In this document: positions 1 through 64,000 of the stretch, in pieces | Numbering within the stretch: the stretch's first letter is position 1 | Layout: every line of letters starts with the position of its first letter | Assembly: GCF_014837055.1 (NCBI RefSeq) | Contig: NZ_JACSPQ010000005.1 | Location: 128,735-192,734, forward strand | From: Phocaeicola faecium | GTDB lineage: Bacteria > Bacteroidota > Bacteroidia > Bacteroidales > Bacteroidaceae | DNA: 64,000 nucleotides | Direction of reading: 5' to 3' | The notes under the pieces: generated by a model | The model's input: the letters and a program-made list of their open reading frames with translations, nothing else | What the model was told of the DNA's origin: nothing | The model's database searches: none | Made by a program: the position numbers and the translations under genes

Positions 1-9
1 CCCGAAGGA

Positions 10-42
10 GAGGAATTTCAGCGATGAATTCCTCTTTTTTTG
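10..42 (+). terminator. Rho-independent terminator at the left edge
   Basis: An 8-bp perfect stem (GAGGAATT / AATTCCTC) with a short loop is followed by seven T residues. It probably ends a plus-strand gene lying left of the window. Confidence 0.8.
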
Positions 43-178
43 TTGTAATCATTTCGTGTTTTCCAGCGGCTTTGCAAGAACCGTGAGACATCTTTGAAAA
101 CAATCGTCACACCCCAACGGAGAGATATTTGAACAAGCAAATCTTTCGAGAAGAGAAGACGAATAAATGTATTGTTTT

Positions 179-211
179 TTTGTATTATTTAAAAAGAATT
201 TGCTATATTTG
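179..211 (+). promoter_or_regulatory. Bacteroides-type promoter of the 232 gene
   Basis: TTTG at 179-182 and TATATTTG at 204-211 are separated by 21 bases. This matches the Bacteroides sigma-ABfr consensus TTTG-N19-21-TAnnTTTG. The start codon lies 20 bases past the -7 box, so the leader would be very short. Confidence 0.7.
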
Positions 212-231
212 CATCAAATACTTCTGATGAC

Positions 232-1371
232 ATGAAATTTCGCACGGTGGCAAAGTTGGGTATCATTCTTTCCGTTATTCTGTTTTGTATCGGAATAGGG
301 CTTTATGGCTTTGCCCAATTAAGTGCTACGGATAAGGGACAAGATGTAGATGTACTGTCGTTTGTTCCGCAAAATAGCGTAGGAGTGCTTGAAACCGATA
401 ATCTGGAATTTTTTATGAATGAAATCCCGCAGACTGCATACGCCTCCCAGATGGATACGTTAAGTAGGGCGGGGATAACAGACGCCATATTCAGCGACTT
501 GAGCAGGTATGCTGTTCGTAGTGCACACGGCTTGAGCGGACAAATGAACCACGTACTGATAAGTTTTCATGCACCCAGTACGGCCCAAGACATCGTGGTT
601 TATTTCCGTGTAGGCAAAGGCGGCAAGGAAAAAGTGGTAGATGCTATTTGTGAGAAATACGGAGTAAACTTTACACCGAAGAAAGAAACTTACCGGGGCG
701 AGAAAATAGAAATATATCCGATAGGCGCATCGAATTTTGTTGCCGTTTATGAAGAAAGCGGTTTCTTGGCGGTAAGTTACCAAAAACGTTTGATTGAAGA
801 CGTTATTGATGCAAAGCGAGACAATCTTTCTTTGCGCAACGATTCGATTTTTAATGCAGTTTATCGGGATAAGTCGACTAATTTCATGACTTTATACGGG
901 CGTGTGCCTTCGCTTCCGTTACTTGCTTCTGCTGAAGACAGACAGCACTGCTGGAGTGAGTTCGATATTCATCTTAACAGTGATGTGTTTTATTTGAGCG
1001 GGGGAATGTATGAGCCTGATTCCTGCATACAGAAATCGGTTGATTTATTGCATGGCATCAATGAAATAAAAGAAGATAGTTTATTGGTTCTGTCAGGAAC
1101 AGATAAAATAGCTTCTTATATATCCGGAGTGATAGCTTTGCCTTCTCACTCGCTGTTTGACGAATGCGTGTCTAACTTGTCGCGTGATGCCTCTTTTATT
1201 ATGGTGGCGGATATGGATAAAGTATCTCGTTCGCCCGAACTTTATAGTGCTTATTTATCTCCATTTATATTGGCTCACCCTAATTTATTCCGTTCTTTCA
1301 TCTTGTCTGTACAAATAACCGAAGTAGAAAACAGGTTATCTCATATTTTTGTTTTTACTTATAAAGATTGA
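232..1371 (+). CDS. Membrane-anchored conserved hypothetical protein
   Basis: A 379-residue protein with one hydrophobic segment near residues 9-29 that looks like an uncleaved anchor or signal; the rest is soluble and probably extracytoplasmic. I do not recognise a named domain. The layout (anchor, then a mixed alpha/beta body with a 'FVPQNSVGVLETDNL' start) recalls the broad DUF3352-like proteins, but this is a weak impression. It has its own promoter and faces the convergent MFS gene 21 bases away. Start chosen from the short leader behind a good promoter. Confidence 0.7.
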   Translation: MKFRTVAKLGIILSVILFCIGIGLYGFAQLSATDKGQDVDVLSFVPQNSVGVLETDNLEFFMNEIPQTAYASQMDTLSRAGITDAIFSDLSRYAVRSAHGLSGQMNHVLISFHAPSTAQDIVVYFRVGKGGKEKVVDAICEKYGVNFTPKKETYRGEKIEIYPIGASNFVAVYEESGFLAVSYQKRLIEDVIDAKRDNLSLRNDSIFNAVYRDKSTNFMTLYGRVPSLPLLASAEDRQHCWSEFDIHLNSDVFYLSGGMYEPDSCIQKSVDLLHGINEIKEDSLLVLSGTDKIASYISGVIALPSHSLFDECVSNLSRDASFIMVADMDKVSRSPELYSAYLSPFILAHPNLFRSFILSVQITEVENRLSHIFVFTYKD

Positions 1372-1392
1372 TGTCGGATAAGGCTAAGTCAC

Positions 1393-2592
1393 TTATCTTA
1401 GTTTATACTTTTGAAAATGTGGAGTCACTTTCAAATGAAAGTATAACAGTGAAACAACCGTAAGGGTTGCTCCGAACATATAGGCAATGCGGAATGATGC
1501 TATTTCGGCAATATATCCTCCGGTTAACATTCCTATACCGATGCCTACATCCCATGAAGTCAGGTAAGTGCTGGTAGCTGTGCCGCGTTGGTTATTGGGA
1601 GCAAGGTTGACAAACAAGGTGTTGTAAGCCGGAAACATAGTCCCGAATCCTATTCCGAGCAAGAGGGCGATTGCGAAGAAAGAGCAGGTAGTAAAACTGT
1701 AACTCCAATCAATCAGCCACCCACATGCCGTTAGTCCGAAATAACAGAAGCACACCAAGTAAAGTCCGGCAGCGATAACCTGCGTAACCATGCCCTTGTC
1801 TACCAAACGTCCGCTGAATAATCGGCTGATAGCCATACCCATTGCCATACAAGTGAAAAAGAATCCGGTTTCGGCAGTGATGCCGATCTGCCGGGCATAC
1901 ATGGCTACATAATTGGTTGTCATTCCGTAAGGGATGGAAAGCAGCAACAAACTGAATCCGGCAGGAAGTCCTTTTAGTAAAATAAAGCGGTCGAGAGAAA
2001 TCGGTTCGCGCTTTACCGGAGGTTTATATGGCGTTTTTACCAAGCAAGCGCAAAGAAATCCCAATACGCAAGAGCCTAACGCATAAGAGAAGATAGTAAT
2101 ATACGAAGCCCCTCCGCTGTGTAAGAATAATCCGAACATAGGGCCGATAGACATGGCTATGTTGTTTGCCAATCCGTAATACCCCAATCCCTCTCCGCGT
2201 CGTGAAGACGGCATGATGTCGATTACAATGGTATTCCCGCCCACGGTAACCATTCCGAACGAAATACCATGTATGATGCGGAAGATGATAAACATCGTCA
2301 GCATACCTGCCACCATATAGCCGGCGAATATCAGTGTGAATGTGAAATAAGCCAGCAGGTAAAGAGGTTTTCGTGCAAAAGCATCGAGCAGATAGCCGGA
2401 AAAAGGCCGGATACACAACGATGAAATGGTGTAACAAGACAGTACGATACCTATCGTAGTGTTGGACGAATGAAATATTTCAGATAAATAAAAAGGAAGT
2501 ACAGGGGTAAGTAGCCAGAATCCAAAGTATAGTAAGAAATTGGCTGCCAGAATAAAGCAGTAGCTTGGAGTGACAAGTCTATCTTTTCTCAT
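1393..2592 (-). CDS. MFS transporter
   Basis: A 399-residue polytopic protein with about 12 hydrophobic segments, typical of major facilitator superfamily drug or sugar efflux permeases. The loop 2-3 signature is seen as 'GYLLDAFARKPLY' (about residues 61-73). The second half carries an equivalent loop, 'SGRLVDKGM'. Substrate cannot be inferred. It follows pheS on the same strand but a 16-bp hairpin separates them, so it is probably transcribed separately. Confidence 0.85.
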   Translation of the reverse strand: MRKDRLVTPSYCFILAANFLLYFGFWLLTPVLPFYLSEIFHSSNTTIGIVLSCYTISSLCIRPFSGYLLDAFARKPLYLLAYFTFTLIFAGYMVAGMLTMFIIFRIIHGISFGMVTVGGNTIVIDIMPSSRRGEGLGYYGLANNIAMSIGPMFGLFLHSGGASYITIFSYALGSCVLGFLCACLVKTPYKPPVKREPISLDRFILLKGLPAGFSLLLLSIPYGMTTNYVAMYARQIGITAETGFFFTCMAMGMAISRLFSGRLVDKGMVTQVIAAGLYLVCFCYFGLTACGWLIDWSYSFTTCSFFAIALLLGIGFGTMFPAYNTLFVNLAPNNQRGTATSTYLTSWDVGIGIGMLTGGYIAEIASFRIAYMFGATLTVVSLLYFHLKVTPHFQKYKLR

Positions 2593-2607
2593 GGCGCAAA
2601 ATAGTTT

Positions 2608-2652
2608 AAATGCGGATTAACACCGTTTTCTATTCTGTGTTAATCCGCATTT
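2608..2652 (-). terminator. Terminator between pheS and the MFS gene
   Basis: A 16-bp perfect inverted repeat (2608-2623 with 2637-2652, loop 13) lies just past the pheS stop codon. The following T-rich tract on the minus strand is interrupted, so termination may be partial. Confidence 0.65.
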
Positions 2653-2657
2653 TGTTA

Positions 2658-3677
2658 TTAATTTGCTGATTCGAATTCTTTCAGGAAGCGAGTGTCGTTT
2701 TCAGAGAACATACGCAAATCTTTTACTTTGTATTTCAGATTTGTAATACGTTCTACACCCATTCCGAAAGCATATCCGGTATAAACTTTGCTGTCGATAC
2801 CGTTGGCTTCGAGTACGGCGGGGTCAACCATTCCGCAACCTAAGATTTCCACCCAGCCGGTATATTTACAGAAAGCACAACCCTTTCCGCCGCAAATGTC
2901 GCAACTGATGTCCATTTCTGCGCTCGGTTCGGTAAACGGGAAATAAGACGGGCGCAAGCGAATTTTGGTTTCAGGGCCGAACATCTCTTGTGCAAATTGA
3001 AGCAACACTTGTTTGAGGTCGGTAAACGATACATTTTTATCAATGTATAATCCTTCCACCTGATGGAAGAAACAGTGGGCACGGTAACTGATGGCTTCGT
3101 TTCGGTAAACACGTCCCGGACAAATAACGCGGATGGGAGGCTGTGAAACTTCCATGACACGGCTTTGCACAGACGAAGTGTGTGTACGAAGAATAATATC
3201 GGGATGGCTTTCGATGAAAAAAGTATCTTGCATGTCGCGTGCCGGATGGTCTTCTGCAAAGTTCATAGACGAGAAAACATGCCAGTCATCTTCTACTTCC
3301 GGACCGTCGGCAATGGTGAATCCCATTCGGCCGAATATGTCAATAATTTCGTTACGAACGATGTTCAGAGGATGGCGAGTTCCCAATTCGATCGGGTAAG
3401 CCGTGCGTGTCAAATCCAATTCTGCCGCTCCGGTATCTTTGCTGTCGAAAGCATCTTTAAGTTCGGCAATACGCTCTTGTGCGCGATTTTTCAATTCATT
3501 CAGTTTCATACCCACTTCTTTCTTTTGTTCGGCGGGTACATTGCGGAAATCTGCCATCAGCGCATTAATGGCTCCCTTTTTGCTCAAATATTTGATGCGC
3601 AAAGCTTCCAGTTCATCGGCGTTGCTGGCAGTGATATTCTCTACCTCTTGAAGCAGTTGTTCTATTTTTGCTAACAT
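2658..3677 (-). CDS. pheS: Phenylalanyl-tRNA synthetase alpha subunit
   Basis: 339 residues, the usual length for PheS. The protein has the N-terminal coiled-coil tRNA-binding arm followed by the class II synthetase core. Motif 2 is visible in 'RVYRNEAISYRAHCFFHQVEG' and motif 3 in 'GFGMGVER'-like 'AFGMGVERI' near the C-terminus. It charges tRNA-Phe together with PheT, which is not in this window. Start placed at 3677 (MLAKIEQ); the open frame extends 10 codons upstream, but a TACCTTTG -7 box at 3705-3712 would lie inside or next to that extension. No Shine-Dalgarno sequence is present. Confidence 0.95.
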   Translation of the reverse strand: MLAKIEQLLQEVENITASNADELEALRIKYLSKKGAINALMADFRNVPAEQKKEVGMKLNELKNRAQERIAELKDAFDSKDTGAAELDLTRTAYPIELGTRHPLNIVRNEIIDIFGRMGFTIADGPEVEDDWHVFSSMNFAEDHPARDMQDTFFIESHPDIILRTHTSSVQSRVMEVSQPPIRVICPGRVYRNEAISYRAHCFFHQVEGLYIDKNVSFTDLKQVLLQFAQEMFGPETKIRLRPSYFPFTEPSAEMDISCDICGGKGCAFCKYTGWVEILGCGMVDPAVLEANGIDSKVYTGYAFGMGVERITNLKYKVKDLRMFSENDTRFLKEFESAN

Positions 3678-3824
3678 ATTTCTTGTGTTTATTATCGTTA
3701 GGTGCAAAGGTAAGGATTAAAACCGAAATATCTTGTTTTTTGTTAGATAAAAAAGAAAACTTGTATTTTATGGCATAGCGAAACGAAAAAAACGGTATTT
3801 TTGCTCCGAATTATTCAGTAAGAA

Positions 3825-4691
3825 ATGAGAGAATTAATCATCGGGTGTCTTTTGCTTGTGCTAATGGCATCCTGTGGGGGTAAGAAAAAGCAAGTTGACC
3901 CCTTTGAGACGTTGACAGAGCAAATTGATTCGGCAATGACGATACATTCGGATTCGGTTTGTGAAAAGGTAGATGCGGAAGAAGAAGCTGTCCCTGTCGC
4001 CGCTGACGAGAGTTTTGCCGATTTCTTTTATAATTTTGCTTCGGATGAAAGTTTCCAGCGTAAGCGTGTGGTGTTTCCTTGTCCATTTTATGTGGGCGAG
4101 GTGGTGAAGCGTATTGCCCGCGATGAATGGAAATATGACCCCTTGTTCAGTTGCGAACCTGTCTATACGGTTTTGTTCGATAGTGAAGAAGAAATGGAGG
4201 TAGAAAAAGATACTTCTATCCACAGTGTGCAGGTCGATTGGATTTATTTGTCGGAAGAGAAAGTCCAACGCTATTATTTCGAGCGTAAAGACAATCGCTG
4301 GTATCTGGAAGCTGTGGATATTCACCATTCAAAGGCTGTAAGTAAAGACAGTACGAAAGAAGATTTCCTTACGTTTTATGAGAACTTCTCCCGCGATTCG
4401 GTGTTCCAGCGCAGCCGTTTGCATAATCCGTTGACGTTTGTGACTTCCGATCCGGAAGATGAATTCCAGATTCTTGAAACAACTCTTGATGAAGGTCAGT
4501 GGTTTGCTTTTCGTCCTCCGATGATGAAAGACCGATTGACGAATGTGCATTACGGTCAGTCAGAGAATAAAGATTCGGATACAAAGATTGTTGAGTTCAA
4601 AGGGTTCGGCAATGGCTTCAATAATACATTATATTTTAAACGTCGTCATGGCATTTGGAAGTTAATGGAATTTGAAGATTTGAGCGATTGA
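3825..4691 (+). CDS. Lipoprotein resembling DUF4348
   Basis: 288 residues with a lipoprotein signal: hydrophobic stretch then 'LMASCGG', Cys at residue 17. The mature part holds two related segments, 'FADFFYNFASDESFQRKRVVFP' style at about 65-88 and 'FLTFYENFSRDSVFQRSRL' at about 180-198, so it appears to be an internal duplication of an NTF2-like fold. This pattern fits the Bacteroidales DUF4348 family as I remember it. Function unknown. A -7 box TATTTTTG lies at 3796-3803. The gene ends 11 bases before murB, so the two are probably co-transcribed. Confidence 0.75.
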   Translation: MRELIIGCLLLVLMASCGGKKKQVDPFETLTEQIDSAMTIHSDSVCEKVDAEEEAVPVAADESFADFFYNFASDESFQRKRVVFPCPFYVGEVVKRIARDEWKYDPLFSCEPVYTVLFDSEEEMEVEKDTSIHSVQVDWIYLSEEKVQRYYFERKDNRWYLEAVDIHHSKAVSKDSTKEDFLTFYENFSRDSVFQRSRLHNPLTFVTSDPEDEFQILETTLDEGQWFAFRPPMMKDRLTNVHYGQSENKDSDTKIVEFKGFGNGFNNTLYFKRRHGIWKLMEFEDLSD

Positions 4692-4702
4692 AAAACAAGA
4701 TT

Positions 4703-5716
4703 ATGAAAGAATATAATAACTATTCTCTGCTTCCTTATAATACATTTGGGATAAATGTTCAGGCTGCCCGGTTCGTGGAATATGTTTCGGTAGACGAACT
4801 GGTAGCTTTTCTTTCGGCTAATGAGAAAGAGCGTTCTTCTTTTTTGCAGATAGGAGGGGGCAGTAATTTGCTTTTTACATCAGATTATTCAGGTACTATT
4901 CTTCATTCTGCCATCAAAGGGTATGAAATAACCGGGCAGACTAAAGACTATGTGGAAGTTTGCGTTGGTGCCAGTGAGGTCTGGGACGACTTTGTATCTT
5001 ATGCCGTGTCGTGCGGATGGTATGGAGCCGAAAATCTTTCTTTGATACCGGGCGAGGTTGGTGCGTCGGCTGTTCAGAATATCGGTGCATACGGCGTGGA
5101 AGTAAAAGATTTAATCCGTTTTGTTGATGCGGTTTGCATTGAGACCGGAGACGTAAGACGTTTCAGTGCTGAAGAATGTCAGTATGCCTATCGTTCAAGT
5201 GTGTTTAAGAAAGAACTGAAAAACAAATATATCGTTACTCATGTAACTTATCGGTTAAGCAAGCATCCTTTATACCGGTTGGATTACGGGAATATCCGTA
5301 CAGAGCTGGAAAAGGAAAAGTGTGAGCTGACGCTCGATAATATTCGCCGGCTGATTATAAAGATTCGCGAAGCAAAATTACCCGATCCGAAACGGATAGG
5401 CAATGCCGGAAGTTTCTTCATGAATCCCTTTATTGAGAAATCGCAGTACGAAGTATTGTTGAAGGCTTATCCCGATATGCCCTGCTATCCGGCTGCCGAC
5501 GGACTTGTTAAGGTTCCGGCGGGGTGGCTGATAGAACGTTGCGGGTGGAAAGGTAAATCGCTCGGGCGTGCTGGTGTATATGAGAAACAGGCTTTGGTGT
5601 TAGTGAACAGGGGAGGAGCGACAGGAGAAGAAATTGTTCGGTTGGCAAAAGAAATCATCCGTTCCGTGGAAGAAAAATTTGGTATCACAATAAAACCTGA
5701 GGTCAATATTATATGA
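4703..5716 (+). CDS. murB: UDP-N-acetylmuramate dehydrogenase
   Basis: 337 residues, close to the E. coli type I enzyme. It reduces UDP-GlcNAc enolpyruvate to UDP-MurNAc in the cytoplasm, an early step of peptidoglycan synthesis. Visible motifs: 'YNTFGI' at the start, FAD-binding 'IGGGSNLL', 'LSLIPGEVGASAVQNIGAYG', the catalytic Arg in 'YRSSVF', the catalytic Ser in 'GNAGSFFMNP', and the C-terminal Glu in 'KPEVNII'. Start placed at ATG 4703; a TTG five codons upstream would overlap the preceding stop. It overlaps the next gene by ATGA. Confidence 0.95.
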   Translation: MKEYNNYSLLPYNTFGINVQAARFVEYVSVDELVAFLSANEKERSSFLQIGGGSNLLFTSDYSGTILHSAIKGYEITGQTKDYVEVCVGASEVWDDFVSYAVSCGWYGAENLSLIPGEVGASAVQNIGAYGVEVKDLIRFVDAVCIETGDVRRFSAEECQYAYRSSVFKKELKNKYIVTHVTYRLSKHPLYRLDYGNIRTELEKEKCELTLDNIRRLIIKIREAKLPDPKRIGNAGSFFMNPFIEKSQYEVLLKAYPDMPCYPAADGLVKVPAGWLIERCGWKGKSLGRAGVYEKQALVLVNRGGATGEEIVRLAKEIIRSVEEKFGITIKPEVNII

Positions 5717-6489
5717 AGATTACAATATTAGGAAGTGGTACATCGGTAGGGGTTCCGCAGATAGGTTGTACTTGTAAGGTCTGCACGAGTAGCGACCCGT
5801 GCGACAAGCGGTTGCGCTGTTCGGGACTGGTGGAAACAAACGGTGTGCGTGTATTGATAGACTGCGGACCTGATTTTCGTGAACAGATGCTTCGGCTGAA
5901 TGATTTCCGCCCCATCGACGGTGTACTGGTTACTCACGAGCACTACGACCATGTGGGTGGTCTGGATGATTTGCGCCCTTTCTGTTCGTTCCGTGAAATA
6001 CCTGTTTGCGCCGAAGATTACGTAGCCGACCGTCTGCAAAGCCGTATGCCCTATTGTTTTGTCAAGCATCCCTATCCGGGGATTCCTCATATTCCTTTGA
6101 CCCGCTTGCGTGCAGGCGAATCTTTTGCGTTGTCGAACGGCGAGGGGCGACGGGTAGAGATTATGCCTTTCCGCGTACTGCATGGCCAGCTTCCCATATT
6201 GGGTTATCGTATCGGGCAGATGGCTTGGATTACGGACATGCTTACCCTGCCCGAAGAATCCTATTCTTATTTGCAAGGGCTGGATTGCTTGATAATGAAC
6301 GCACTTCGTTTTGAGAAACATTGGACGCACCAATCTTTGTCCGAGGCATTGGAAAAGGCAAAACGGATCGGGGCACGTGAAACCTATTTTATTCACATGA
6401 GCCATGATATAGGCTTACACGCTGAAACGTCGGCATTGCTTCCTGACCACATTCATTTGGCTTACGACGGTATGGAAATCATGCTGTAA
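5713..6489 (+). CDS. PhnP-like MBL-fold phosphodiesterase
   Basis: 258 residues with the metallo-beta-lactamase motif 'HEHYDH' (residues 75-80) binding two catalytic metals. An N-terminal cysteine set (C19-x-C21-x2-C24, plus C30 and C36) matches the structural zinc site of PhnP, the phosphoribosyl 1,2-cyclic phosphate phosphodiesterase. No phn genes are nearby, so the substrate is open; it may act on a cyclic phosphate made in cofactor or RNA metabolism. The start codon overlaps the murB stop (ATGA), implying translational coupling. It is convergent with crcB, 5 bases away. Confidence 0.8.
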   Translation: MKITILGSGTSVGVPQIGCTCKVCTSSDPCDKRLRCSGLVETNGVRVLIDCGPDFREQMLRLNDFRPIDGVLVTHEHYDHVGGLDDLRPFCSFREIPVCAEDYVADRLQSRMPYCFVKHPYPGIPHIPLTRLRAGESFALSNGEGRRVEIMPFRVLHGQLPILGYRIGQMAWITDMLTLPEESYSYLQGLDCLIMNALRFEKHWTHQSLSEALEKAKRIGARETYFIHMSHDIGLHAETSALLPDHIHLAYDGMEIML

Positions 6490-6494
6490 TCGGG

Positions 6495-6857
6495 CTATTT
6501 CAAGAATTTCCCGCCGATGTAAAGTCCGAGTCCTACGAAAATCAGCGCACATATTACGCTGGCGGCGATGTATATAATCCCCTCTATGCGCTGTCCGTTT
6601 TGAAACAGTTGTATGGTTTGGGCGGAAAAGGTAGAAAATGTGGTAAAGCCTCCGCAAAATCCGATGGCAGCGAAAAGATAAACTTCTCCTTTGGTACTTG
6701 CAATTAGCAGCCCGATTATGAACGAGCCGATAACATTTGCAGTGAAAGTTGCTATTTCGGATGCTATGGCAAGGTGTGCCGACAGTAAGGTCAACAGATA
6801 CCTTGCTATGCTTCCCGTAGCCCCTCCAAGAGCTACTAAAAGACATTCTTTTATCAT
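6495..6857 (-). CDS. crcB: Fluoride exporter CrcB/Fluc
   Basis: A 120-residue protein with four membrane segments. The family hallmarks are 'GGATGSIARYLL' near the N-terminus, 'TANVIGSFIIGLL' in the second segment and 'GFCGGFTTFSTFS' in the third. It forms a dual-topology dimeric channel that expels fluoride across the inner membrane. No fluoride riboswitch could sit upstream, because the AraC gene ends only 11 bases before its start; the pair is probably co-transcribed. Confidence 0.93.
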   Translation of the reverse strand: MIKECLLVALGGATGSIARYLLTLLSAHLAIASEIATFTANVIGSFIIGLLIASTKGEVYLFAAIGFCGGFTTFSTFSAQTIQLFQNGQRIEGIIYIAASVICALIFVGLGLYIGGKFLK

Positions 6858-6868
6858 ATTCAGGTAGT

Positions 6869-7765
6869 TTAGTTTTGTGAAACCTTATAAACGTTAGGCG
6901 TGAATCCTGTTATTTTCTTAAACCAGACATTAAATTGTTGTACGTTGGCAAATCCCAGCAGGGCAGCTACCGAAGCCGGAGTGCTTTCTTTTTCCAATAA
7001 AATTCTTTTTGCGGTTTCCAGCAGTTTTATTTGAAAAAATTCTTTTAGCGTTTTTCCGGTTTCAAACTTCAGCAAATCCTCAAAATAACAAGGAGACAGT
7101 TTTAATAAGTCAGCGCAATAGTCGGTTGTAGGATAATTTCCCCGCCGAAGCATTCCTGAACTTATGTATTTGTCTAATATTGCATCGGTTTGTTTTATTA
7201 TCAGTTTGTTCTTGTTTTCCCGCGTGATAAATTGGCGTTCGTAAAACCGTGTACAATAGTCTAACAGTAGTTCTATATATCTTACTATTAAAGTTTGGCT
7301 ATGCCGGTCTATCGGGTGATGCAGTTCGGCATCCATTTCTTGTAAACACTCGGTTATTTTATTTTTTTCTTTGACAGACAGGTGCAATGCTTCTTCTTTG
7401 CGGTATTGGAAAAAAGTATAACGTTTGATACCCTCTTTTAAGTGTGTACCGCACAGTAAGTCGGGGTGAAAGGCAAGCAGCCATCCCTGTTGAGGTAAAA
7501 CTCGTTTATACGTCATGTCGAAAGTTTGTTCGGGCGGTAAAAACACCATCGTGGCATACGAAAAATCGTAAGGTTTGCGGCCACAGCAACAAATGTGTTC
7601 TTTCTCATTTTCTATCAGTAAAATGGCATAGAAATCGAAACGGACGCCATGTTCTTTCACGTCCGTATTGTCCAGCCGGATAACGCTTGCTAACGGATGG
7701 AGCGTTTGACAGCCGAGACATCTGTTACATTGATGCACCGTTTTGATGTCCAGAATTTCTTTCAT
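6869..7765 (-). CDS. AraC-family transcriptional regulator
   Basis: 298 residues: an N-terminal cupin-like sensing domain and a C-terminal AraC double helix-turn-helix (about 195-295; 'SPCYFEDLLKFETGKT' and 'ALLGFANVQQFNVWFKKITGFTP'). The N-terminus has unusually many cysteines, 'CNRCLGC' (residues 13-19) and 'CCCGRK' near residue 60, which might allow metal or redox sensing (inference). A -7 box TACCTTTG lies at 7790-7797 on the minus strand. It sits directly upstream of crcB in the same direction. Confidence 0.88.
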   Translation of the reverse strand: MKEILDIKTVHQCNRCLGCQTLHPLASVIRLDNTDVKEHGVRFDFYAILLIENEKEHICCCGRKPYDFSYATMVFLPPEQTFDMTYKRVLPQQGWLLAFHPDLLCGTHLKEGIKRYTFFQYRKEEALHLSVKEKNKITECLQEMDAELHHPIDRHSQTLIVRYIELLLDYCTRFYERQFITRENKNKLIIKQTDAILDKYISSGMLRRGNYPTTDYCADLLKLSPCYFEDLLKFETGKTLKEFFQIKLLETAKRILLEKESTPASVAALLGFANVQQFNVWFKKITGFTPNVYKVSQN

Positions 7766-8244
7766 GAAGTTAATTTGTGTTTACGGATGCAAAGGTAAGA
7801 ATAAAATTAGTACCTTGTTTGCTCCGTTTATATGAATCTGTAATTTGGGTTATTATCTCTGTAATTAAGGTAAAGCGGGAGGTGAGTAAAGGTGCTGAAT
7901 ATCCGTGGTTTAGGTGCCTTTTTGAATCATTCAAGGCTTGCTTCCGAAGCATGGGAAAATTCTACCCGTAGCGTAGGTGTGTCTTCCGAATAGAACCGGT
8001 CAACTTATCCGCATGAAATGACCAACGCTAACGGTAGTGTTTTCAAATAAAATTCGATACACAAATAAGAATCTGTTAGAAACAAGCTATTTATAAGCTT
8101 TTCTCAAAGAGTGAGGTAATGACTTGGCAACGGTTGCTAATTCTGTGATATGCGGTGTATTTCCACCTAAAAACTCTCGCCGACTGCAAAAATACAAAAA
8201 AAAGAGGATAGGAGTGCAAGTCTTATAAAGTTTTTTCTTGCTTT
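7766..8244. other. Non-coding interval with repeat A and left edge of the island
   Basis: No convincing gene in 479 bases. It holds the AraC promoter box (7790-7797, minus), intergenic repeat copy A (7924-8045) and the candidate left island repeat (8115-8127). An IntDOT-core-like GTATTTTTGC occurs on the minus strand at 8186-8195. Confidence 0.6.
7924..8045 (+). repeat. Intergenic 122-bp repeat, copy A
   Basis: The most diverged plus-orientation copy of a family found six times in the window. It keeps the order CTACCCGTAG, then TAGAACCGGTCAACTTATCC, then ACCAACGCTAACGGTAGTG at the same spacing as copies B and C. Ends are placed by alignment to copy B and are approximate. Confidence 0.75.
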
Positions 8245-9144
8245 TCATTCGTATATTCCATTTTGGTAGTCCGTGATATATTGCGTAAACGTCTTTCCCG
8301 TCTGTTGCTTGAAGAAACGCATCAGATGGCTGGGGTCGGAAAAGTGGAACTCGTCCGCCAACTGGCTCACGTTGCGGTCGGAGAACAACAACTCGTTTTT
8401 CAATTCCTCCAACAGGCGTTGTTTGAGCAAATGGGTGGCGGACACGCCGAACTGCGCCACGACGGAGTTGTTCAGCGTGATGCGACTCACACGGAGCATA
8501 TCGGCATATTCCTGAACACGCTGCACGGTGCGGATATGCTTTTCGAGCAAGTCCTTGAACTGGAATGCATAATTGTTCTTCGGCACTTCGACCGGCAGAC
8601 GGTAAGTTTTGGCGTATGCCCGGTTGATAACCACCAACAGATAGTAAAGCACAGATACGATAAGGTTGTAAGTGTCTGCCACAGGATGCAGCAGCTCCTG
8701 TTTTATCTTCCCCAAGAGGCGCATATATTCCGCCAGTTCTTCCGGCGCGGCAAACAGGTACGGTGGCGTGTCGGTCTGATAATAATACAGCAGGCGATAG
8801 ACGAAGAACTTGTCGGCGATGAACGTGTGCATAAAGTCCTCGCGGAAGATAAGGAAAGTGTAGTCCAGTTCCGCTTCATCCACGTGCCATTCCTGTTGCT
8901 GGTGCGGCGACAGGAGGAGCACCATATCGTCCCGTAACTCTATTTTGCGGAAGTTTAACAGCACATAGCCATTGGCGCGGCGAAAGAAATAGAAACTGAA
9001 AAAATCCGTCTTGAACGTCCGGTGCTCGGTCAAGACACCACAGATGTCCTTGCTCTCGCCTGTGTTGATGTAGAAGTCCACGCCGCAACGTGTCTTGCTG
9101 AACGGGACGCTGACCAGTCTTTCGGGGTTGGTTATCGTTTTCAT
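8245..9144 (-). CDS. AraC-family regulator of the radical SAM cassette
   Basis: 299 residues: an N-terminal cupin-like effector domain and a C-terminal AraC DNA-binding domain (about 195-295; 'MLRVSRITLNNSVVAQFGVS' and 'ADEFHFSDPSHLMRFFKQQ'). Start placed at 9144 (MKTITNPERL); the open frame runs 28 codons further but that part has no conserved look and crosses the TATATTTG -7 box at 9167-9174 on the minus strand. It is divergent from the MBL gene, and direct GGCATA repeats in the shared interval suggest that it controls that operon. Confidence 0.87.
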   Translation of the reverse strand: MKTITNPERLVSVPFSKTRCGVDFYINTGESKDICGVLTEHRTFKTDFFSFYFFRRANGYVLLNFRKIELRDDMVLLLSPHQQQEWHVDEAELDYTFLIFREDFMHTFIADKFFVYRLLYYYQTDTPPYLFAAPEELAEYMRLLGKIKQELLHPVADTYNLIVSVLYYLLVVINRAYAKTYRLPVEVPKNNYAFQFKDLLEKHIRTVQRVQEYADMLRVSRITLNNSVVAQFGVSATHLLKQRLLEELKNELLFSDRNVSQLADEFHFSDPSHLMRFFKQQTGKTFTQYITDYQNGIYE

Positions 9145-9194
9145 CGCTCTTGTTCTTTGCTTTCTGCAAATATACATCATTCTTTTATCAAAAT

Positions 9195-9250
9195 GGCATA
9201 TATTCCTCTTTTTAAGGCATAGAGGCATCAGGGGAATCTTCCGAACTTTG
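9195..9250 (+). promoter_or_regulatory. Candidate AraC operator and MBL operon promoter
   Basis: GGCATA occurs at 9195-9200 and again at 9216-9221, exactly 21 bases apart (two helical turns), with a further GGCAT at 9224-9228. Downstream, GAACTTTG at 9243-9250 is a 7-of-8 match to the Bacteroides -7 box, and the expected -33 position, which lacks TTTG, overlaps the second GGCATA. A weak promoter with an activator site next to -33 is the inference. Confidence 0.4.
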
Positions 9251-9279
9251 CACCCGACAAATCATAAAAGCGTAACATT

Positions 9280-10056
9280 ATGAACGAGAAAGCTATTATC
9301 CGGTTGGTGCGCAGCGCCACCTTGAAAATCAATTATGCAGGACACACCATCCTTGTTGACCCCGTATTTGCCGACAAAGGAACCCTGCAATCCGCTCTCG
9401 GCGTGTATAAAAGTCCGAGGGTGCATCTGGTAATGCCCATCAGCGAAATCACCGAGGGCGTGGATATGGTACTGCTCACACACAACCACATTGACCATTA
9501 TGAACCGAGCGTGAAACAACATTTGCCGAAAGACATCCCTTTCTACACCCAGCCGCAAGACAAGGAAACCCTCGTGCAAGATGGTTTTACAAATGTAGAA
9601 GCAATTGAAAAGAGCAAGATAATAGGCAACCTGACCATCCACCGCACCACGGGTCATCACGGTTTCGGTCAGATAGGCCAGATGATGGGACCCGTGTCGG
9701 GCTATGTGCTGATGGCGGAGGGACTTCCGACCATTTATATAATGGGCGACTGCAAATGGGAACCGTGCATCCTTGAAACCGTGGAAAAATACCGCCCTGA
9801 TTATATCGTTGTAAACAGCGGCGGTGCGGTGTTCCCCGAATTTTCCAAGACAGACGGCTGCATCATCCCCGACGAACAGGAAGTGATGGCGATGCTCGAC
9901 ACGCTCCCCGCACAAATCAAACTGATAGCCGTACACATGGATGCTATTGACCATTGCCAGACAACACGCGAAATCCTGCGAAACGAAGCCCGCCACCACG
10001 GAGTGGATATGAACCGACTGATTATGCCGGGAGATGGGGAGAGCATTACGTTATGA
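9280..10056 (+). CDS. UlaG-like MBL-fold hydrolase of the radical SAM cassette
   Basis: 258 residues. The MBL metal motif is 'HNHIDH' (68-73), with later ligands probably in 'TTGHHGFGQIG' and 'MGDCKWEP'. It resembles the UlaG/YtnP-type single-domain MBL proteins that hydrolyse lactones or phosphoesters, rather than beta-lactamases. No signal peptide, so cytoplasmic. It is the first gene of an operon; its stop overlaps the start of the next gene by ATGA, suggesting coupled production with the radical SAM proteins. Substrate unknown. Confidence 0.85.
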   Translation: MNEKAIIRLVRSATLKINYAGHTILVDPVFADKGTLQSALGVYKSPRVHLVMPISEITEGVDMVLLTHNHIDHYEPSVKQHLPKDIPFYTQPQDKETLVQDGFTNVEAIEKSKIIGNLTIHRTTGHHGFGQIGQMMGPVSGYVLMAEGLPTIYIMGDCKWEPCILETVEKYRPDYIVVNSGGAVFPEFSKTDGCIIPDEQEVMAMLDTLPAQIKLIAVHMDAIDHCQTTREILRNEARHHGVDMNRLIMPGDGESITL

Positions 10057-10721
10057 GTGTTTGCATCAAATCGCTGATAAAGAATATGAACATAGTGATA
10101 GGCTGCTCAATAGGGTGCAGCTACTGCTATGCCCGTAATAACTGTCGCCGCTTCCATATCACGGACGATTTTTCTGTACCCGAATATATGGGGCGCAAGC
10201 TACACATCATCGACACTCCAAAACCTCACGTATGGCTGATGACCGGAATGAGCGACTTCTCCGATTGGAAGCCTGAATGGAACGCGGAGATTTTCGGAAG
10301 AATGAAAAGCAATCCGCAACACGCTTATATCTTTCTTACGAAACGTCCGGATAAGGTCTGTTTTTCTACGGATGACGAAAATGTCTGGATGGGCGTGACC
10401 GTCACGCGCAGTTCCGAGAAAAAAAGGTTAGAAGATTTGAAAAGAAATATCAAGGCCAAACATTACCACGTCACCTTTGAACCTATCTTTGACGAAATCG
10501 GAGAGATAGACTTCGCGGGTATCGATTGGGTTGTCATAGGCACGGAAACGGGACATCGGAAAGGCAAAGTGGATTCCCGTCTCGAATGGGTGCTTCACAT
10601 TGCCGACCAAGCCAAAGCGCAAGGAATCCCCGTATTTATGAAAGAGGATTTGCTGCTTATAATGGGTGAAGAAAGGATGATTCAGGAACTGCCGGAACAA
10701 TTTATCAAACGCATACAATGA
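10053..10721 (+). CDS. Radical SAM protein, mobile pair member A
   Basis: 222 residues with the radical SAM cluster motif C18-x3-C22-x2-C25 ('GCSIGCSYCYAR'). The body is compact, with 'LMTGMSDFSDWKPEW' and 'VVIGTETGH', resembling the DUF5131/phage Gp37-Gp68-like and spore photoproduct lyase-like group. Databases use the name 'radical SAM mobile pair protein A' for such proteins next to a second radical SAM gene; assignment here is from memory. Start placed at 10053, where ATGA overlaps the MBL stop; the longer open frame upstream overlaps the MBL coding region. Reaction unknown. Confidence 0.8.
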   Translation: MSVCIKSLIKNMNIVIGCSIGCSYCYARNNCRRFHITDDFSVPEYMGRKLHIIDTPKPHVWLMTGMSDFSDWKPEWNAEIFGRMKSNPQHAYIFLTKRPDKVCFSTDDENVWMGVTVTRSSEKKRLEDLKRNIKAKHYHVTFEPIFDEIGEIDFAGIDWVVIGTETGHRKGKVDSRLEWVLHIADQAKAQGIPVFMKEDLLLIMGEERMIQELPEQFIKRIQ

Positions 10722-11593
10722 ATACTGAAACAATCAAGGAAATAGACGTACAGAGCGTTATGACCAAATCCGCACTGCCAGTCGGAGGATATTCGGTCAA
10801 TCCTTACGTGGGATGCCCTCACGCCTGCAAGTATTGCTACGCATCGTTTATGAAACGCTTCACCGGGCATACAGAACCGTGGGGCGCGTTTCTGGACGTG
10901 AAGAACTGGAAACCGATAGCCAATCCGCACAAATATGACGGTGAGCGCATCGTGATAGGTTCCGTGACGGACGGTTACAACCCCTATGAGGAACAATTCC
11001 GCCGTACCCGCAGGCTGCTCGAAGAACTGCGCGGAAGCAACGCCGAGATTATGGTATGTACGAAGTCCGACCTCGTCCTTCGCGACCTCGACCTGTTGAA
11101 ACGTTTTCCCAAAGTAACAGTGTCTTGGTCAATCAATACGCTTAACGAACAGTTTCGTGCGGATATGGACAACGCCGTGAGCATAGAACGCCGCCTGAAA
11201 GCAATGCGCCAAGTCTATGAGGCAGGCATCCGTACCGTGTGTTTCGTTTCGCCCATATTTCCGGGAATAACCGATGTAAAGACGATTATCAAGGAAGTGA
11301 AAGGATATGCCGATTTGATATGGCTTGAAAATCTGAACCTGCGCGGACAATTCAAAGGAGAGATAATGGCATATATCCGTGAGAAGCATCCCGAACTCTT
11401 CCCATTATACGATGAGATTTACAACAAGAAAAGGCTTGATTACTGGCAGGCATTGGAGCAGGACATATCCCAATATGCACAGACGCAAGGATTTCCCTAT
11501 CGGGTGAACGATTTGCCCTACGGACGCTCGGAAAAAGGAAAGCCGGTCATCGTAAATTATTTCTATCACGAAAAAATCAGGCTCAAAAAATAA
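10718..11593 (+). CDS. Radical SAM protein, mobile pair member B (SPL/Rv2578c-like)
   Basis: 291 residues with C33-x3-C37-x2-C40 ('GCPHACKYCYASFMKRF'), the form seen in the spore photoproduct lyase and Rv2578c-like radical SAM groups. Later conserved stretches include 'GSVTDGYNPYEE', 'TKSDLVLRDLDLL' and 'WLENLNLRG'. The start overlaps the stop of member A (ATGA), so MBL, A and B form a three-gene, fully coupled operon. Two different radical SAM enzymes side by side suggest a two-step or heteromeric modification, possibly of DNA or nucleotide damage given the SPL likeness (inference). Confidence 0.82.
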   Translation: MNTETIKEIDVQSVMTKSALPVGGYSVNPYVGCPHACKYCYASFMKRFTGHTEPWGAFLDVKNWKPIANPHKYDGERIVIGSVTDGYNPYEEQFRRTRRLLEELRGSNAEIMVCTKSDLVLRDLDLLKRFPKVTVSWSINTLNEQFRADMDNAVSIERRLKAMRQVYEAGIRTVCFVSPIFPGITDVKTIIKEVKGYADLIWLENLNLRGQFKGEIMAYIREKHPELFPLYDEIYNKKRLDYWQALEQDISQYAQTQGFPYRVNDLPYGRSEKGKPVIVNYFYHEKIRLKK

Positions 11594-12335
11594 GATGTAT
11601 ATAAATTCCCGCTATGGGATGATAGCAAACAGCTTCGGTATGCCCGAAACACAAACTTGCTACCATAAAAACAGAGTTCAGACTTTAAAACAACTCATAA
11701 ACTTTGGGCAACTCAAAGGACTGCTCGCAGCTTCTTTCGGAAGCAAACGGGGGCGTTCAGGGGGCAACCCCACTGGCTCATTGGGGAGTTTTTAGCATGA
11801 GCGTCAGCGGTGCGTGAAGAAAACGCCATAATGAGCTATGGCTTTTGTTCCCAAAAGCCTGCGGCGGTGTCGGTTTTCCCTTGTCGGTCGGCAGAACGGA
11901 AGTCCGTCTGGCCAGCCTGCGGATGGCGATACTCACCTCCGTTGCTTCCACAGCAGGCTTGATGATGAATGAAAATCCGATGAATTGATGAATGGGCGAC
12001 TTAACATACTAAAAGTCATAGCGATACATGCTCAACATTCTTTCATCAAACCGCTTGTCAAAAGAAAAGCGATGAGTAAGGCTGTGTCCGTTTTCTCTTT
12101 TCATCAGCCATATCCTTTTGTTGAGAGTTTGATGAGGATGTAAACCGCTGTTATTCTTTATGTTTATATATACTTTCATCAATTCATCAAAATAATAAAT
12201 AGCACTCATGCAAATTACCATGCCGTATTCCGGCAGACTTGCAGGCAAGTCTGAAAGTTTTGAATTATTGAGAAGTGAAGATAACGCATTGATGTTCTGT
12301 AAGATACGACCTAAACAACTGTTCAACAAACCCGT
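11594..12335. other. Non-coding segment of the island
   Basis: 742 bases without a convincing gene. Two terminator-like hairpins follow the radical SAM operon: CCCCA/TGGGG before five T (11768-11793) and GCCATA/TATGGC before TTTT (11825-11842). Then comes an imperfectly palindromic GC-rich stretch (about 11870-11935) and a cluster of TGATGAA/TTCATCA motifs. It could be a decayed transfer-origin or partition region of a conjugative element. Confidence 0.5.
11960..12189. repeat. Cluster of TGATGAA / TTCATCA motifs
   Basis: The heptamer or its core appears at 11960-11969, 11979-11985, 11986-11992, 12042-12048, 12100-12106, 12130-12135, 12175-12181 and 12183-12189, in both orientations; the last two form a tandem pair. 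This is far denser than expected by chance and resembles iteron-type protein-binding sites. Confidence 0.5.
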
Positions 12336-12698
12336 TCACAAAACATTTGGCGACGAAAAGAAAAATAGCACTTGTCTGTCTTTTCGCAAGCACAGCCTTT
12401 CCAACAGGGCGTTGCGTACCCTTGCGGCATTGGGTGTGTTGATACGGAAAGCGATTGCCACGACCATTGGTAGGGCATACGCCTCCGCACAATAACCGTT
12501 GGGAAGCCTGATGCGCCTTTCCACATCGCAAGGCTTCAGCACTCCGCTTTTGTACACGGCTCGGATGGCGGCACGGAGTGTCGGGGCGATTACATCGAAC
12601 AGCCTTACCAACTCCATTTCGTTCATCCACACGTTGGCGGCATCGGACGGCACGGCAATCCTGCCGCACCCGTCCATCGTGATTGTTGTCCGTTCCAT
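12336..12698 (-). CDS. Integrase-linked small hypothetical protein
   Basis: 120 residues, no signal peptide or membrane segment. 'RIRLPNGYCAEAYALPMVVAIAFRIN' (about 63-88, quoted in part) recalls the RLPNG...D.Y.L....AV.YRVNS pattern of RhuM-like proteins, but the likeness is weak. The same kind of protein is often seen beside integrases in Bacteroides mobile elements, as I recall. It lies 10 bases downstream of the integrase in the same direction, so it is likely co-transcribed and may affect recombination or element maintenance. Confidence 0.7.
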   Translation of the reverse strand: MERTTITMDGCGRIAVPSDAANVWMNEMELVRLFDVIAPTLRAAIRAVYKSGVLKPCDVERRIRLPNGYCAEAYALPMVVAIAFRINTPNAARVRNALLERLCLRKDRQVLFFFSSPNVL

Positions 12699-12708
12699 AG
12701 ACTGTGCG

Positions 12709-13917
12709 TTATAGGACGAAACGTCCGCTTATCTTGCTCTCAAAGGCGGATATGTCGTTTTCAAGTTTAGCGTTGGTCACCTTCGCGTAAATTTGCGTGG
12801 TGGTTATATTCGTATGCCCCAAAATCTTGCTCACGCTCTCTATCGGCATACCGTAATTCAATGCCAAAACAGCGAATGAATGGCGGCTCAAATGGAATGA
12901 AACCGGCTTTTCTATCCCGCATTTCTTCGCCACAGCTTTGATGCGTTTGTTCACCATGTCAAGCGAGCCGATGTTGAAAAGTCGCTTGTCTCTTCTGAAC
13001 GGCTCGTAACGCCTGATTATCTGCATGGGGATGTCCATCAGCTTGATTTGGAACGGTACGCCCGTCTTTTGGCGTTTCGACACAATCCATGATGCGCCAT
13101 TCATCTCAACGATGTTGTCGGTGGTCAGGTTCTTGATGTCCGTGAACGAGATGCCAGTCCAGCAACCGAACAGGAACAAATCCCTCGCCAATGCGAAGTT
13201 GGGATTGTCCAAACTGATTGTACTCAACGCCTGAATTTCATCTTCCGTGAGAAAGCCTCGTTCCTTGTGGTCGGGGTCAACGTGGTACATCGCAAACGGG
13301 TTTCTCGGTATCTTGCCATTGTAGTGCGCCGTGGTGACGATGTGTTTCAACGGTATGGAGTATATCCACACGGACGATTGCGCCAGCCCGACCTCGTTTC
13401 GCAGGTACAGGCAGTAGTCACGGATGAAATCCTCCGTCAATTCGTTCATCGCCATGTCCGTCCGCTTGTACTGCCTCTTAATAAACTCCGCTACGTATTT
13501 GCGGACGGTCAGGTACTTCTGGTACGTACGCTTGGAGCGGTCTTTGCCCACCCGCTTGGCAAACGCCTCATTCTCCTTGTCAAGGGCCCGTAACAATGTT
13601 TCATACTCCGTGCCGATGCCTTGATAGGCGTTGCGTACCATTTCAGCCGTGACAAATGCCTCACGGTCGGAAAGCCGCTGGTAGTGCTTCGTTATCTGCG
13701 CCTTGATGTTGTCAAGCGCATAGTTCACCGTCACCGCCTCGCGGCTCTTGCCTTTCGCCCTGTTGCCTTTAGCATCCCACAAATCCTTGGAGATACGCTG
13801 CTTGCAACTGAACTGTGCGATAGTCCCGTTGATTGTAACCCGTCCCATGATGGGGACAATTCCATTCTTTTCCTTGCTTCCGTTTACATAGAAGACGGTC
13901 TTGAAAGTACTTCTCAT
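12709..13917 (-). CDS. Tyrosine recombinase (IntDOT-like integrase)
   Basis: 402 residues: an arm-binding and SAM-like core-binding N-terminal half (to about 220) and a catalytic domain. Active-site residues read K284, H342-x2-R345, H368 and Y377. The position of the first catalytic Arg is Ser257 ('CWTGISFTDI'), as in the CTnDOT integrase, which also lacks that Arg. It would integrate and excise the island. Its -7 box TAATTTTG lies at 13940-13947 on the minus strand. It faces inward from the right end of the island, the usual position. Confidence 0.93.
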   Translation of the reverse strand: MRSTFKTVFYVNGSKEKNGIVPIMGRVTINGTIAQFSCKQRISKDLWDAKGNRAKGKSREAVTVNYALDNIKAQITKHYQRLSDREAFVTAEMVRNAYQGIGTEYETLLRALDKENEAFAKRVGKDRSKRTYQKYLTVRKYVAEFIKRQYKRTDMAMNELTEDFIRDYCLYLRNEVGLAQSSVWIYSIPLKHIVTTAHYNGKIPRNPFAMYHVDPDHKERGFLTEDEIQALSTISLDNPNFALARDLFLFGCWTGISFTDIKNLTTDNIVEMNGASWIVSKRQKTGVPFQIKLMDIPMQIIRRYEPFRRDKRLFNIGSLDMVNKRIKAVAKKCGIEKPVSFHLSRHSFAVLALNYGMPIESVSKILGHTNITTTQIYAKVTNAKLENDISAFESKISGRFVL

Positions 13918-14306
13918 AATCCTTGCTTTTTGTTTGGTGCAAAATTAGTTTATGGGAGTTGTAAAGGCAGAATGTAAACCTACGCAGAACGCAGAAATAG
14001 AGACCGTTAGTGTTAAATGTGCATCAGGTGTTGGGTAATGATTTGGAAGTGCATCTATTGCTGTAATCCGCCCAAATCCGTTTTTCCGCCCTTATGTCAT
14101 TCCGTGCCACCCGAAGCCAAACCCTCTGACCGTCAGTGAGAATGCTCAAATTCGCTTTATTCTGCGTTTTATCCTATTATTTTCAAGAATAAACCGGCTG
14201 TGTTTGGAAGGGATGTTTTTTGTTGATTCGGAAAACTTAAACAGGAATTTAGGTTATCGGAATTTCTTTTTTCGTTTTTATCTTTGCAGCCTGTAATTAT
14301 GATGAT
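13918..14306. other. Non-coding interval right of the integrase
   Basis: 389 bases without a gene. It holds the integrase promoter, the candidate right island repeat (14034-14046), a short dispersed 18-mer at 14228-14245 that recurs with one change at 24640-24657, and the MATE gene -7 box TATCTTTG at 14279-14286. Confidence 0.6.
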
Positions 14307-15731
14307 ATGGAAGGCAGAGAAAAAACTAATACAGACTTATTATTGGCGTTGATACGCGAGGGGCGTCCGATGACGCTCGGACAACAATTAAAACTGACCA
14401 TACAGCTTAGTATTCCGGCCGTGGTTGCACAGTTTTCTTCCATCGCGATGCAATATATCGATGCTGCGATGGTGGGGAGCTTGGGTGCTGAGGCTTCGGC
14501 TTCCATCGGCTTGGTGTCGACTACTACATGGTTGTTCAGCGGGCTTTGTGTGGCGTGTGCCACGGGGTTTTCTGTCCAAGTGGCACACGCCATCGGTGCA
14601 GGTGATATGCGTCTGGCGCGTGCTGTGCTTCGTCAGTCATTCGTGGCTACACAGGTTTTTGTTTGCCTGTTGGCTGCTGCCGGTATGCTGATCAGCGGTT
14701 CGTTGCCCCGCTGGTTAGGCGGAGAAGATGAAATTTGCGGTGATTCGTCCCTATACTTCTTCATTTATGCGGCTTTCTTACCCATGCTTCAACTCAATTT
14801 CCTTTCGGGCAGTATGTTGCGGTGTAGCGGAAACATGCGCGTGCCCAGCATGTTGAGCATGTTGATGTGTCTGCTCGATGTGATATTTAATTTCTTTCTT
14901 ATTTTCCCTTCCCGTGAAGTGAGTTGGTTCGGGCTGTCGTTCTTTATGCCGGGAGCCGGAATGGAAGTGGCGGGAGCTGCGCTCGGTACCGGATTGGCAG
15001 AAATGGTAACCGCCGGTTTGGTTACGTGGTATCTTTGTACACGGTCCTCTAACTTAAAGTTATCCGGCGAGCGGGGCAGTTTCCGTATCAAGTCTGCCAC
15101 CCTGAAAAAAGCGCTTCGCATCGGGCTGCCCATGGGGATAGAACATGCCGTGATATGTGGCGCTCAGATTATGACCACCGTTATCGTCGCCCCGTTGGGT
15201 ATTTTCTCGATTGCAGCCAATTCGTTTGCCATTACAGCCGAAAGTCTGTGTTACATGCCCGGTTATGGTATAGCCGATGCCGCCACCACGCTGGTAGGAC
15301 AGAGTTTGGGTGCGGGACGTAAAGATTTGACCCGCCGTTTTGCCCGGATAACGGTATTCATGGGCATGGCGATAATGGGTGTCATGGGAGTGATAATGTA
15401 TGTGGCAGCTCCTCTTATTATCGGTTCGATGACCCCGGATGCCGAAGTGCTCTCATTGGGAGTAATGGCATTGCGCATCGAAGCGTTTGCCGAACCCATG
15501 TTTGCCGCCGCCATTGTAGCCTACGGTGTTTTTGTAGGGGCAGGAAGCACGATAATCCCTTGTTTAATGAACTTCTTCAGCATCTGGGCTGTTAGGTTGA
15601 CGCTGGCTGCTGCTTTGGCTCCTTTGATGGGCTTGAAAGGGGTCTGGCTGGCAATGTGCATCGAACTGTGTTTCCGGGGAATCATATTCTTGTTCCGGAT
15701 GGAAAAAGGAAATTGGATGAATAAGATATAG
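14307..15731 (+). CDS. MATE family efflux transporter
   Basis: 474 residues with about 12 hydrophobic segments arranged as two six-helix halves, typical of MATE cation-coupled multidrug exporters. Conserved spots include 'AMQYIDAAMVGSLGAEA' in helix 1-2 and 'GYGIADAATTLVGQSLGAG' in the second half. It likely sits in the inner membrane and exports cationic compounds using Na+ or H+. A -7 box (14279-14286) lies 21 bases upstream of the start. It is the first chromosomal gene right of the island. Confidence 0.9.
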   Translation: MEGREKTNTDLLLALIREGRPMTLGQQLKLTIQLSIPAVVAQFSSIAMQYIDAAMVGSLGAEASASIGLVSTTTWLFSGLCVACATGFSVQVAHAIGAGDMRLARAVLRQSFVATQVFVCLLAAAGMLISGSLPRWLGGEDEICGDSSLYFFIYAAFLPMLQLNFLSGSMLRCSGNMRVPSMLSMLMCLLDVIFNFFLIFPSREVSWFGLSFFMPGAGMEVAGAALGTGLAEMVTAGLVTWYLCTRSSNLKLSGERGSFRIKSATLKKALRIGLPMGIEHAVICGAQIMTTVIVAPLGIFSIAANSFAITAESLCYMPGYGIADAATTLVGQSLGAGRKDLTRRFARITVFMGMAIMGVMGVIMYVAAPLIIGSMTPDAEVLSLGVMALRIEAFAEPMFAAAIVAYGVFVGAGSTIIPCLMNFFSIWAVRLTLAAALAPLMGLKGVWLAMCIELCFRGIIFLFRMEKGNWMNKI

Positions 15732-15867
15732 CAAAAGTATTGCCGGGCAGTGAATCCGTAATCAAGGTAATAACGTCAGTAATTTATGCACATCTGCATT
15801 AGGGTGAACGGTATATCTTTGCAACATGATAAAAAGGTAAGATTAATAATTTAAAAGTAAAGATTTT

Positions 15868-16716
15868 ATGGAACATATATCAGGAAAAGAATACGGAGGC
15901 GAACGCCCCTTGTTTGCATCTCATGACTTGTATTTGGAAAACGTAACCATCCATGCCGGTGAATCTGCATTAAAAGAATGTACGAACATTGAGGCAGTAG
16001 GATGTCGGTTTGAAGGGAAATATCCTTTTTGGCACGTTGACGGCTTTGTGGTGAAAAACTGTTTGTTTACCGAAGGCGCCCGTGCCGCTCTGTGGTATTC
16101 GCGTAATCTGGAAATGACAGATACTTTGGTTGAAGCGCCGAAAATGTTTCGTGAAATGGATGGTATCCGGCTGGAGCGGGTACGCATTCCGGATGCACAG
16201 GAAACGCTTTGGCACTGCCGGAACGTGGAATTGAAAAACGTGGAAGTGGCCCATGCAGACTATCTGTTTATGCACAGCGAAAATATACGTATCGAAGATT
16301 ATCGCCAGCAGGGAAACTATTCTTTCCAGTATTGTAAGAATGTAGAAATACGTAATGCCGTAATCGACTCGAAAGATGCGTTCTGGAATACCGAAAATGT
16401 AACCGTTTACGATTCGGAACTGGAGGGTGAATACTTGGGATGGCATTCTAAGAATTTGCGTTTGGTTAATTGTAAGATTTCAGGGACGCAACCCTTGTGT
16501 TATGCCCATAACCTGATATTGGAGAACTGTACGATGGCAGACGACTGCGATTTGGCTTTTGAGTACAGCAGTGTGGAGGCAAGTGTAAAAAGTCCGGTCC
16601 GCAGCGTGAAAAACCCGCGTACGGGAAGCATTACGGCAGAAAGTTATGGTGAAATTATCTTGGACGAAAACATCAAAGCTCCTGCCGACTGCAAGATAAA
16701 AGTATGGAACGAATAA
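15868..16716 (+). CDS. DUF3737 right-handed beta-helix protein
   Basis: 282 residues made of degenerate repeats of about 20 residues, such as 'CRNVELKNVEV', 'SENIRIEDY', 'CKNVEIRNAVI', 'TENVTVYDSEL' and 'SKNLRLVNCKI'. This is the pattern of a right-handed parallel beta-helix and of the DUF3737 family. No signal peptide, so probably cytoplasmic. Function unknown. A -7 box TATCTTTG lies at 15814-15821. The C-S lyase gene follows 16 bases later on the same strand, so the two form an operon. Confidence 0.88.
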   Translation: MEHISGKEYGGERPLFASHDLYLENVTIHAGESALKECTNIEAVGCRFEGKYPFWHVDGFVVKNCLFTEGARAALWYSRNLEMTDTLVEAPKMFREMDGIRLERVRIPDAQETLWHCRNVELKNVEVAHADYLFMHSENIRIEDYRQQGNYSFQYCKNVEIRNAVIDSKDAFWNTENVTVYDSELEGEYLGWHSKNLRLVNCKISGTQPLCYAHNLILENCTMADDCDLAFEYSSVEASVKSPVRSVKNPRTGSITAESYGEIILDENIKAPADCKIKVWNE

Positions 16717-16732
16717 ATTCGGATGTATTAAA

Positions 16733-17896
16733 ATGAAGTATGATTTCGATGAAGTGATTTCCCGCCGGGGGACGCTTTCTTATAAATGGGACAGTGCGAC
16801 GGACGCAGAGGTATTGCCCCTGTGGGTGGCTGATATGGATTTCCGTACGTCGCCTGCCATCATCGAGGCTTTGCAGCGGCGTGTTGCTCACGGTATATTC
16901 GGATATACGCGCGTTCCGGATGCTTATTATCAGGCGGTGACGAACTGGTTTGCTCGGCGTCACGGATGGAACATACAGCGTGAGTGGATGATTTATACCT
17001 CAGGGGTAGTGCCGGCTGTGTCGGCAGTAATTAAAGCATTGACCGTTCCCGGTGATAAGGTACTGGTACAGACACCGGTGTATAACTGTTTCTTTTCTTC
17101 TATCCGTAATAATGGATGTACGTTGGCAGCTAGTCCCTTGCTCCGTGTCGGTAATACGTGGCAGATGGACTTTGAGGATCTGGAACGGAAAGCGTCCGAT
17201 CCGGATGTAAAAGTCTTCTTGCTCTGTAATCCCCACAATCCGGTGGGACGGGTTTGGACGCGCGAAGAATTACTGAAAGCAGGAGAAATCTGTTCCCGTC
17301 ACGGCGTAACGGTTGTGTCGGACGAGATTCATTGCGAATTGGTTTATCCGGGACATGCATATACTCCTTTTGCTTCCATATCCGATGACTTCTCTGCACG
17401 CGCTATCGTCTGCATCTCGCCCAGCAAGGCGTTTAACATAGCCGGATTACAGATTGCAAACATCGTAGTTCCGGACGAAGAAGTCCGGCGGAAAATAGAT
17501 AAGGCGATAAACATCAATGAGGTGTGCGATGTAAATCCTTTCGGTGTAACGGCTACCATCGCTGCTTATACCGAAGGTGAGGAATGGTTGAACCAGTTGC
17601 TCGTTTACCTTCAGGCTAATTATAAATGGATGCAAGATTATTGTCGTACCCATTTGCCTGATTTCCCGATAAGCGATTTGGAAGGCACGTATTTGGTATG
17701 GATGGATTGTTCGATACTCCATAAGACCTCTGACGTGCTGGAACAAGAACTGCTGGACGAAAGTAAGCTGTGGCTGAATGCCGGAACCATGTACGGGGCA
17801 GAGGGCGAAGGGTTCATGCGGTGGAATATAGCTTGTCCGCGCTCGGTATTGGCAGAGGGGCTGGAGCGATTCCGCAGTTATGTGTATGGCAAATAG
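16733..17896 (+). CDS. PatB/MalY-type C-S lyase aminotransferase
   Basis: 387 residues, a fold-type I PLP enzyme of the MalY/PatB group. Visible features are 'LPLWVADMDFRTSPAI' near the N-terminus, 'LCNPHNPVGRVW' with the PLP-contacting Asn, and the Schiff-base lysine in 'SPSKAFNIAGLQ' (about residue 231). Members cleave cystathionine or cysteine conjugates to give homocysteine or thiols, pyruvate and ammonia. Second gene of the DUF3737 operon. Confidence 0.88.
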   Translation: MKYDFDEVISRRGTLSYKWDSATDAEVLPLWVADMDFRTSPAIIEALQRRVAHGIFGYTRVPDAYYQAVTNWFARRHGWNIQREWMIYTSGVVPAVSAVIKALTVPGDKVLVQTPVYNCFFSSIRNNGCTLAASPLLRVGNTWQMDFEDLERKASDPDVKVFLLCNPHNPVGRVWTREELLKAGEICSRHGVTVVSDEIHCELVYPGHAYTPFASISDDFSARAIVCISPSKAFNIAGLQIANIVVPDEEVRRKIDKAININEVCDVNPFGVTATIAAYTEGEEWLNQLLVYLQANYKWMQDYCRTHLPDFPISDLEGTYLVWMDCSILHKTSDVLEQELLDESKLWLNAGTMYGAEGEGFMRWNIACPRSVLAEGLERFRSYVYGK

Positions 17897-17938
17897 TTCT
17901 TAACTGTTGGTTTTGAAGCAGAATGCCTCTTGTGTTGA

Positions 17939-17970
17939 TTTGCTTTTTTAGAAGGGATTCTTTATTTTTG
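17939..17970 (+). promoter_or_regulatory. Bacteroides-type promoter of the TerB/DnaJ gene
   Basis: TTTG at 17939-17942, a 20-base spacer and TATTTTTG at 17963-17970, matching the consensus in both boxes. The start codon is 23 bases further. Confidence 0.75.
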
Positions 17971-17993
17971 CTGCAAATTAAATAAAGATAGTT

Positions 17994-18779
17994 ATGGGAT
18001 TTGGAAAATGGATTGGCGGAATCATGGGATTTATGGCTGGAGGCCCTTTAGGTGCGTTGGCGGGCTTTGCCTTAGGTTCTTGGTTTGATAAAGCAACCGA
18101 CCTTTCCGGGCAGGCTGCCGAAGGGACGGGCAATAACAACGGTTATGGAGGATACGCCGGACAGCGGAACAGTTTCCTTTTTTCGATGTTGGTGATGGCT
18201 TCATATATTATCCGTGCCGACGGGCGTGTAATGCACAGCGAAATGGAGTTTGTCCGACAGTTTTTACGGGTGAACTTCGGTGAAGCTGCCGTGGCGGAAG
18301 GCGAGCAAATCTTATTAAACCTTTTTGAAGAGCGTAAACGCATAGAACAGACCGATGCGATGGCGTTTAAGAGAACCATTCGCGATTGCGGGGCTCAGAT
18401 TGCAGCCAACCTGACTTACGAAGAACGCTTGCAGTTGTTAGGCTTTTTGGTGAAGATAGCCCAAAGTGATGGAAACGTCTGTCAGGCAGAAATCGATGCA
18501 CTGAAAGAAGTAACGCTGGCGATAGGACTTTCGCTGAAAGAGGTTGAATCGATGCTCAGTTTAAGAGGCGATTCGCTGGAGGATGCTTACAAAGTTCTTG
18601 AAATTGAACCTACAGCAACGAACGACGAGGTGCGTGCCGCTTATCGTCGCTTGGCGCTGAAACATCATCCTGACCGCGTGGCTACACTTGGAGAAGATAT
18701 CCGTAAGGCGGCAGAAGAGAAATTCCAGCTAATCAACAATGCTAAAGAACGGATTTACAAGGCAAGAGGCATGAAGTGA
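17994..18779 (+). CDS. TerB- and DnaJ-domain protein (DjlA-like)
   Basis: 261 residues. The N-terminus is glycine-rich and hydrophobic ('GGIMGFMAGGPLGALAGFALG', about 8-28, quoted in part), probably a membrane-associated segment. A TerB-like helical domain spans about 55-175, and a J domain covers about 195-261 with the HPD motif at 225-227. The order matches the DjlA co-chaperone type, which recruits DnaK at the membrane. Preceded by a consensus promoter and followed by a strong hairpin, so monocistronic. Confidence 0.85.
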   Translation: MGFGKWIGGIMGFMAGGPLGALAGFALGSWFDKATDLSGQAAEGTGNNNGYGGYAGQRNSFLFSMLVMASYIIRADGRVMHSEMEFVRQFLRVNFGEAAVAEGEQILLNLFEERKRIEQTDAMAFKRTIRDCGAQIAANLTYEERLQLLGFLVKIAQSDGNVCQAEIDALKEVTLAIGLSLKEVESMLSLRGDSLEDAYKVLEIEPTATNDEVRAAYRRLALKHHPDRVATLGEDIRKAAEEKFQLINNAKERIYKARGMK

Positions 18780-18808
18780 CAGTTACATGCCGGATAACGG
18801 AATTTATA

Positions 18809-18862
18809 GCCCGTATACTTTGAAAGATAAAAGCTGTTGTTTCAAAGTATATGGGCATTTTT
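18809..18862 (+). terminator. Terminator after the TerB/DnaJ gene
   Basis: A 17-bp stem (18809-18825 with 18840-18856, one G-T pair), then ATTTTTAT. Confidence 0.75.
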
Positions 18863-19004
18863 ATGTACACCCGTCGGTAAAAACCGTGCTACGTCCGGTG
18901 TTCAGCCAATCATATCCCATAGAAGAATCGTTTCTGTTGATAACTTTTTTAGACAGGATATAGAATGTTTCTGCCTAAAAACATAGTTTAGTAACACGAA
19001 ACTT

Positions 19005-19038
19005 TTTGTTGCTTTTCCCGATTATAATCCTTAATTTG
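19005..19038 (+). promoter_or_regulatory. Probable promoter of the EF-G paralogue
   Basis: TTTG at 19005-19008 and TTAATTTG at 19031-19038 (7 of 8 -7 positions) with a 22-base gap, one above the usual range. The imperfect match would fit a gene needing an activator. Confidence 0.45.
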
Positions 19039-19102
19039 CGCCTCGTTAAATTTGAGATATGAAAAGCATATCCTTTCGTTACTAACTAATTTATGAAATA
19101 CC

Positions 19103-21262
19103 ATGAAAGTATATCAAACCAATGAAATTAAAAACATTGCCCTTCTCGGTAATGATGGCGCAGGTAAAACCACCCTCACAGAGGCTTTACTCTATGAGAG
19201 TGGTATTATAAAACGTCGCGGCAGAATTACTGCCAAAAATACGGTAAGCGATTATTTCCCGGTAGAACAAGAATATGGTTACTCGGTTTTTTCTACGGTT
19301 TATCATGTAGAGTGGAACGGTAAAAAACTGAACATTATCGACTGTCCGGGAAGTGACGATTTTGTGGGAGCGGCTATTACGGCGCTGAACGTTACGGATA
19401 CTGCCATTTTGTTGCTTAATGGTCAGTATGGTCCGGAAGTCGGTACTCAAAATCATTTCCGATATACAGAGAAATTGGGTAAACCGGTTATTTTCCTTGT
19501 TAACCAGTTGGATAGCGAGAAGTGTGACTTCGATAATGTGCTTGAACGGTTAAAAGAAAATTACGGTTCTAAAGTTGTTCCGGTTCAGTATCCGCTGGCT
19601 ACGGGTCCGGACTTCAATTCATTGATTGATGTACTTTTGATGAAAAAATATTCATGGGGTCCCGAAGGAGGTGCTCCTACCATCGAACCGGTTCCGGAAG
19701 AGGAAATGGAAAAAGCACAGGCTTGGCATAAAGTGCTTGTTGAAGCTGCTGCCGAACACGATGAAACGCTGATGGAGAAATTCTTCGAATCAGAATCGCT
19801 TACCGAAGATGAAATGCGCGAAGGAATCCGTAAAGGGCTGGCTGCGCGCGGTATGTTCCCCGTATTCTGCGTGTGTGCAGGCAAGGATATGGGTGTTCGC
19901 CGGTTGATGGAATTTTTAGGCAATGTGGTTCCGTTTGTCGATGAGATGCCTACGGTTTTCAATACACGCGGTATCCCCGTTCCGCCTGATGCCAACGGAC
20001 CTACTTCGCTGTATTTCTTCAAAACAGCGGTTGAACCGCATATCGGCGATGTTCAGTATTTCAAGGTGATGAGTGGAACTGTTCACGAAGGGGACGATTT
20101 GACTAATGCCGATAGAGGTTCGAAGGAACGCATGGCACAGCTTTATGTATGCGCCGGAGCTAATCGTGAAAAAGTAGACGAACTGCGTGCCGGAGACATC
20201 GGTTGTACAGTGAAGCTGAAAGACGTAAAAACAGGAAATACCCTGAACGGAAAAGATTGCGATAACCGTTTCAACTTTATTAAATATCCTAACTCGAAAT
20301 ATACTCGCGCAATCAAACCAGTCAATGAAGCCGATACGGAAAAGATGATGGCGGTATTGAACCGTATGCGTGAGGAAGACCCGACGTGGGTAGTAGAACA
20401 ATCAAAAGAACTGAAGCAGATTTTAGTTCACGGACAGGGAGAATTCCACTTGCGTACTTTGAAATGGCGTTTGGAAAACAATGAAAAGTTGCAAGTACAG
20501 TTCTATGAACCCAAAATCCCTTATCGTGAAACAATTACCAAAGCAGCACGTGCAGACTATCGTCATAAGAAACAGTCGGGAGGTGCAGGACAGTTCGGCG
20601 AAGTTCATCTTATTGTAGAACCTTACTACGAAGGAATGCCCGCTCCGGAAGTATATAAGTTTAATGGACAGGAATTTAAGATGAACGTAAAAAGTACCGA
20701 AACCATTGATTTGGAATGGGGCGGCAAGTTGGTATTTGTTAACAGTGTAGTAGGTGGAGCCATTGATACACGCTTTATGCCGGCTATCCTGAAAGGTATT
20801 ATGAGCCGCATGGAGCAAGGTCCGCTTACCGGTTCGTATGCCCGCGATGTTCGCGTAATCGTTTACGACGGAAAGATGCACCCCGTAGACTCTAACGAAA
20901 TTTCGTTCATGCTGGCAGGTCGTCATGCTTTCAGTGATGCCTTTAAAAACGCAGGACCGAAGATTCTGGAACCGATTTACGATGTGGAAGTGTTCTGTCC
21001 GAGCGACAAGTTGGGCGATGTAATGAGCGATATGCAAGGACGCCGAGGCATGATTATGGGTATGAGCAGCGAAAAAGGCTATGAAAAGCTGGTTGCAAAA
21101 GTTCCGTTGAAAGAAATGTCTAATTATTCAACGTCATTAAGCTCACTCACAGGAGGCCGTGCATCTTTCATTATGAAATTTGCCAGCTACGAACTTGTTC
21201 CGGCAGACGTTCAGGCTAAACTGATAAAAGAGTTTGAAGAACAAGAAAAAGAAGAAGCATGA
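19103..21262 (+). CDS. fusA2: EF-G paralogue lacking the catalytic histidine
   Basis: 719 residues with the full EF-G domain order. The P-loop is intact ('GNDGAGKTT', 16-24) and G4 reads NQLD (134-137). G3, normally DTPGH, reads 'DCPGS' (80-84): the catalytic His is Ser84. G2, normally RGITI, reads YGYSV (58-62). Published work on the Bacteroides thetaiotaomicron paralogue EF-G2, as I recall, reported translocation without GTP hydrolysis and induction under carbon starvation by the regulator Cur. This protein fits that paralogue. It would bind ribosomes in the cytoplasm and support slow translation in starvation (by analogy). Confidence 0.88.
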   Translation: MKVYQTNEIKNIALLGNDGAGKTTLTEALLYESGIIKRRGRITAKNTVSDYFPVEQEYGYSVFSTVYHVEWNGKKLNIIDCPGSDDFVGAAITALNVTDTAILLLNGQYGPEVGTQNHFRYTEKLGKPVIFLVNQLDSEKCDFDNVLERLKENYGSKVVPVQYPLATGPDFNSLIDVLLMKKYSWGPEGGAPTIEPVPEEEMEKAQAWHKVLVEAAAEHDETLMEKFFESESLTEDEMREGIRKGLAARGMFPVFCVCAGKDMGVRRLMEFLGNVVPFVDEMPTVFNTRGIPVPPDANGPTSLYFFKTAVEPHIGDVQYFKVMSGTVHEGDDLTNADRGSKERMAQLYVCAGANREKVDELRAGDIGCTVKLKDVKTGNTLNGKDCDNRFNFIKYPNSKYTRAIKPVNEADTEKMMAVLNRMREEDPTWVVEQSKELKQILVHGQGEFHLRTLKWRLENNEKLQVQFYEPKIPYRETITKAARADYRHKKQSGGAGQFGEVHLIVEPYYEGMPAPEVYKFNGQEFKMNVKSTETIDLEWGGKLVFVNSVVGGAIDTRFMPAILKGIMSRMEQGPLTGSYARDVRVIVYDGKMHPVDSNEISFMLAGRHAFSDAFKNAGPKILEPIYDVEVFCPSDKLGDVMSDMQGRRGMIMGMSSEKGYEKLVAKVPLKEMSNYSTSLSSLTGGRASFIMKFASYELVPADVQAKLIKEFEEQEKEEA

Positions 21263-21298
21263 TTTAGAAAAATTATATCTGTCAGATTAGTTTGAGAA

Positions 21299-21340
21299 AA
21301 AGGTATTGTCGTACGCAGTCAAACGGCAATACCTTTATTT
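21299..21340 (+). terminator. Terminator of fusA2
   Basis: A 10-bp stem AAAGGTATTG / CAATACCTTT followed by a T-rich tail. Confidence 0.75.
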
Positions 21341-21441
21341 GCTATATATAGAGCTGGCATTTGAAAGAATAAGGGCGTGTTAATTTGTGGTCAGGACAGA
21401 ACATATCTTGTTTAACCGATCTTAAACAAATGCGCCATTCT

Positions 21442-21472
21442 TTTGCTTTTGTTTAATTTTTTATTATTTTTG
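21442..21472 (+). promoter_or_regulatory. Bacteroides-type promoter of the two-component operon
   Basis: TTTG at 21442-21445, a 19-base spacer and TATTTTTG at 21465-21472; both boxes match the consensus. Confidence 0.75.
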
Positions 21473-21611
21473 CACGAAAACAAGGCTGTGAGGACTTTTA
21501 AGTTTGTAAAATCTAATGTTAGAAGGAATATTCAGTTAATATTAGAAAATCGTGGATTAAAACTTGTTAAGTCCGGTATCAGTTAGGAATTAGGCTGTTA
21601 ATTTTGCCTGC

Positions 21612-23159
21612 ATGAAAAAGTCTACTATTTGGATATTAGGAATTGTAATGGGACTGTCTTTTCTCAGTTTGCTTTACTTGCAAGTGAGTTATATTGAAGA
21701 GATGGTCAAAATGCGGCGTGGACAGTTCGAAGAGAATGTAAACCGTAGTTTAGGAAAGGCTGTACATAATCTGGAACTGGTAGAAACAAAGAAGTATTTA
21801 GAGAAAGACGTGGCTGCTCAAGAAAGAGCAATGCAACTGTCACAACAGTTGGAACAGCAGAGTAACAATCGGGTGATTGAACACCGGCAATATACCGTAA
21901 CTTCTCCCGACGGAACAATGCTCTCTTCTTTCGAAATGAAAACAGTAACCAACAGCCGTCCTTCTAACGTGCCGAAAGTAACATTTTCGACAGGGAAAAA
22001 TATAGCACAGACTTCACGTGCCTTGCAAGAGATACTGAAAGAACGTTATGTGTACCAACGCGCGTTGCTCGATGAAGTCGTATATAACATTCTTTATACA
22101 GCAAGCGATAAGCCCTTGAAAGAACGCATTAACTTTAAGCAGTTAGACCATTTCCTGAAATCGGAACTGTTTAATAACGGGATAGACCTTCCTTATCATT
22201 TCTCGGTGACCGACCGCGATGGAAAAGAAGTATACCGCTGTTCGGATTACATTTATAATGATGAAAAGGTTTATTCACGTTTGCTGTTCGAAAAAGACCC
22301 ACCGGCAAAAATGGGGTTTGTGAACATCTTCTTTCCCACGATGGATGATTATATCTTCAGCTCGGTTCGGTTTATGATTCCGTCTTTGATTTTTACATTG
22401 GTGTTATTGGTAACGTTTATCTTTACCATTTATATTATTTTCCGTCAGAAGAAGCTGACCGAAATAAAAAACGATTTCATCAATAACATGACACATGAGT
22501 TTAAGACTCCTATATCTACAATATCTTTGGCAGCTCAGATGTTGAACGACCCCGCTGTGGCAAAGTCGCCGGTGATGTTTAAACACATTTCGGGCGTGAT
22601 AAATGACGAAACAAAACGTTTGCGCTTTCAGGTAGAAAAAGTATTGCAGATGTCGATGTTTGAACGGCAGAGTGTGACCCTGAAGAAAAAAGAAGTCGAC
22701 GCCAATGAGTTGATAAATGGGGTAGTAAATACATTCCGTTTGAAAGTTGAAAAATGCGGAGGAACACTTGAAGCCGAACTAAATGCCGAAGATCCTGTTA
22801 TCTTTGTAGACGAAATGCATTTTACAAACGTTATATTTAATTTGCTGGATAACGCGGTAAAATACAAAAAGCCGGAGGGCGATATAGCCTTGAAGGTGAA
22901 AACATGGAATGAATCAGGCAAACTGTACATAAGTATAGAAGATAACGGAATCGGTATCAAGAAAGAAAACCTGAAAAAGATATTTGATAAGTTCTACCGT
23001 GTTCATACCGGAAACCGTCACGATGTGAAAGGATTCGGACTTGGACTGGCGTATGTGAAGAAAATCATTACAGACCACAAAGGTACGATTCGCGCCGAGA
23101 GTGAGCTGAATGTAGGAACTAAGTTTATTATTGTATTACCTTTATTTAAAGACGAATAG
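21612..23159 (+). CDS. rprX: Sensor histidine kinase, probable RprX
   Basis: 515 residues: a membrane segment at about 6-25, a periplasmic domain to about 250, a second membrane segment at about 255-277, then the HisKA domain with phospho-accepting His295 ('MTHEFKTP') and the HATPase domain ('LLDNAVKY' N box, 'DNGIGI' G1, 'GFGLGLAYVK' G2). It phosphorylates the response regulator encoded one base downstream. Length, N-terminus and pairing fit RprX/RprY of Bacteroides fragilis, a system linked to tetracycline-resistance regulation; the name is from memory. Confidence 0.85.
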   Translation: MKKSTIWILGIVMGLSFLSLLYLQVSYIEEMVKMRRGQFEENVNRSLGKAVHNLELVETKKYLEKDVAAQERAMQLSQQLEQQSNNRVIEHRQYTVTSPDGTMLSSFEMKTVTNSRPSNVPKVTFSTGKNIAQTSRALQEILKERYVYQRALLDEVVYNILYTASDKPLKERINFKQLDHFLKSELFNNGIDLPYHFSVTDRDGKEVYRCSDYIYNDEKVYSRLLFEKDPPAKMGFVNIFFPTMDDYIFSSVRFMIPSLIFTLVLLVTFIFTIYIIFRQKKLTEIKNDFINNMTHEFKTPISTISLAAQMLNDPAVAKSPVMFKHISGVINDETKRLRFQVEKVLQMSMFERQSVTLKKKEVDANELINGVVNTFRLKVEKCGGTLEAELNAEDPVIFVDEMHFTNVIFNLLDNAVKYKKPEGDIALKVKTWNESGKLYISIEDNGIGIKKENLKKIFDKFYRVHTGNRHDVKGFGLGLAYVKKIITDHKGTIRAESELNVGTKFIIVLPLFKDE

Positions 23160-23160
23160 T

Positions 23161-23856
23161 ATGGACGAAAAATTACGTATTTTATTATGCGAAGACGATG
23201 AAAATCTTGGCATGTTATTGAGAGAATATTTGCAGGCAAAGGGGTATGCTGCCGACCTTTGTCCGGATGGGGAAGTGGGCTATAAAACTTTCTTGAAGAA
23301 CAAATATGATTTGTGTGTGCTTGATGTAATGATGCCGCGCAAAGACGGCTTTACGCTGGCTCAGGAAATCCGTCAGGCAAATGCGGAAATTCCTATTATT
23401 TTCCTGACGGCAAAAACGCTGAAAGAAGATATTCTGGAAGGTTTTAAAATCGGTGCAGACGATTACATCACGAAACCATTCAGTATGGAAGAGCTGACTT
23501 TCCGTATCGAAGCTATTCTGCGCCGTGTACGTGGAAAACGGAACAAGGAAAGCAACATTTATAAGATAGGACGTTTCACGTTTGATACACAAAAACAGAT
23601 TCTTTCTATCGGCGATAAGCAGACCAAGTTGACAACAAAAGAATCAGAATTGTTAGGACTGTTGTGTGCACATGCAAACGAAATCTTGCAGCGCGACTTT
23701 GCCTTGAAAACCATTTGGATTGACGACAATTACTTCAATGCAAGAAGTATGGATGTGTATATCACTAAACTGCGTAAGCATTTGAAAGAAGATGATTCAA
23801 TCGAAATCATCAATATTCACGGAAAGGGATATAAGTTGATTACTCCCGAAGAATAA
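23161..23856 (+). CDS. rprY: OmpR-family response regulator, probable RprY
   Basis: 231 residues: a receiver domain with acidic pocket near 11-13, phospho-acceptor Asp55 ('VLDVMMP') and Lys105 ('ITKPF'), then an OmpR-type winged helix ('LTTKESELLGLL', 'DVYITKLRKHL', 'NIHGKGYKL'). Start placed at ATG 23161, one base after the kinase stop; an open extension of ten codons overlaps the kinase. Cytoplasmic DNA-binding partner of the sensor. Confidence 0.88.
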   Translation: MDEKLRILLCEDDENLGMLLREYLQAKGYAADLCPDGEVGYKTFLKNKYDLCVLDVMMPRKDGFTLAQEIRQANAEIPIIFLTAKTLKEDILEGFKIGADDYITKPFSMEELTFRIEAILRRVRGKRNKESNIYKIGRFTFDTQKQILSIGDKQTKLTTKESELLGLLCAHANEILQRDFALKTIWIDDNYFNARSMDVYITKLRKHLKEDDSIEIINIHGKGYKLITPEE

Positions 23857-23881
23857 TGGATTTCTGGCTGTAAGCGGAAAT

Positions 23882-23917
23882 AAAAAAGCCCGGTACACGA
23901 ACATACCGGGCTTTTTT
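23882..23917. terminator. Bidirectional terminator after the two-component operon
   Basis: A 14-bp perfect stem with A6 and T6 arms (AAAAAAGCCCGGTA / TACCGGGCTTTTTT) and an 8-base loop. It can serve both the response regulator gene and the small minus-strand gene. Confidence 0.9.
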
Positions 23918-23943
23918 ATTGCTCTGAAACTTTACTTGATAAG

Positions 23944-24120
23944 TTACTCTGTAATGCGTTTATTGATAATGATATGAGCAAGTAATCCGACAACAACTAA
24001 TAACAGCGATGTGCCCAACGTTGTATTGTCATTAACATTACCATTAACGAAGCAGAGGATCAGGATGATTGCACCCACTATCACCAAAATCACTCCTAAA
24101 TTCTTTAACAAGGTTTTCAT
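23944..24120 (-). CDS. 58-residue two-helix membrane protein
   Basis: An ORF of 58 codons, start ATG at 24120 and stop at 23944. It has a basic start (MKTLLKNLG), a hydrophobic helix at about 10-25, a short polar loop 'VNGNVNDNTT' (25-34), a second hydrophobic helix at about 36-52 and a tail 'NKRITE'. Small two-helix proteins of this shape are common in Bacteroides and unnamed. It ends at the shared terminator, which supports real transcription. Confidence 0.7.
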   Translation of the reverse strand: MKTLLKNLGVILVIVGAIILILCFVNGNVNDNTTLGTSLLLVVVGLLAHIIINKRITE

Positions 24121-24666
24121 GTGTGTTTTCTATTTTATGGTTTAATTTATTCATTATTACAAATTAAAGCATAATTCTTTAATGAACGAAATTATTTCAT
24201 GAAAAAAACAGAATATTAAGCAAATATCTTTCTTCTGAAACGATCTTCTGTAAGAGTCTGCTTAAAATTTCCGGCTAAATTTCAAGGGGAGGAGGCATAA
24301 ACTCCTCCGTCTGCCATGAAAAAATGCAACATCGGCTTTATTGTTTCAATCCGGTGCGTCGCCCGATATGATTCGGGAGGATTGTTCGTTTATGCCGCTT
24401 GCTCAAACGTTGTGCGCCTTGTTCGGAAGCCTGAAAACACTACCCGAAAAGCGGGTCGGTTCTATGGGTAGAACCGGGCAACTCATCCGTTAGAAATGAC
24501 CAACACTAACGGTAGCGTTTGGACCGGCATAACAGAAGGGATTTTCTCCCCTGTGTTTCCGCAAACAAGAGGCATTATGGAGTTCCGGTGTCCGACATAA
24601 AGCGGATGGAGTGAAATAAGTACAGATAAAGATACTTAATCGGAAAATTTAAACAGGCTCTAAGTT
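24121..24666. other. Non-coding interval with repeat B
   Basis: 546 bases without a gene. Contents: an AT-rich stretch that should hold the promoter of the 58-residue gene, a hairpin GGAGGAG/CTCCTCC at 24288-24308 with no T tract, repeat copy B, and the 18-mer at 24640-24657 shared with 14228-14245. Confidence 0.6.
24402..24523 (+). repeat. Intergenic 122-bp repeat, copy B
   Basis: Bounded by CTCAAAC and GTTTGGA. It contains the perfect hairpin GGTTCTATGGGTAGAACC (7-bp stem, loop TGGG) and CACTAACGGTAG near the right end. Aligned without gaps to copy C over its whole length. Confidence 0.85.
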
Positions 24667-25113
24667 TTATTCTTTTGTGTTGGTAAATATTTTGCGTAGA
24701 ACTTCTTGGCTGACTTTCAGTTCTTCAATCGTTAATCCGTGTAACGCCTCCCGCAGGGTTTTGTTGGCAATGTGGCGCGCTTTCCCCTCCAGTCCTTTCC
24801 CTTTTTGGGTCAAATGGATTTTGTTGGTACGCCGGTCTTTGGGATTTGCCGTGCGCACCACCAACTGTTGGCGTTCCATGTTGTCAATAAGTCGAGTCAT
24901 GCTCGGCTTGTCTTTAAACGTGGCATTACATAACTCTTGCTGGGGAACGCCATCTTTTTCCCATAAATAAAGTAAAACAGTCCATTGTTCAGGGGTAATG
25001 TCAAGTCCGTTTTGGCGGAAGTTGCGGTTTAGTTTTCGGTTGATAGCAGCAGAGACCTTGCCATTAAGGATGGCGAAAATAAGCTGTATGTCGAAATTGA
25101 ATTGTTCAATCAT
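24667..25113 (-). CDS. MarR-family transcriptional regulator
   Basis: 148 residues with the winged helix of MarR: recognition region 'QELCNATFKDKPSMTRLIDNME' (about 76-97, quoted in part) and wing 'NPKDRRTNKIHLT' with the conserved DRR. It likely binds DNA as a dimer and responds to a small ligand; the target is unknown. It is divergent from the rpsF operon, with its own -7 box TATCTTTG at 25138-25145 on the minus strand. Confidence 0.9.
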   Translation of the reverse strand: MIEQFNFDIQLIFAILNGKVSAAINRKLNRNFRQNGLDITPEQWTVLLYLWEKDGVPQQELCNATFKDKPSMTRLIDNMERQQLVVRTANPKDRRTNKIHLTQKGKGLEGKARHIANKTLREALHGLTIEELKVSQEVLRKIFTNTKE

Positions 25114-25206
25114 TCGTCTTTGTCATTTAAATAATTACAAAGATACATATCTTTCATAAAAGCCCCCTTGTTTTAAGATTCTTTTTGCATAAAAAGTGGA
25201 TAAAGG

Positions 25207-25237
25207 TTTGTTTGTTAGAGAAAAAGTCGTACCTTTG
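25207..25237 (+). promoter_or_regulatory. Promoter of the rpsF-rpsR-rplI operon
   Basis: TTTG at 25207-25210, a 19-base spacer and TACCTTTG at 25230-25237. The leader is about 40 bases and AT-rich. Confidence 0.8.
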
Positions 25238-25284
25238 CGCCGCAAATAAAATTTTAATATTAATAATTTAATTAACGAATAAGT

Positions 25285-25632
25285 ATGAATCAATACGAAA
25301 CCGTTTTCATTTTAACTCCCGTTTTGTCTGACGCTCAGATGAAGGAAGCGGTAGAGAAGTTCAAAGCAATCCTGACTCAGGAAGGTGCTGAGATCATCAA
25401 TGAAGAAAACTGGGGATTGAAGAAGTTGGCTTATCCTATCCAGAAGAAAACTACCGGTTTTTATCAACTGATTGAGTTTAAGGCAGAACCGTCTGTTATT
25501 GCAAAATTGGAAGTAAACTTCCGTCGTGACGAACGTGTAATCCGTTTCTTGACATTCAGAATGGATAAGTACGCTGCAGAATATGCTGCTAAGAGAAGAA
25601 ATGTAAAATCAACTAAAAAGGAGGAAAACTAA
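25285..25632 (+). CDS. rpsF: 30S ribosomal protein bS6
   Basis: 115 residues with the ferredoxin-like S6 fold; starts '[12 protein letters not shown]' and contains '[20 protein letters not shown]' and '[18 protein letters not shown]'. It binds bS18 on the small-subunit platform. First gene of a three-gene operon. Unlike the two genes behind it, its own start lacks a Shine-Dalgarno sequence; the leader is A/T only. Confidence 0.97.
25618..25624 (+). promoter_or_regulatory. Strong Shine-Dalgarno sequence of rpsR
   Basis: AAGGAGG, 10 bases before the rpsR ATG, overlapping the end of rpsF. Nearly all other starts in the window lack such a site. Confidence 0.85.
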
Positions 25633-25634
25633 TC

Positions 25635-25904
25635 ATGGCACAGCAACAATCAGAAATCAGATATTTAACTCCGCCCTCAGTAGACGTTAAAAAGAAGAAA
25701 TACTGCCGTTTTAAAAAGAACGGTATCAAGTATATCGATTATAAAGATCCTGAATTCTTGAAGAAATTCTTGAATGAACAAGGTAAAATCCTTCCGCGCC
25801 GTATTACCGGTACTTCATTGAAGTTCCAACGTCGTATTGCGCAAGCTGTGAAGAGAGCACGTCACTTGGCGTTGCTGCCTTACGTAACTGATATGATGAA
25901 ATAA
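25635..25904 (+). CDS. rpsR: 30S ribosomal protein bS18
   Basis: 89 residues; the core '[16 protein letters not shown]' and '[18 protein letters not shown]' are the S18 signatures. It pairs with bS6 on the platform next to the 3' end of 16S rRNA. It has a strong Shine-Dalgarno sequence 10 bases upstream. In Bacteroidetes ribosomes bS18 helps hide the anti-Shine-Dalgarno sequence, so this site could allow autoregulation (inference from known structure). Confidence 0.97.
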
Positions 25905-25906
25905 TT

Positions 25907-25914
25907 AAAGGAGG
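25907..25914 (+). promoter_or_regulatory. Strong Shine-Dalgarno sequence of rplI
   Basis: AAAGGAGG, 9 bases before the rplI ATG, between rpsR and rplI. Confidence 0.85.
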
Positions 25915-25923
25915 AATAAGAGT

Positions 25924-26373
25924 ATGGAAATTATTTTGAAAGAAGACGTAGTTAACTTGGGCTACAAGAATGATATTGTAACCGTTAAGTCTGGTTATGG
26001 TCGTAACTATCTTATTCCGACGGGAAAAGCAGTTATCGCATCTCCGGCTGCCAAGAAAATGTTGGCTGAAGAATTGAAGCAACGCGCACACAAGTTGGAA
26101 AAAATTAAGAAAGATGCTGAAGCAGTGGCTGAATCACTGAAAGGCGTTTCTTTGAAAATTGCTACCAAAGTTAGTGCAACAGGCGTTATCTATGGTTCTG
26201 TAAGCAATATCCAAATTGCTGACGAATTGGCTAAATTGGGTCACAACATCGATCGTAAGATTATCGTTGTGAAAGGTCAAGTGAAGGAAGTTGGTCAATA
26301 CACCGCAACCGTTAAACTTCATAAGGAAGTTTCTGTTGAAATTCCGTTTGAAGTTGTTGCAGAAGAAGCTTAA
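25924..26373 (+). CDS. rplI: 50S ribosomal protein bL9
   Basis: 149 residues: the N-terminal L9 domain ('VNLGYKNDIVTVKSGYGRNYLIP' at about 11-33, quoted in part), the long connecting helix and the C-terminal domain. It binds 23S rRNA near the L1 stalk. Last gene of the rpsF-rpsR-rplI operon, followed by a terminator. Confidence 0.97.
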   Translation: MEIILKEDVVNLGYKNDIVTVKSGYGRNYLIPTGKAVIASPAAKKMLAEELKQRAHKLEKIKKDAEAVAESLKGVSLKIATKVSATGVIYGSVSNIQIADELAKLGHNIDRKIIVVKGQVKEVGQYTATVKLHKEVSVEIPFEVVAEEA

Positions 26374-26400
26374 TTTGCTATCTGTAAATACTTGATAAAA

Positions 26401-26443
26401 AATCCCGATCGGAAATCATATTTCGGTCGGGATTCTTTTTTTT
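26401..26443 (+). terminator. Terminator of the ribosomal protein operon
   Basis: A stem of about 15 bp (AATCCCGA-CGGAAAT with ATTTCG-TCGGGATT, one mismatch) followed by CTTTTTTTTG. Confidence 0.9.
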
Positions 26444-26560
26444 GTCTCTATGTGCAGGTGAAATCTGGACCTGAATCTTTTATGTGATGAATGGAGATAA
26501 CGTTTGCCGGTTGCCGGTTCTTGGTTTGTTTTATTCAATTAGGGGGAGACGTACGGACAT

Positions 26561-26597
26561 AAAAAAAAGTCTGGCAGTGCTTTCGCACCCAGACTTT
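26561..26597 (-). terminator. Terminator of the small lipoprotein gene
   Basis: A 9-bp stem AAAGTCTGG / CCAGACTTT whose minus-strand reading ends in eight T residues. Confidence 0.9.
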
Positions 26598-26621
26598 CAA
26601 TTCTCTCTAATGTTCGTTAGA

Positions 26622-26813
26622 TTATTCAGCTACAACAGCAGAGTCAGTAGCTGCTGAATCAACAACTGCTGCTGAGTCAGTTGCAACCGGAGCAACTTCT
26701 TCTACAGTAGTTGCAGTTGAATCTACGTTAGCTTCAGTGTTAGCTGCTTGGTTACCGCAAGATGCGAAAGAAATAGCAGCAAATGCTACGAACAAAAATA
26801 CTAATTTTTTCAT
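26622..26813 (-). CDS. Small low-complexity lipoprotein
   Basis: 63 residues. A lipoprotein signal ends in 'ISFASCG' (Cys at residue 19); the mature 45 residues are almost only Ala, Thr, Val, Asp, Ser and Glu, acidic and presumably disordered. It has its own -7 box (TATCTTTG, 26866-26873, minus) and a strong terminator, so it is probably an abundant monocistronic transcript. Function unknown; a periplasmic or surface spacer-like role is a guess. Confidence 0.85.
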   Translation of the reverse strand: MKKLVFLFVAFAAISFASCGNQAANTEANVDSTATTVEEVAPVATDSAAVVDSAATDSAVVAE

Positions 26814-27147
26814 TTTCTTTGCTTTTTTAAATCTGTAATACTTATGTTGTTCTCTTAAAACGTTGCAAAGATACAGACTTTTAGAATACGTTGTTCTTTT
26901 AAAGCCTACTTTTTTTCAAAAAAATATGTTTTTAAATATAAATTTCTTTATCTCTGCCGTTTGGACGCAAGTAAATGCGTATGTAAAGCCGTATAGGGCG
27001 GTTTGTTGACGGATGGTTTTGTGGCATGGATAAAAGGATTATTTAATAATTATTGAGTATTAATGCAGGGAGTAGGTGCTTAACGCGGGAGAATCCGATA
27101 AAAATGTGTAACTTTGTAGCATCTACCAATCGAGACTAAAATTATAT
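26814..27147. other. Non-coding divergent promoter interval
   Basis: 334 bases. The minus-strand lipoprotein promoter box lies at 26866-26873 and the mtaB -7 box TAACTTTG at 27109-27116. Nothing else was recognised. Confidence 0.55.
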
Positions 27148-28467
27148 ATGATAGATACAAATGTTTTTCAGGATAAAAAAGCTGTTTATTACACTTTAGG
27201 ATGTAAACTGAATTTCGCAGAAACTTCTTCTATCGGAAAGACTTTGAAAGAAGCCGGTATCCGTACCGTTCGAAAAGGAGAAAAAGCTGATATTTGCGTG
27301 ATAAATACCTGTTCGGTTACCGAAGTGGCAGATAAGAAATGCAGGCAGGCGATTCATCGTTTGTCGAAGGAACATCCCGGAGCGTTCATCGTTGTAACAG
27401 GATGTTATGCCCAGTTGAAACCGGAACAGATTGCTGATATAGAAGGGGTAGACCTTGTATTGGGGGCAGAACAGAAAGGGGAGTTGATTAATTATTTGGG
27501 CGATTTGAAGAAACGTGAACACGGAGAGGCTGTGACGACTGTTACTAAAGATATCCGTGCCTTTTCTCCGTCGTGTTCCCGCGGAGACCGTACGCGCTAT
27601 TTCTTGAAAGTGCAAGATGGTTGTGACTATTTCTGCTCATACTGTACGATACCTTTCGCACGCGGAAGAAGCCGTAACGGAAAGATTGAAGACCTTGTGG
27701 CTCAGGCGCGTCAGAGTGCGCTTGAAGGAGGAAAGGAGATTGTGCTTACCGGAGTAAACATTGGCGATTTCGGAAAAAGTACAGGCGAGAATTTTTATGA
27801 TTTGGTAAAGGCACTCGATGAAGTAGAAGGCATTGAGCGTTTCCGTATATCGTCTATTGAACCCAATTTGTTGACGGACGAAATTATCGAATACGTTGCT
27901 CGTTCAAAGCGGTTTATGCCTCATTTCCATATCCCTTTGCAGTCCGGATGCGATGAAGTGCTGAAGTTGATGCGCCGGCGATACGATACGGCTTTGTTTG
28001 CTTCTAAAATCCATAAAATAAAAGAATTAATCCCCGATGCCTTTATCGGTGTGGATGTTATTGTGGGTACGCGCGGTGAAATACCTGAATATTTTGACCG
28101 TGCTTACGAGTTTATAAAGAGTCTGGACGTTACTCAGCTCCACGTGTTCAGCTATTCCGAACGCCCCGGAACACAAGCCCTGAATATTGATTATGTGGTT
28201 TCGGCGGATGAAAAACATCGCAGAAGCCAGCAGCTTTTGGCGCTTTCGGAAGAAAAGACGCGGGCTTTCTATGCGCGTCATATCGGGAAAGAAGCTGTGG
28301 TATTGATGGAGAAATCGAAAGCCGGAGCTCCGATGCATGGTTTTACGGACAATTATATCCGGGTAGAACTGCCGCACGATGATTCGCTCGATAATCAGTT
28401 GGTGCGTGTGCGGTTAGGAGAGTTTAATGAAGAAGGTACGGCACTGAAAGGGACAATTCTGGCATGA
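27148..28467 (+). CDS. mtaB: tRNA t6A37 methylthiotransferase
   Basis: 439 residues: an N-terminal UPF0004 domain binding one 4Fe-4S cluster ('GCKLNFAE', 'INTCSVT', 'GCYAQ'), a radical SAM domain with 'CDYFCSYCTIPFARGRSR' (about 155-172) and a C-terminal TRAM-like region. The 'GCKLN' start and length point to the MtaB/YqeV subgroup, which converts t6A37 to ms2t6A37 in tRNAs reading ANN codons, rather than to MiaB or RimO. It overlaps the next gene by ATGA. Confidence 0.92.
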   Translation: MIDTNVFQDKKAVYYTLGCKLNFAETSSIGKTLKEAGIRTVRKGEKADICVINTCSVTEVADKKCRQAIHRLSKEHPGAFIVVTGCYAQLKPEQIADIEGVDLVLGAEQKGELINYLGDLKKREHGEAVTTVTKDIRAFSPSCSRGDRTRYFLKVQDGCDYFCSYCTIPFARGRSRNGKIEDLVAQARQSALEGGKEIVLTGVNIGDFGKSTGENFYDLVKALDEVEGIERFRISSIEPNLLTDEIIEYVARSKRFMPHFHIPLQSGCDEVLKLMRRRYDTALFASKIHKIKELIPDAFIGVDVIVGTRGEIPEYFDRAYEFIKSLDVTQLHVFSYSERPGTQALNIDYVVSADEKHRRSQQLLALSEEKTRAFYARHIGKEAVVLMEKSKAGAPMHGFTDNYIRVELPHDDSLDNQLVRVRLGEFNEEGTALKGTILA

Positions 28468-29486
28468 AAAAAGTATCGGTAGTCATATTAAATTGGAATG
28501 GGGCTGACATGCTTCGTCGTTTCTTGCCCTCGGTATTAGCTTGCTCACAGGCAGAAGGCGTAGAGGTATGTGTGGCAGATAACGGTTCGACGGACGATTC
28601 TTGCGAAATTATCAAATGGGAGTTTCCCGATGTGCGGCTGATTCGTTTGGCAGAAAACTATGGTTTTGCCGAAGGGTATAACAAGGCTTTGAAGCAGGTG
28701 GAGGCAGAGTATGTGGTTCTGCTGAATAGCGATGTTGAGGTTACTCCGGATTGGCTCACTCCAATGGTCGATTACATGGATACCCACCCCGATGTGGCTG
28801 CCTGTCAGCCTAAAATATTAAGTTATCATGAGCGGAATAGCTTTGAATATGCTGGTGCGGCAGGCGGATTTATAGACTGTTACGGCTATCCGTTTTGCCG
28901 GGGACGTATCTTTGAATCGGTGGAGGAAGATAGAGGGCAGTATGACAAGGTTGTTTCTGTTTTTTGGGCAACGGGGGCTGCGTTACTGATTCGGCTGAAA
29001 GTTTATCAGGAAGTGGGCGGGCTGGACGGACGTTTCTTTGCCCACATGGAGGAGATAGACCTTTGTTGGCGTTTGCGCAGTCGCGGTCACAATGTGGTTT
29101 GCTTGCCTTCAAGTAGCGTATATCACGTAGGGGGAGCCACGCTGAAAAAGGATAACCCGCACAAAACGTTCTTGAATTTTCGCAATAACTTGCTGATGCT
29201 CTACAAAAATTTGCCCGAAAAAGAACTTCGTCGGGTGATGTGCGTGCGCGCCTGTTTAGATTATGTAGCGGCCGCTTTTTTCTTTCTGAAGGCAGATTTT
29301 CATAATGCTCATGCCGTAATCGAAGCGCGTAAGGAGTACCTCCGTTTGCGCCCGCAGTTCGTTGACGACCGGCGTAAGAACCTTGCTTCTACACAGTTGA
29401 CAGACATCCCCGAACGTTTTCGTTTCAGTATCTTGTGGCAGGCAAAAGTGCGCGGGCGCAAGGTCTTTACAGCATTGTTCCGTTGA
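28464..29486 (+). CDS. Family 2 glycosyltransferase
   Basis: 340 residues with a GT-A fold: 'VILNWNGADMLRRFLPSV' at the start, 'VADNGSTDDS' (about 35-44), the metal-binding 'LLNSDVEV' and the acceptor region 'FFAHMEEIDLCWRLRSRG'. It resembles rhamnosyltransferase-like members that add sugars to surface polysaccharides; the acceptor is unknown. No membrane helix is evident. The start overlaps the mtaB stop (ATGA). Confidence 0.88.
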   Translation: MKKVSVVILNWNGADMLRRFLPSVLACSQAEGVEVCVADNGSTDDSCEIIKWEFPDVRLIRLAENYGFAEGYNKALKQVEAEYVVLLNSDVEVTPDWLTPMVDYMDTHPDVAACQPKILSYHERNSFEYAGAAGGFIDCYGYPFCRGRIFESVEEDRGQYDKVVSVFWATGAALLIRLKVYQEVGGLDGRFFAHMEEIDLCWRLRSRGHNVVCLPSSSVYHVGGATLKKDNPHKTFLNFRNNLLMLYKNLPEKELRRVMCVRACLDYVAAAFFFLKADFHNAHAVIEARKEYLRLRPQFVDDRRKNLASTQLTDIPERFRFSILWQAKVRGRKVFTALFR

Positions 29487-29511
29487 TGTGGAAGCCGGAA
29501 TACAGCGTTGA

Positions 29512-29633
29512 CTCAAACTTTATCCGGCTTTTTCGGTAGCTTGAAAACACTAACGGTTAGACCGATTGGTTCTATGGGTAGAAACGGTGAGTTCTACCGC
29601 TTAGGATGACCAACACTAACGGTAGTGTTTGAG
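29512..29633 (+). repeat. Intergenic 122-bp repeat, copy C
   Basis: Bounded by a perfect terminal inverted repeat CTCAAAC / GTTTGAG. It includes CACTAACGGTTAG, GGTTCTATGGGTAG and the perfect hairpin AACACTAACGGTAGTGTT (7-bp stem, loop ACGG). It fills the gap between the convergent glycosyltransferase and miaA genes, ending 4 bases from the miaA stop codon. Confidence 0.9.
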
Positions 29634-29637
29634 AGCT

Positions 29638-30546
29638 TTATCCGGCGATGTTTTCTTGGATATATGCTTCTATTTTATCTGTTTCATCGGGGTGGAACCA
29701 TGCGATGTCTGCATCGCGCTTAAACCATGTCATTTGTTTGCGTGAATAAATGCGCGAGTTTTGCTTGATTTTTTCGATGGCGAACGGTAGCGTCCATGTT
29801 CCGTCGAGGTAATTAAATATTTCTTTATACCCCACGGTGTTCAGCGAATTCAGGTGGCGATACGGATAAACGCTCCGCGCTTCTTCCACTAATCCTTCGT
29901 CTATCATTTGGTCTACCCGCCGGTTGATTCGTTCGTACAATTCTTCACGGTCTCGTTTCAAGCCTATTTTCAGTATGTGGAACGGGCGTTTTTTGTTACT
30001 GCGTGTGCGGAACGACGTATACGTTTTTCCGGTCATGTAGCAAATTTCCAAAGCATGAACCACCCGCTTCGGATTCTTTAAATCTACGATGTTGTAATAT
30101 TCAGGATCGAGCAGTTTCAGTTCGGCGCATAATCGTTCCAGCCCTTCCGTTTCGTAGCGGTGAATCATCAGTTCGCGTGTTTCCCTGTCTACGGTAGGGA
30201 TGTCGTCTATACCCTTACATACGGCATCGACGTACATCATCGAGCCTCCGGTGAGTAAAACAACGGGATGGATTTGGAAAAGCTGATTTAATGTGTTTAA
30301 CACATCAGCTTCGTATTGGGCTGCGCTGTAATAATCGGTAAGTTGCAGTGTTCCCACGAAATGATGGCGCACGCGCTCCAGTTGTTCTCTGGTAGGAGCT
30401 GCCGTTCCTATTTTCAAGTCCGCATAAAGTTGCCGCGAGTCGGCAGAGATGATTTCTGTGTGGTAATTCTCAGCTATTTTCAAACTGAGTTCCGTTTTCC
30501 CGACACCTGTCGGGCCGATTAGTACGATAAGTGTGGGAGTTTGCAT
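29638..30546 (-). CDS. miaA: tRNA dimethylallyltransferase
   Basis: 302 residues. The P-loop is '[12 protein letters not shown]' (11-22), followed by '[19 protein letters not shown]' and '[10 protein letters not shown]'. The C-terminal part includes '[17 protein letters not shown]' and '[16 protein letters not shown]'. It adds a dimethylallyl group to A37 of tRNAs reading UNN codons. Last gene of the lipid A cluster direction, but a terminator separates it from the PRiA4-type gene. Confidence 0.96.
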
Positions 30547-30552
30547 AGAGAA

Positions 30553-30632
30553 TGATTAAAAAAGAAGCACGAATTACACATGAATACGCAGCTTGGTCTT
30601 TATCCTGCCGCTTAGCTTTGTGTAATTCGTGC
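30553..30632 (-). terminator. Terminator of the lipid A operon
   Basis: A 14-bp perfect inverted repeat (30567-30580 with 30619-30632) with a 38-base loop; on the minus strand it is followed by TTCTTTTTTAATC. Confidence 0.75.
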
Positions 30633-30648
30633 CGTGTTAAAGGGATGT

Positions 30649-31203
30649 TTAATATTTATCTTCGTCGTAAGGATTACCTCCTTCATTCATGTCGAACCCT
30701 TCGGGGTCGAAGTCTTCCAAATCAAATTCTTGGTCACCGTAAAAGTTTTCATCAAGGTCGAGTGCAGCATTCGTATTCATTTGCTCATCGAAATCAATGG
30801 TTTGCTGGGGTGCTTCTCCCTCTTTCCGTGAACAAACAGCCTTGTCTAAGTCTTTACCTGTGATGATTTCTGATAATTCAATGAAGAACACACGTTCTGC
30901 CAGCGGGTCGAATACGTATAACAGTTTTTGTTTTTCGTCCTCAAGTAGTTCGCTCAAGCGAGTGTCGCGCATTACGTATGTATCTTCTTCCGAGCTTCCT
31001 CCGCCCATGTCCTCCAGTGTGACTTCTGTTTCTTTTTCCCAATCGTCGTCGCAGATGAAAAAAGAAGTCATTTGGTCGTCTTTATAGCCGACAGATTTCA
31101 ATATTGCTTCGTGGAGATCGTAAAACGAAGCATCAGAGTCGATTTTTATTTCTCTAAAGAAACCATCGACTTCGTCTGATATGATTCTAAACTTATATAC
31201 CAT
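30649..31203 (-). CDS. pRiA4b ORF-3-like protein
   Basis: 184 residues. The first 130 match the look of the plasmid pRiA4b ORF-3 family: 'YKFRIISDEVDGFFREIKID' start, 'TSFFICDDDWEK', 'YVMRDTRLSELL', 'LLYVFDPLAERVFFIEL'. The last 50 residues are strongly acidic and low in complexity. Soluble, function unknown. It follows lpxA by 52 bases on the same strand and is the last gene before the terminator. Confidence 0.8.
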   Translation of the reverse strand: MVYKFRIISDEVDGFFREIKIDSDASFYDLHEAILKSVGYKDDQMTSFFICDDDWEKETEVTLEDMGGGSSEEDTYVMRDTRLSELLEDEKQKLLYVFDPLAERVFFIELSEIITGKDLDKAVCSRKEGEAPQQTIDFDEQMNTNAALDLDENFYGDQEFDLEDFDPEGFDMNEGGNPYDEDKY

Positions 31204-31255
31204 TGTTACTTTTGTTTTAGTCGTTTATTGACGAGGTAAAGTTACAAAAATCTTT

Positions 31256-32023
31256 TCAGCGTATGATTCCTCGCTGTGAATTTTCAACAAACGAAATGAT
31301 ATATTCTATTTCTTTGCTCATAGGTATTTCGTTTCGGATTTGCTCTAACGCATCGCTTACTATTTTTCCGCTGTTGTAGATGATGCGGTAAGCGTTATGG
31401 ATATTTTCAATCAGCTCGTTTGAAAATTCCCTGCGTCGCAATCCTACGATATTGATGCCGCAGTAGGCTATCGGGTCTCGTCCGGCGATGATGAAAGGCG
31501 GAATGTCTTTGCTGAAACGGCATCCTCCTTGAATCATTACGTAGCCTCCCACGTGACAGAACTGGTGCATTAATACGCCTCCGCTGACGATGGCGTTGTC
31601 ATCAACTATAACTTCTCCTGCTATTTTGGTTGCATTTCCGATGATACAGTTGCTTCCTACGTGTGTGTCGTGAGCCACGTGTACCCCTTCCATCAGTAAG
31701 TTATTGTTTCCTACAATGGTTTTTCCTTTCGATGCAGTTCCTCGGTTGATTGTTACGTTTTCGCGGATGGTGTTATTGTCTCCTATTTCGGCGGTTGTTT
31801 CTTCCCCCCTGAATTTCAGGTCTTGCGGAATGGCCCCAATGACTGCTCCCGGAAAAATGCGGTTTCCGTTGCCGATTCGTGCGCCGTATAAAATATTCGC
31901 GTTCGGCATAATAACATTGTTATCTCCGATAACCACATTTTTATCGATGAAAACGAACGGACCTATTTCCACATTTTCTCCTATTTGGGCTTCAGGATGT
32001 ATGTATGCTAACGGACTTATCAT
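31256..32023 (-). CDS. lpxA: UDP-GlcNAc O-acyltransferase
   Basis: 255 residues of left-handed beta-helix hexapeptide repeats ('IGENVEIGPFVFI', 'IGDNNVIMPNANI') with the catalytic His in 'VHVAHDTHVGSNC' and the C-terminal helical cap. It transfers a 3-hydroxyacyl chain to UDP-GlcNAc, the first step of lipid A synthesis, in the cytoplasm. Third gene of the lpxD-lpxC/fabZ-lpxA order typical of Bacteroidetes. Confidence 0.96.
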   Translation of the reverse strand: MISPLAYIHPEAQIGENVEIGPFVFIDKNVVIGDNNVIMPNANILYGARIGNGNRIFPGAVIGAIPQDLKFRGEETTAEIGDNNTIRENVTINRGTASKGKTIVGNNNLLMEGVHVAHDTHVGSNCIIGNATKIAGEVIVDDNAIVSGGVLMHQFCHVGGYVMIQGGCRFSKDIPPFIIAGRDPIAYCGINIVGLRRREFSNELIENIHNAYRIIYNSGKIVSDALEQIRNEIPMSKEIEYIISFVENSQRGIIR

Positions 32024-32139
32024 AGCTGTATATTAAGAATAAACAAAGAAATTGCATCAAAATATTGTAGTTGTAAATCGGTTGATATTGTTGTGTTCAA
32101 GCGGTTGTTTCTTATTTTGATGCAATTCTTCATTATATA

Positions 32140-33525
32140 TTATTTGTTTTTTACGATTTGTGCCATAAATTCGGCTTCACAGACAATTTTTTCTCCTACG
32201 AATACGTATCCTTTCATAGTAGATATGCCACGTCGGATAGGAGCTGTTAACTCAACACGGAAGATTAATGTGTCTCCCGGAACTACTTTCTGACGGAACT
32301 TTACGTTGTCTATTTTCAGGAAATAGGTGGAATATCTTTCCGGTTCGTCAACAGAGTTGAGAACCAATAGTCCGCCTACTTGTGCCATAGCTTCTATTTG
32401 AAGTACACCCGGCATGACCGGTTCTTGAGGGAAATGTCCTTGAAAGAACGGTTCATTGGATGTAACGTTTTTCACTCCCACGATATGGTTTGCCCCGATA
32501 GCGATTACTTTGTCGACCAACTGGAATGGATAGCGGTGAGGAAGTAACTCACGAATGCGGTTTACATCCATCAAGGGCTTTTCGTTGCAGTTATAAATCG
32601 GTGCCTGTATTTCGTGTAAGCGGATTTCTTTTCTTAGCTGGCGCGCAAACTTATTATTGATTGTATGTCCCGGACGGGTAGCAATGATACGTCCCTTTAT
32701 AGGTTTCCCTGTCAGTGCAAGGTCGCCGATAATATCAAGCAATTTATGACGTGCCGGTTCGTTGGGCCATACCAAAGGGATATGGTTTATATATCCCAGA
32801 TGGCTTGCATCCATGTGTGGAACACCCATTACATCTGCAAGTTTGTCGAAGTTATCTTGCGTCATTTGTTTTTCGTAGATAACGATAGCGTTATCTAAAT
32901 CGCCTCCTTTGATAAGTCCGGCATTTAATAGCGGTTCAATTTCACGGACGAAAACGAATGTACGTGCCGATGCGATTTCATTTGGAAAGTCATTCATGTT
33001 TTCCAAAGTCGCGTATTGATTATTCAATATGTTCGAGTCGTAGGAAATCAATACATTGAGGCTGAACTTATCGTCTGGCAATACAATGATGGAAGAACCG
33101 GTTTCTTCGTCGCGGAATTCAATTTTCGACTTGATGATATAATAGTCTTTCGGAGCGGCTTGTTCTTCGATGCCAACACGTTTTATACATTCTACATACG
33201 CTTTTGCACTGCCGTCCAAAATTGGGAATTCAGGTCCGTTTACTTGAATAAGACAGTTGTCGATACCTGCTGCATAGAGTGCAGCTAAAGCATGTTCAAC
33301 GGTACTGACTTTCACCCCGTTTTTCCCTAAAACAGTACCACGTGTCGTATCTACAACGTTTTCTGCCACGGCATCCAATATAGGTTGGTCATCGAGGTCT
33401 ATGCGTTGTATTTTATACCCGTGATGCTCTGGGGCAGGATTGAATGTAACAGTCAATTTGACTCCTGTATGAAGTCCCTTGCCGTTCAAGGAAAAACTGC
33501 CTTTTAAGGTTTGTTGTTTCAACAT
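32140..33525 (-). CDS. lpxC/fabZ: LpxC-FabZ fusion enzyme
   Basis: 461 residues. Residues 1 to about 305 are LpxC, the zinc deacetylase of the committed lipid A step ('LHTGVKLTV', 'TVEHALAALYAAGIDN', zinc ligands in 'RHKLLDIIGDLAL'). From about 315 to the end is FabZ, the 3-hydroxyacyl-ACP dehydratase ('LLPHRYPFQLVDKV', catalytic 'GHFPQEPVMPGVLQIEAMAQ'). The fusion is well known in Bacteroidetes. It links the two fates of 3-hydroxyacyl-ACP, lipid A and fatty acids, in one polypeptide. It starts 4 bases after lpxD ends. Confidence 0.96.
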   Translation of the reverse strand: MLKQQTLKGSFSLNGKGLHTGVKLTVTFNPAPEHHGYKIQRIDLDDQPILDAVAENVVDTTRGTVLGKNGVKVSTVEHALAALYAAGIDNCLIQVNGPEFPILDGSAKAYVECIKRVGIEEQAAPKDYYIIKSKIEFRDEETGSSIIVLPDDKFSLNVLISYDSNILNNQYATLENMNDFPNEIASARTFVFVREIEPLLNAGLIKGGDLDNAIVIYEKQMTQDNFDKLADVMGVPHMDASHLGYINHIPLVWPNEPARHKLLDIIGDLALTGKPIKGRIIATRPGHTINNKFARQLRKEIRLHEIQAPIYNCNEKPLMDVNRIRELLPHRYPFQLVDKVIAIGANHIVGVKNVTSNEPFFQGHFPQEPVMPGVLQIEAMAQVGGLLVLNSVDEPERYSTYFLKIDNVKFRQKVVPGDTLIFRVELTAPIRRGISTMKGYVFVGEKIVCEAEFMAQIVKNK

Positions 33526-33529
33526 GGGT

Positions 33530-34570
33530 TTATTTATTAAGTTGTTTTTTCAGTTCTTCTATTTCTCTTTTTAGGCATCCCAATTCGGTATACATATCCG
33601 GCAATTTCTTGTAAATTACAGCCGAACGTGCGAATTGTTTGGGGTCGATAGCGGGATATCCCATCAGCGTAGTTCCCGACTTTGTGTTTCCCGGTATACC
33701 CGATTGTGCCCCCACTGTTACATGGTCGCCTATTGTTATGTGTCCTGCTACTCCTACTTGTCCGGCAAAAGTACATCGCTCTCCGATCTTTGTAGAACCG
33801 GCAATTCCTACTTGTGATGCCATGACAGTATGACTGCCTACTTCTACGTTATGTGCTATTTGAATCAGATTATCCAACTTAACTCCTTTACGGATGATGG
33901 TGGCACCCATTGTAGCGCGGTCAACGCAGGTGTTTGCTCCTATTTCTACGTCATCCTCCAGAATAGCGATTCCTATCTGGGGGATTTTTTCATAGCCATT
34001 TTCAGTAGGAGCAAACCCGAATCCGTCAGCACCTATCACCGAACCGGCATGAAGGATGCAATTATTCCCTACGCGGCAGTCATGATATATCGTAACGTTC
34101 GGATAAAGAATCGTATTGGCTCCCACTTTTGCGTTACACCCTACGGTTACGTGCGGATGGATGTAGGTATTGTCTCCAATCTCGGCACCTTCTTCAATAC
34201 ATGCAAAAGCTCCAATGTATACATTGTTACCTATCTTGGCGTTTGTTGCCACCGAAGCTAAGGGGTCAATACCTTGTTTTTTAGGCAGGCTCGCTTCGTA
34301 CAGCATCATAAGTTTTGCCAGACTTTCGTACGCATTGTCCACTTTGATAAGAGTGGCTTTTATTTCATGCTCCGGCTCAAAATCTTTATTTACCAGTACA
34401 ATGGAGGATTGCGTATTATAAATATAATGAGTGTATTTGGGGTTGGAGAGAAAAGACAATGCACCTGCAATGCCTTCTTCTATTTTGGCAAAAGTGTGTA
34501 CCGTTGCGTTTTCGTCTCCAATAATGGTTCCGTGGATGTATTCCGCAATTTGTTTAGCTGAGAACTCCAT
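33530..34570 (-). CDS. lpxD: UDP-3-O-acylglucosamine N-acyltransferase
   Basis: 346 residues: an N-terminal uridine-binding domain ('[17 protein letters not shown]'), a long left-handed beta-helix of hexapeptide repeats, catalytic His in '[13 protein letters not shown]' and a C-terminal helix. It adds the second 3-hydroxyacyl chain to UDP-glucosamine after LpxC. First gene of the lipid A operon; the 180 bases upstream contain no clear consensus promoter. Confidence 0.96.
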
Positions 34571-34750
34571 AATATTTTTTTGTTCTTTTATTCCTTTTGT
34601 TCCTTTATACCTTTTGGTTAATAACTGCCTAAATTGGCATACTCATCAGATAATTATGCAAATTACGTGTTTTTTTTTCAGAAATCCGTGAAAAATGTCA
34701 TTTTTTTCTCCTTGCACGCTTGAAAATCTTTGAACAGACGGCTTTTCCGG

Positions 34751-35575
34751 TTAGAAGATGCCTTTGAGTTGTTCCTCCATTTGGAGTTGGACTTTGTGAG
34801 CTTCTTCTCCGGCAGCTTTGGCGAAATTTTCGGTTTTGTCTGCATAGATGATCGCACGGCTGGAGTTGACGATAAGTCCACACTCGCTATTCATGCCGTA
34901 TTTGCAGACTTCTTCCAAAGACCCTCCTTGTGCTCCGACACCCGGTACCAACAAGAAATGGTTAGGTACGATTTTGCGAATATCTTCGAACATCCGTCCT
35001 TGAGTTGCACCTACTACATACATCATGTTCTGGTCGTTTGCCCATTCTTGTGATTTGCGTAATACTTTTTCAAAAAGTCGTTCTCCGTTAGTGTCGGTAG
35101 TTAATTGAAAGTCGTGAGAACCTTTGTTTGATGTCAGTGCCAATAAGATAACCCATTTGCCTTCATAAGTAAGAAACGGCGTTACGCTGTCTTCTCCCAT
35201 ATATGGGGCAACGGTCACTGAATCAATGTCCAGCTCTTCGAAGAATGTGCGGGCATACATGGCAGAGGTATTTCCGATGTCTCCACGCTTGGCATCTGCG
35301 ATGATGAATTGGTCCGGATAGTTTTTCTTGATGTAATCCACTGTCTTTTCGAATGCTATCCAGCCTTTTACACCCATGCTTTCATAAAAGGCGAGGTTCG
35401 GTTTGTAAGCTATACAGTAAGGAGCGGTAGCGTCAATGATGGCTTTGTTGAAAGCAAAGATAGGGTCTTCCTCATTTAGCAGGTGTTCCGGGATTTTCTT
35501 GATGTCAGTGTCCAGTCCTACACAAAGGAATGATTTCTTGCGTCTGATGTTTTCAAAAAGTTCTTGTTTGTTCAT
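34751..35575 (-). CDS. pyrF: Orotidine 5'-phosphate decarboxylase, type 2
   Basis: 274 residues. The catalytic loop of the long type 2 enzyme is '[15 protein letters not shown]' (Lys and Asp of the D-K-x2-D array). It makes UMP from OMP, the last step of de novo pyrimidine synthesis. Start placed at 35575 ([10 protein letters not shown]); the open frame upstream runs into the neighbouring gene. It follows the DUF4153 gene by 11 bases. Confidence 0.95.
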
Positions 35576-35586
35576 ATTGCTGTATT

Positions 35587-37293
35587 TTAATTGTTTTTTA
35601 TAAATAGATAACCTGATAAGTTGACCGAAGTGTGCCCTTCGTTGGCAAACCGTGTGACGTTTATATAGGTTGAAATAAATAAGTGTTCGTTTAATTTGCA
35701 CTTGATTCGCTGCGGAGGCGTATCCTCACGAGGATACTTGTCGGCAAGAGAGCCGAGTGCCTTTAAATCCAGATAAACCGTGTCTGTAATGCCCTTGTCT
35801 TTATCGTTGACAGGCACGGGCAGTATACCATCCGATATATTCTTGTTGGATATATCCTCTATCTGGGAAACCTCTATAAAGTGGCCATATCCTTTCGGAA
35901 TCTCAATGGTAGTTTTTGCAGACGTTCGTTGTTCTATCAGGATGTCTTTGTCCGCATTCGTTGTCAGAACTGCGTTGATTCGTTCTGAGAATAAGTCGCT
36001 GAGGCTTTCCTCGCCAAAATAACTGTGCAGGTACATTATTTTGTCATTGATTGAGCGAGCTTTTTCCGGGGGGAGTGTGTTGACCCATGCCGTGTACTCT
36101 TTTTCGGAGAGCGGCATATCATAAGCATGTAATTTCAGCTCTTTCAAAATATCATTGCGGAGCGTATTACGGGTGATGCTGCTGTAATTAACCGGCAGTA
36201 CGGAGGTTAGAAGGAAAATAACCGCAAACGATATGGGAATCCAGTTGATGCGTTTTGCCTTCGTGATAAACAGTCCGATGCAGACCATGTAACACCATGC
36301 GTTGAATGTTATCAGGTAAAGACGGTTTATCGTGATACCGTAATCGTTGAAACGGCGGGCAATGCCTATCGTCATCAGTATCAGCAGCGGAAGTATCAGT
36401 ACAGGAAGGTAACGCGCTATGCGGTTATCTGCCTTCTTTACATTTGCCATTCGCGACGGGTAAAGCCCGAACTCAACGGCAATACATCCTGCCATCAGCG
36501 TTGTAACGAGCCATGAAACCCACCCGATGGGTAGCTCCCATTTTACCAATATGCGGGCAGCATAAATGTAAAGTACGATAAGATAACCGCTTAACAGCGG
36601 GATAAACAGGTAATGGATAACCGTATTCAGAAAACTTTTCGACAAGGGGGTACGGTCATGTTTGACAGCTCCTTGGGGTAGTAGTCCCAAGAAAAGGAAT
36701 ATGGCAAGCAAAATATTACATACCACGGTAATGTAGATATACCATTTCGAGTCGATGTTCCAGTCGAATAGTTGATGGAGAGAAAAGACCAGCAAGTTGA
36801 TTCCTCCGCTCATGATGCTGCCTATCGCACAAGCTGTTACGAAGTATGTGAGGCTCGACAGGGTGAAGTTCCAGCTAGCTATGTCGTTTTTTTCCTTCGT
36901 AAACGACAGGAAGAATATTGAAATCCCTAAGGCGAATATGCCGGCTCCGTGGGCAATCGTGATTTCGGTAAGCGACTCTTCGGGCGAAAGGTAATACAGA
37001 AATACGGAATCGGCGATTAATAAAACGTGGGCGACGGCTTGGGTAATGATTCGCGCAGACGGTTTCTTTATTTCCTCACACCACAGGTGGAGAGTTAGCG
37101 AAAGCAGTGTTCCGATAGAGAGGTAGTAGGCTATGATAAAAAACAGCCGCTCTTCTTTTTCTATTGTTACCCAATAAATTAAATATCCGGTAAGGGCTAT
37201 CGCAAAACATACGGTAATCGGAAAACGTTTCAAGCAATTTTGAAACGCTTCGGTTAATGTGGAAAATGTTTTTGTCAGAAAAGTTCTTACCAT
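35587..37293 (-). CDS. DUF4153 membrane protein
   Basis: 568 residues with about ten hydrophobic segments in the first 370 residues and a soluble C-terminal part from about 385, probably extracytoplasmic. The arrangement matches the DUF4153 family; function unknown. It lies between prfA (19 bases upstream) and pyrF (11 bases downstream) in one transcript. The soluble part contains '[15 protein letters not shown]', the only non-hydrophobic stretch that looks conserved. Confidence 0.83.
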
Positions 37294-37312
37294 GATATTT
37301 ATTCAGATACTG

Positions 37313-38422
37313 TTACAATTCGCTTTCTTTTAATCTTTCTGCGTTTTCGGCTACTATCAAGTGGTCGATACAGTCTTGAATATCTCCGTCCATAAAGGCA
37401 GCCAAGTTATAGATGGTGTAATTGATGCGGTGGTCGGTGATACGTCCTTGCGGGTAATTGTAAGTACGTATCTTTGCCGAGCGGTCTCCCGTGCTCACCA
37501 TCGTTTTCCGTTTCGAAGCGATGTCGTCGATGTACTTCTGATGCTCCTTGTCATAGATAAATGTACGCAGGCGCGACAAAGCACGTTCTTTGTTTTTGGG
37601 TTGGTCGCGGGTTTCGGTACATTCGATGAGGATTTCTTCCACTACTCCCGTATTCGGATTCTTCCAGTTGTAGCGCAGGCGCACGCCCGATTCTACTTTA
37701 TTTACGTTCTGTCCGCCGGCTCCGCCGCTTCGGAATGTGTCCCACTTTATTTCTCCTTCATTGATTTCCACATCAAAGGGTTCGGCTTCAGGCAGGACGG
37801 CTACCGATGCCGCAGAGGTGTGTACGCGCCCCTGCGTTTCCGTGGCAGGTACACGCTGTACGCGGTGAACGCCCGATTCGTATTTCAACGTTCCGTAAAC
37901 CTTTTCACCTGTAACCGAACAGATGATTTCTTTAAATCCGCCGGCAGCTCCCTCGTTGGCGCTCGAAACTTCCAATTTCCAGCCCTTCGATTCGCAATAT
38001 TTTGAATACATACGGAATAAGTCGCCGGCAAAAATGGCAGCCTCGTCGCCCCCTGTTCCTCCGCGTATTTCAAGAATGGCATTGCGGTCATCTTGCGGGT
38101 CGGCAGGAACAAGCAACAGTTTGATTTCTTCTTCCAGTTCGGGGATGCGTGCTTCGCAGGCAGCCGCTTCTTCGCGTGCCATTTCCTTCATTTCGGGGTC
38201 GCTTTCTGCCATCATCATCTTGGCTTCTTCCAGCCCGTTCAGGCATTGCAGGTATTCTTTGCGTGCCTCCATGATGTCGCCCAGCTCTTTATACTCTTTG
38301 GTCAGCTTTACGTACCGCTTTTGGTCGGCAATCACCGAAGGGTCGGTGATGAGTGTCGAAACTTCCTCGAAGCGCGAAACCAGTCCGTCTAACTTTTCTA
38401 ATAATGTATTGTTGTCTGTCAT
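37313..38422 (-). CDS. prfA: Peptide chain release factor 1
   Basis: 369 residues. The catalytic 'SGGAGGQNVNKVESGVRLR' contains the GGQ motif that triggers peptidyl-tRNA hydrolysis, and the codon-reading tripeptide PAT is seen in 'RVQRVPATETQGRVHTS', which marks RF1 (UAA/UAG) rather than RF2. No frameshift site is present. First gene of the prfA-DUF4153-pyrF operon. Confidence 0.96.
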   Translation of the reverse strand: MTDNNTLLEKLDGLVSRFEEVSTLITDPSVIADQKRYVKLTKEYKELGDIMEARKEYLQCLNGLEEAKMMMAESDPEMKEMAREEAAACEARIPELEEEIKLLLVPADPQDDRNAILEIRGGTGGDEAAIFAGDLFRMYSKYCESKGWKLEVSSANEGAAGGFKEIICSVTGEKVYGTLKYESGVHRVQRVPATETQGRVHTSAASVAVLPEAEPFDVEINEGEIKWDTFRSGGAGGQNVNKVESGVRLRYNWKNPNTGVVEEILIECTETRDQPKNKERALSRLRTFIYDKEHQKYIDDIASKRKTMVSTGDRSAKIRTYNYPQGRITDHRINYTIYNLAAFMDGDIQDCIDHLIVAENAERLKESEL

Positions 38423-38431
38423 TGTTTTGAA

Positions 38432-38479
38432 GATTTTAAGTTTGTGGGCAAGTCAGCCGTTTGAAGCCCACAAACTTAA
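38432..38479 (-). terminator. Hairpin between purM and prfA
   Basis: A 14-bp perfect inverted repeat (38436-38449 with 38466-38479, 16-base loop). The downstream minus-strand sequence is only weakly T-rich, so read-through from purM into prfA is possible. Confidence 0.6.
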
Positions 38480-38487
38480 ACAGAATA

Positions 38488-39657
38488 TTAATATTTAAAT
38501 TCGCCGAATTCGCTGCGGATAATCAGTTCCTTGTGGTCGCTTTCCTCAATGCGTCCGATGATTTGCGCATCGATGTTAAACGATTTGCTGATGGCGATGA
38601 CTTCTTCGGCATGTTCGGGCGATAAGTACACTTCCAAGCGGTGACCCATGTTGAACACTTTGTACATTTCGTCCCAGTCAGTTCCGCTCTGTTCTTTGAT
38701 GGTGCGGAACAACGGAGGTACGGGGAACAGGTTGTCTTTGATTACGCGGCAGTTGTCTCCCACGAAGTGAAGCACTTTGGTCTGTGCGCCGCCCGAACAG
38801 TGCACCATGCCGTGAATCTGCGGTCGCAGCGCATCCAGCAATTTTTTTACCACAGGGGCATACGTGCGGGTAGGAGACAGTACCAGTTTTCCGGCATCAA
38901 GCGGTGAGCCTTCCACAGCGTCGGTCAGCTTTAACTGTCCGCTATAAACCAGTTCTTCGGGTACGGCATGGTCGTAACTTTCCGGATATTTTTCGGCAAG
39001 ATATTTGGCGAATACATCATGACGTGCGCTGGTCAGACCGTTGCTGCCCATGCCGCCGTTATACTCTTTTTCGTAAGTGGCTTGTCCGTACGAAGCCAAT
39101 CCCACGATAACGTCGCCCGGACGGATGTTGGCATTATCAATCACATCGCTGCGCTTCATGCGACAGGTTACCGTACTGTCGACGATGATGGTACGTACCA
39201 AGTCGCCCACATCGGCAGTCTCACCTCCCGTGGCATAAACGCCCACGCCCATTTCGCGCAGTTCGGCAAGGAGTTCGTCTGTGCCGTTGATGATGGCAGA
39301 GATAACCTCGCCCGGAACCAACAGCTTGTTGCGTCCGATGGTAGACGAAACCAAGATATTATCCACTGCTCCCACGCAGAGCAAATCGTCGATATTCATA
39401 ATCAGCGCATCCTGAGCGATGCCTTTCCACACCGACAGGTCGCCGGTTTCTTTCCAGTAAAGGTAAGCTAACGAAGACTTCGTGCCCGCTCCGTCGGCGT
39501 GCATGATGTTACAGTACTCAGGGTCTCCGCCCAAAATGTCGGGGATAATTTTGCAGAATGCTTTCGGAAAAATACCCTTGTCGATATTCTTTATAGCGTT
39601 ATGTACATCTTCTTTTGATGCGGAAACGCCGCGTTGCATGTATCGTTGGTTGCTCAT
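38488..39657 (-). CDS. purM: Phosphoribosylformylglycinamidine cyclo-ligase
   Basis: 389 residues, the longer form seen in Bacteroidetes. The PurM fold is shown by 'HADGAGTKSSLAYLYWKETG' (substrate/ATP region), 'DALIMNIDDLLCVGA', 'ATGGETADVGDLV' and 'NMGHRLEVYL'. It closes the imidazole ring of AIR in de novo purine synthesis. Single gene ahead of the prfA operon, with a hairpin in between. Confidence 0.93.
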   Translation of the reverse strand: MSNQRYMQRGVSASKEDVHNAIKNIDKGIFPKAFCKIIPDILGGDPEYCNIMHADGAGTKSSLAYLYWKETGDLSVWKGIAQDALIMNIDDLLCVGAVDNILVSSTIGRNKLLVPGEVISAIINGTDELLAELREMGVGVYATGGETADVGDLVRTIIVDSTVTCRMKRSDVIDNANIRPGDVIVGLASYGQATYEKEYNGGMGSNGLTSARHDVFAKYLAEKYPESYDHAVPEELVYSGQLKLTDAVEGSPLDAGKLVLSPTRTYAPVVKKLLDALRPQIHGMVHCSGGAQTKVLHFVGDNCRVIKDNLFPVPPLFRTIKEQSGTDWDEMYKVFNMGHRLEVYLSPEHAEEVIAISKSFNIDAQIIGRIEESDHKELIIRSEFGEFKY

Positions 39658-39784
39658 GAGTATAATAGGATATATATGTTTGTTTTAATCAAATATGCAA
39701 ATTTAGCTATAATTCTGCGTATATCCATAAAGTTGGCGATTTTTAATGCGATTTATACTTTTAAACATCATCGTGATGTCTGCA

Positions 39785-39823
39785 TAAAAAAAGTCCCTTC
39801 CCTCCTCACGGAGGAAAGAGACT
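39785..39823 (-). terminator. Terminator of the SusC/SusD operon
   Basis: A stem of about 15 bp with single mismatches around the loop TCAC; the minus-strand reading ends in seven T residues. It lies 54 bases past the SusD stop. Confidence 0.85.
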
Positions 39824-39876
39824 ACATAGATGATTAACCTTTGGTAGGTCTCAGCTTAATTGTTTTCTGTATGTTT

Positions 39877-41904
39877 TTATTCGAGCGCCAATCCTGCAGT
39901 TTCTGAACTCCAGTAGGGGTTCTGATACATTTGCGGTGCCAAAGTCAGTTCCTGTATTCCGATGGGTGTCAGGTAGTAAGCCTTCATCCATGTGTATCCG
40001 TCGTACAGGTCGTTGTTTGTTTGTGTACGCTGATAGGGGCGCAAATATTTGCTTACCGATTCAGGCGATGCGTTGGCATTGGTTGTTCCGTCTGCTACCA
40101 ATACGCCGTTTCCGGTTCCGGCCGTTTCAGCTGTATAGTTCTGGTAAGCCTGATCCCAGAGATTGAATCCTTCGGGGATGTACGGATGTTCGAACAGTCT
40201 GTCCCAAGAACGCCAGCGTTTCAAGTCATCCCAGCGCATTCCTTCGCCGATAAATTCACAGCGGCGTTCGCGGCGGATGTTGAAGATTGTTGCGTTTACC
40301 GGACCGTCACCTGACCATGCACTCAGGTCTTGCAGTTCCAGTTCCTTGTTGATGTCGGTAGCAGCGATGGTTTTGTTATAATCTTCGTCTACACCGGCAC
40401 GGCGGCGGAGTGCACGCCAATATCCGTCGGCTTTCGTGTCAATCTGTCCTGTGCGTTCGTAGCAAGCCTCGATGTAGTTGAGGTAAGCCTCTGCCACGCG
40501 GAAAATGGGGCAAGCATTGGTTCCCAACAATTCATCGCTGGTAGATTGGGTATAGTCATACGTATAATGTTTGCGCTGACGGTAACCCGTGCGGTCCAAG
40601 TTCTGGGTGGCACTGTTGGTGATGAGCGGCTTTTCGAAAAGTTCAACTTCGCCCGATTCGGCAATACCCTGTTCGGTGGGGTCGGATTTCAGCACGGTGC
40701 TTTCCGCCCATACGAAAAGTTGCAGACGCTCATCGCGGTTGGCAAATTCTTTGTCCAGTGTTTCATCGCCCTGATAGTTGGAGCTGGCGTAGAACGGCAG
40801 ACCGTCTTTCATCAGGAACGAAGTAATGAAACTGCGGGTAATACCGTCGTTGTCTCCTACTTTCAGGCGGTTGGGGGCATCGTGGCTGATGCTGAGCGAT
40901 TTGTTGTATTCTTTCCAGAACAATACTTCGGGAACGCTGCTCAACGAAGGTTGGCTGAACATTTCAAAATAAGGATTCCAGCCGTAAATCTCTCCGTATT
41001 CGGGATTGATGACATGGCTGTTTTCGGTCAGTGTCAGTCCGGAGTAATCAGCTACGGCGCTGGCCGCTGCCATTGCTTGGTCAAAGAAGAAATTGATTTC
41101 ATCTTGGATGTTACCTTCGAATGTACCTCCCGGCCAATTTGAGTCGCCCGGCACGCGCCCTGTTCCCTGATGGTATTTTTCAAATGTACCTTCAAACAGA
41201 GCCACTCTCGATTTAAACAGTTGAGCCGTTTGCTTGTTGATGCGCTGATTATTCTGGAATCCCGCATCATTCAGTCGCTTGATAGCCTCATCCAAGTCCG
41301 ACAAGATGAAGCGAGCCACTTCGTTACGCGGAGCACGCACGGAATTTTCTTGCAAGTAGCCTTCTTCATTAGGCAAAACTTCAGTGATGATGGGCAGGTC
41401 GCCGAACTTCACCAATGCGTTGTAGTAAGCCATGGCGCGGAAAAAGTATGCTTCGCCGAGGTAATGAGTCAGGTTGCCATCATCGTCCTGTATGCTTTCT
41501 AATTTGGGTTCAATCGTTGTGATGAGGTAATTCCATACACGGATGCGCCCGTAGTCTGTTATCAGGTTTTGTCCGGCTGAGGATTCCCATTGCCCGTTGA
41601 AGTACGCCAAGTTACTTCCGTTTGACACATCGCCTTCTACAAAATTGTCAGTGTATTGGTCGTTATTGGCGATACCCGCGTTCCAAGCTGTCCCGTGGTA
41701 TAATGACTGTCCTTGCGAATTTTGCAAGTAGTCATTGTAATAATTGTTTACGTATGCTCCCACTTGGCTTGCCGTGGTGAAATAGGCTTCGGGAGTCACG
41801 CTGGTAATGGGTTGACGGTCCAGAAAATCTTCGCAAGAGGTCAACGCCGCTCCGCTCAAACAAAGGAGCGAATAGAGAGATATGTTTTTTATATTTAGTT
41901 TCAT
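39877..41904 (-). CDS. SusD/RagB family outer-membrane lipoprotein
   Basis: 675 residues. A lipoprotein signal ends in 'ALTSCEDFLDR' (Cys at residue 24), the usual SusD start, and the body has the TPR-like helices ('YLGEAYFFRAMAYYNALVKFGDLPI'-type region at about 150) and the C-terminal RagB segment ('RRERRCEFIGEGMRWDDLKRW' type, quoted in part). It caps the SusC barrel at the cell surface and captures the ligand. It is at the long end of the family. It follows SusC by 14 bases. Confidence 0.95.
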   Translation of the reverse strand: MKLNIKNISLYSLLCLSGAALTSCEDFLDRQPITSVTPEAYFTTASQVGAYVNNYYNDYLQNSQGQSLYHGTAWNAGIANNDQYTDNFVEGDVSNGSNLAYFNGQWESSAGQNLITDYGRIRVWNYLITTIEPKLESIQDDDGNLTHYLGEAYFFRAMAYYNALVKFGDLPIITEVLPNEEGYLQENSVRAPRNEVARFILSDLDEAIKRLNDAGFQNNQRINKQTAQLFKSRVALFEGTFEKYHQGTGRVPGDSNWPGGTFEGNIQDEINFFFDQAMAAASAVADYSGLTLTENSHVINPEYGEIYGWNPYFEMFSQPSLSSVPEVLFWKEYNKSLSISHDAPNRLKVGDNDGITRSFITSFLMKDGLPFYASSNYQGDETLDKEFANRDERLQLFVWAESTVLKSDPTEQGIAESGEVELFEKPLITNSATQNLDRTGYRQRKHYTYDYTQSTSDELLGTNACPIFRVAEAYLNYIEACYERTGQIDTKADGYWRALRRRAGVDEDYNKTIAATDINKELELQDLSAWSGDGPVNATIFNIRRERRCEFIGEGMRWDDLKRWRSWDRLFEHPYIPEGFNLWDQAYQNYTAETAGTGNGVLVADGTTNANASPESVSKYLRPYQRTQTNNDLYDGYTWMKAYYLTPIGIQELTLAPQMYQNPYWSSETAGLALE

Positions 41905-41918
41905 ACTGTTTCTTTTAT

Positions 41919-44900
41919 TTAGAAGTTAACATTCAGACCGAACGACCACGTACGTTGCAACGGATAAAGTTTACCCGAACCCCAGTCTCCGCCTAACAGT
42001 TCAGGGTCGTATACACCACTAATTTGGCTGACGGTAAATACGTTGTCGGCAGAGAAGTAAAGGCGGAGAGATTCAACACCGATTTTGTCCATCCATTTCT
42101 TCGGGAATGTATAACCCACCTGCACGTTCTTCAAGCGTAAATAAGCTGCATTTTGCAGATAACCGGTTGAGGTCTGCTGGTTTTTAGTCGTATTGAAGTA
42201 AGGACGCGGATAGTAAGCATCGCGATTATCTTCTGTCCAGTAATCCAAGTGTTGTGTGAATCCGCACGACTGCCACATACCTCCCTGAGCTCCCCAGAAA
42301 TAAGTATCGCCTAACCAGTAGTCGCGTTTCATTACACCTTGGAAGAATAACGAGAAGTCGAATCCTCTCCATTGTCCGTCCAGTGTCAAACCGAACTTGT
42401 AGCGCGGAGTGTTGTTACCGATAATGCTCAAGTCTCCATGTTTATCCAGCGTTTGCGATTCGCTGTTAACGATGCCGTCGCCATTCAGGTCTTTGTACAT
42501 TACGTCACCTGCCTGCCAGCCGCTTCCCCAGTTCGGGCGGTTGTTCTCTAAGTGAGCATCCATTTCTTCTTGGCTTTGCGCGATTCCTACGGTGGTGTAA
42601 CCCCAGATTTCACCTATCTTTTCGCCAACGTAATACGAGTTCAAATCGCCTGTCGGGTTATAATATTTCGTAATTTTCTGTTGGTTGTCGTCCAATACGA
42701 AACGTATACCGTAATTGAAATCTGCGATGCGGTCTCTCCATGATACCTCGATTTCCCAACCGTATGACTTCAAGTCGGCATTATTCATTTTGGGAGAGCT
42801 GGCACCGAGGATACCCGGGAGGGGAGGAGCGGCTGCCACCATGTCTTTGGTTATACGGTTGTAGTAGCTGAACGAACCAGTAAAGCGGTTGTCGAATGCT
42901 CCCCAGTCGAAACCGATATCCCAGCTTTCAATGGTTTCCCATGTAAAGAGGCTGTTTACGATGCCCGGCAAACCGGCTGCATTCAGTTTTTGACCGTTGA
43001 TGAGCCATGACGTGCTGTTGACACCGGTAGGCATAGACTGATAGAAAGGATAGTAGTTATCCAGTTCGTTGTTACCTAATTGTCCCCATGAACCTCTCAG
43101 TTTAAAGGTGTTAATCCATTTGTTCAAAGGTTCGAAGAACGGTTCGCGTGCCATGTTCCAACCGGCAGAGAAAGATGGGAACAGTCCCCAACGTTTGTCA
43201 CCGAGAAAACGAGACGAACCATCGTAACGAAGGTTTGCTTCTAAGATGTAACGTTCGTTCCAGTTATAGTTGATACGTCCGAAGAATCCGGCAAGTGCTA
43301 ATTCGTTGGCGCCGTTGCTGGTTTCTTGGTTGGCTTGTGTGGTGCTGAGTTGCGGCACGGTAGGTGTGATAAGGTCCGTTCCGAAACCGCTCAAATTGTT
43401 TCCACGGTAAAGTTCGGCGTTGAAACCTGCCAACACTTTAAAGTAGTGTCCGTTGATGGTTTTTGAATAGTCCGTATAAAGGTTGGTAGAGAAGTAGTCT
43501 TCAGCTTCGCGTACTTCCTGTGCTTCGCTGTATCCGGCAGCGCCACCGTTCCATGAAAGCAAGTAAGGTTCGTTAGAAGCATCGTAACCGTAGATAGGCA
43601 ATACAGCCCAACCGTATGCACGGTGATACTGACGCATACTTCCTTCCAAATTGATGTGCCAGTCTTTGATAGGTTCGATTACTACCTGCAACTGGTTGGT
43701 ACTCCAGTTCTTCTGGTCGTTCTGTTTACCACCTTCTTCCAACTGGATGATTTCCATATCGGCAGCGTAATGTCCGTGAGGGTCTATTACGAAACAGGTC
43801 GGCCAGCGGCGTGCAATGTTGTGATAGAACAAAGCCGTCAGGTAGGTGGGGCGGTCGTAATCCTCGCGTGTCCATTTCGTTGTATAGTTCACAGTCAACC
43901 AGTCTGTAATCTTGAAGTTGAACTTACCATTCAATGTGTAGCGGTTAAACTTATCTTCGCCGTGGCGCAGCAAACCAAGTTGGTTCAAGAAGTTACCGCT
44001 CAGCATGTAAGTCATTTTGTCTGAACCGCCGCTGATGCTCAAGTTATGCTCATGAGCAGGGGCATTCTTACGATAAAACTCTTGGAACCAGTCGGTGTTG
44101 GCAAACGCACCGTCGTAGTTGCGGTAGCGGTTGGTTTGCGGGTTGATGGTTGTACCGTAATATTCCGGTTGGGTAGGATCGGTGAATCCGCCTGACAGAT
44201 AAGTCTTAATATTGTTCATGGCTTCTTCATTGAACACCGGGGCACTACCGTCGTTGGTGGCAGCCGCATTGAAATAGTTGGCAAAATCCAACGAGTTCAT
44301 CATTTCAGGTACTTGGATGGCAGTAGAGAAACGCACGTTACCTGTGTAGTTGACACGGGTTTTACCAGACTGTCCGTTTTTGGTGGTAATCAAGATTACA
44401 CCGAATGCCGCACGCGCACCGTAGATAGAAGCCGAAGAAGCGTCTTTCAATACAGATACGCTGGCAATATCGTTCGGGTTAACCGTATTCATGTTTCCTT
44501 CGATACCGTCGATAAGTACCAACGGGCTACCGCTTGAACCTGTGCCGATAGTACCGCTACCACGGATACTGAAATTTAATTCGCTATCCAGCGTACCTCC
44601 GCTGTTTCCTACGCTCATCGTCAAGCCCGGAATTTGACCTTGCAAAGCCTGAGCCACGTTTTGTACAGGGCGCGACTCAAATACTTTGTCGTCTACCATT
44701 GAGACAGCACCCGTTACGTTTACTTTCTTCTGGGTTCCGTAACCTACTACCACAACTTCGTCCAGCAACTCTGAATCTTGTGTCAGAGTAACGGTCAGCG
44801 GAGAGCCTTCCCATGTTACTTCCATGGGCTTATATCCCACGTAAGAAATAACCAACACATCACCACGCTTTACGTTTGGGATTGAGAACTTACCATCGAG

Positions 44901-45113
44901 GTCGGTTACCGAACCGGTAGTTTTGTTGTTTTTAATCACTACGGATGCACCAATGACACCCATGCCTGTCTCGTCCAAGACTGTACCTGTGCAGGTGCTT
45001 GTTTGCTGAACAGACCTTACACTGTGTTCTTCATTAGATGTCGCAAATGCTGTCCCGTTGATAAGGAATGAACCCACGAGCAGCGCTGCGAAAGGTTTAC
45101 AATGCTTTAGCAT
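41919..45113 (-). CDS. SusC/RagA family TonB-linked transporter
   Basis: 1064 residues: a signal peptide (1-23, 'NGTAFA' end), a carboxypeptidase-regulatory-like domain ('GTVLDETGMGVIGASVVI', 'YVGYKP'), a TonB-box-like 'DEVVVVGYGTQKK', a plug domain and a 22-strand barrel ending in 'FGLNVNF'. It imports a ligand across the outer membrane with SusD. Start placed at 45113 (MLKHCK); the open frame extends 23 codons upstream across the promoter. No sigma factor, sensor or glycosidase is attached to the pair, so the substrate is not evident. Confidence 0.95.
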   Translation of the reverse strand: MLKHCKPFAALLVGSFLINGTAFATSNEEHSVRSVQQTSTCTGTVLDETGMGVIGASVVIKNNKTTGSVTDLDGKFSIPNVKRGDVLVISYVGYKPMEVTWEGSPLTVTLTQDSELLDEVVVVGYGTQKKVNVTGAVSMVDDKVFESRPVQNVAQALQGQIPGLTMSVGNSGGTLDSELNFSIRGSGTIGTGSSGSPLVLIDGIEGNMNTVNPNDIASVSVLKDASSASIYGARAAFGVILITTKNGQSGKTRVNYTGNVRFSTAIQVPEMMNSLDFANYFNAAATNDGSAPVFNEEAMNNIKTYLSGGFTDPTQPEYYGTTINPQTNRYRNYDGAFANTDWFQEFYRKNAPAHEHNLSISGGSDKMTYMLSGNFLNQLGLLRHGEDKFNRYTLNGKFNFKITDWLTVNYTTKWTREDYDRPTYLTALFYHNIARRWPTCFVIDPHGHYAADMEIIQLEEGGKQNDQKNWSTNQLQVVIEPIKDWHINLEGSMRQYHRAYGWAVLPIYGYDASNEPYLLSWNGGAAGYSEAQEVREAEDYFSTNLYTDYSKTINGHYFKVLAGFNAELYRGNNLSGFGTDLITPTVPQLSTTQANQETSNGANELALAGFFGRINYNWNERYILEANLRYDGSSRFLGDKRWGLFPSFSAGWNMAREPFFEPLNKWINTFKLRGSWGQLGNNELDNYYPFYQSMPTGVNSTSWLINGQKLNAAGLPGIVNSLFTWETIESWDIGFDWGAFDNRFTGSFSYYNRITKDMVAAAPPLPGILGASSPKMNNADLKSYGWEIEVSWRDRIADFNYGIRFVLDDNQQKITKYYNPTGDLNSYYVGEKIGEIWGYTTVGIAQSQEEMDAHLENNRPNWGSGWQAGDVMYKDLNGDGIVNSESQTLDKHGDLSIIGNNTPRYKFGLTLDGQWRGFDFSLFFQGVMKRDYWLGDTYFWGAQGGMWQSCGFTQHLDYWTEDNRDAYYPRPYFNTTKNQQTSTGYLQNAAYLRLKNVQVGYTFPKKWMDKIGVESLRLYFSADNVFTVSQISGVYDPELLGGDWGSGKLYPLQRTWSFGLNVNF

Positions 45114-45151
45114 AGTTAAAAGAGTTTTAGATAAAACAAAATAAATCGTGT

Positions 45152-45182
45152 CAAATTTATTAATATTTTTATAGATGCGCAA
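45152..45182 (-). promoter_or_regulatory. Promoter of the SusC/SusD operon
   Basis: On the minus strand TTG (45180-45182) and TAAATTTG (45152-45159) are 20 bases apart. The leader to the SusC ATG is about 30 bases. Confidence 0.65.
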
Positions 45183-45356
45183 CTAATTCTTTTAAAAAAA
45201 AAGAATGAACTCATATTTTTTTCGCTAAATTTGTTTTTGCACTCCTCATAAATAAATGTATAAAGATATTTTGGGAACCGGCGGAGCATTGCAGACTGAA
45301 TAAGGGTGCTGTGTAAATTGTTGAAAAACAGACTTATATATTTGTCTGCCTATGAC

Positions 45357-45478
45357 GGAAAACGCAACCGCATGTTTTGGTTGACTCTACCGCATGTGTT
45401 ACTCGGTTCTTCCCATAGAAAAGCCTGACTTTCCGAATAGAATTTTTGTCTTCGGTAAGTCAGGCTTTTTATCTTATG
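45357..45478 (-). repeat. Intergenic repeat, copy D1
   Basis: Minus-orientation copy. Read on the plus strand it has AACGCAACCGCATG, CTCTACCGCATGTGTTACTC and GGTTCTTCCCATAGAA in the same order as the reverse complement of copies B and C. Its right third is replaced by or evolved into the terminator hairpin at 45419-45470. Ends approximate. Confidence 0.65.
45419..45470 (-). terminator. Terminator of the GHL10 gene, inside repeat D1
   Basis: A long stem, AAAAGCCTGACTT with AAGTCAGGCTTTT plus an inner CCGAA/TTCGG, with T residues on both sides. It lies 20 bases past the GHL10 stop codon. Confidence 0.8.
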
Positions 45479-45490
45479 AAAAGTAAAATA

Positions 45491-47155
45491 TTATCTTACG
45501 CAGATACCGATGAATCGGGTTTCCCCGTCGGGCATAAGCAGGGTGAGGCGGAAGAATCCTTTCCCCAGCGTGTCGGGCAGTTGGGTGGCAGAAGAGGGCA
45601 GACGCATCAGTTCTTCGCCGGTGGCATCGGTCACGATGAGCGTGGCGCCCGGAGGAATGGCAGGCAGGAGGTTTGAAAAGATTTGCGGACTGTTTTCGCG
45701 GGGCGCGTTGAACGACAGCGGGAGGCTCTCGTTGCCGAAGCGGTCGACGGCAGTCACTGCCCAATACATGCGTTGCTGCCACGGAAATGCGGGAGCGTGA
45801 ACATAGCGGGTGCTGTCAATGCGGCTTGCTATCAGGTTTTGGGGCAGATTCGTATCTACCGGATAACAGTCGGAAGCATAGATTCGGTAGTAAACGCCAC
45901 CCGCCGTATTGTCTGTCGATACCCCCCATTCCATTGTAGCCTTCTTGCTATCTATATTAAATGTATAACAAGTGGGAACAGACGGGGCGATGCTGTCTCC
46001 CCACGTCATGGGAGGAACAACTGCGGGGTAGATGTAAATTCTTTCTTTTAGCTCGTCGAACAGTCCTTTGGTGTTGTCCAGCAGGTATCGTGTACGGAAG
46101 TAAGCCTGTCCGTCCAATCGGTTTTCCCGCGTGAACGCTATTTGCCGGCACACTTCATCGAGCGCCCAGTTCTGTTCGCCGGGATGCAGAAAATAAATAC
46201 CCAGTCCGGGCACTACCCAGCGTTGGTTTTTATGCTCGTTCCAATCGAGCGCAAACGGATAAAATCCGTTTTTCTGAAAATACATCATCGGGAATATCAG
46301 GTCGTGAATACCCTCTGCCATCCATTTCTGTGCGTCTTGGTAAACCGTCTGGTAAGCGTTCCATCCCCTTGAAGAATAGCGTGGCGTATCTTTGTATTTC
46401 CCTATCGGCGAACTGCTTACCTTGACCCACGGTTTCAGCCTTTTGGTTTCGGTGTAAAGCCGTCGTACGATGTAAGTAATGTTGTCGCGCCTCCATTGTT
46501 CCAGTGATTTCCCTTTTCCGTACTTGCGAAACGTAGGCCGGTCGGGGAACGATTGGGCATCTTCAGGGTAACGGATGTAGTCCAAGTGGATTCCATCAAT
46601 ATCGTAACGCGACACAATCTCACGCACAATTCCCGCCAAATAGTCGGCCGTGGCAGGATTTCCGGGGTCAAGATACCACGCTTTCTTATACTGCTTGCAG
46701 AGTTCGGGGTGTTTCTTTACTACCGAATTCTTGCCTTGCAGTTTCACTTGGCGCAAGTTTCCCACCGGGATGGCTACTATCCAAGCGTGCAGTTCCATTC
46801 CCCGCTTATGACACTCCTCGACAGCAAAGTCCAACAAGTCGTATTGCGGATTTCCACCGGTATGCCCGGTAAGCGATTCGGCGAATCCCTCGAAAGCCGA
46901 AGGATAGATAACATCTCCGCGCAGGCGGGTTTGAAGCAGAATCGTATTGAAGTTTGCCCGCTTCAGTTCGTCCAATATATTACATAATTCCTGTTTTTGT
47001 CGGCGGATACCTTGAGGCGAACCGGCTTTGTGACTCGGAAAATCCAATGCGCCTATGGTAGTAAGCCATGCGGCACGGATTTCGAATTTAGACTGAGAGC
47101 GCATCGGCAAGATGGCAAAAATTCCCATTAATATAATCGCTATAAGTCTGCGCAT
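45491..47155 (-). CDS. GHL10 / DUF187 glycosidase-like protein
   Basis: 554 residues. A signal peptide (1 to about 20, 'ILPMRSQS') is followed by a TIM-barrel of the glycosyl hydrolase-like 10 family (DUF187) up to about 385: 'EIRAAWLTTIGALDFP', 'FNTILLQTRLRGDVIYPS', 'YDIDGIHLDYIRYPED', 'DLIFPMMYFQK'. A C-terminal fibronectin III-like part follows ('YAVTAVDRFGNESLP'-like 'WAVTAVDRFGNES'). The E. coli relative DigH/YddW cleaves denuded peptidoglycan glycan strands, so a periplasmic cell-wall role is plausible. Minus-strand -7 box TATCTTTG at 47175-47182. Confidence 0.87.
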   Translation of the reverse strand: MRRLIAIILMGIFAILPMRSQSKFEIRAAWLTTIGALDFPSHKAGSPQGIRRQKQELCNILDELKRANFNTILLQTRLRGDVIYPSAFEGFAESLTGHTGGNPQYDLLDFAVEECHKRGMELHAWIVAIPVGNLRQVKLQGKNSVVKKHPELCKQYKKAWYLDPGNPATADYLAGIVREIVSRYDIDGIHLDYIRYPEDAQSFPDRPTFRKYGKGKSLEQWRRDNITYIVRRLYTETKRLKPWVKVSSSPIGKYKDTPRYSSRGWNAYQTVYQDAQKWMAEGIHDLIFPMMYFQKNGFYPFALDWNEHKNQRWVVPGLGIYFLHPGEQNWALDEVCRQIAFTRENRLDGQAYFRTRYLLDNTKGLFDELKERIYIYPAVVPPMTWGDSIAPSVPTCYTFNIDSKKATMEWGVSTDNTAGGVYYRIYASDCYPVDTNLPQNLIASRIDSTRYVHAPAFPWQQRMYWAVTAVDRFGNESLPLSFNAPRENSPQIFSNLLPAIPPGATLIVTDATGEELMRLPSSATQLPDTLGKGFFRLTLLMPDGETRFIGICVR

Positions 47156-47241
47156 GAGGTTTATTTTTTCCGGGCAAAGATATAAAGTATTTGGCGGATT
47201 TATTACTTTTGTGCGATTCTAAATACTTATTAACTAAAGAT

Positions 47242-48483
47242 ATGAAAAAACAGATACTTCTACTTGCTGCGCTTGCTGCCGTGTCATCCGGGGTTACGGC
47301 ACAGAAAAAAGACTTCGGTTACAAATTTTATGGTCAGGTGCGTACCGATTTGTTTTATAACAGCCGTTCTAACTCGGAAACTGTCGACGGTTTGTTTTAT
47401 ATGTATCCGAATGACGTTGCGCCCGATGCCAACGGGGAAGACCTCAACGCCAAGCCCGACGGAAACTTCTATACGCTGTATACCCGTTTGGGACTGGACG
47501 TTAACGGACCTATGCTGGGCAAGGCAAAAACATCGGCGAAGGTAGAAGTCGACTTCCGGGGCTCCGGCACTACCTATTCGCTCTTCCGTATCCGTCACGT
47601 TTATTTCAATCTTGATTGGGGAACGTCGGCATTACTGGTGGGTCAGACTTGGCATCCGCTCTATGGCGATGTGGCTCCTGAAATATTGAATCTGAATATG
47701 GGTGCGCCTTACCAACCTTTTAGCCGCGCTCCGCAGATACGCTACCGATTTACGCAGAAACACTGGGTGCTGACCGCGGCAGCCATTTGGCAGTCGCAAT
47801 ATCTTTCCGTTGGTCCGAGCTCGAACCAGACAGGAAACACGGGGACACAGAAACACCAGCAGTTCATTAAAAACAGTTGCGTGCCGGAGTTTTATGTGGG
47901 AGCAGATTATAAGTCGCAAGGACTGCTTGTGGGTGCGGGCGTACACGTATCTTCCATCGCTCCCCGAAAACAGTCGGAGTATAACGATGCAGTATATAAA
48001 GTATCCGAACGCATCACGGGAGTATCCGGCGAAGCCCATGTGAAATATACTTATAACAAATTAATGGTTGCAGCAAAAACCGTACTTAGTTCGAACCTGA
48101 CCCAAACGAGCACCATCGGCGGTTACGGAATAACTTCGGTAGACACTCGTACCGGGGAACAGGAATATACCCCCTTGCGCGTATCGCATACTTGGCTAAG
48201 CGTAATGTACGGAAAGAAGTGGCGCGGAGGAATCTTTGCCGGATACTTGAAAAACTTAGGTGCTAAGGATGAAGTCAGCGGAATCCTCGGTACGGGAACG
48301 AAGATAGACCAACTGGGCACTGCCACTGCAGAGCTGACTTATAACCTGCCCAACTGGAAGTTCGGTGCCGAATATTCATGGACCGGGGCAGCATACGGTA
48401 CGAATACCGCCAAAGGAAGGGTAACCGACACCCATTTGGTGAAAAACAACCGTATCGTGTTTACCGCGCTTTTCCAATTCTGA
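47242..48483 (+). CDS. Outer-membrane porin-like beta-barrel protein
   Basis: 413 residues with a signal peptide (1 to about 21, 'SSGVTAQ') and a body of alternating amphipathic strands ending in an aromatic residue ('VFTALFQF'), typical of an outer-membrane barrel. 'KFYGQVRTDLFYNSR' and 'RHVYFNLDWGTSALLVGQTW' recall DcaP-type porins, but the family call is tentative. Start placed at 47242 (MKKQILLL); the upstream in-frame extension covers the -7 box TACTTTTG at 47204-47211. It may begin the operon with the two DUF3857 proteins, 16 bases before the first. Confidence 0.8.
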   Translation: MKKQILLLAALAAVSSGVTAQKKDFGYKFYGQVRTDLFYNSRSNSETVDGLFYMYPNDVAPDANGEDLNAKPDGNFYTLYTRLGLDVNGPMLGKAKTSAKVEVDFRGSGTTYSLFRIRHVYFNLDWGTSALLVGQTWHPLYGDVAPEILNLNMGAPYQPFSRAPQIRYRFTQKHWVLTAAAIWQSQYLSVGPSSNQTGNTGTQKHQQFIKNSCVPEFYVGADYKSQGLLVGAGVHVSSIAPRKQSEYNDAVYKVSERITGVSGEAHVKYTYNKLMVAAKTVLSSNLTQTSTIGGYGITSVDTRTGEQEYTPLRVSHTWLSVMYGKKWRGGIFAGYLKNLGAKDEVSGILGTGTKIDQLGTATAELTYNLPNWKFGAEYSWTGAAYGTNTAKGRVTDTHLVKNNRIVFTALFQF

Positions 48484-48499
48484 TAAATAAAATACGACC

Positions 48500-50458
48500 A
48501 TGAAAAAGAAACAATTATTGACGCTTGCGTTGTTTTTCACTGCATCTGCCGCTGTGCAGGGACAATCGTGGAAAATGTACGAACAGCGCGCCGGGTCGCA
48601 AGAATATGCCGGTGCGGATTATGTGACGTTGCTCGATAGTACCCATGTTTCCGTCCGTCCCACCGGACAAGGTTCTTTCGCTGTCTGTAAGGTTATCAAA
48701 GTACAGAACCTGAAAGGCGCGTTAAGCAACCGGGTTTTGAAATACGATTACGACCCTCTGACGGCAGCCGCTGCGTTCCGTCGCGTAACCATTTGGCATT
48801 CCGACGGTACTTCTACCGAAATAGATGTGGCAAAGACATGCGATTATGTAGCTCCTGCCCGCGCCATTTACTGGGGCGCACGTCAAATCATGCTGGAGTT
48901 AGGTGCGCTTCGTCCCGGAGACGTGATAGATTATGAAGTAGAAAAGAAAGGATTTACATACGCCTTGTTAGCCGATTTGCCGACAGACGATGATTCGCGT
49001 TTCATACCTCCCATGCGCGGACAGTTTTACGATATCGTTCCTTTCTGGGCAACCGAACCCACGGTGCGCAAAGTTTATAAAGTGGTAATCCCGAAAGAAA
49101 AAGACATGCAGTATCAGTTTTATCAAGGTGCATGTACTTCATCGGTACGCTTTGAGGGAGAAGGCAAGGCTTATACGTTTGCAATGGATGGCCTGATGCC
49201 GTTTGCCAAAGAGCCGAATATGGTAGATTTCTTCGATGCAGCCCCGAAGCTGATGATGTCTACCACCCCCGATTGGCGCGAGAAATCCCGTTGGTTTAAT
49301 AAGGTAAACGAAGATTACGGCAGTTTTGACGCTATTCCTGAAGCTCAGAAGAAGGTAGACGAACTGATAAAAGGGAAAAAGACAGAGATGGAAAAGATAG
49401 CCGTACTTACTCACTGGGTGGCAGACAACATCCGCTATGCCGGAGTAACGATGGGAAAAGGTGAAGGCTTTACGCTTCATAACCTGAAGATGAACTATAC
49501 AGACCGGTGTGGAGTGTGCAAGGATATCGCAGGCACACTGATAGCTTTCCTTCGTATGGCTGGATTTGAAGCCTATCCCGCAATGACGATGGCGGGCAGT
49601 AGGGTAGAAACCATCCCTGCCGACCACTTTAACCATTGCGTGGCAGTGGTGCGTCTGTCGGATGGAACACTGATGCCGCTCGACCCTACGTGGGTGCCTT
49701 TCTGCCGTGAGCTGTGGAGCAGTGCCGAACAGCAACAAAACTATTTGCCCGGCATCCCCGAAGGTTCAGACCTTTGCGTTACTCCGCTTTCGGCTCCTGA
49801 CAACCATTACGTGCGTATCCATGCCGATAATCAAATCGATGAAAAAGGAACGCTGAAAGGCTCGTTTACCATTACTGCCGAGGGACAAAGCGACAGCAAT
49901 ATCCGCCGTATCTTCACTACGGGCTTTCAGAGCGAATGGCACAACACGATGGAGCGCCAGCTTCTGAACGTTTCTCCCAAAGCCCGTCTGATAAGCGTGG
50001 ATTATGGGAAAAGCCCCAAAGACTACCAGAAAGCGCCCATCCGCATTACTTTCCGCTATGAGATTCCTTCGTATGCCATGAAGGGTACTGACGAATTAGT
50101 GTTTAAACCCTTCGTGATGAATAATTTGTATACGCAGGTAATGAGCTATTTGCGCATTGATACGAGCCTTGAGACTCGTAAATATGCCTTTAAGGATGCT
50201 TGTTCGCGTTTGGTAGAGTTGGATGAAACACTCCGTATCCCGGCGGGGTATCAGTTACAGAACGAAGCGAAGAACGATGAAATATCCGGGCAGGCTGCCG
50301 ATTTTGAAGGCACGCTTCGGCAGAGCGGAAACAAACTACAGTTGAATACCCGTCTGGCACTGAAGAAACGTGTTTACGAGGCATCCGATTGGGAGAACTT
50401 CCGTAATGCGGTAAATACAAGCAAGACTTACGGTGAATACCTTGTGATTAAAAAGTAA
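48500..50458 (+). CDS. DUF3857 and transglutaminase-domain protein
   Basis: 652 residues: a signal peptide (1 to about 21, 'AAVQGQS'), a DUF3857 domain (about 35-240) and a transglutaminase-like core with a complete triad, Cys340 ('RCGVCKD'), His379 ('HFNHCVAV') and Asp395 ('LDPTW'), then a C-terminal beta-rich DUF2569-like or unassigned part. Periplasmic or surface-exposed; it may cross-link, or cut and reseal, amide bonds in protein or peptidoglycan. Followed after 31 bases by a paralogue. Confidence 0.88.
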   Translation: MKKKQLLTLALFFTASAAVQGQSWKMYEQRAGSQEYAGADYVTLLDSTHVSVRPTGQGSFAVCKVIKVQNLKGALSNRVLKYDYDPLTAAAAFRRVTIWHSDGTSTEIDVAKTCDYVAPARAIYWGARQIMLELGALRPGDVIDYEVEKKGFTYALLADLPTDDDSRFIPPMRGQFYDIVPFWATEPTVRKVYKVVIPKEKDMQYQFYQGACTSSVRFEGEGKAYTFAMDGLMPFAKEPNMVDFFDAAPKLMMSTTPDWREKSRWFNKVNEDYGSFDAIPEAQKKVDELIKGKKTEMEKIAVLTHWVADNIRYAGVTMGKGEGFTLHNLKMNYTDRCGVCKDIAGTLIAFLRMAGFEAYPAMTMAGSRVETIPADHFNHCVAVVRLSDGTLMPLDPTWVPFCRELWSSAEQQQNYLPGIPEGSDLCVTPLSAPDNHYVRIHADNQIDEKGTLKGSFTITAEGQSDSNIRRIFTTGFQSEWHNTMERQLLNVSPKARLISVDYGKSPKDYQKAPIRITFRYEIPSYAMKGTDELVFKPFVMNNLYTQVMSYLRIDTSLETRKYAFKDACSRLVELDETLRIPAGYQLQNEAKNDEISGQAADFEGTLRQSGNKLQLNTRLALKKRVYEASDWENFRNAVNTSKTYGEYLVIKK

Positions 50459-50489
50459 ATTAAGAACAACAAACGATAATAATATACAG

Positions 50490-52127
50490 ATGAAGACACT
50501 ATCTTTTTACATCGGAATCTTTGTATTCCTGCTTTGTGCTTCTTCCGTACGGGCTGCTTCCGAGGCTGAGTTCCGCGTTTTGTCGAAACATTACACGCTT
50601 CATGCCGACGGCAGTCAGGAGCTTCGGGTTAAGAAAGAGCTGACACTCTATACACATGCGGCGATGAACGGTCTTTACGGGGAAACTTTCATTACTTACG
50701 ACCCGCAGTATCAGGAGTTGAAAATACACGAATCATACACTCGACAGAAAGACGGAACCATTGTCAAAACTCCCGATAACGCTTTTGTGGGGGTGCTTCC
50801 TTCATCGGCGAAAGATGCTCCGGCATATAATCGCCTGAAAGAAATGGTAGTAGTGCATACCGGATTAGAGTTGGGGGCAACCATCGTATTGGATTATTCC
50901 ATCGTCAGCCGTGCCGGATATTTGCCTGCGCTGGACGTTTGTTGTCCCGTGCGTGAGCTTAGTCCGATAAAAGAATTTACATGTACGGTGGAAGTTCCTT
51001 CGGGTGTAGAACTTCATACCGAGTTGCTGAACAGCTCCGTGCGTCCACAAAAAACGGATACGGGCAACGGCAAGGTATGCTGGCAGTGGAAGTTGAAGAA
51101 CGTCGAGCCGCGTCCGTACGCTTACCCTTCATCTTATATAAAAGGTATGAGCACGGTACAACAAGTGGCAAGCGGCATGATGCCGGTTGTCGTGGCCTCT
51201 ACTTATCCTTCGTACACCGATGCCTTAAAGAACCTTCGGGAACAGTTTGCTCTGGGAGATGAGGCGGCGGTAAAAGCGAAAGCAGTAGAGTTGACAAAGG
51301 ATGCGGGCAATGACAGGCAGAAGAAGCGTGATGCCATCGGTCAATACATGATGCTCATGTACAGCCGTCTGGCTACGGTGGGTGTTTCTTTGCAGGAGGC
51401 AGGCTACCGTTTGCGTCCGGCTTCGGAAGTAATTCGTTCAGGATACGGTACGCAGGCAGAACTGGTAAACTTGGATGTGGCTCTGCAACGTGCCGCAGGA
51501 CTGAATGCCGAGGTTGTGGTATGTCGGTTGCAGTCAGACGCTATGGGCTTGAGCGGCATTGTCTCCGTTTTTGCCAAAAGCGAATTAATGGCTTCGAAAG
51601 TTCCTCAGCAGGGATTGGAGGAGGCGGCTCTGAAAGATTATATGACCGTAACCGACCTGCAAGGCAATCCGGTTGAACTTACATCCTCTCCATCAAGCAG
51701 CATTACCTCTTATACATTTAAAGCCGACGATAAGCGCATCCGGACATTGCCCAACGGTTATCGCGTAGCAACGGCAGAAGGACGTAATCCGGCGTTTGGG
51801 ATATTTTATTCGTATGCCACTAATACGTCTGTTCCAGCAAATATCTTGCTTCCCCAAAAGTATAACCACACGGTTGAAACGACAGTGGAATTGCCCGCAG
51901 GCATGACATGGATGAAGAAAACCGATAAAGAGGTTACGAACGCTTTCGGTAAAATAGCTTTTAAGTATGCGGAAGCAGACGGAAAGGTAAAAGTAACTTG
52001 TACTTTCGTTATCGACAAATTATTGGTAACTCCTGCCGATTATAAAGAATTTTATGCTTTGATGAGCGAATTGAAAGACGAGAATAACTACACGTTGGTT
52101 TTTATTTCACCGGACAGCATGGATTAA
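50490..52127 (+). CDS. DUF3857 protein with degenerate transglutaminase core
   Basis: 545 residues: a signal peptide (1-22, 'SSVRAAS'), a DUF3857 domain (about 28-225) and a transglutaminase-like region that has lost its active site. The motif 'GTQAELVNLDVALQRAAG' (320-337) aligns without gaps to the family's 'GDCKDKATLL..ALLRAAG' pattern, with Gln322 in place of the catalytic Cys and Glu324 for the Asp. It is probably a non-catalytic partner of the preceding paralogue (inference). A terminator follows at 52190. Confidence 0.85.
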   Translation: MKTLSFYIGIFVFLLCASSVRAASEAEFRVLSKHYTLHADGSQELRVKKELTLYTHAAMNGLYGETFITYDPQYQELKIHESYTRQKDGTIVKTPDNAFVGVLPSSAKDAPAYNRLKEMVVVHTGLELGATIVLDYSIVSRAGYLPALDVCCPVRELSPIKEFTCTVEVPSGVELHTELLNSSVRPQKTDTGNGKVCWQWKLKNVEPRPYAYPSSYIKGMSTVQQVASGMMPVVVASTYPSYTDALKNLREQFALGDEAAVKAKAVELTKDAGNDRQKKRDAIGQYMMLMYSRLATVGVSLQEAGYRLRPASEVIRSGYGTQAELVNLDVALQRAAGLNAEVVVCRLQSDAMGLSGIVSVFAKSELMASKVPQQGLEEAALKDYMTVTDLQGNPVELTSSPSSSITSYTFKADDKRIRTLPNGYRVATAEGRNPAFGIFYSYATNTSVPANILLPQKYNHTVETTVELPAGMTWMKKTDKEVTNAFGKIAFKYAEADGKVKVTCTFVIDKLLVTPADYKEFYALMSELKDENNYTLVFISPDSMD

Positions 52128-52189
52128 AATATGCCGGCAGCGTATGAAAGCCGTACTTTTTCGCGCGTAATCGGTATATAAAAAACGGA

Positions 52190-52228
52190 GCGGGAAGAGG
52201 TTTGCAGAAACTTCTTCCTGCTTTTTTT
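52190..52228 (+). terminator. Terminator of the DUF3857 operon
   Basis: A 14-bp stem with two G-T pairs (GCGGGAAGAGGTTT / AAACTTCTTCCTGC) and a 4-base loop, then seven T residues. Confidence 0.9.
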
Positions 52229-52245
52229 ATGTGAAAAAATGTCCC

Positions 52246-52369
52246 GAAAAACGCAACCGTTAGCGTTACTCATTCCATGCGGATGCGTTGCCCCTTTCTA
52301 CCCATAGCGTTGCCCTGTTCTACCGTTAGTTTTTTTTCAGGTTTCCTGCCAAGCCGTAAAAGGTTTAAA
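52246..52369 (-). repeat. Intergenic repeat, copy D2
   Basis: Minus-orientation copy. Its plus strand aligns along the whole length to the reverse complement of copy B: AACGCAACCGTTAGCGTT, GCGTTGCCC, TTTCTACCCATAG, then TTTTCAGGTTTCC and a GTTTAAA end. Confidence 0.8.
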
Positions 52370-52392
52370 ATTAAGTTTTAATCCATTTCTCT

Positions 52393-52424
52393 TTTGGGAA
52401 TACGCCGCGAATAATTTAAATTTG
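52393..52424 (+). promoter_or_regulatory. Bacteroides-type promoter of the GH2 gene
   Basis: TTTG at 52393-52396, a 20-base spacer and TAAATTTG at 52417-52424. Confidence 0.75.
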
Positions 52425-52450
52425 TAGCAAATAACCTAAAAAGAAAATCT

Positions 52451-55024
52451 ATGTTGCAACTCGGAATAAAACACGAAAAATGGATGTTGCTCATGACGGC
52501 TCTGTGGGTAGCGGTATCCTTGTCTGCACAACGCGAAATGAAAACCATCAACGACGGTTGGGAGTTCCGAAAACCTGCGGATACGGAATGGACATCAGTC
52601 AATATCCCTCACACGTTTAATCTGGATGCATACCGGCAGCCCAATTATTATCAAGGCAAAGGATTGTATCGGCGCGTTCTGACGTTACCCGAAGTAGACC
52701 CGCACCGTCGTTATTATCTGAAAATAGATGCGGCGAGTAAAGCGGCAGAGGTTACGGTCAACGGAAAGTCGGCAGGCAGTCATGCCGGTGGCTATACGGC
52801 GTTTGTTGTAGATGTGACCGATTATATCCAAAAAGAAAATATCATAGAAATAACGGTCGATAACGGTAGGAAAGACATAACGCCCATATCAGCGGATTTT
52901 ACGTTTTGGGGAGGAATTTATCGGGACGTATGGTTGGTGTCTACTCCCGAACAGCATTTCCGTATGGATAATATGGGCTCGGACGGGGTGTTTGTCAGTA
53001 CGCCCGAAGTGAACGGGCAGCGCGGAAAGATTCAGGTGAAAGGCGAGGTGACCAACGATGCCGAGACAGCGGTCACCCTCGAAGTGCAGAATCAGATTTA
53101 CAGTCCGCAGGGAGATTTGTTGCAAACCCGAAAACAGAAAGTAAAACTGAAGGCGGGGGAAACGCGCGAGTTCGGTTACGTATCGGATGTAATTGCAAAC
53201 CCGGATTTGTGGTCGCCGGAAACACCCTCGCTTTATAAGGTCAAGACACAACTCCTTAATCCGAAAACCAATGAGGTCATTGATGAAAAGACAAATAAAG
53301 TAGGGTTCCGCTGGTTTGCTTTCGATGGAAACAAAGGCTTCAGTTTGAATGGGAAACCTTACAAACTGCGTGGGGTGAATCGCCACCAAGACCAAGCTCC
53401 GGTAGGCGTAGCGTTAGACGACGAGGCACATCGCCGCGACATTCGGCTGATAAAAGAGTTAGGATGTAACTTCATCCGTATTTCGCATTATCCTCAAGAT
53501 GACGCGATAGTAGAGATGTGTGATGAGCTGGGACTGCTTGCATGGGAAGAAATCCCCATCATCAATATCGTACCCGATACGCCGGGTTATGCAGATAATT
53601 GCGAACTGAATTTAAGGGAAATGATTCGCCAGCATTACAATCATCCTTCAATTATAGCATGGGGATATATGAATGAAATCCTTTTGACGGTTCCTCCGGT
53701 CGACAGTCCGGAATGGCAGCCCTGTAAAGAGCGTACCGTGGCATTGGCGCAGCGGCTTGAAGCTGCGCTGAAAGAGGAAGACTCAAGTAGGGTGAGCGTG
53801 ATGGCGTTTAACATGACAAACCTATATAATGAAATAGGTCTCGACTTAGAAGACGTGGTAGGCTGGAACCTGTATCAGGGATGGTATGTCGATAAGCTGG
53901 AAGATTTTAATAAATGGTGTGAAGACCAGCATCGGCGTTACCCTCACCACCCTATGATAATCAGCGAATGGGGTGCGGGGAGCGACCGTCGCCTGCATAC
54001 TACCGAAGGGCGGGCTTTCGATTTCAGTATGGAATATCAGCAGACTTACGTAGAACATTATTTGCCTTTTATCGAGGAGAAAGAATGGATAAGCGGTTGT
54101 ACTTACTGGAATTTTATCGATTTTAATGTTGCTGCCCGTCAGGAATCTATGCCGAGGGTAAATAATAAAGGCTTGTTTTACAATGACCGTACCCATAAAG
54201 ACGTGGCGTATTATTTCAAGTCGATGTGGCGGAAAGACATTCCGGTACTGCGGATAGCCAGTCGCGACTGGAAAGTACGTGTAGGAAAGGAAGGTGAAAC
54301 TCAGCAGATAAAACTTTATTCCAATTTGCCGGAAGTAGAGTTATTTGTAAACGGTGAGTCGGCAGGAAAGCAGGCAACCGATAATTGCCATGCTGTTTTT
54401 AATGTTGTGCTTCCGGTGGGAACTTCCGTATTGACGGCACAAGGTGTCTATGGGAATAAACCGGTAGAAGATGTTATGACCATTGACTTCCGTCCGCTCC
54501 CGGATTTATCGGAAGGAGATGAACTGGCAATCAATGTGGGAAGCAACTGTTTCTTTACCTCGGCATTGAGTAACCTTACTTGGCTTCCCGATCGTCCTTA
54601 TGTTCCGGGTAGCTGGGGATACGTAAGCGGTGAAGCACGCAGCACTACTTCCGAGATTGTTAATACGGTAGACGTTCCGCTTTATCAGACACGGCGCGAA
54701 GGCGAATTTACTTATAAGATTGACGCTCCGGACGGAAACTATGAAGTAGAGTTGCTGATGGCTGATGTAACTCGTCCGGCGGCGCAACTTGCCAATCTGT
54801 TGGGGAAAAATAAAAGCGAAGAAACAGCAGGAGAAACTCGTTTCAATATTGTTATTTGTGGAAGACAGGTCGAAACAAATTTTTCTCCGGCCGATGGAGG
54901 ACGTTACCGTACAGCTTTTAAGCGTCGGTATATCGTATGCAATGAGGAGGGTTGTATAACCATCGCTCTGGAAGCTGTTAAGGGAAAACCATTTATATCC
55001 GGCATTAAAGTAAGAAAACTATAA
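52451..55024 (+). CDS. Glycoside hydrolase family 2 (beta-galactosidase-like)
   Basis: 857 residues: a signal peptide ending near 'SLSAQ' (about residue 27), an N-terminal jelly-roll sugar-binding domain, an immunoglobulin-like domain, a TIM barrel with acid/base Glu409 ('WGYMNEI') and nucleophile Glu506 ('ISEWGAG'), a DUF4982-like part and a C-terminal malectin-like domain. Such enzymes cut terminal beta-galactosides or glucuronides in the periplasm; the exact sugar is not settled by the motifs. ATG 52484 (MLLMTALW) is an alternative start that gives a more typical signal peptide. Confidence 0.9.
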   Translation: MLQLGIKHEKWMLLMTALWVAVSLSAQREMKTINDGWEFRKPADTEWTSVNIPHTFNLDAYRQPNYYQGKGLYRRVLTLPEVDPHRRYYLKIDAASKAAEVTVNGKSAGSHAGGYTAFVVDVTDYIQKENIIEITVDNGRKDITPISADFTFWGGIYRDVWLVSTPEQHFRMDNMGSDGVFVSTPEVNGQRGKIQVKGEVTNDAETAVTLEVQNQIYSPQGDLLQTRKQKVKLKAGETREFGYVSDVIANPDLWSPETPSLYKVKTQLLNPKTNEVIDEKTNKVGFRWFAFDGNKGFSLNGKPYKLRGVNRHQDQAPVGVALDDEAHRRDIRLIKELGCNFIRISHYPQDDAIVEMCDELGLLAWEEIPIINIVPDTPGYADNCELNLREMIRQHYNHPSIIAWGYMNEILLTVPPVDSPEWQPCKERTVALAQRLEAALKEEDSSRVSVMAFNMTNLYNEIGLDLEDVVGWNLYQGWYVDKLEDFNKWCEDQHRRYPHHPMIISEWGAGSDRRLHTTEGRAFDFSMEYQQTYVEHYLPFIEEKEWISGCTYWNFIDFNVAARQESMPRVNNKGLFYNDRTHKDVAYYFKSMWRKDIPVLRIASRDWKVRVGKEGETQQIKLYSNLPEVELFVNGESAGKQATDNCHAVFNVVLPVGTSVLTAQGVYGNKPVEDVMTIDFRPLPDLSEGDELAINVGSNCFFTSALSNLTWLPDRPYVPGSWGYVSGEARSTTSEIVNTVDVPLYQTRREGEFTYKIDAPDGNYEVELLMADVTRPAAQLANLLGKNKSEETAGETRFNIVICGRQVETNFSPADGGRYRTAFKRRYIVCNEEGCITIALEAVKGKPFISGIKVRKL

Positions 55025-55035
55025 ATATTTTTGTT

Positions 55036-55596
55036 ATGAGAAAGAATTTTGGAGCTAAGCCTCTGACTTATCCGCAACCGGTTTTCATCATTGCCACTTA
55101 CGATGAAAACGGAACTCCCGATGCCATGAATGCGGCGTGGGGAGGTATCAGTGAAATGAACGAAATCAGTTTATGCCTGAGTGCAGGACATAAAACGGTA
55201 AAGAACCTCTTAAAGCGTGGGGCTTTTACGGTGAGTATGGCGGATGCCGAACACGTAGTGGCTTGCGACTACGTAGGGCTGGTATCGGGTAACAAGGTAG
55301 CCGATAAGTTTGCCAGAGCCGGATTTCACGCTACCCGGTCTGCTATTGTCGATGCTCCGTTGATTGATGAATTGGCAGTTGCAGTCGAATGTAAACTGAA
55401 AGATTACAATCCGGAGACTTGTATTCTGCGGGGCGAAATAGTGAATGTCAGTGTAGACGAGCGTGTGCTTGACGAGAACGGTAAGGTAGATGCGGCTAAG
55501 GTAGCGCCGATAATCTTCGACCCCTTCAATAACGCTTATCTGAAAGTAGGAGAGAAAGTAGGGAACGCTTTCTCGGATGGCAAACAGTTGAAATAG
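55036..55596 (+). CDS. Flavin reductase-like FMN-binding protein
   Basis: 186 residues of the split-barrel flavin reductase family. 'PQPVFIIATYDENGTPDAMNAAW' at the start, 'LSAGHKTVKNLLKRGAFTVSM' and 'SGNKVADKFARAG' are the FMN-binding surroundings (quoted stretches differ by few residues from family members I recall). No signal peptide, cytoplasmic. It reduces or binds FMN; the electron partner is unknown. It lies 11 bases after the GH2 gene and so may share its transcript, although the functions look unrelated. Confidence 0.88.
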   Translation: MRKNFGAKPLTYPQPVFIIATYDENGTPDAMNAAWGGISEMNEISLCLSAGHKTVKNLLKRGAFTVSMADAEHVVACDYVGLVSGNKVADKFARAGFHATRSAIVDAPLIDELAVAVECKLKDYNPETCILRGEIVNVSVDERVLDENGKVDAAKVAPIIFDPFNNAYLKVGEKVGNAFSDGKQLK

Positions 55597-55649
55597 AACA
55601 TCAGGTATCCTGACGGGTATGTAGGCCGATAAAGAAAGGGTAAGCAACG

Positions 55650-56144
55650 ATGACAGATTTTGCGGCAATCGATTTTGAAACAGCTAATCGCAATCCTTCC
55701 AGCGTATGTAGCGTGGGTGTGGTAATCGTGCGGGGCGGAGAGGTGGTGGAACGTATTTACCGCCTGATACGTCCCTGTCCGAATTATTATGATTACTGGA
55801 ATACCCGCGTACACGGACTAACCCGTCAGGATACCGACGATGCCGCTATCTTTCCCGATGTATGGCGATACATTGCACCCCTTATAGGCGATTTGCCGTT
55901 GGTGGCACATAACAGCCCGTTCGACGAAGGTTGTCTGAAGGCTGTGTTCCGGACTTATCAGATGGATTATCCCGATTATCTCTTTTATTGCACGTGCAGA
56001 GCCTCGCGCCGCGTATTCGGAAAGCAGTTGCCCAATCACCAGCTGCAAACCGTGGCGGCACGTTGCGGATTTGATTTGGCGAATCATCATCACGCTTTAG
56101 CAGACGCTGAGGCTTGTGCATGGATAGCGCGCCGGATTTTATAA
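55650..56144 (+). CDS. DnaQ-like DEDDh 3'-5' exonuclease
   Basis: 164 residues with the DEDDh exonuclease motifs: ExoI 'AIDFETA' (6-12), ExoII 'LVAHNSPFDEGCL' and ExoIII 'HHALADAEACA' near the C-terminus. It is a stand-alone domain like the epsilon-subunit-type exonucleases or oligoribonuclease relatives; it could trim DNA or RNA 3' ends. Start at 55650 with no clear Shine-Dalgarno sequence. Confidence 0.9.
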   Translation: MTDFAAIDFETANRNPSSVCSVGVVIVRGGEVVERIYRLIRPCPNYYDYWNTRVHGLTRQDTDDAAIFPDVWRYIAPLIGDLPLVAHNSPFDEGCLKAVFRTYQMDYPDYLFYCTCRASRRVFGKQLPNHQLQTVAARCGFDLANHHHALADAEACAWIARRIL

Positions 56145-56258
56145 AAGCCGGTTCAGACGTTTGGGTGGAATTATATAAACTCTATCCATAATAATGTAAC
56201 GTCTGTTCCCTCCTTCCCCCTTATTTTTGTAATCGAAACGATAAATTAATGATACGTC

Positions 56259-58484
56259 ATGATGAAGAAAAGTGTATGGTTTATGTTGCTTTTCTCCTTA
56301 CTGACATTTACCGTTGTAAAAGCGGAAGAGGGGAAAAGTATTGTTAAAGGATATGTATTGGATAAGGAAGGTACTCCGCTGCCCGGAGCTTATGTATATA
56401 ATGAAGACAAAAGTTCGGCTACGGTGACCGATGGGGAAGGATATTTTGAACTTCCCGTTTCCGGAGAAGTCCGTCAGTTGCGGGCCGATTACGTGGGGTT
56501 TGAAACGCTGACTTACGCCGTGGAGCGTCCTACGGATGTGCAGGTACTGGTTATGGTCTCTGATACCGAGCTGGATGAGGTGGTAGTAACCGCCGGCAGC
56601 ATGGGTATGCTGAAAAACCGTACGGGAGTGATGAACGGCGAGAGTGTTACGGCGCAGGCGTTGACGAGGGCGGCTTGCTGTAACCTTTCCGAAAGTTTTG
56701 AAACGAATCCGTCGGTCGATGTGGCTTATAGCGATGCCGTGACGGGTGCCAAGCAGATTCAGCTCTTGGGACTGTCGGGCACGTATGTGCAAATGCTTAC
56801 CGAGAATTTTCCGAATATGCGCGGAGCTGCTGCGGTGTATGGGCTGGATTATATTCCCGGTCCGTGGATGCAGAGCATACAGATATCTAAAGGTGCTGCT
56901 TCGGTAAAGAATGGATACGAGTCGGTTACAGGACAAATCAATATCGAATATAAGAAACCCAAGATTGCCGACCCGCTGTTTGTCAACTTGTTTGCCAGCG
57001 ATGCCGGACGGTATGAGGGGAATGCCGTAGGAGCGGTGGAACTGAACGACCGCCTGTCGACCGCTCTTTTCGTGAACTATTATAACGAAGAGCGTTCGCA
57101 CGACAAGAACGGCGATACGTTTTTGGATATGCCGAAGATGCACGCTTTCAGCGTGATGAACCGCTGGCATTATCAGACACCGAATTTTGTTTCCCAATCG
57201 GGCGTAAAGGTATTGACGGATAAGCGCGTGAGCGGGCAGACAGCCCATACACTGCATGGCGGTGAGGTTTTCGACCCTTATACCGTGACTAACCGCACGA
57301 GCCGGGTGGAATGGTTTACGAAAAACGGATTTATCCTGAATCCCGACCGGAATGAAAGTGTGGCGCTCATCGTGTCGGGCTCGTATCACGACCAGAAATC
57401 CGATTACGCTGCCCGGTTATATAATGTGTACGAAACCAATCTGTATGCTTCACTGCTCTACGAAACCGATTTCGGAAGCAAGCATAAGCTGGCGGCAGGA
57501 ATGAATTTTAATTGGGATGATTACGTACAGCGCGGCGACGTGGTGGAGCGTTACGTACCCCAGTGGCGGAACATCGACGAAACGGTAACCGGGGCATACG
57601 CCGAATATACATGGACGCCCACCGATAAGTTTACGTTGATGGCAGGGCTGCGCGGAGATTACAGTTCGCTTCACCGTTGGTTCGTAACGCCTCGCCTTCA
57701 TCTGAAATACGATGTAACTTCGTGGCTCCATCTGCGGGCATCAGCAGGGAAAGGCTATCGCACCACGTTCGTTTTTCCCGAAAACAGTTACCTGCTGGCA
57801 AGCAGCCGGACACTCCATGTAGCCGATGACCTCAGTCAGGAAAGCGCATGGAATTACGGAGCAAGCGCATCGTTCTACATTCCGGTGAAAGACGAAGAAC
57901 TGACCCTCAGTGCCGAGTGGTTTTACACGGACTTCAATAATCAGGTGGTAGTGGATATGGATAGCGATGCCCATGCCGTTTACTTCTATAACCTTAAAGG
58001 ACGGTCGACGTCTAACGTGCTTCAGGTGGAGGTAAGCTATCCGCTTTTTCGCGGATTTACGCTGCTGGGAGCTTACCGCTGGATGGACGTAAAGACGACT
58101 TATGGCGACAAGACGATGCGTAAACCGCTGACGAGCCGTTACAAGGCATTGCTGACAGCTTCGTATGAAACGCCGCTGAAAAAGTGGCAGTTCGATGCTA
58201 CTGTGCAGTTTAACGGAGGAGGGCGGATGCCTACGCCGGATGCCGAACGTCCGTTATGGGAGGAAACTTTCCCGTCGTACACGCAGCTTAGCGCACAGAT
58301 AACCCGTCGTTTCCGCCGTTGGAGCATCTATCTTGGCGGAGAAAACCTGACAAACTTTAAGCAAAAGAATCCGGTCGTATCAGCCTCAAATCCTTATGGC
58401 TCGGATTTTGATGCTACTATGGTGTGGGGACCTACGATGGGGCGCAAGCTGTACGTCGGTATTCGTTATAACATCCCTAAATAA
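56259..58484 (+). CDS. TonB-dependent receptor, probable metal or cofactor uptake
   Basis: 741 residues: a signal peptide ending near 'VVKAEE', a carboxypeptidase-regulatory-like domain ('KGYVLDKEGTPLPGAYVY'), a plug domain ('DEVVVTAGSMGM', 'KQIQLLGLSGTYVQ', 'IQISKGAASVKNGYESVTGQ') and a beta barrel ending in 'YVGIRYNIPK'. No SusD partner. A periplasmic heavy-metal-associated protein is encoded just downstream, which suggests a metal, chiefly copper, as ligand (inference). -7 box TATTTTTG at 56222-56229. Confidence 0.9.
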   Translation: MMKKSVWFMLLFSLLTFTVVKAEEGKSIVKGYVLDKEGTPLPGAYVYNEDKSSATVTDGEGYFELPVSGEVRQLRADYVGFETLTYAVERPTDVQVLVMVSDTELDEVVVTAGSMGMLKNRTGVMNGESVTAQALTRAACCNLSESFETNPSVDVAYSDAVTGAKQIQLLGLSGTYVQMLTENFPNMRGAAAVYGLDYIPGPWMQSIQISKGAASVKNGYESVTGQINIEYKKPKIADPLFVNLFASDAGRYEGNAVGAVELNDRLSTALFVNYYNEERSHDKNGDTFLDMPKMHAFSVMNRWHYQTPNFVSQSGVKVLTDKRVSGQTAHTLHGGEVFDPYTVTNRTSRVEWFTKNGFILNPDRNESVALIVSGSYHDQKSDYAARLYNVYETNLYASLLYETDFGSKHKLAAGMNFNWDDYVQRGDVVERYVPQWRNIDETVTGAYAEYTWTPTDKFTLMAGLRGDYSSLHRWFVTPRLHLKYDVTSWLHLRASAGKGYRTTFVFPENSYLLASSRTLHVADDLSQESAWNYGASASFYIPVKDEELTLSAEWFYTDFNNQVVVDMDSDAHAVYFYNLKGRSTSNVLQVEVSYPLFRGFTLLGAYRWMDVKTTYGDKTMRKPLTSRYKALLTASYETPLKKWQFDATVQFNGGGRMPTPDAERPLWEETFPSYTQLSAQITRRFRRWSIYLGGENLTNFKQKNPVVSASNPYGSDFDATMVWGPTMGRKLYVGIRYNIPK

Positions 58485-58489
58485 AGGGG

Positions 58490-58610
58490 GAAAAACGCTA
58501 CCGCATGAACGGGGTAACACATGCGGTAGCGTTACCCGGTTTATCGGCTTGCGTTGAGCCTTCCATGCGGTAGCGTTTCGGAACTGGTATGCAGTGCCGG
58601 TATAAGTAAA
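58490..58610 (-). repeat. Intergenic repeat, copy D3
   Basis: Minus-orientation copy starting 5 bases past the TonB receptor stop. Its plus strand contains a 14-bp perfect inverted repeat, AACGCTACCGCATG and CATGCGGTAGCGTT, and later TCCATGCGGTAGCGTTTCGG. Right end approximate. Confidence 0.75.
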
Positions 58611-58646
58611 TATAGAATATTGTTTAATGTTAAAAATCAGAAAATT

Positions 58647-58970
58647 ATGATGAGAGTAAAATGGATTGCCCTGCTAACGTTGTTCGTACTGGGCTTTTCG
58701 CTGAACGTAATGGCGAAAGATGACAAGAAAGAAAAATCGGAAGTAACGTTCCTTGTTTCGATGACTTGTGAAAACTGTCAGAAACGCATTGAAAACAACA
58801 TCGCTTTCGAGAAAGGCGTTACTGCCCTGAACGTCAACCTGCCGGATAAGTTGGTTACCATTGAGTATCGGAAGGATAAGACCTCGCCCGAAAAACTGAA
58901 AGAAGCCATCCGGAAGTTGGGTTACACTGCCACCCCGTTCCATCCCAAGAAGAAAGCCGAGAAGGAATAA
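58647..58970 (+). CDS. Periplasmic heavy-metal-associated (HMA) protein
   Basis: 107 residues: a signal peptide ('LGFSLNVMAKDD', cleavage near residue 23) and one HMA domain with 'MTCENC' (Cys41, Cys44). It probably binds Cu(I) or another soft metal in the periplasm, as mercury or copper carriers do, and hands it to or takes it from the TonB receptor encoded upstream. Start placed at 58647 (MMRVKW); the open frame further up runs through repeat D3. Confidence 0.88.
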   Translation: MMRVKWIALLTLFVLGFSLNVMAKDDKKEKSEVTFLVSMTCENCQKRIENNIAFEKGVTALNVNLPDKLVTIEYRKDKTSPEKLKEAIRKLGYTATPFHPKKKAEKE

Positions 58971-58991
58971 AGCAGGCGGATAATAAAACAA

Positions 58992-59068
58992 CAGACACGG
59001 ATTTTGCATCGGCGTCGTGCGGTTTCGGTATCGTGAAACTCGCCGACAGACGGCAAAATCCGTGTCTG
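58992..59068. terminator. Convergent hairpin after the HMA gene
   Basis: A 16-bp perfect inverted repeat (58992-59007 with 59053-59068) enclosing a second small stem. It sits between the convergent HMA and GH18-like genes; there is no long T tract. Confidence 0.6.
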
Positions 59069-59092
59069 CTGCTATTATAGGGAAAACGGAAC

Positions 59093-60514
59093 TTATTCCG
59101 CTTTCGGAGTAAAGTCAGTACGTCCGAACGACTTACCGGTCCATTCCACGTCCTGTCCGTAAAGGATGCGTGAGATTTCGGTAAACTCTTTCTCGTAATG
59201 ACGTTCGTCGTTCAAGTCGTAAACGGCAAAATATCCCCACTTGTCGTCTTTTATGCGTTTAACAAACGTGGAATTGATTTTTACGTCTCCCTTAGCCGTA
59301 GTCACTTCAACGGCATACGGACACTGTTTGGCGGTAGCCACCGTGTCGGTGTCGATAGAACGCCATTTCCCGTACAGCCCGTAGATGGAATAATCAATCA
59401 AGTCGTTCACCGTTTTTCCTTCTACCTCTCCCGCCGGATAATCCGAACCTGTATACCAGTAAATGCCTAACGTTTTGTCGGGCATCAGTTTCCGGCATTC
59501 GTAAACCAATTCAGCATAACGCTCTTTGGTACATTCTTCGATACTCGGAGCAACGGTAGGCGCAGGAATGTACGGCTCAACCTTCTGGTCGGTTACGTAA
59601 GTAGAGTATTCGTCATCGAAATCAATACCATCGAATCCGTAAATATCCATGTAATATTTCAGCTCTTGGGCGAAAGTAACAGCCGCTTCTCTGGTCAGGC
59701 TTCTCATTCCGGCAGCGGTATGGTCGCCCAAAATAGACAGATGTACTTTCATGCCTTTGGCTTGCAGCGGACGGACGATTTGGTCGATGTTATCTAAAAC
59801 AAAGCGCGTCTGCTCGTTGCACGATACGTAAGGCTGCCCCTCTTCGTTCAGTCGGATGTTGGCGGCAAATACGCTTGCAATGTCGAAAAACGGCTCTTTG
59901 GTTTCCTTCATGATATATTCACCCGTATTCAACATGCTTTCGCGGTTCACTTCTACGTAGCAAAGATTCTTGATGGTTCTGCCCTCGTTAATAGCCGGTG
60001 CAGGAGTAAGCGGAGTAACCAGATAAATGTAAGCCGCATTGTTGGATATGGTTTGAGTACCGTCTGAAACTTCGGCAGTCAGCGGCAAGGCATAGATCGC
60101 TTCCGTATTGGCACCCGACTGTATGCTGACATCAATTACATCCGAACGCTTTTTGCCGGCAGGGATGGTAATCTGTCCGTTCGCTTCGAGCGAAATCTTA
60201 TCGGCAGGATATACGGTATACGATGTTCCGTATACATTATTATAAGCGGTCAGCGCCTGCTCGTTTACTTTAAACGTAATGGTTAAATCCTTGTCGTAAG
60301 GCTTGGTAAGTTCGAAATAGATGTGTCCGGTAGCAGAATTCTCTCCCCATAGAGCCAGCGGGGTAAGCATTTTGGCTTGGGCTGCCGATAACACTTTTCC
60401 GAAAGGTTCGCCCGCCGAAACAGCTACAACGTTCCCTTTTTGCGATTCGCTTCCGGTGCAAGATACCAGCCAAAGCGCAGCAAGCATAAGTAGTCCTCTT
60501 AACAATTTCTTCAT
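59093..60514 (-). CDS. GH18-like lipoprotein with DUF1735 domain
   Basis: 473 residues. A lipoprotein signal ends in 'LWLVSCTG' (Cys19). A DUF1735-type beta domain spans about 45-165, followed by a GH18 barrel with the full catalytic motif D295-x2-D298-x-D300-x-E302 ('FDGIDFDDEY'). Members with this order are endo-beta-N-acetylglucosaminidases that release N-glycans at the cell surface. Start placed at 60514 (MKKLLRG); an ATG three codons upstream is possible. Confidence 0.88.
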   Translation of the reverse strand: MKKLLRGLLMLAALWLVSCTGSESQKGNVVAVSAGEPFGKVLSAAQAKMLTPLALWGENSATGHIYFELTKPYDKDLTITFKVNEQALTAYNNVYGTSYTVYPADKISLEANGQITIPAGKKRSDVIDVSIQSGANTEAIYALPLTAEVSDGTQTISNNAAYIYLVTPLTPAPAINEGRTIKNLCYVEVNRESMLNTGEYIMKETKEPFFDIASVFAANIRLNEEGQPYVSCNEQTRFVLDNIDQIVRPLQAKGMKVHLSILGDHTAAGMRSLTREAAVTFAQELKYYMDIYGFDGIDFDDEYSTYVTDQKVEPYIPAPTVAPSIEECTKERYAELVYECRKLMPDKTLGIYWYTGSDYPAGEVEGKTVNDLIDYSIYGLYGKWRSIDTDTVATAKQCPYAVEVTTAKGDVKINSTFVKRIKDDKWGYFAVYDLNDERHYEKEFTEISRILYGQDVEWTGKSFGRTDFTPKAE

Positions 60515-60538
60515 AGGTACCATAAATCTTTCAGTTAA

Positions 60539-61588
60539 TCATTCGTTCTTGTCTATTTTTACGATTCCTCCCGTTTCGGGATTAAAAATTACGCGCGTGT
60601 TTATTTTTTTGTCGAATAATCCGTCGGTCAGCACCTCCGTATAGCCGAACTGGGTAACGGGCAGTTCGCCGCTGAACAAAGTTTTCCCCTGATAGCTCAC
60701 AGTAACCGAGCCTTTCCCCGGAATGTTATAGATAACCCCTTTCAGTTTCTTTTTCTTATCGTCTGTAGGTGCTGCCGGAAGCGATGAGGCTGCACTTACG
60801 TTGAGATATATCGGGTCTCCACTCAGGTTGTTCTCTCCAAGTACCCCCAATAAGCGTGAAAATCGTGCCGCTACTTTGTTGTTCATGCCATCCTCCGGAG
60901 CGATGCGGAAAGTGAATAGCTTGTCTTCGCGGTCGGTAGTTCCCGTAAACATTTCCATCATAGCTTTTTCCTGCTTGTCGAGGTTGGTGATGACCAGTTT
61001 CATCGAAGCTCCATCTTTAGGCATGGCGTCAGCCTGTCCGCGTAAAATCTGGTTCTTACTGTCGCGGATGTTGTAGATTTCTTTTGCTGCCAGTTCCGCC
61101 ATCTTAGCCGTCGATCCCGCCATCAGCATGTCTTCCGTCATGTATTTGCGGGCGTTTTCATGAGGCTCTGTTTTGTCAAGCTGATACATGTCGGTTTGAT
61201 TTTCAGCCGGAGAAGTCGTATTGATGGCTTTTACGATACCTTCGTTTGTAAGTTCTACATTCGATGCGACGTTTTTATCCTTTAATTTCATGATATAAAC
61301 TTTCGTCGAATCGGGCACACCAACGGAGCGCACATCAATTTGCTTGATTTCCCAATGCGTTTCCGGCTGGGTGGGAATCCCGTCCATGCGCATATAACGG
61401 TTGGCATATCGGCAGAACTCTCCCGGCGTATAAGTAACTTTTGTGGCTATAACGTTCACTTCCAATGCCGTTTTTGGCAGGAAGTATACGATTCCTTCGC
61501 CTTCTCCCGGCGTATATGGGCTGAAATCCTGTGCCGATGCGTTCATACACGCCAGCATTCCCAATGCAACAAAGATTCCTTTTTTCAT
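60539..61588 (-). CDS. DUF4831 family exported protein
   Basis: 349 residues with a signal peptide ending in 'MNASAQD' (about residue 20). Motifs such as 'GIVYFLPKTALEVNVIATKV' and 'PGEFCRYANRYM', with 'KVYIMKLKDKNVASNVELTNEG', fit the DUF4831 family of Bacteroidales as I recall. Function unknown; probably periplasmic or outer membrane. It lies 24 bases ahead of the GH18-like gene on the same strand, so the two may be co-transcribed. Confidence 0.82.
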   Translation of the reverse strand: MKKGIFVALGMLACMNASAQDFSPYTPGEGEGIVYFLPKTALEVNVIATKVTYTPGEFCRYANRYMRMDGIPTQPETHWEIKQIDVRSVGVPDSTKVYIMKLKDKNVASNVELTNEGIVKAINTTSPAENQTDMYQLDKTEPHENARKYMTEDMLMAGSTAKMAELAAKEIYNIRDSKNQILRGQADAMPKDGASMKLVITNLDKQEKAMMEMFTGTTDREDKLFTFRIAPEDGMNNKVAARFSRLLGVLGENNLSGDPIYLNVSAASSLPAAPTDDKKKKLKGVIYNIPGKGSVTVSYQGKTLFSGELPVTQFGYTEVLTDGLFDKKINTRVIFNPETGGIVKIDKNE

Positions 61589-61604
61589 AATTGTATATCG
61601 GCTA

Positions 61605-63119
61605 TTAGTTTTTCGTTAATGATTTCCATGCTTCGGGCAGTGCTTCGATAATGTCTCCTGCCTTCAAACTGATTTCTCCTACCTTGTTTCGTGCAATGTC
61701 TCCTGCCAGTCCGTGTACATACGTTCCGAGCTTGCAAGCCTCTTCCTCTGAATATCCTTGAGCCAGCAGCGCAGTGATGATACCTGTCAGAACATCTCCG
61801 CTTCCTCCCGTCGCCATACCCGGATTCCCGGTCGGATTGAAGTGGCATAAGCCTTCCGGAGTAATGACTACCGTCCACGCTCCTTTCAATACAATATAAC
61901 ATTGAAGGGAATTCGCAAGGTCTTTTGCTTTTGATATCCGTTCGTATGAATTGCTGCAGCGTCCGATGATACGTTCCAGTTCTCCGATATGAGGAGTAAG
62001 AATGGTGTTTTTCGGAATATATGAAAGATTATTCCGATAGGTACTGAATATGTTTAGCGCATCGGCATCCAGAACCAGCGGAATCTCACAGTCTCTTACC
62101 TGTTCGATAACAGCTTGTGCCGTTATCTCTTCCTGTCCCAATCCGCATCCTATTCCTACGGCTTGGTAATTGTCTAATTCGGCAGGTTCGGCGAAAAACC
62201 GTTCGTGAACGTCATCTTCTACCATCGCTTCGGGAACGCAGGTTTGTAACAATGTGTGGTTACACACTGGGGTATGAATAGTCAGCAGTCCCACTCCCGA
62301 ACGCAGGCAGGCACGTGCCGACAATACTGCGGCTCCGCCCATGCCGTAAGAGCCGGTAATCAGCAAACCGTGACCGTAATTTCCTTTATGGGCAAACTTA
62401 TGACGAGGGGTGATAAGCGGACGGATGTCTTTTTCTTCCGTAATGAGATAGCGCGTTTCGGCGTTTTCGATGTACTCTTGACTGATGCCGATATCAAGCA
62501 CCTCCCATTCGCCTACCAACTCTTCGTTTTCAGGGAAAAGAAAAGCCAATTTAGGTAGTCCGATAGATAACGTGATGTCTGCCTGAACGATGTTCTGGCG
62601 GATGTTATACGAATTGTCTTCTCCCATCAGTCCCGAAGGCACGTCGATAGAAACCACTTTGGCAGCAGAGGCATTGATGTATTTAACTACGGCGGCAAAA
62701 CCTCCGCTTAGTGGTTTGTTCAGCCCCGACCCAAACAGTCCGTCTATTACAATATCGTGGGCAGTGAGCTTGGGAGCATCGAACTGGGATGTCACTTCAT
62801 GATAAGAAGTGAAACCACATTCATGCAAGCGGCGGATGTTAGTCAGGCAGTCGTCAGACAGTTTCCCCGTAACGTTAAATAGAAACACCTCTACCTGATA
62901 GCTTTTCAAATGTAACATCCGAGCCACGGCTACGGCATCACCGCCGTTATTTCCCGGTCCGGCGAATATAACGATGCGGTGCGATTTATCCCATCGCTTG
63001 CAAATGGCATCGGTAAGCAGCGTGGCAGCTTTTTCCATCAAATTGATAGATAATATAGAATTATGGGCGATGGTATATTCATCAGCCTCTTTCTGTTGGG
63101 TGCAAGTCAATATCTTCAT
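61605..63119 (-). CDS. nnr: Bifunctional NAD(P)H-hydrate epimerase/dehydratase
   Basis: 504 residues. The N-terminal half (about 1-210) is the YjeF_N epimerase ('FAGPGNNGGDAVAVARML', 'SIDVPSGLMGED') and the C-terminal half is the ADP-dependent dehydratase ('GSYGMGGAAVLSARACLRSG', 'LDADALNIF', 'NPTGNPGMATGGSGDVLTG'). It repairs hydrated NADH and NADPH. It faces away from hpt; the order nnr, hpt, adk is common in Bacteroides. Confidence 0.95.
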   Translation of the reverse strand: MKILTCTQQKEADEYTIAHNSILSINLMEKAATLLTDAICKRWDKSHRIVIFAGPGNNGGDAVAVARMLHLKSYQVEVFLFNVTGKLSDDCLTNIRRLHECGFTSYHEVTSQFDAPKLTAHDIVIDGLFGSGLNKPLSGGFAAVVKYINASAAKVVSIDVPSGLMGEDNSYNIRQNIVQADITLSIGLPKLAFLFPENEELVGEWEVLDIGISQEYIENAETRYLITEEKDIRPLITPRHKFAHKGNYGHGLLITGSYGMGGAAVLSARACLRSGVGLLTIHTPVCNHTLLQTCVPEAMVEDDVHERFFAEPAELDNYQAVGIGCGLGQEEITAQAVIEQVRDCEIPLVLDADALNIFSTYRNNLSYIPKNTILTPHIGELERIIGRCSNSYERISKAKDLANSLQCYIVLKGAWTVVITPEGLCHFNPTGNPGMATGGSGDVLTGIITALLAQGYSEEEACKLGTYVHGLAGDIARNKVGEISLKAGDIIEALPEAWKSLTKN

Positions 63120-63210
63120 TCGTTTCCTTATTTTTCTTAAATGGCTATTTGTCGGTAAAAATACGAAAAAAATCCGTAAATTTGCCGCAAATTTATAAAA
63201 GTTCTATCGT

Positions 63211-63753
63211 ATGAATGTGATTCAGATAAAAGACAAGCGTTTCAAGACGTTTATTCCGGAGGCGGAGATACTGAAAGAAGTGGCGCGGGTGGCTGCCGAG
63301 ATTAATCGTGATTTGAAAGATTGCAATCCGCTTTTTGTAAGTGTGTTGAACGGTTCGTTTATGTTTACTGCCGATTTGATGAAATGTCTTGACTTGCCTT
63401 GCGAAATATCTTTTGTCAAGCTGGCATCGTATCAGGGTACATCGTCAACCGGAAAAGTGAAAGAACTGGTAGGACTGAATGAGGACATCACAGGGCGTAC
63501 GGTGGTTATTGTAGAAGATATTGTAGATACAGGGATTACGATGGAACGGGTGATAGAGACATTGCGTGCCCGTAACCCGAAAGATATACGTATTGCCACG
63601 CTGCTGGTAAAGCCTGATAAGCTGAAGGTGAATTTAAACATCGATTATGTGGCAATGAATATTCCGAATGATTTTATTGTAGGCTATGGCTTGGATTACG
63701 ACGGACTGGGACGTAATTACCGCGATATTTACGTGGTAGACGAAGCCGAATGA
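63211..63753 (+). CDS. hpt: Hypoxanthine phosphoribosyltransferase
   Basis: 180 residues with the PRPP-binding motif 'VVIVEDIVDTGITM' and the base-binding 'VKPDKLKV'/'VGYGLDYDGLGRN' region. It salvages hypoxanthine and guanine to IMP and GMP. A -7 box TAAATTTG lies at 63177-63184, 26 bases before the start. Adk follows 58 bases downstream and is probably co-transcribed. Confidence 0.95.
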   Translation: MNVIQIKDKRFKTFIPEAEILKEVARVAAEINRDLKDCNPLFVSVLNGSFMFTADLMKCLDLPCEISFVKLASYQGTSSTGKVKELVGLNEDITGRTVVIVEDIVDTGITMERVIETLRARNPKDIRIATLLVKPDKLKVNLNIDYVAMNIPNDFIVGYGLDYDGLGRNYRDIYVVDEAE

Positions 63754-63805
63754 GGGCCGCAATCTGAAAAGAGAAAATCATCTTAATTATTAATTATAAA
63801 TATAA

Positions 63806-64000
<195 letters not shown>

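Follow-up and report, generated by a model that had tools for sequence, protein, structure and literature searches.

The AraC, MBL, A and B genes of the window (the whole 64-kb stretch of DNA analysed) are arranged as a divergent cassette, in which two junctions overlap by ATGA. We propose, with a probability of roughly 45%, that it is an inducible, transferable and self-contained cassette against electrophile or redox stress, in which the MBL would destroy a reactive compound and the radical SAM protein B, helped by A, would perform radical chemistry like that of spore photoproduct lyase (SPL). This proposal draws on the match of the MBL to SaxA, its metal-ligand positions, the SPL-like folds of A and B, the operator, a regulon with SirTM and the partner families. 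The MBL-SaxA relationship, the SPL-like folds and the shared AraC operator are new here; A and B are already known as the NCBIfam radical SAM mobile pair. The features are:

8245 to 9144, minus strand: AraC-family regulator (299 aa; HTH_18/HTH_AraC)
9185 to 9221, plus strand: predicted AraC operator (exact match in the window)
9280 to 10056, plus strand: MBL-fold hydrolase, SaxA-like (258 aa; PF12706/PF13483)
10053 to 10721, plus strand: radical SAM mobile pair protein A (222 aa; TIGR04471; DUF5131)
10718 to 11593, plus strand: radical SAM mobile pair protein B (291 aa; TIGR04470)
12709 to 13917, minus strand: tyrosine recombinase (PF00589, PF13102, PF17293)

The three open reading frames of MBL, A and B lie where the sequence-only reading had placed them, overlap by ATGA at 10053-10056 and 10718-10721, and have the divergent AraC regulator beside them. 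The two radical SAM proteins were said to carry different CX3CX2C contexts, and they do, with C18-x3-C22-x2-C25 in A (222 aa) and C33-x3-C37-x2-C40 in B (291 aa). They had also been described as a mobile pair of the databases, which the family models bear out: A scores 415.3 bits against TIGR04471 and B scores 580.8 bits against TIGR04470, where the curated equivalog cut-offs are 355 and 410, and these scores are far beyond chance. As in the NCBIfam pair, A and B are adjacent with A before B. The window cassette differs from that pair in having AraC and a SaxA-like MBL instead of the TIGR04472 MarR regulator, in its own conserved operator and in relatives where B is also found without A. TIGR04472 is the usual regulator according to the name of the model and is not required by the models of A and B; it is not adjacent to the pair at the window locus, where the regulator is AraC, and was found in a Lachnospira locus (L011).

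The gene set is conserved outside this strain, with AraC, MBL, A and B together in 19 of 58 informative genome loci and B on 24 Bacteroidales plasmid records (80-90% identity), and many Bacteroidales, as well as pMMCAT-type plasmids, have the unit. Our locus sample was ranked by similarity to the B of the window, so that these counts are not population frequencies. Across the compared loci B is constant, A is optional and the regulators and partner enzymes swap. A is absent from 18 of the 58 informative loci, MBL and B stay together without A in 6 of the 58, and among viral-type contigs 13 carry A and B, with all 13 A loci there sharing the contig with B. The regulators that swap are AraC, MarR, HxlR and Rrf2. 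The expectation that the regulator is usually MarR agrees with the NCBI name (TIGR04472) and with 6 out of 17 Bacillota loci, where HxlR is as common (7/17), and fails for Bacteroidota, in which it is mostly AraC (31/40). The partner enzymes that swap are SaxA-like MBL, cupin, flavin reductase, PNPOx and CGGC, and at least one of these five families is present in 45 of the 58 informative loci. The 13 loci with none of the five were counted against a role in stress.

The AraC open reading frame is listed as 8245-9228 (327 aa). Translation more likely begins at 9144, since the two compared homologues are shorter (299 and 297 aa) and the additional 5' stretch of the listed frame contains the conserved operator. 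The regulator is 80% identical over 299 aa to the AraC of plasmid L009 and 68% identical to that of Prevotella L063. It faces the MBL-A-B operon across the conserved predicted operator TTATCAAAATGGCATA-N15-GGCATA, a direct repeat of two GGCATA half-sites with 21 bp spacing. This operator was found in 43 out of 44 AraC-divergent loci (27 of 28 distinct B genes) and in none of the 41 loci driven by MarR, HxlR or Rrf2, at a background of one match per 2.52 million positions on both strands; some of the loci counted had also served to define it, and, as many compared loci are close relatives, the counts are not independent. Four matches with two mismatches among 295 Bacteroidales genomes (G600, G682, G510 and G435) were considered as extra regulon members and look like chance. 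The G600 match lies inside a coding sequence, the G682 match has nearly the same letters, and no relatives of the cassette genes, SirTM or cupin were found in L215, L219 and L220 (L216 was outside this comparison).

In one genome the cassette operator precedes SirTM, MBL and cupin genes, in a second regulon that comprises AraC, SirTM, SIR2-like, MBL and cupin with two near-copies of the operator. Its SirTM matches PDB 5a3a with E=1.3e-38. Of 80 loci, 9 have SirTM relatives no further than about 10 kb from B, where about 0.2 would be expected (31 copies in 35 genomes checked, those nine included). The system for comparison is the SirTM stress operons, for which we refer to Rack et al. 2015 (PMC4518038). 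The likeness consists of SirTM under the operator of the cassette in the one genome and near B in the nine loci; the window cassette differs in having no SirTM, and the association is one of neighbourhood only.

Judged by its sequence, the MBL is a full-length relative of SaxA, described in PMC7303113 as an isothiocyanate hydrolase. It matches SaxA (PDB: 6brm) over residues 9-256 with E=1e-41, and all 20 of the aligned sequences retain the expected metal-ligand positions H68, H70, D72, H73, H127, D157 and H219. From SaxA and its relative 3rpc it differs in an identity of 34% (to 6brm), in its operon with radical SAM enzymes and in its place in the tree, where its neighbours are Pararhizobium and Deinococcus homologues (98/97 support) and not the characterised SaxA. 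The distance in the tree and the 34% identity were both counted against a role in electrophile stress. The Prevotella version has an MBL that matches SaxA more closely (E=3.6e-60). The free tree splits the window type and the Prevotella type with 98/97 support; two independent recruitments of a SaxA-like MBL were rejected as a conclusion, as a single clade survives the AU test (p 0.118). The cassette AraC has no detectable kinship with the AraC-type genes beside four SaxA-like MBLs of other plasmids, another observation counted against the proposed role.

Both radical enzymes are predicted to fold most like SPL. The structures were predicted for A alone and B alone (AF2, pLDDT 89.5 and 89.0), and the likeness arose via Foldseek for B, VIA-align for A and B, and profile comparison. 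SPL is the best fold match of B (Z 17.0, rmsd 3.7, 242 residues) and of A (Z 11.7, rmsd 3.1, 188 residues), in A tied with viperin-like enzymes. To our knowledge the Bacteroidales, the order of many cassette carriers, are non-sporulating, unlike the setting of SPL. B matches the clostridial SPL profile with a probability of 96.3%, A matches the SPL profile weakly (49.9%), and the comparison of the A and B profiles gives 90.6%, but over 30 columns only. With SPL (PDB: 4fhf; TIGR04070) both proteins share the CX3CX2C motif and a Tyr-Cys-Tyr at the third cluster cysteine, whose flanking tyrosines are invariant in A and in B. In 28 of 29 sequences A has a cysteine (Cys4) at the place where clostridial SPL has its conserved one, on the weak alignment of 49.9%. 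The hydrogen donor of SPL is C141 (Bacillus) or C74 (Clostridium) (PMC5368176). In B no cysteine aligns with either donor (A, S, T or N at position 19 and none at 80-85, among 44 rows), and C175 is its sole invariant cysteine outside the cluster. B also scores 17.1 bits against TIGR04070, below the curated cut-off of 400, and by these two results it is ruled out as a member of the SPL family. The missing donor in B and the weak profile match of A were counted against a role of the pair in stress. Sequence searches of the PDB with B and A, single and by profile, yielded nothing credible (best E 0.1, 0.19, 1.2 and 0.031), and Foldseek with A gave none below E 0.001.

Read together as a response to electrophile or redox stress, AraC would sense a reactive (electrophilic or redox-active) compound and switch the operon on, the MBL would hydrolyse this compound as SaxA hydrolyses isothiocyanates to amine and COS, and B, assisted by A in the loci that have it, would use SAM-derived radical chemistry of the SPL kind. 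This chemistry might reverse the damage that the compound does to nucleic acid or to some other molecule, or it might degrade the compound itself or a product of it. A more specific version seems unlikely to us: an operon that destroys a poison and undoes its damage, in which the SaxA-like MBL hydrolyses a dietary or host electrophile (e.g. isothiocyanate), B and A are a new SPL-type repair of nucleic-acid lesions, and pMMCAT and related elements have spread it in human gut Bacteroidales.

A different use of the same enzymes, which we regard as somewhat improbable, is that A and B repair nothing and instead inactivate or modify one small-molecule antibiotic or host or diet xenobiotic, with MBL, cupin or flavin reductase as further steps of a short pathway that degrades the same compound. 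The ligand-type regulators (AraC, MarR, HxlR), the small-molecule enzymes among the partners, the lack of SPL donor cysteines in B and the chloramphenicol acetyltransferase gene that adjoins the pair on Selenomonas pSRC6 fit this. Against it, the wide variety of partners beside a nearly unchanging B agrees better with a general lesion or a common product than with a single drug, and among solved structures the closest fold is that of a nucleic-acid repair enzyme. Radical SAM enzymes of the size of A and B often modify RNA or protein, and the mobility of the cassette and the presence of RlmN among the fold matches of B (Z 13.1) would suit an epigenetic or target-protection mark, of the Cfr/RlmN type, on nucleic acid or protein of undamaged cells. 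We consider such a mark unlikely, as in B the Z score of SPL exceeds that of RlmN by about 4 and that of the next family by about 2, and C175 is the only invariant non-cluster cysteine of B.

That MBL, A and B are unrelated cargo, co-transferred by chance, would agree with the optional A, the swapping partners and the position of the cassette on plasmids and sometimes near recombinases; the ATGA overlaps, the one operator shared by nearly all AraC loci, the MBL-B loci that lack A and the constant company of B on viral-type contigs make this very unlikely. We give the least credence to anti-phage defence. A (DUF5131) matches the candidate defence models PDC-M30B and PDC-M41B of PADLOC (E about 1e-31), its fold list has viperin-like enzymes at no more than 1 Z from SPL, and A and B occur on the 13 viral-type contigs, but the PADLOC matches are probably at the level of DUF5131, B and MBL have no match, and the neighbours are of redox and detoxification types with regulators of ligand-sensing types.

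Searches of the open-licence PMC turned up no characterised pathway for A and B, in line with the earlier expectation of an uncharacterised system. In the same collection we found no papers on the mobile pair names, TIGR04470/04471 or DUF5131, and none joining at least four of the five terms radical SAM, MBL, AraC, Bacteroides and mobile; Bacteroides with isothiocyanate returned only reviews which, by their abstracts, seem unrelated. The MBL kinship, the operator and the SirTM link lead to testable predictions on the class of inducer, of hydrolase substrate and of radical chemistry.

The earlier description of an island with a tyrosine recombinase stands as far as the recombinase adjoins the cassette, to which it is convergent; the search for an att site or an empty site came up with none, and the conserved unit goes no further than B. 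In another Bacteroidales genome (L021) the AraC-MBL-A-B unit is present at 99% nucleotide identity, spanning 8249-11594 only, with its borders at the outer ends of the genes for AraC and B, and in comparisons with other cassette loci the nucleotide similarity of the window breaks off near 11594 or 11655. The integrase of the window lies beyond the conserved unit, and 14 of 80 genome loci had a recombinase call at a distance of about 5 kb or less, by a method of low sensitivity and with less than 5 kb on a side in 50 of the 80, so that we do not retain "integrase-linked" as a property of the cassette. The integrase as its mover is unproven: the att search gave direct repeats only as short, chance-like pairs, the relatives were too diverged for an empty site, no tRNA gene was found in the 64-kb window, and in none of five relatives of the window genome that share the MATE gene 3' of the integrase did a gene from across the cassette in the window occur near that MATE gene.

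The same AraC-MBL-A-B genes are carried by the pMMCAT megaplasmid of gut Bacteroidales (PMC8102008 and PMC12056005), including NZ_CP072241, named pMMCAT, with a B 88.7% identical to that of the window; the window copy differs in its setting, a 201-kb contig next to the tyrosine recombinase. The wording "radical SAM" is absent from the main texts of both papers. The trait may be common in human guts, because the cassette rides pMMCAT-type plasmids and PMC8102008 calls pMMCAT "ubiquitous (>70% abundance)" in populations of the USA, Japan and Thailand. In one pMMCAT only 6 out of 104 proteins are given a functional category, according to PMC12056005.

The window holds an MBL gene and two radical SAM genes, A and B, in one operon with a divergent AraC gene. 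This layout, described in the sequence-only reading, was confirmed in its coordinates and its two ATGA overlaps, one at the MBL-A and one at the A-B junction. The call of A and B as a mobile pair was also right, both proteins exceeding their family cut-offs, as was the view of the pair as being without a known role; the family names TIGR04471 and TIGR04470 are silent on function. A is found as a single copy in the window's genome.

Features of the window and, in the last line, of a Phocaeicola coprocola genome
Start most likely 9144, minus strand: AraC regulator, divergent from MBL-A-B
9280-10056, plus strand: MBL, reading frame confirmed
10053-10721, plus strand: A, radical SAM mobile pair protein A (TIGR04471, 415 bits, cut-off 355; also DUF5131)
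10718-11593, plus strand: B, radical SAM mobile pair protein B (TIGR04470, 581 bits, cut-off 410)
12709-13917, minus strand: tyrosine recombinase, outside the unit common to the window and L021
L211:3954-8522 (genome G906, contig C14): further AraC regulon, operator present in two copies, without A or B

The AraC reading frame is listed with 327 aa. Its true start most likely lies 28 codons further in, at 9144, because the two relatives compared have 299 and 297 aa and can be aligned almost from residue 1, and because the operator would otherwise be intragenic. Left of the cassette, another MBL-like gene was noticed by reading the sequence (5713-6489).

Judged by nucleotide comparison, the conserved unit is the cassette and not the integrase. 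The window and L021, another Bacteroidales genome, are 99% similar over 8249-11594, and the similarity ends on both sides while L021 extends 7 kb further; L020, whose contig is cut on the left, is 99% similar up to 11594, and the compared locus L014 90% over 8231-11655. The link to an integrase proposed earlier is unproven: the recombinase lies outside the conserved unit, an attachment site (att) repeat and an empty site were both looked for and neither was found, and recombinases were flagged near B, by a low-sensitivity method, in 14 of 80 loci (the best 80 of at least 569). Among the 30 loci having 5 kb on both sides, seven were flagged. The integrase adjoins a gene for a 120-aa protein (12336-12698, minus strand) with 24 matches to the PADLOC candidates PDC-S05/PDC-S23 (best 4e-9) and no match in Pfam and NCBIfam scans; its relatives adjoin integrases in L023, L032 and L033. 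A MATE efflux gene (14307-15731) lies right of the integrase.

The named-genome scan gave at least 569 B relatives, of which the best 80 were kept (L020-L099), so that counts over these loci describe window-like B genes and not all B genes. The 58 loci in which the sequence upstream of B reaches 2.5 kb or more were informative. Their regulator genes are AraC (33), HxlR (13), Rrf2 (7) and MarR (6), with none in three loci and two in some. The nearest regulator is AraC in 31, HxlR in six and none in three of the 40 Bacteroidota loci, and HxlR in seven, MarR in six and Rrf2 in four of the 17 Bacillota loci; AraC and the plasmid-type cassette also occur in one MAG labelled Pseudomonadota. Partners, named from a Pfam scan of one representative each, are a SaxA-like MBL (26 loci), a cupin (11), a flavin reductase (9) and a CGGC protein (2), at least one of the five partner families counted, PNPOx among them, being present in 45 of the 58 loci and none in 13. 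In L079 and L080, which have short upstream sequence, a PNPOx-like protein directly precedes B.

A is present in 40 of the 58 loci. AraC, MBL, A and B occur together in 19, which settles in the affirmative whether the set is conserved beyond this strain, and AraC, MBL and B without A in six. Of the 23 genomes whose B has no adjoining A, 21 lack A throughout at E <= 1e-20; of the remaining two, one carries a pair of good A genes on other contigs and the other a weak match. Several of these genomes are incomplete MAGs. In a quick tree of B from 55 loci, the minimum number of changes is six for the regulator, ten for the presence of A, and six for the partner with partnerless loci left out (17 with them counted). 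From these locus counts and change numbers, B is therefore read as the constant part and A as an add-on, although the constancy of B is partly built in by drawing the sample with B; the search of viral contigs with A is an independent check. There, 13 of 42 B relatives are mobile-pair-like (identity at least 59%), and the separate search with A found 13 loci, on exactly these 13 contigs. In L018 the AraC-MBL-A-B cassette is intact except for A, which is split over two reading frames (L018:2494-3089; same record as L026); this is one more sign that A may be dispensable.

At E <= 1e-40, A was detected in 7 of 393 sampled genomes of the same order, five over the cut-off, and in 1 of 395 sampled from the phylum, the window's own. 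B is found on 27 of 72,556 plasmid records, 24 from Bacteroidales (80-90% identity) and three from Bacillota (60-80%). The gene order is AraC-MBL-A-B in all three plasmids inspected of the 24 and MarR-A-B in both inspected of the three. In L009 and L010, both plasmids, the genes flanking the cassette encode a relaxase on one side and a serine recombinase on the other. The record NZ_CP072241, named pMMCAT, carries AraC-MBL-A-B. Passages of PMC8102008 and PMC12056005 describe pMMCAT as a ~98-kb plasmid spreading among gut Bacteroidales and 'ubiquitous (>70% abundance)' in US, Japanese and Thai populations; the term 'radical SAM' is absent from the main texts of both. L035, a contig of a MAG labelled Tolumonas with a pMMCAT-type cassette, is probably a wrongly binned Bacteroidales contig. 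On the mobilizable Selenomonas ruminantium plasmid pSRC6, the MarR-A-B genes are followed by one for a chloramphenicol acetyltransferase (L012:9278-9928).

Between AraC and MBL (or A) lies a predicted operator, TTATCAAAATGGCATA-N15-GGCATA (window 9185-9221), with two GGCATA half-sites 21 bp, or two helical turns, apart. It was derived from a set of compared spacers, all but the window's being among the 103 loci then tested, and up to four mismatches in 22 fixed positions were allowed. It was found in 43 of the 44 divergent-AraC loci (27 of 28 distinct B genes; 20 distinct operators), which are related by descent; L089 is the miss, and a first count over a narrower region gave 42. It was absent from all 20 MarR, 16 HxlR and five Rrf2 loci (0 of 34 distinct B genes) and from the five loci with AraC only 3' of B, and present in one of 13 loci with no regulator seen. 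The background in the same loci is one match in 2.52 million positions on both strands. A single half-site within one mismatch occurs in three of the five AraC-3' and two of the 20 MarR loci. B proteins of operator loci are ~73 to 100% identical to the window's B, and the hosts include Bacteroides, Phocaeicola, Alistipes, Barnesiella and Prevotella. At up to two mismatches the pattern occurs in 8 of 295 same-order genomes; all four exact matches are in cassette-bearing genomes, and the four 2-mismatch matches look like chance. Fifteen of 16 cassette-bearing genomes of our choice have a match at up to three mismatches, nine with one copy and the others with two or three. The sequence GAACTTTG (9243-9250), 21 bp downstream of the end of the distal half-site, could be a -7 element (Bacteroides consensus TAnnTTTG) at the spacing expected for an activator. 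A second AraC gene of the same family lies convergently 14 bp after B in L020:3291-4205 and L021:10891-11472; in L036, L038 and L040 the AraC near B is such a 3' gene, and the operator has diverged.

Two more operator copies, with one and two mismatches, are present on another contig of Phocaeicola coprocola DSM 17136 (the L031 genome). They precede genes for SirTM (PDB 5a3a, E 1.3e-38), a GNAT-like protein (called by reading the sequence; no match in a Pfam scan), a second SIR2-like protein, an MBL and a cupin, and stand beside a divergent AraC; this MBL and this AraC score 449 and 577 bits, respectively, against those of the window. SirTM relatives were also found in nine of the best 80 of at least 569 B loci (L076, L078, L081, L084, L089, L090, L095, L023, L065; partly related, the L089 match partial). 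These genes lie within ~10 kb of B, frequently as tandem pairs or triplets, in Bacillota as well as Bacteroidota. Whole genomes chosen to include the nine had 31 matches, in 15 of 35; at that frequency, chance alone would place ~0.2 copies near B. Passages of Rack et al. (PMC4518038) associate SirTM operons with flavin oxidoreductases and with oxidative stress.

Passages of PMC5368176 describe a hydrogen relay by which spore photoproduct lyase (SPL) works and which runs over two tyrosines and one cysteine, C141 in Bacillus and C74 in Clostridium. SPL is the closest match to the models of both B (pLDDT 89.0; Z 17.0, rmsd 3.7, 242 residues; next family Z 14.7) and A (pLDDT 89.5; Z 11.7, rmsd 3.1, 188 residues; viperin-like enzymes within 1 Z), and profile comparison with clostridial SPL gave 96.3% for B and 49.9% for A. 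Both proteins keep a tyrosine on each side of the third cluster cysteine, presumably SPL Y97 and Y99. A has a cysteine at the aligned clostridial position, which we take to be C74, in 28 of 29 sequences, whereas B has A/S/T/N19 there and no cysteine in 80-85, the stretch that corresponds in the alignment, give or take one residue, to the Bacillus donor region. Given the fold match and the missing donor cysteines, B would therefore work like an SPL-fold enzyme, yet is not itself an SPL. Its C175 is invariant in 44 of 44 sequences.

The window MBL matches SaxA (PDB 6brm) over its whole length, and all 20 MBL relatives compared preserve the expected ligand positions. SaxA converts isothiocyanates to amine and carbonyl sulfide, according to passages of PMC7303113. 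The window MBL is only 34% identical to SaxA and on another branch, whereas the Prevotella version is nearer (43%, E 3.6e-60); by sequence, the window protein is related to the characterised SaxA group but falls outside it.

Ligand-type regulators, detoxification partners, kinship with SaxA and linkage to SirTM point to reactive-compound or redox stress. We favour, with a probability of about 0.45, a division of labour in which the MBL would remove a reactive compound, and B and A would perform radical chemistry on its damage or product. That the compound is an isothiocyanate whose lesions the radical enzymes repair seems unlikely. An unexplained mobile pair has become directly testable and is placed on a widespread gut plasmid.

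SaxA-like MBL genes also lie beside oxidoreductase genes on plasmids of sauerkraut/kimchi isolates (L159, Levilactobacillus; L160, Leuconostoc), which would fit exposure to cabbage isothiocyanates. On Enterobacter (L162) and Pseudoalteromonas (L164) plasmids, one is found near isochorismatase-family and helix-turn-helix regulator genes, a neighbourhood that recalls what we take to be the sax gene set described in Pseudomonas.
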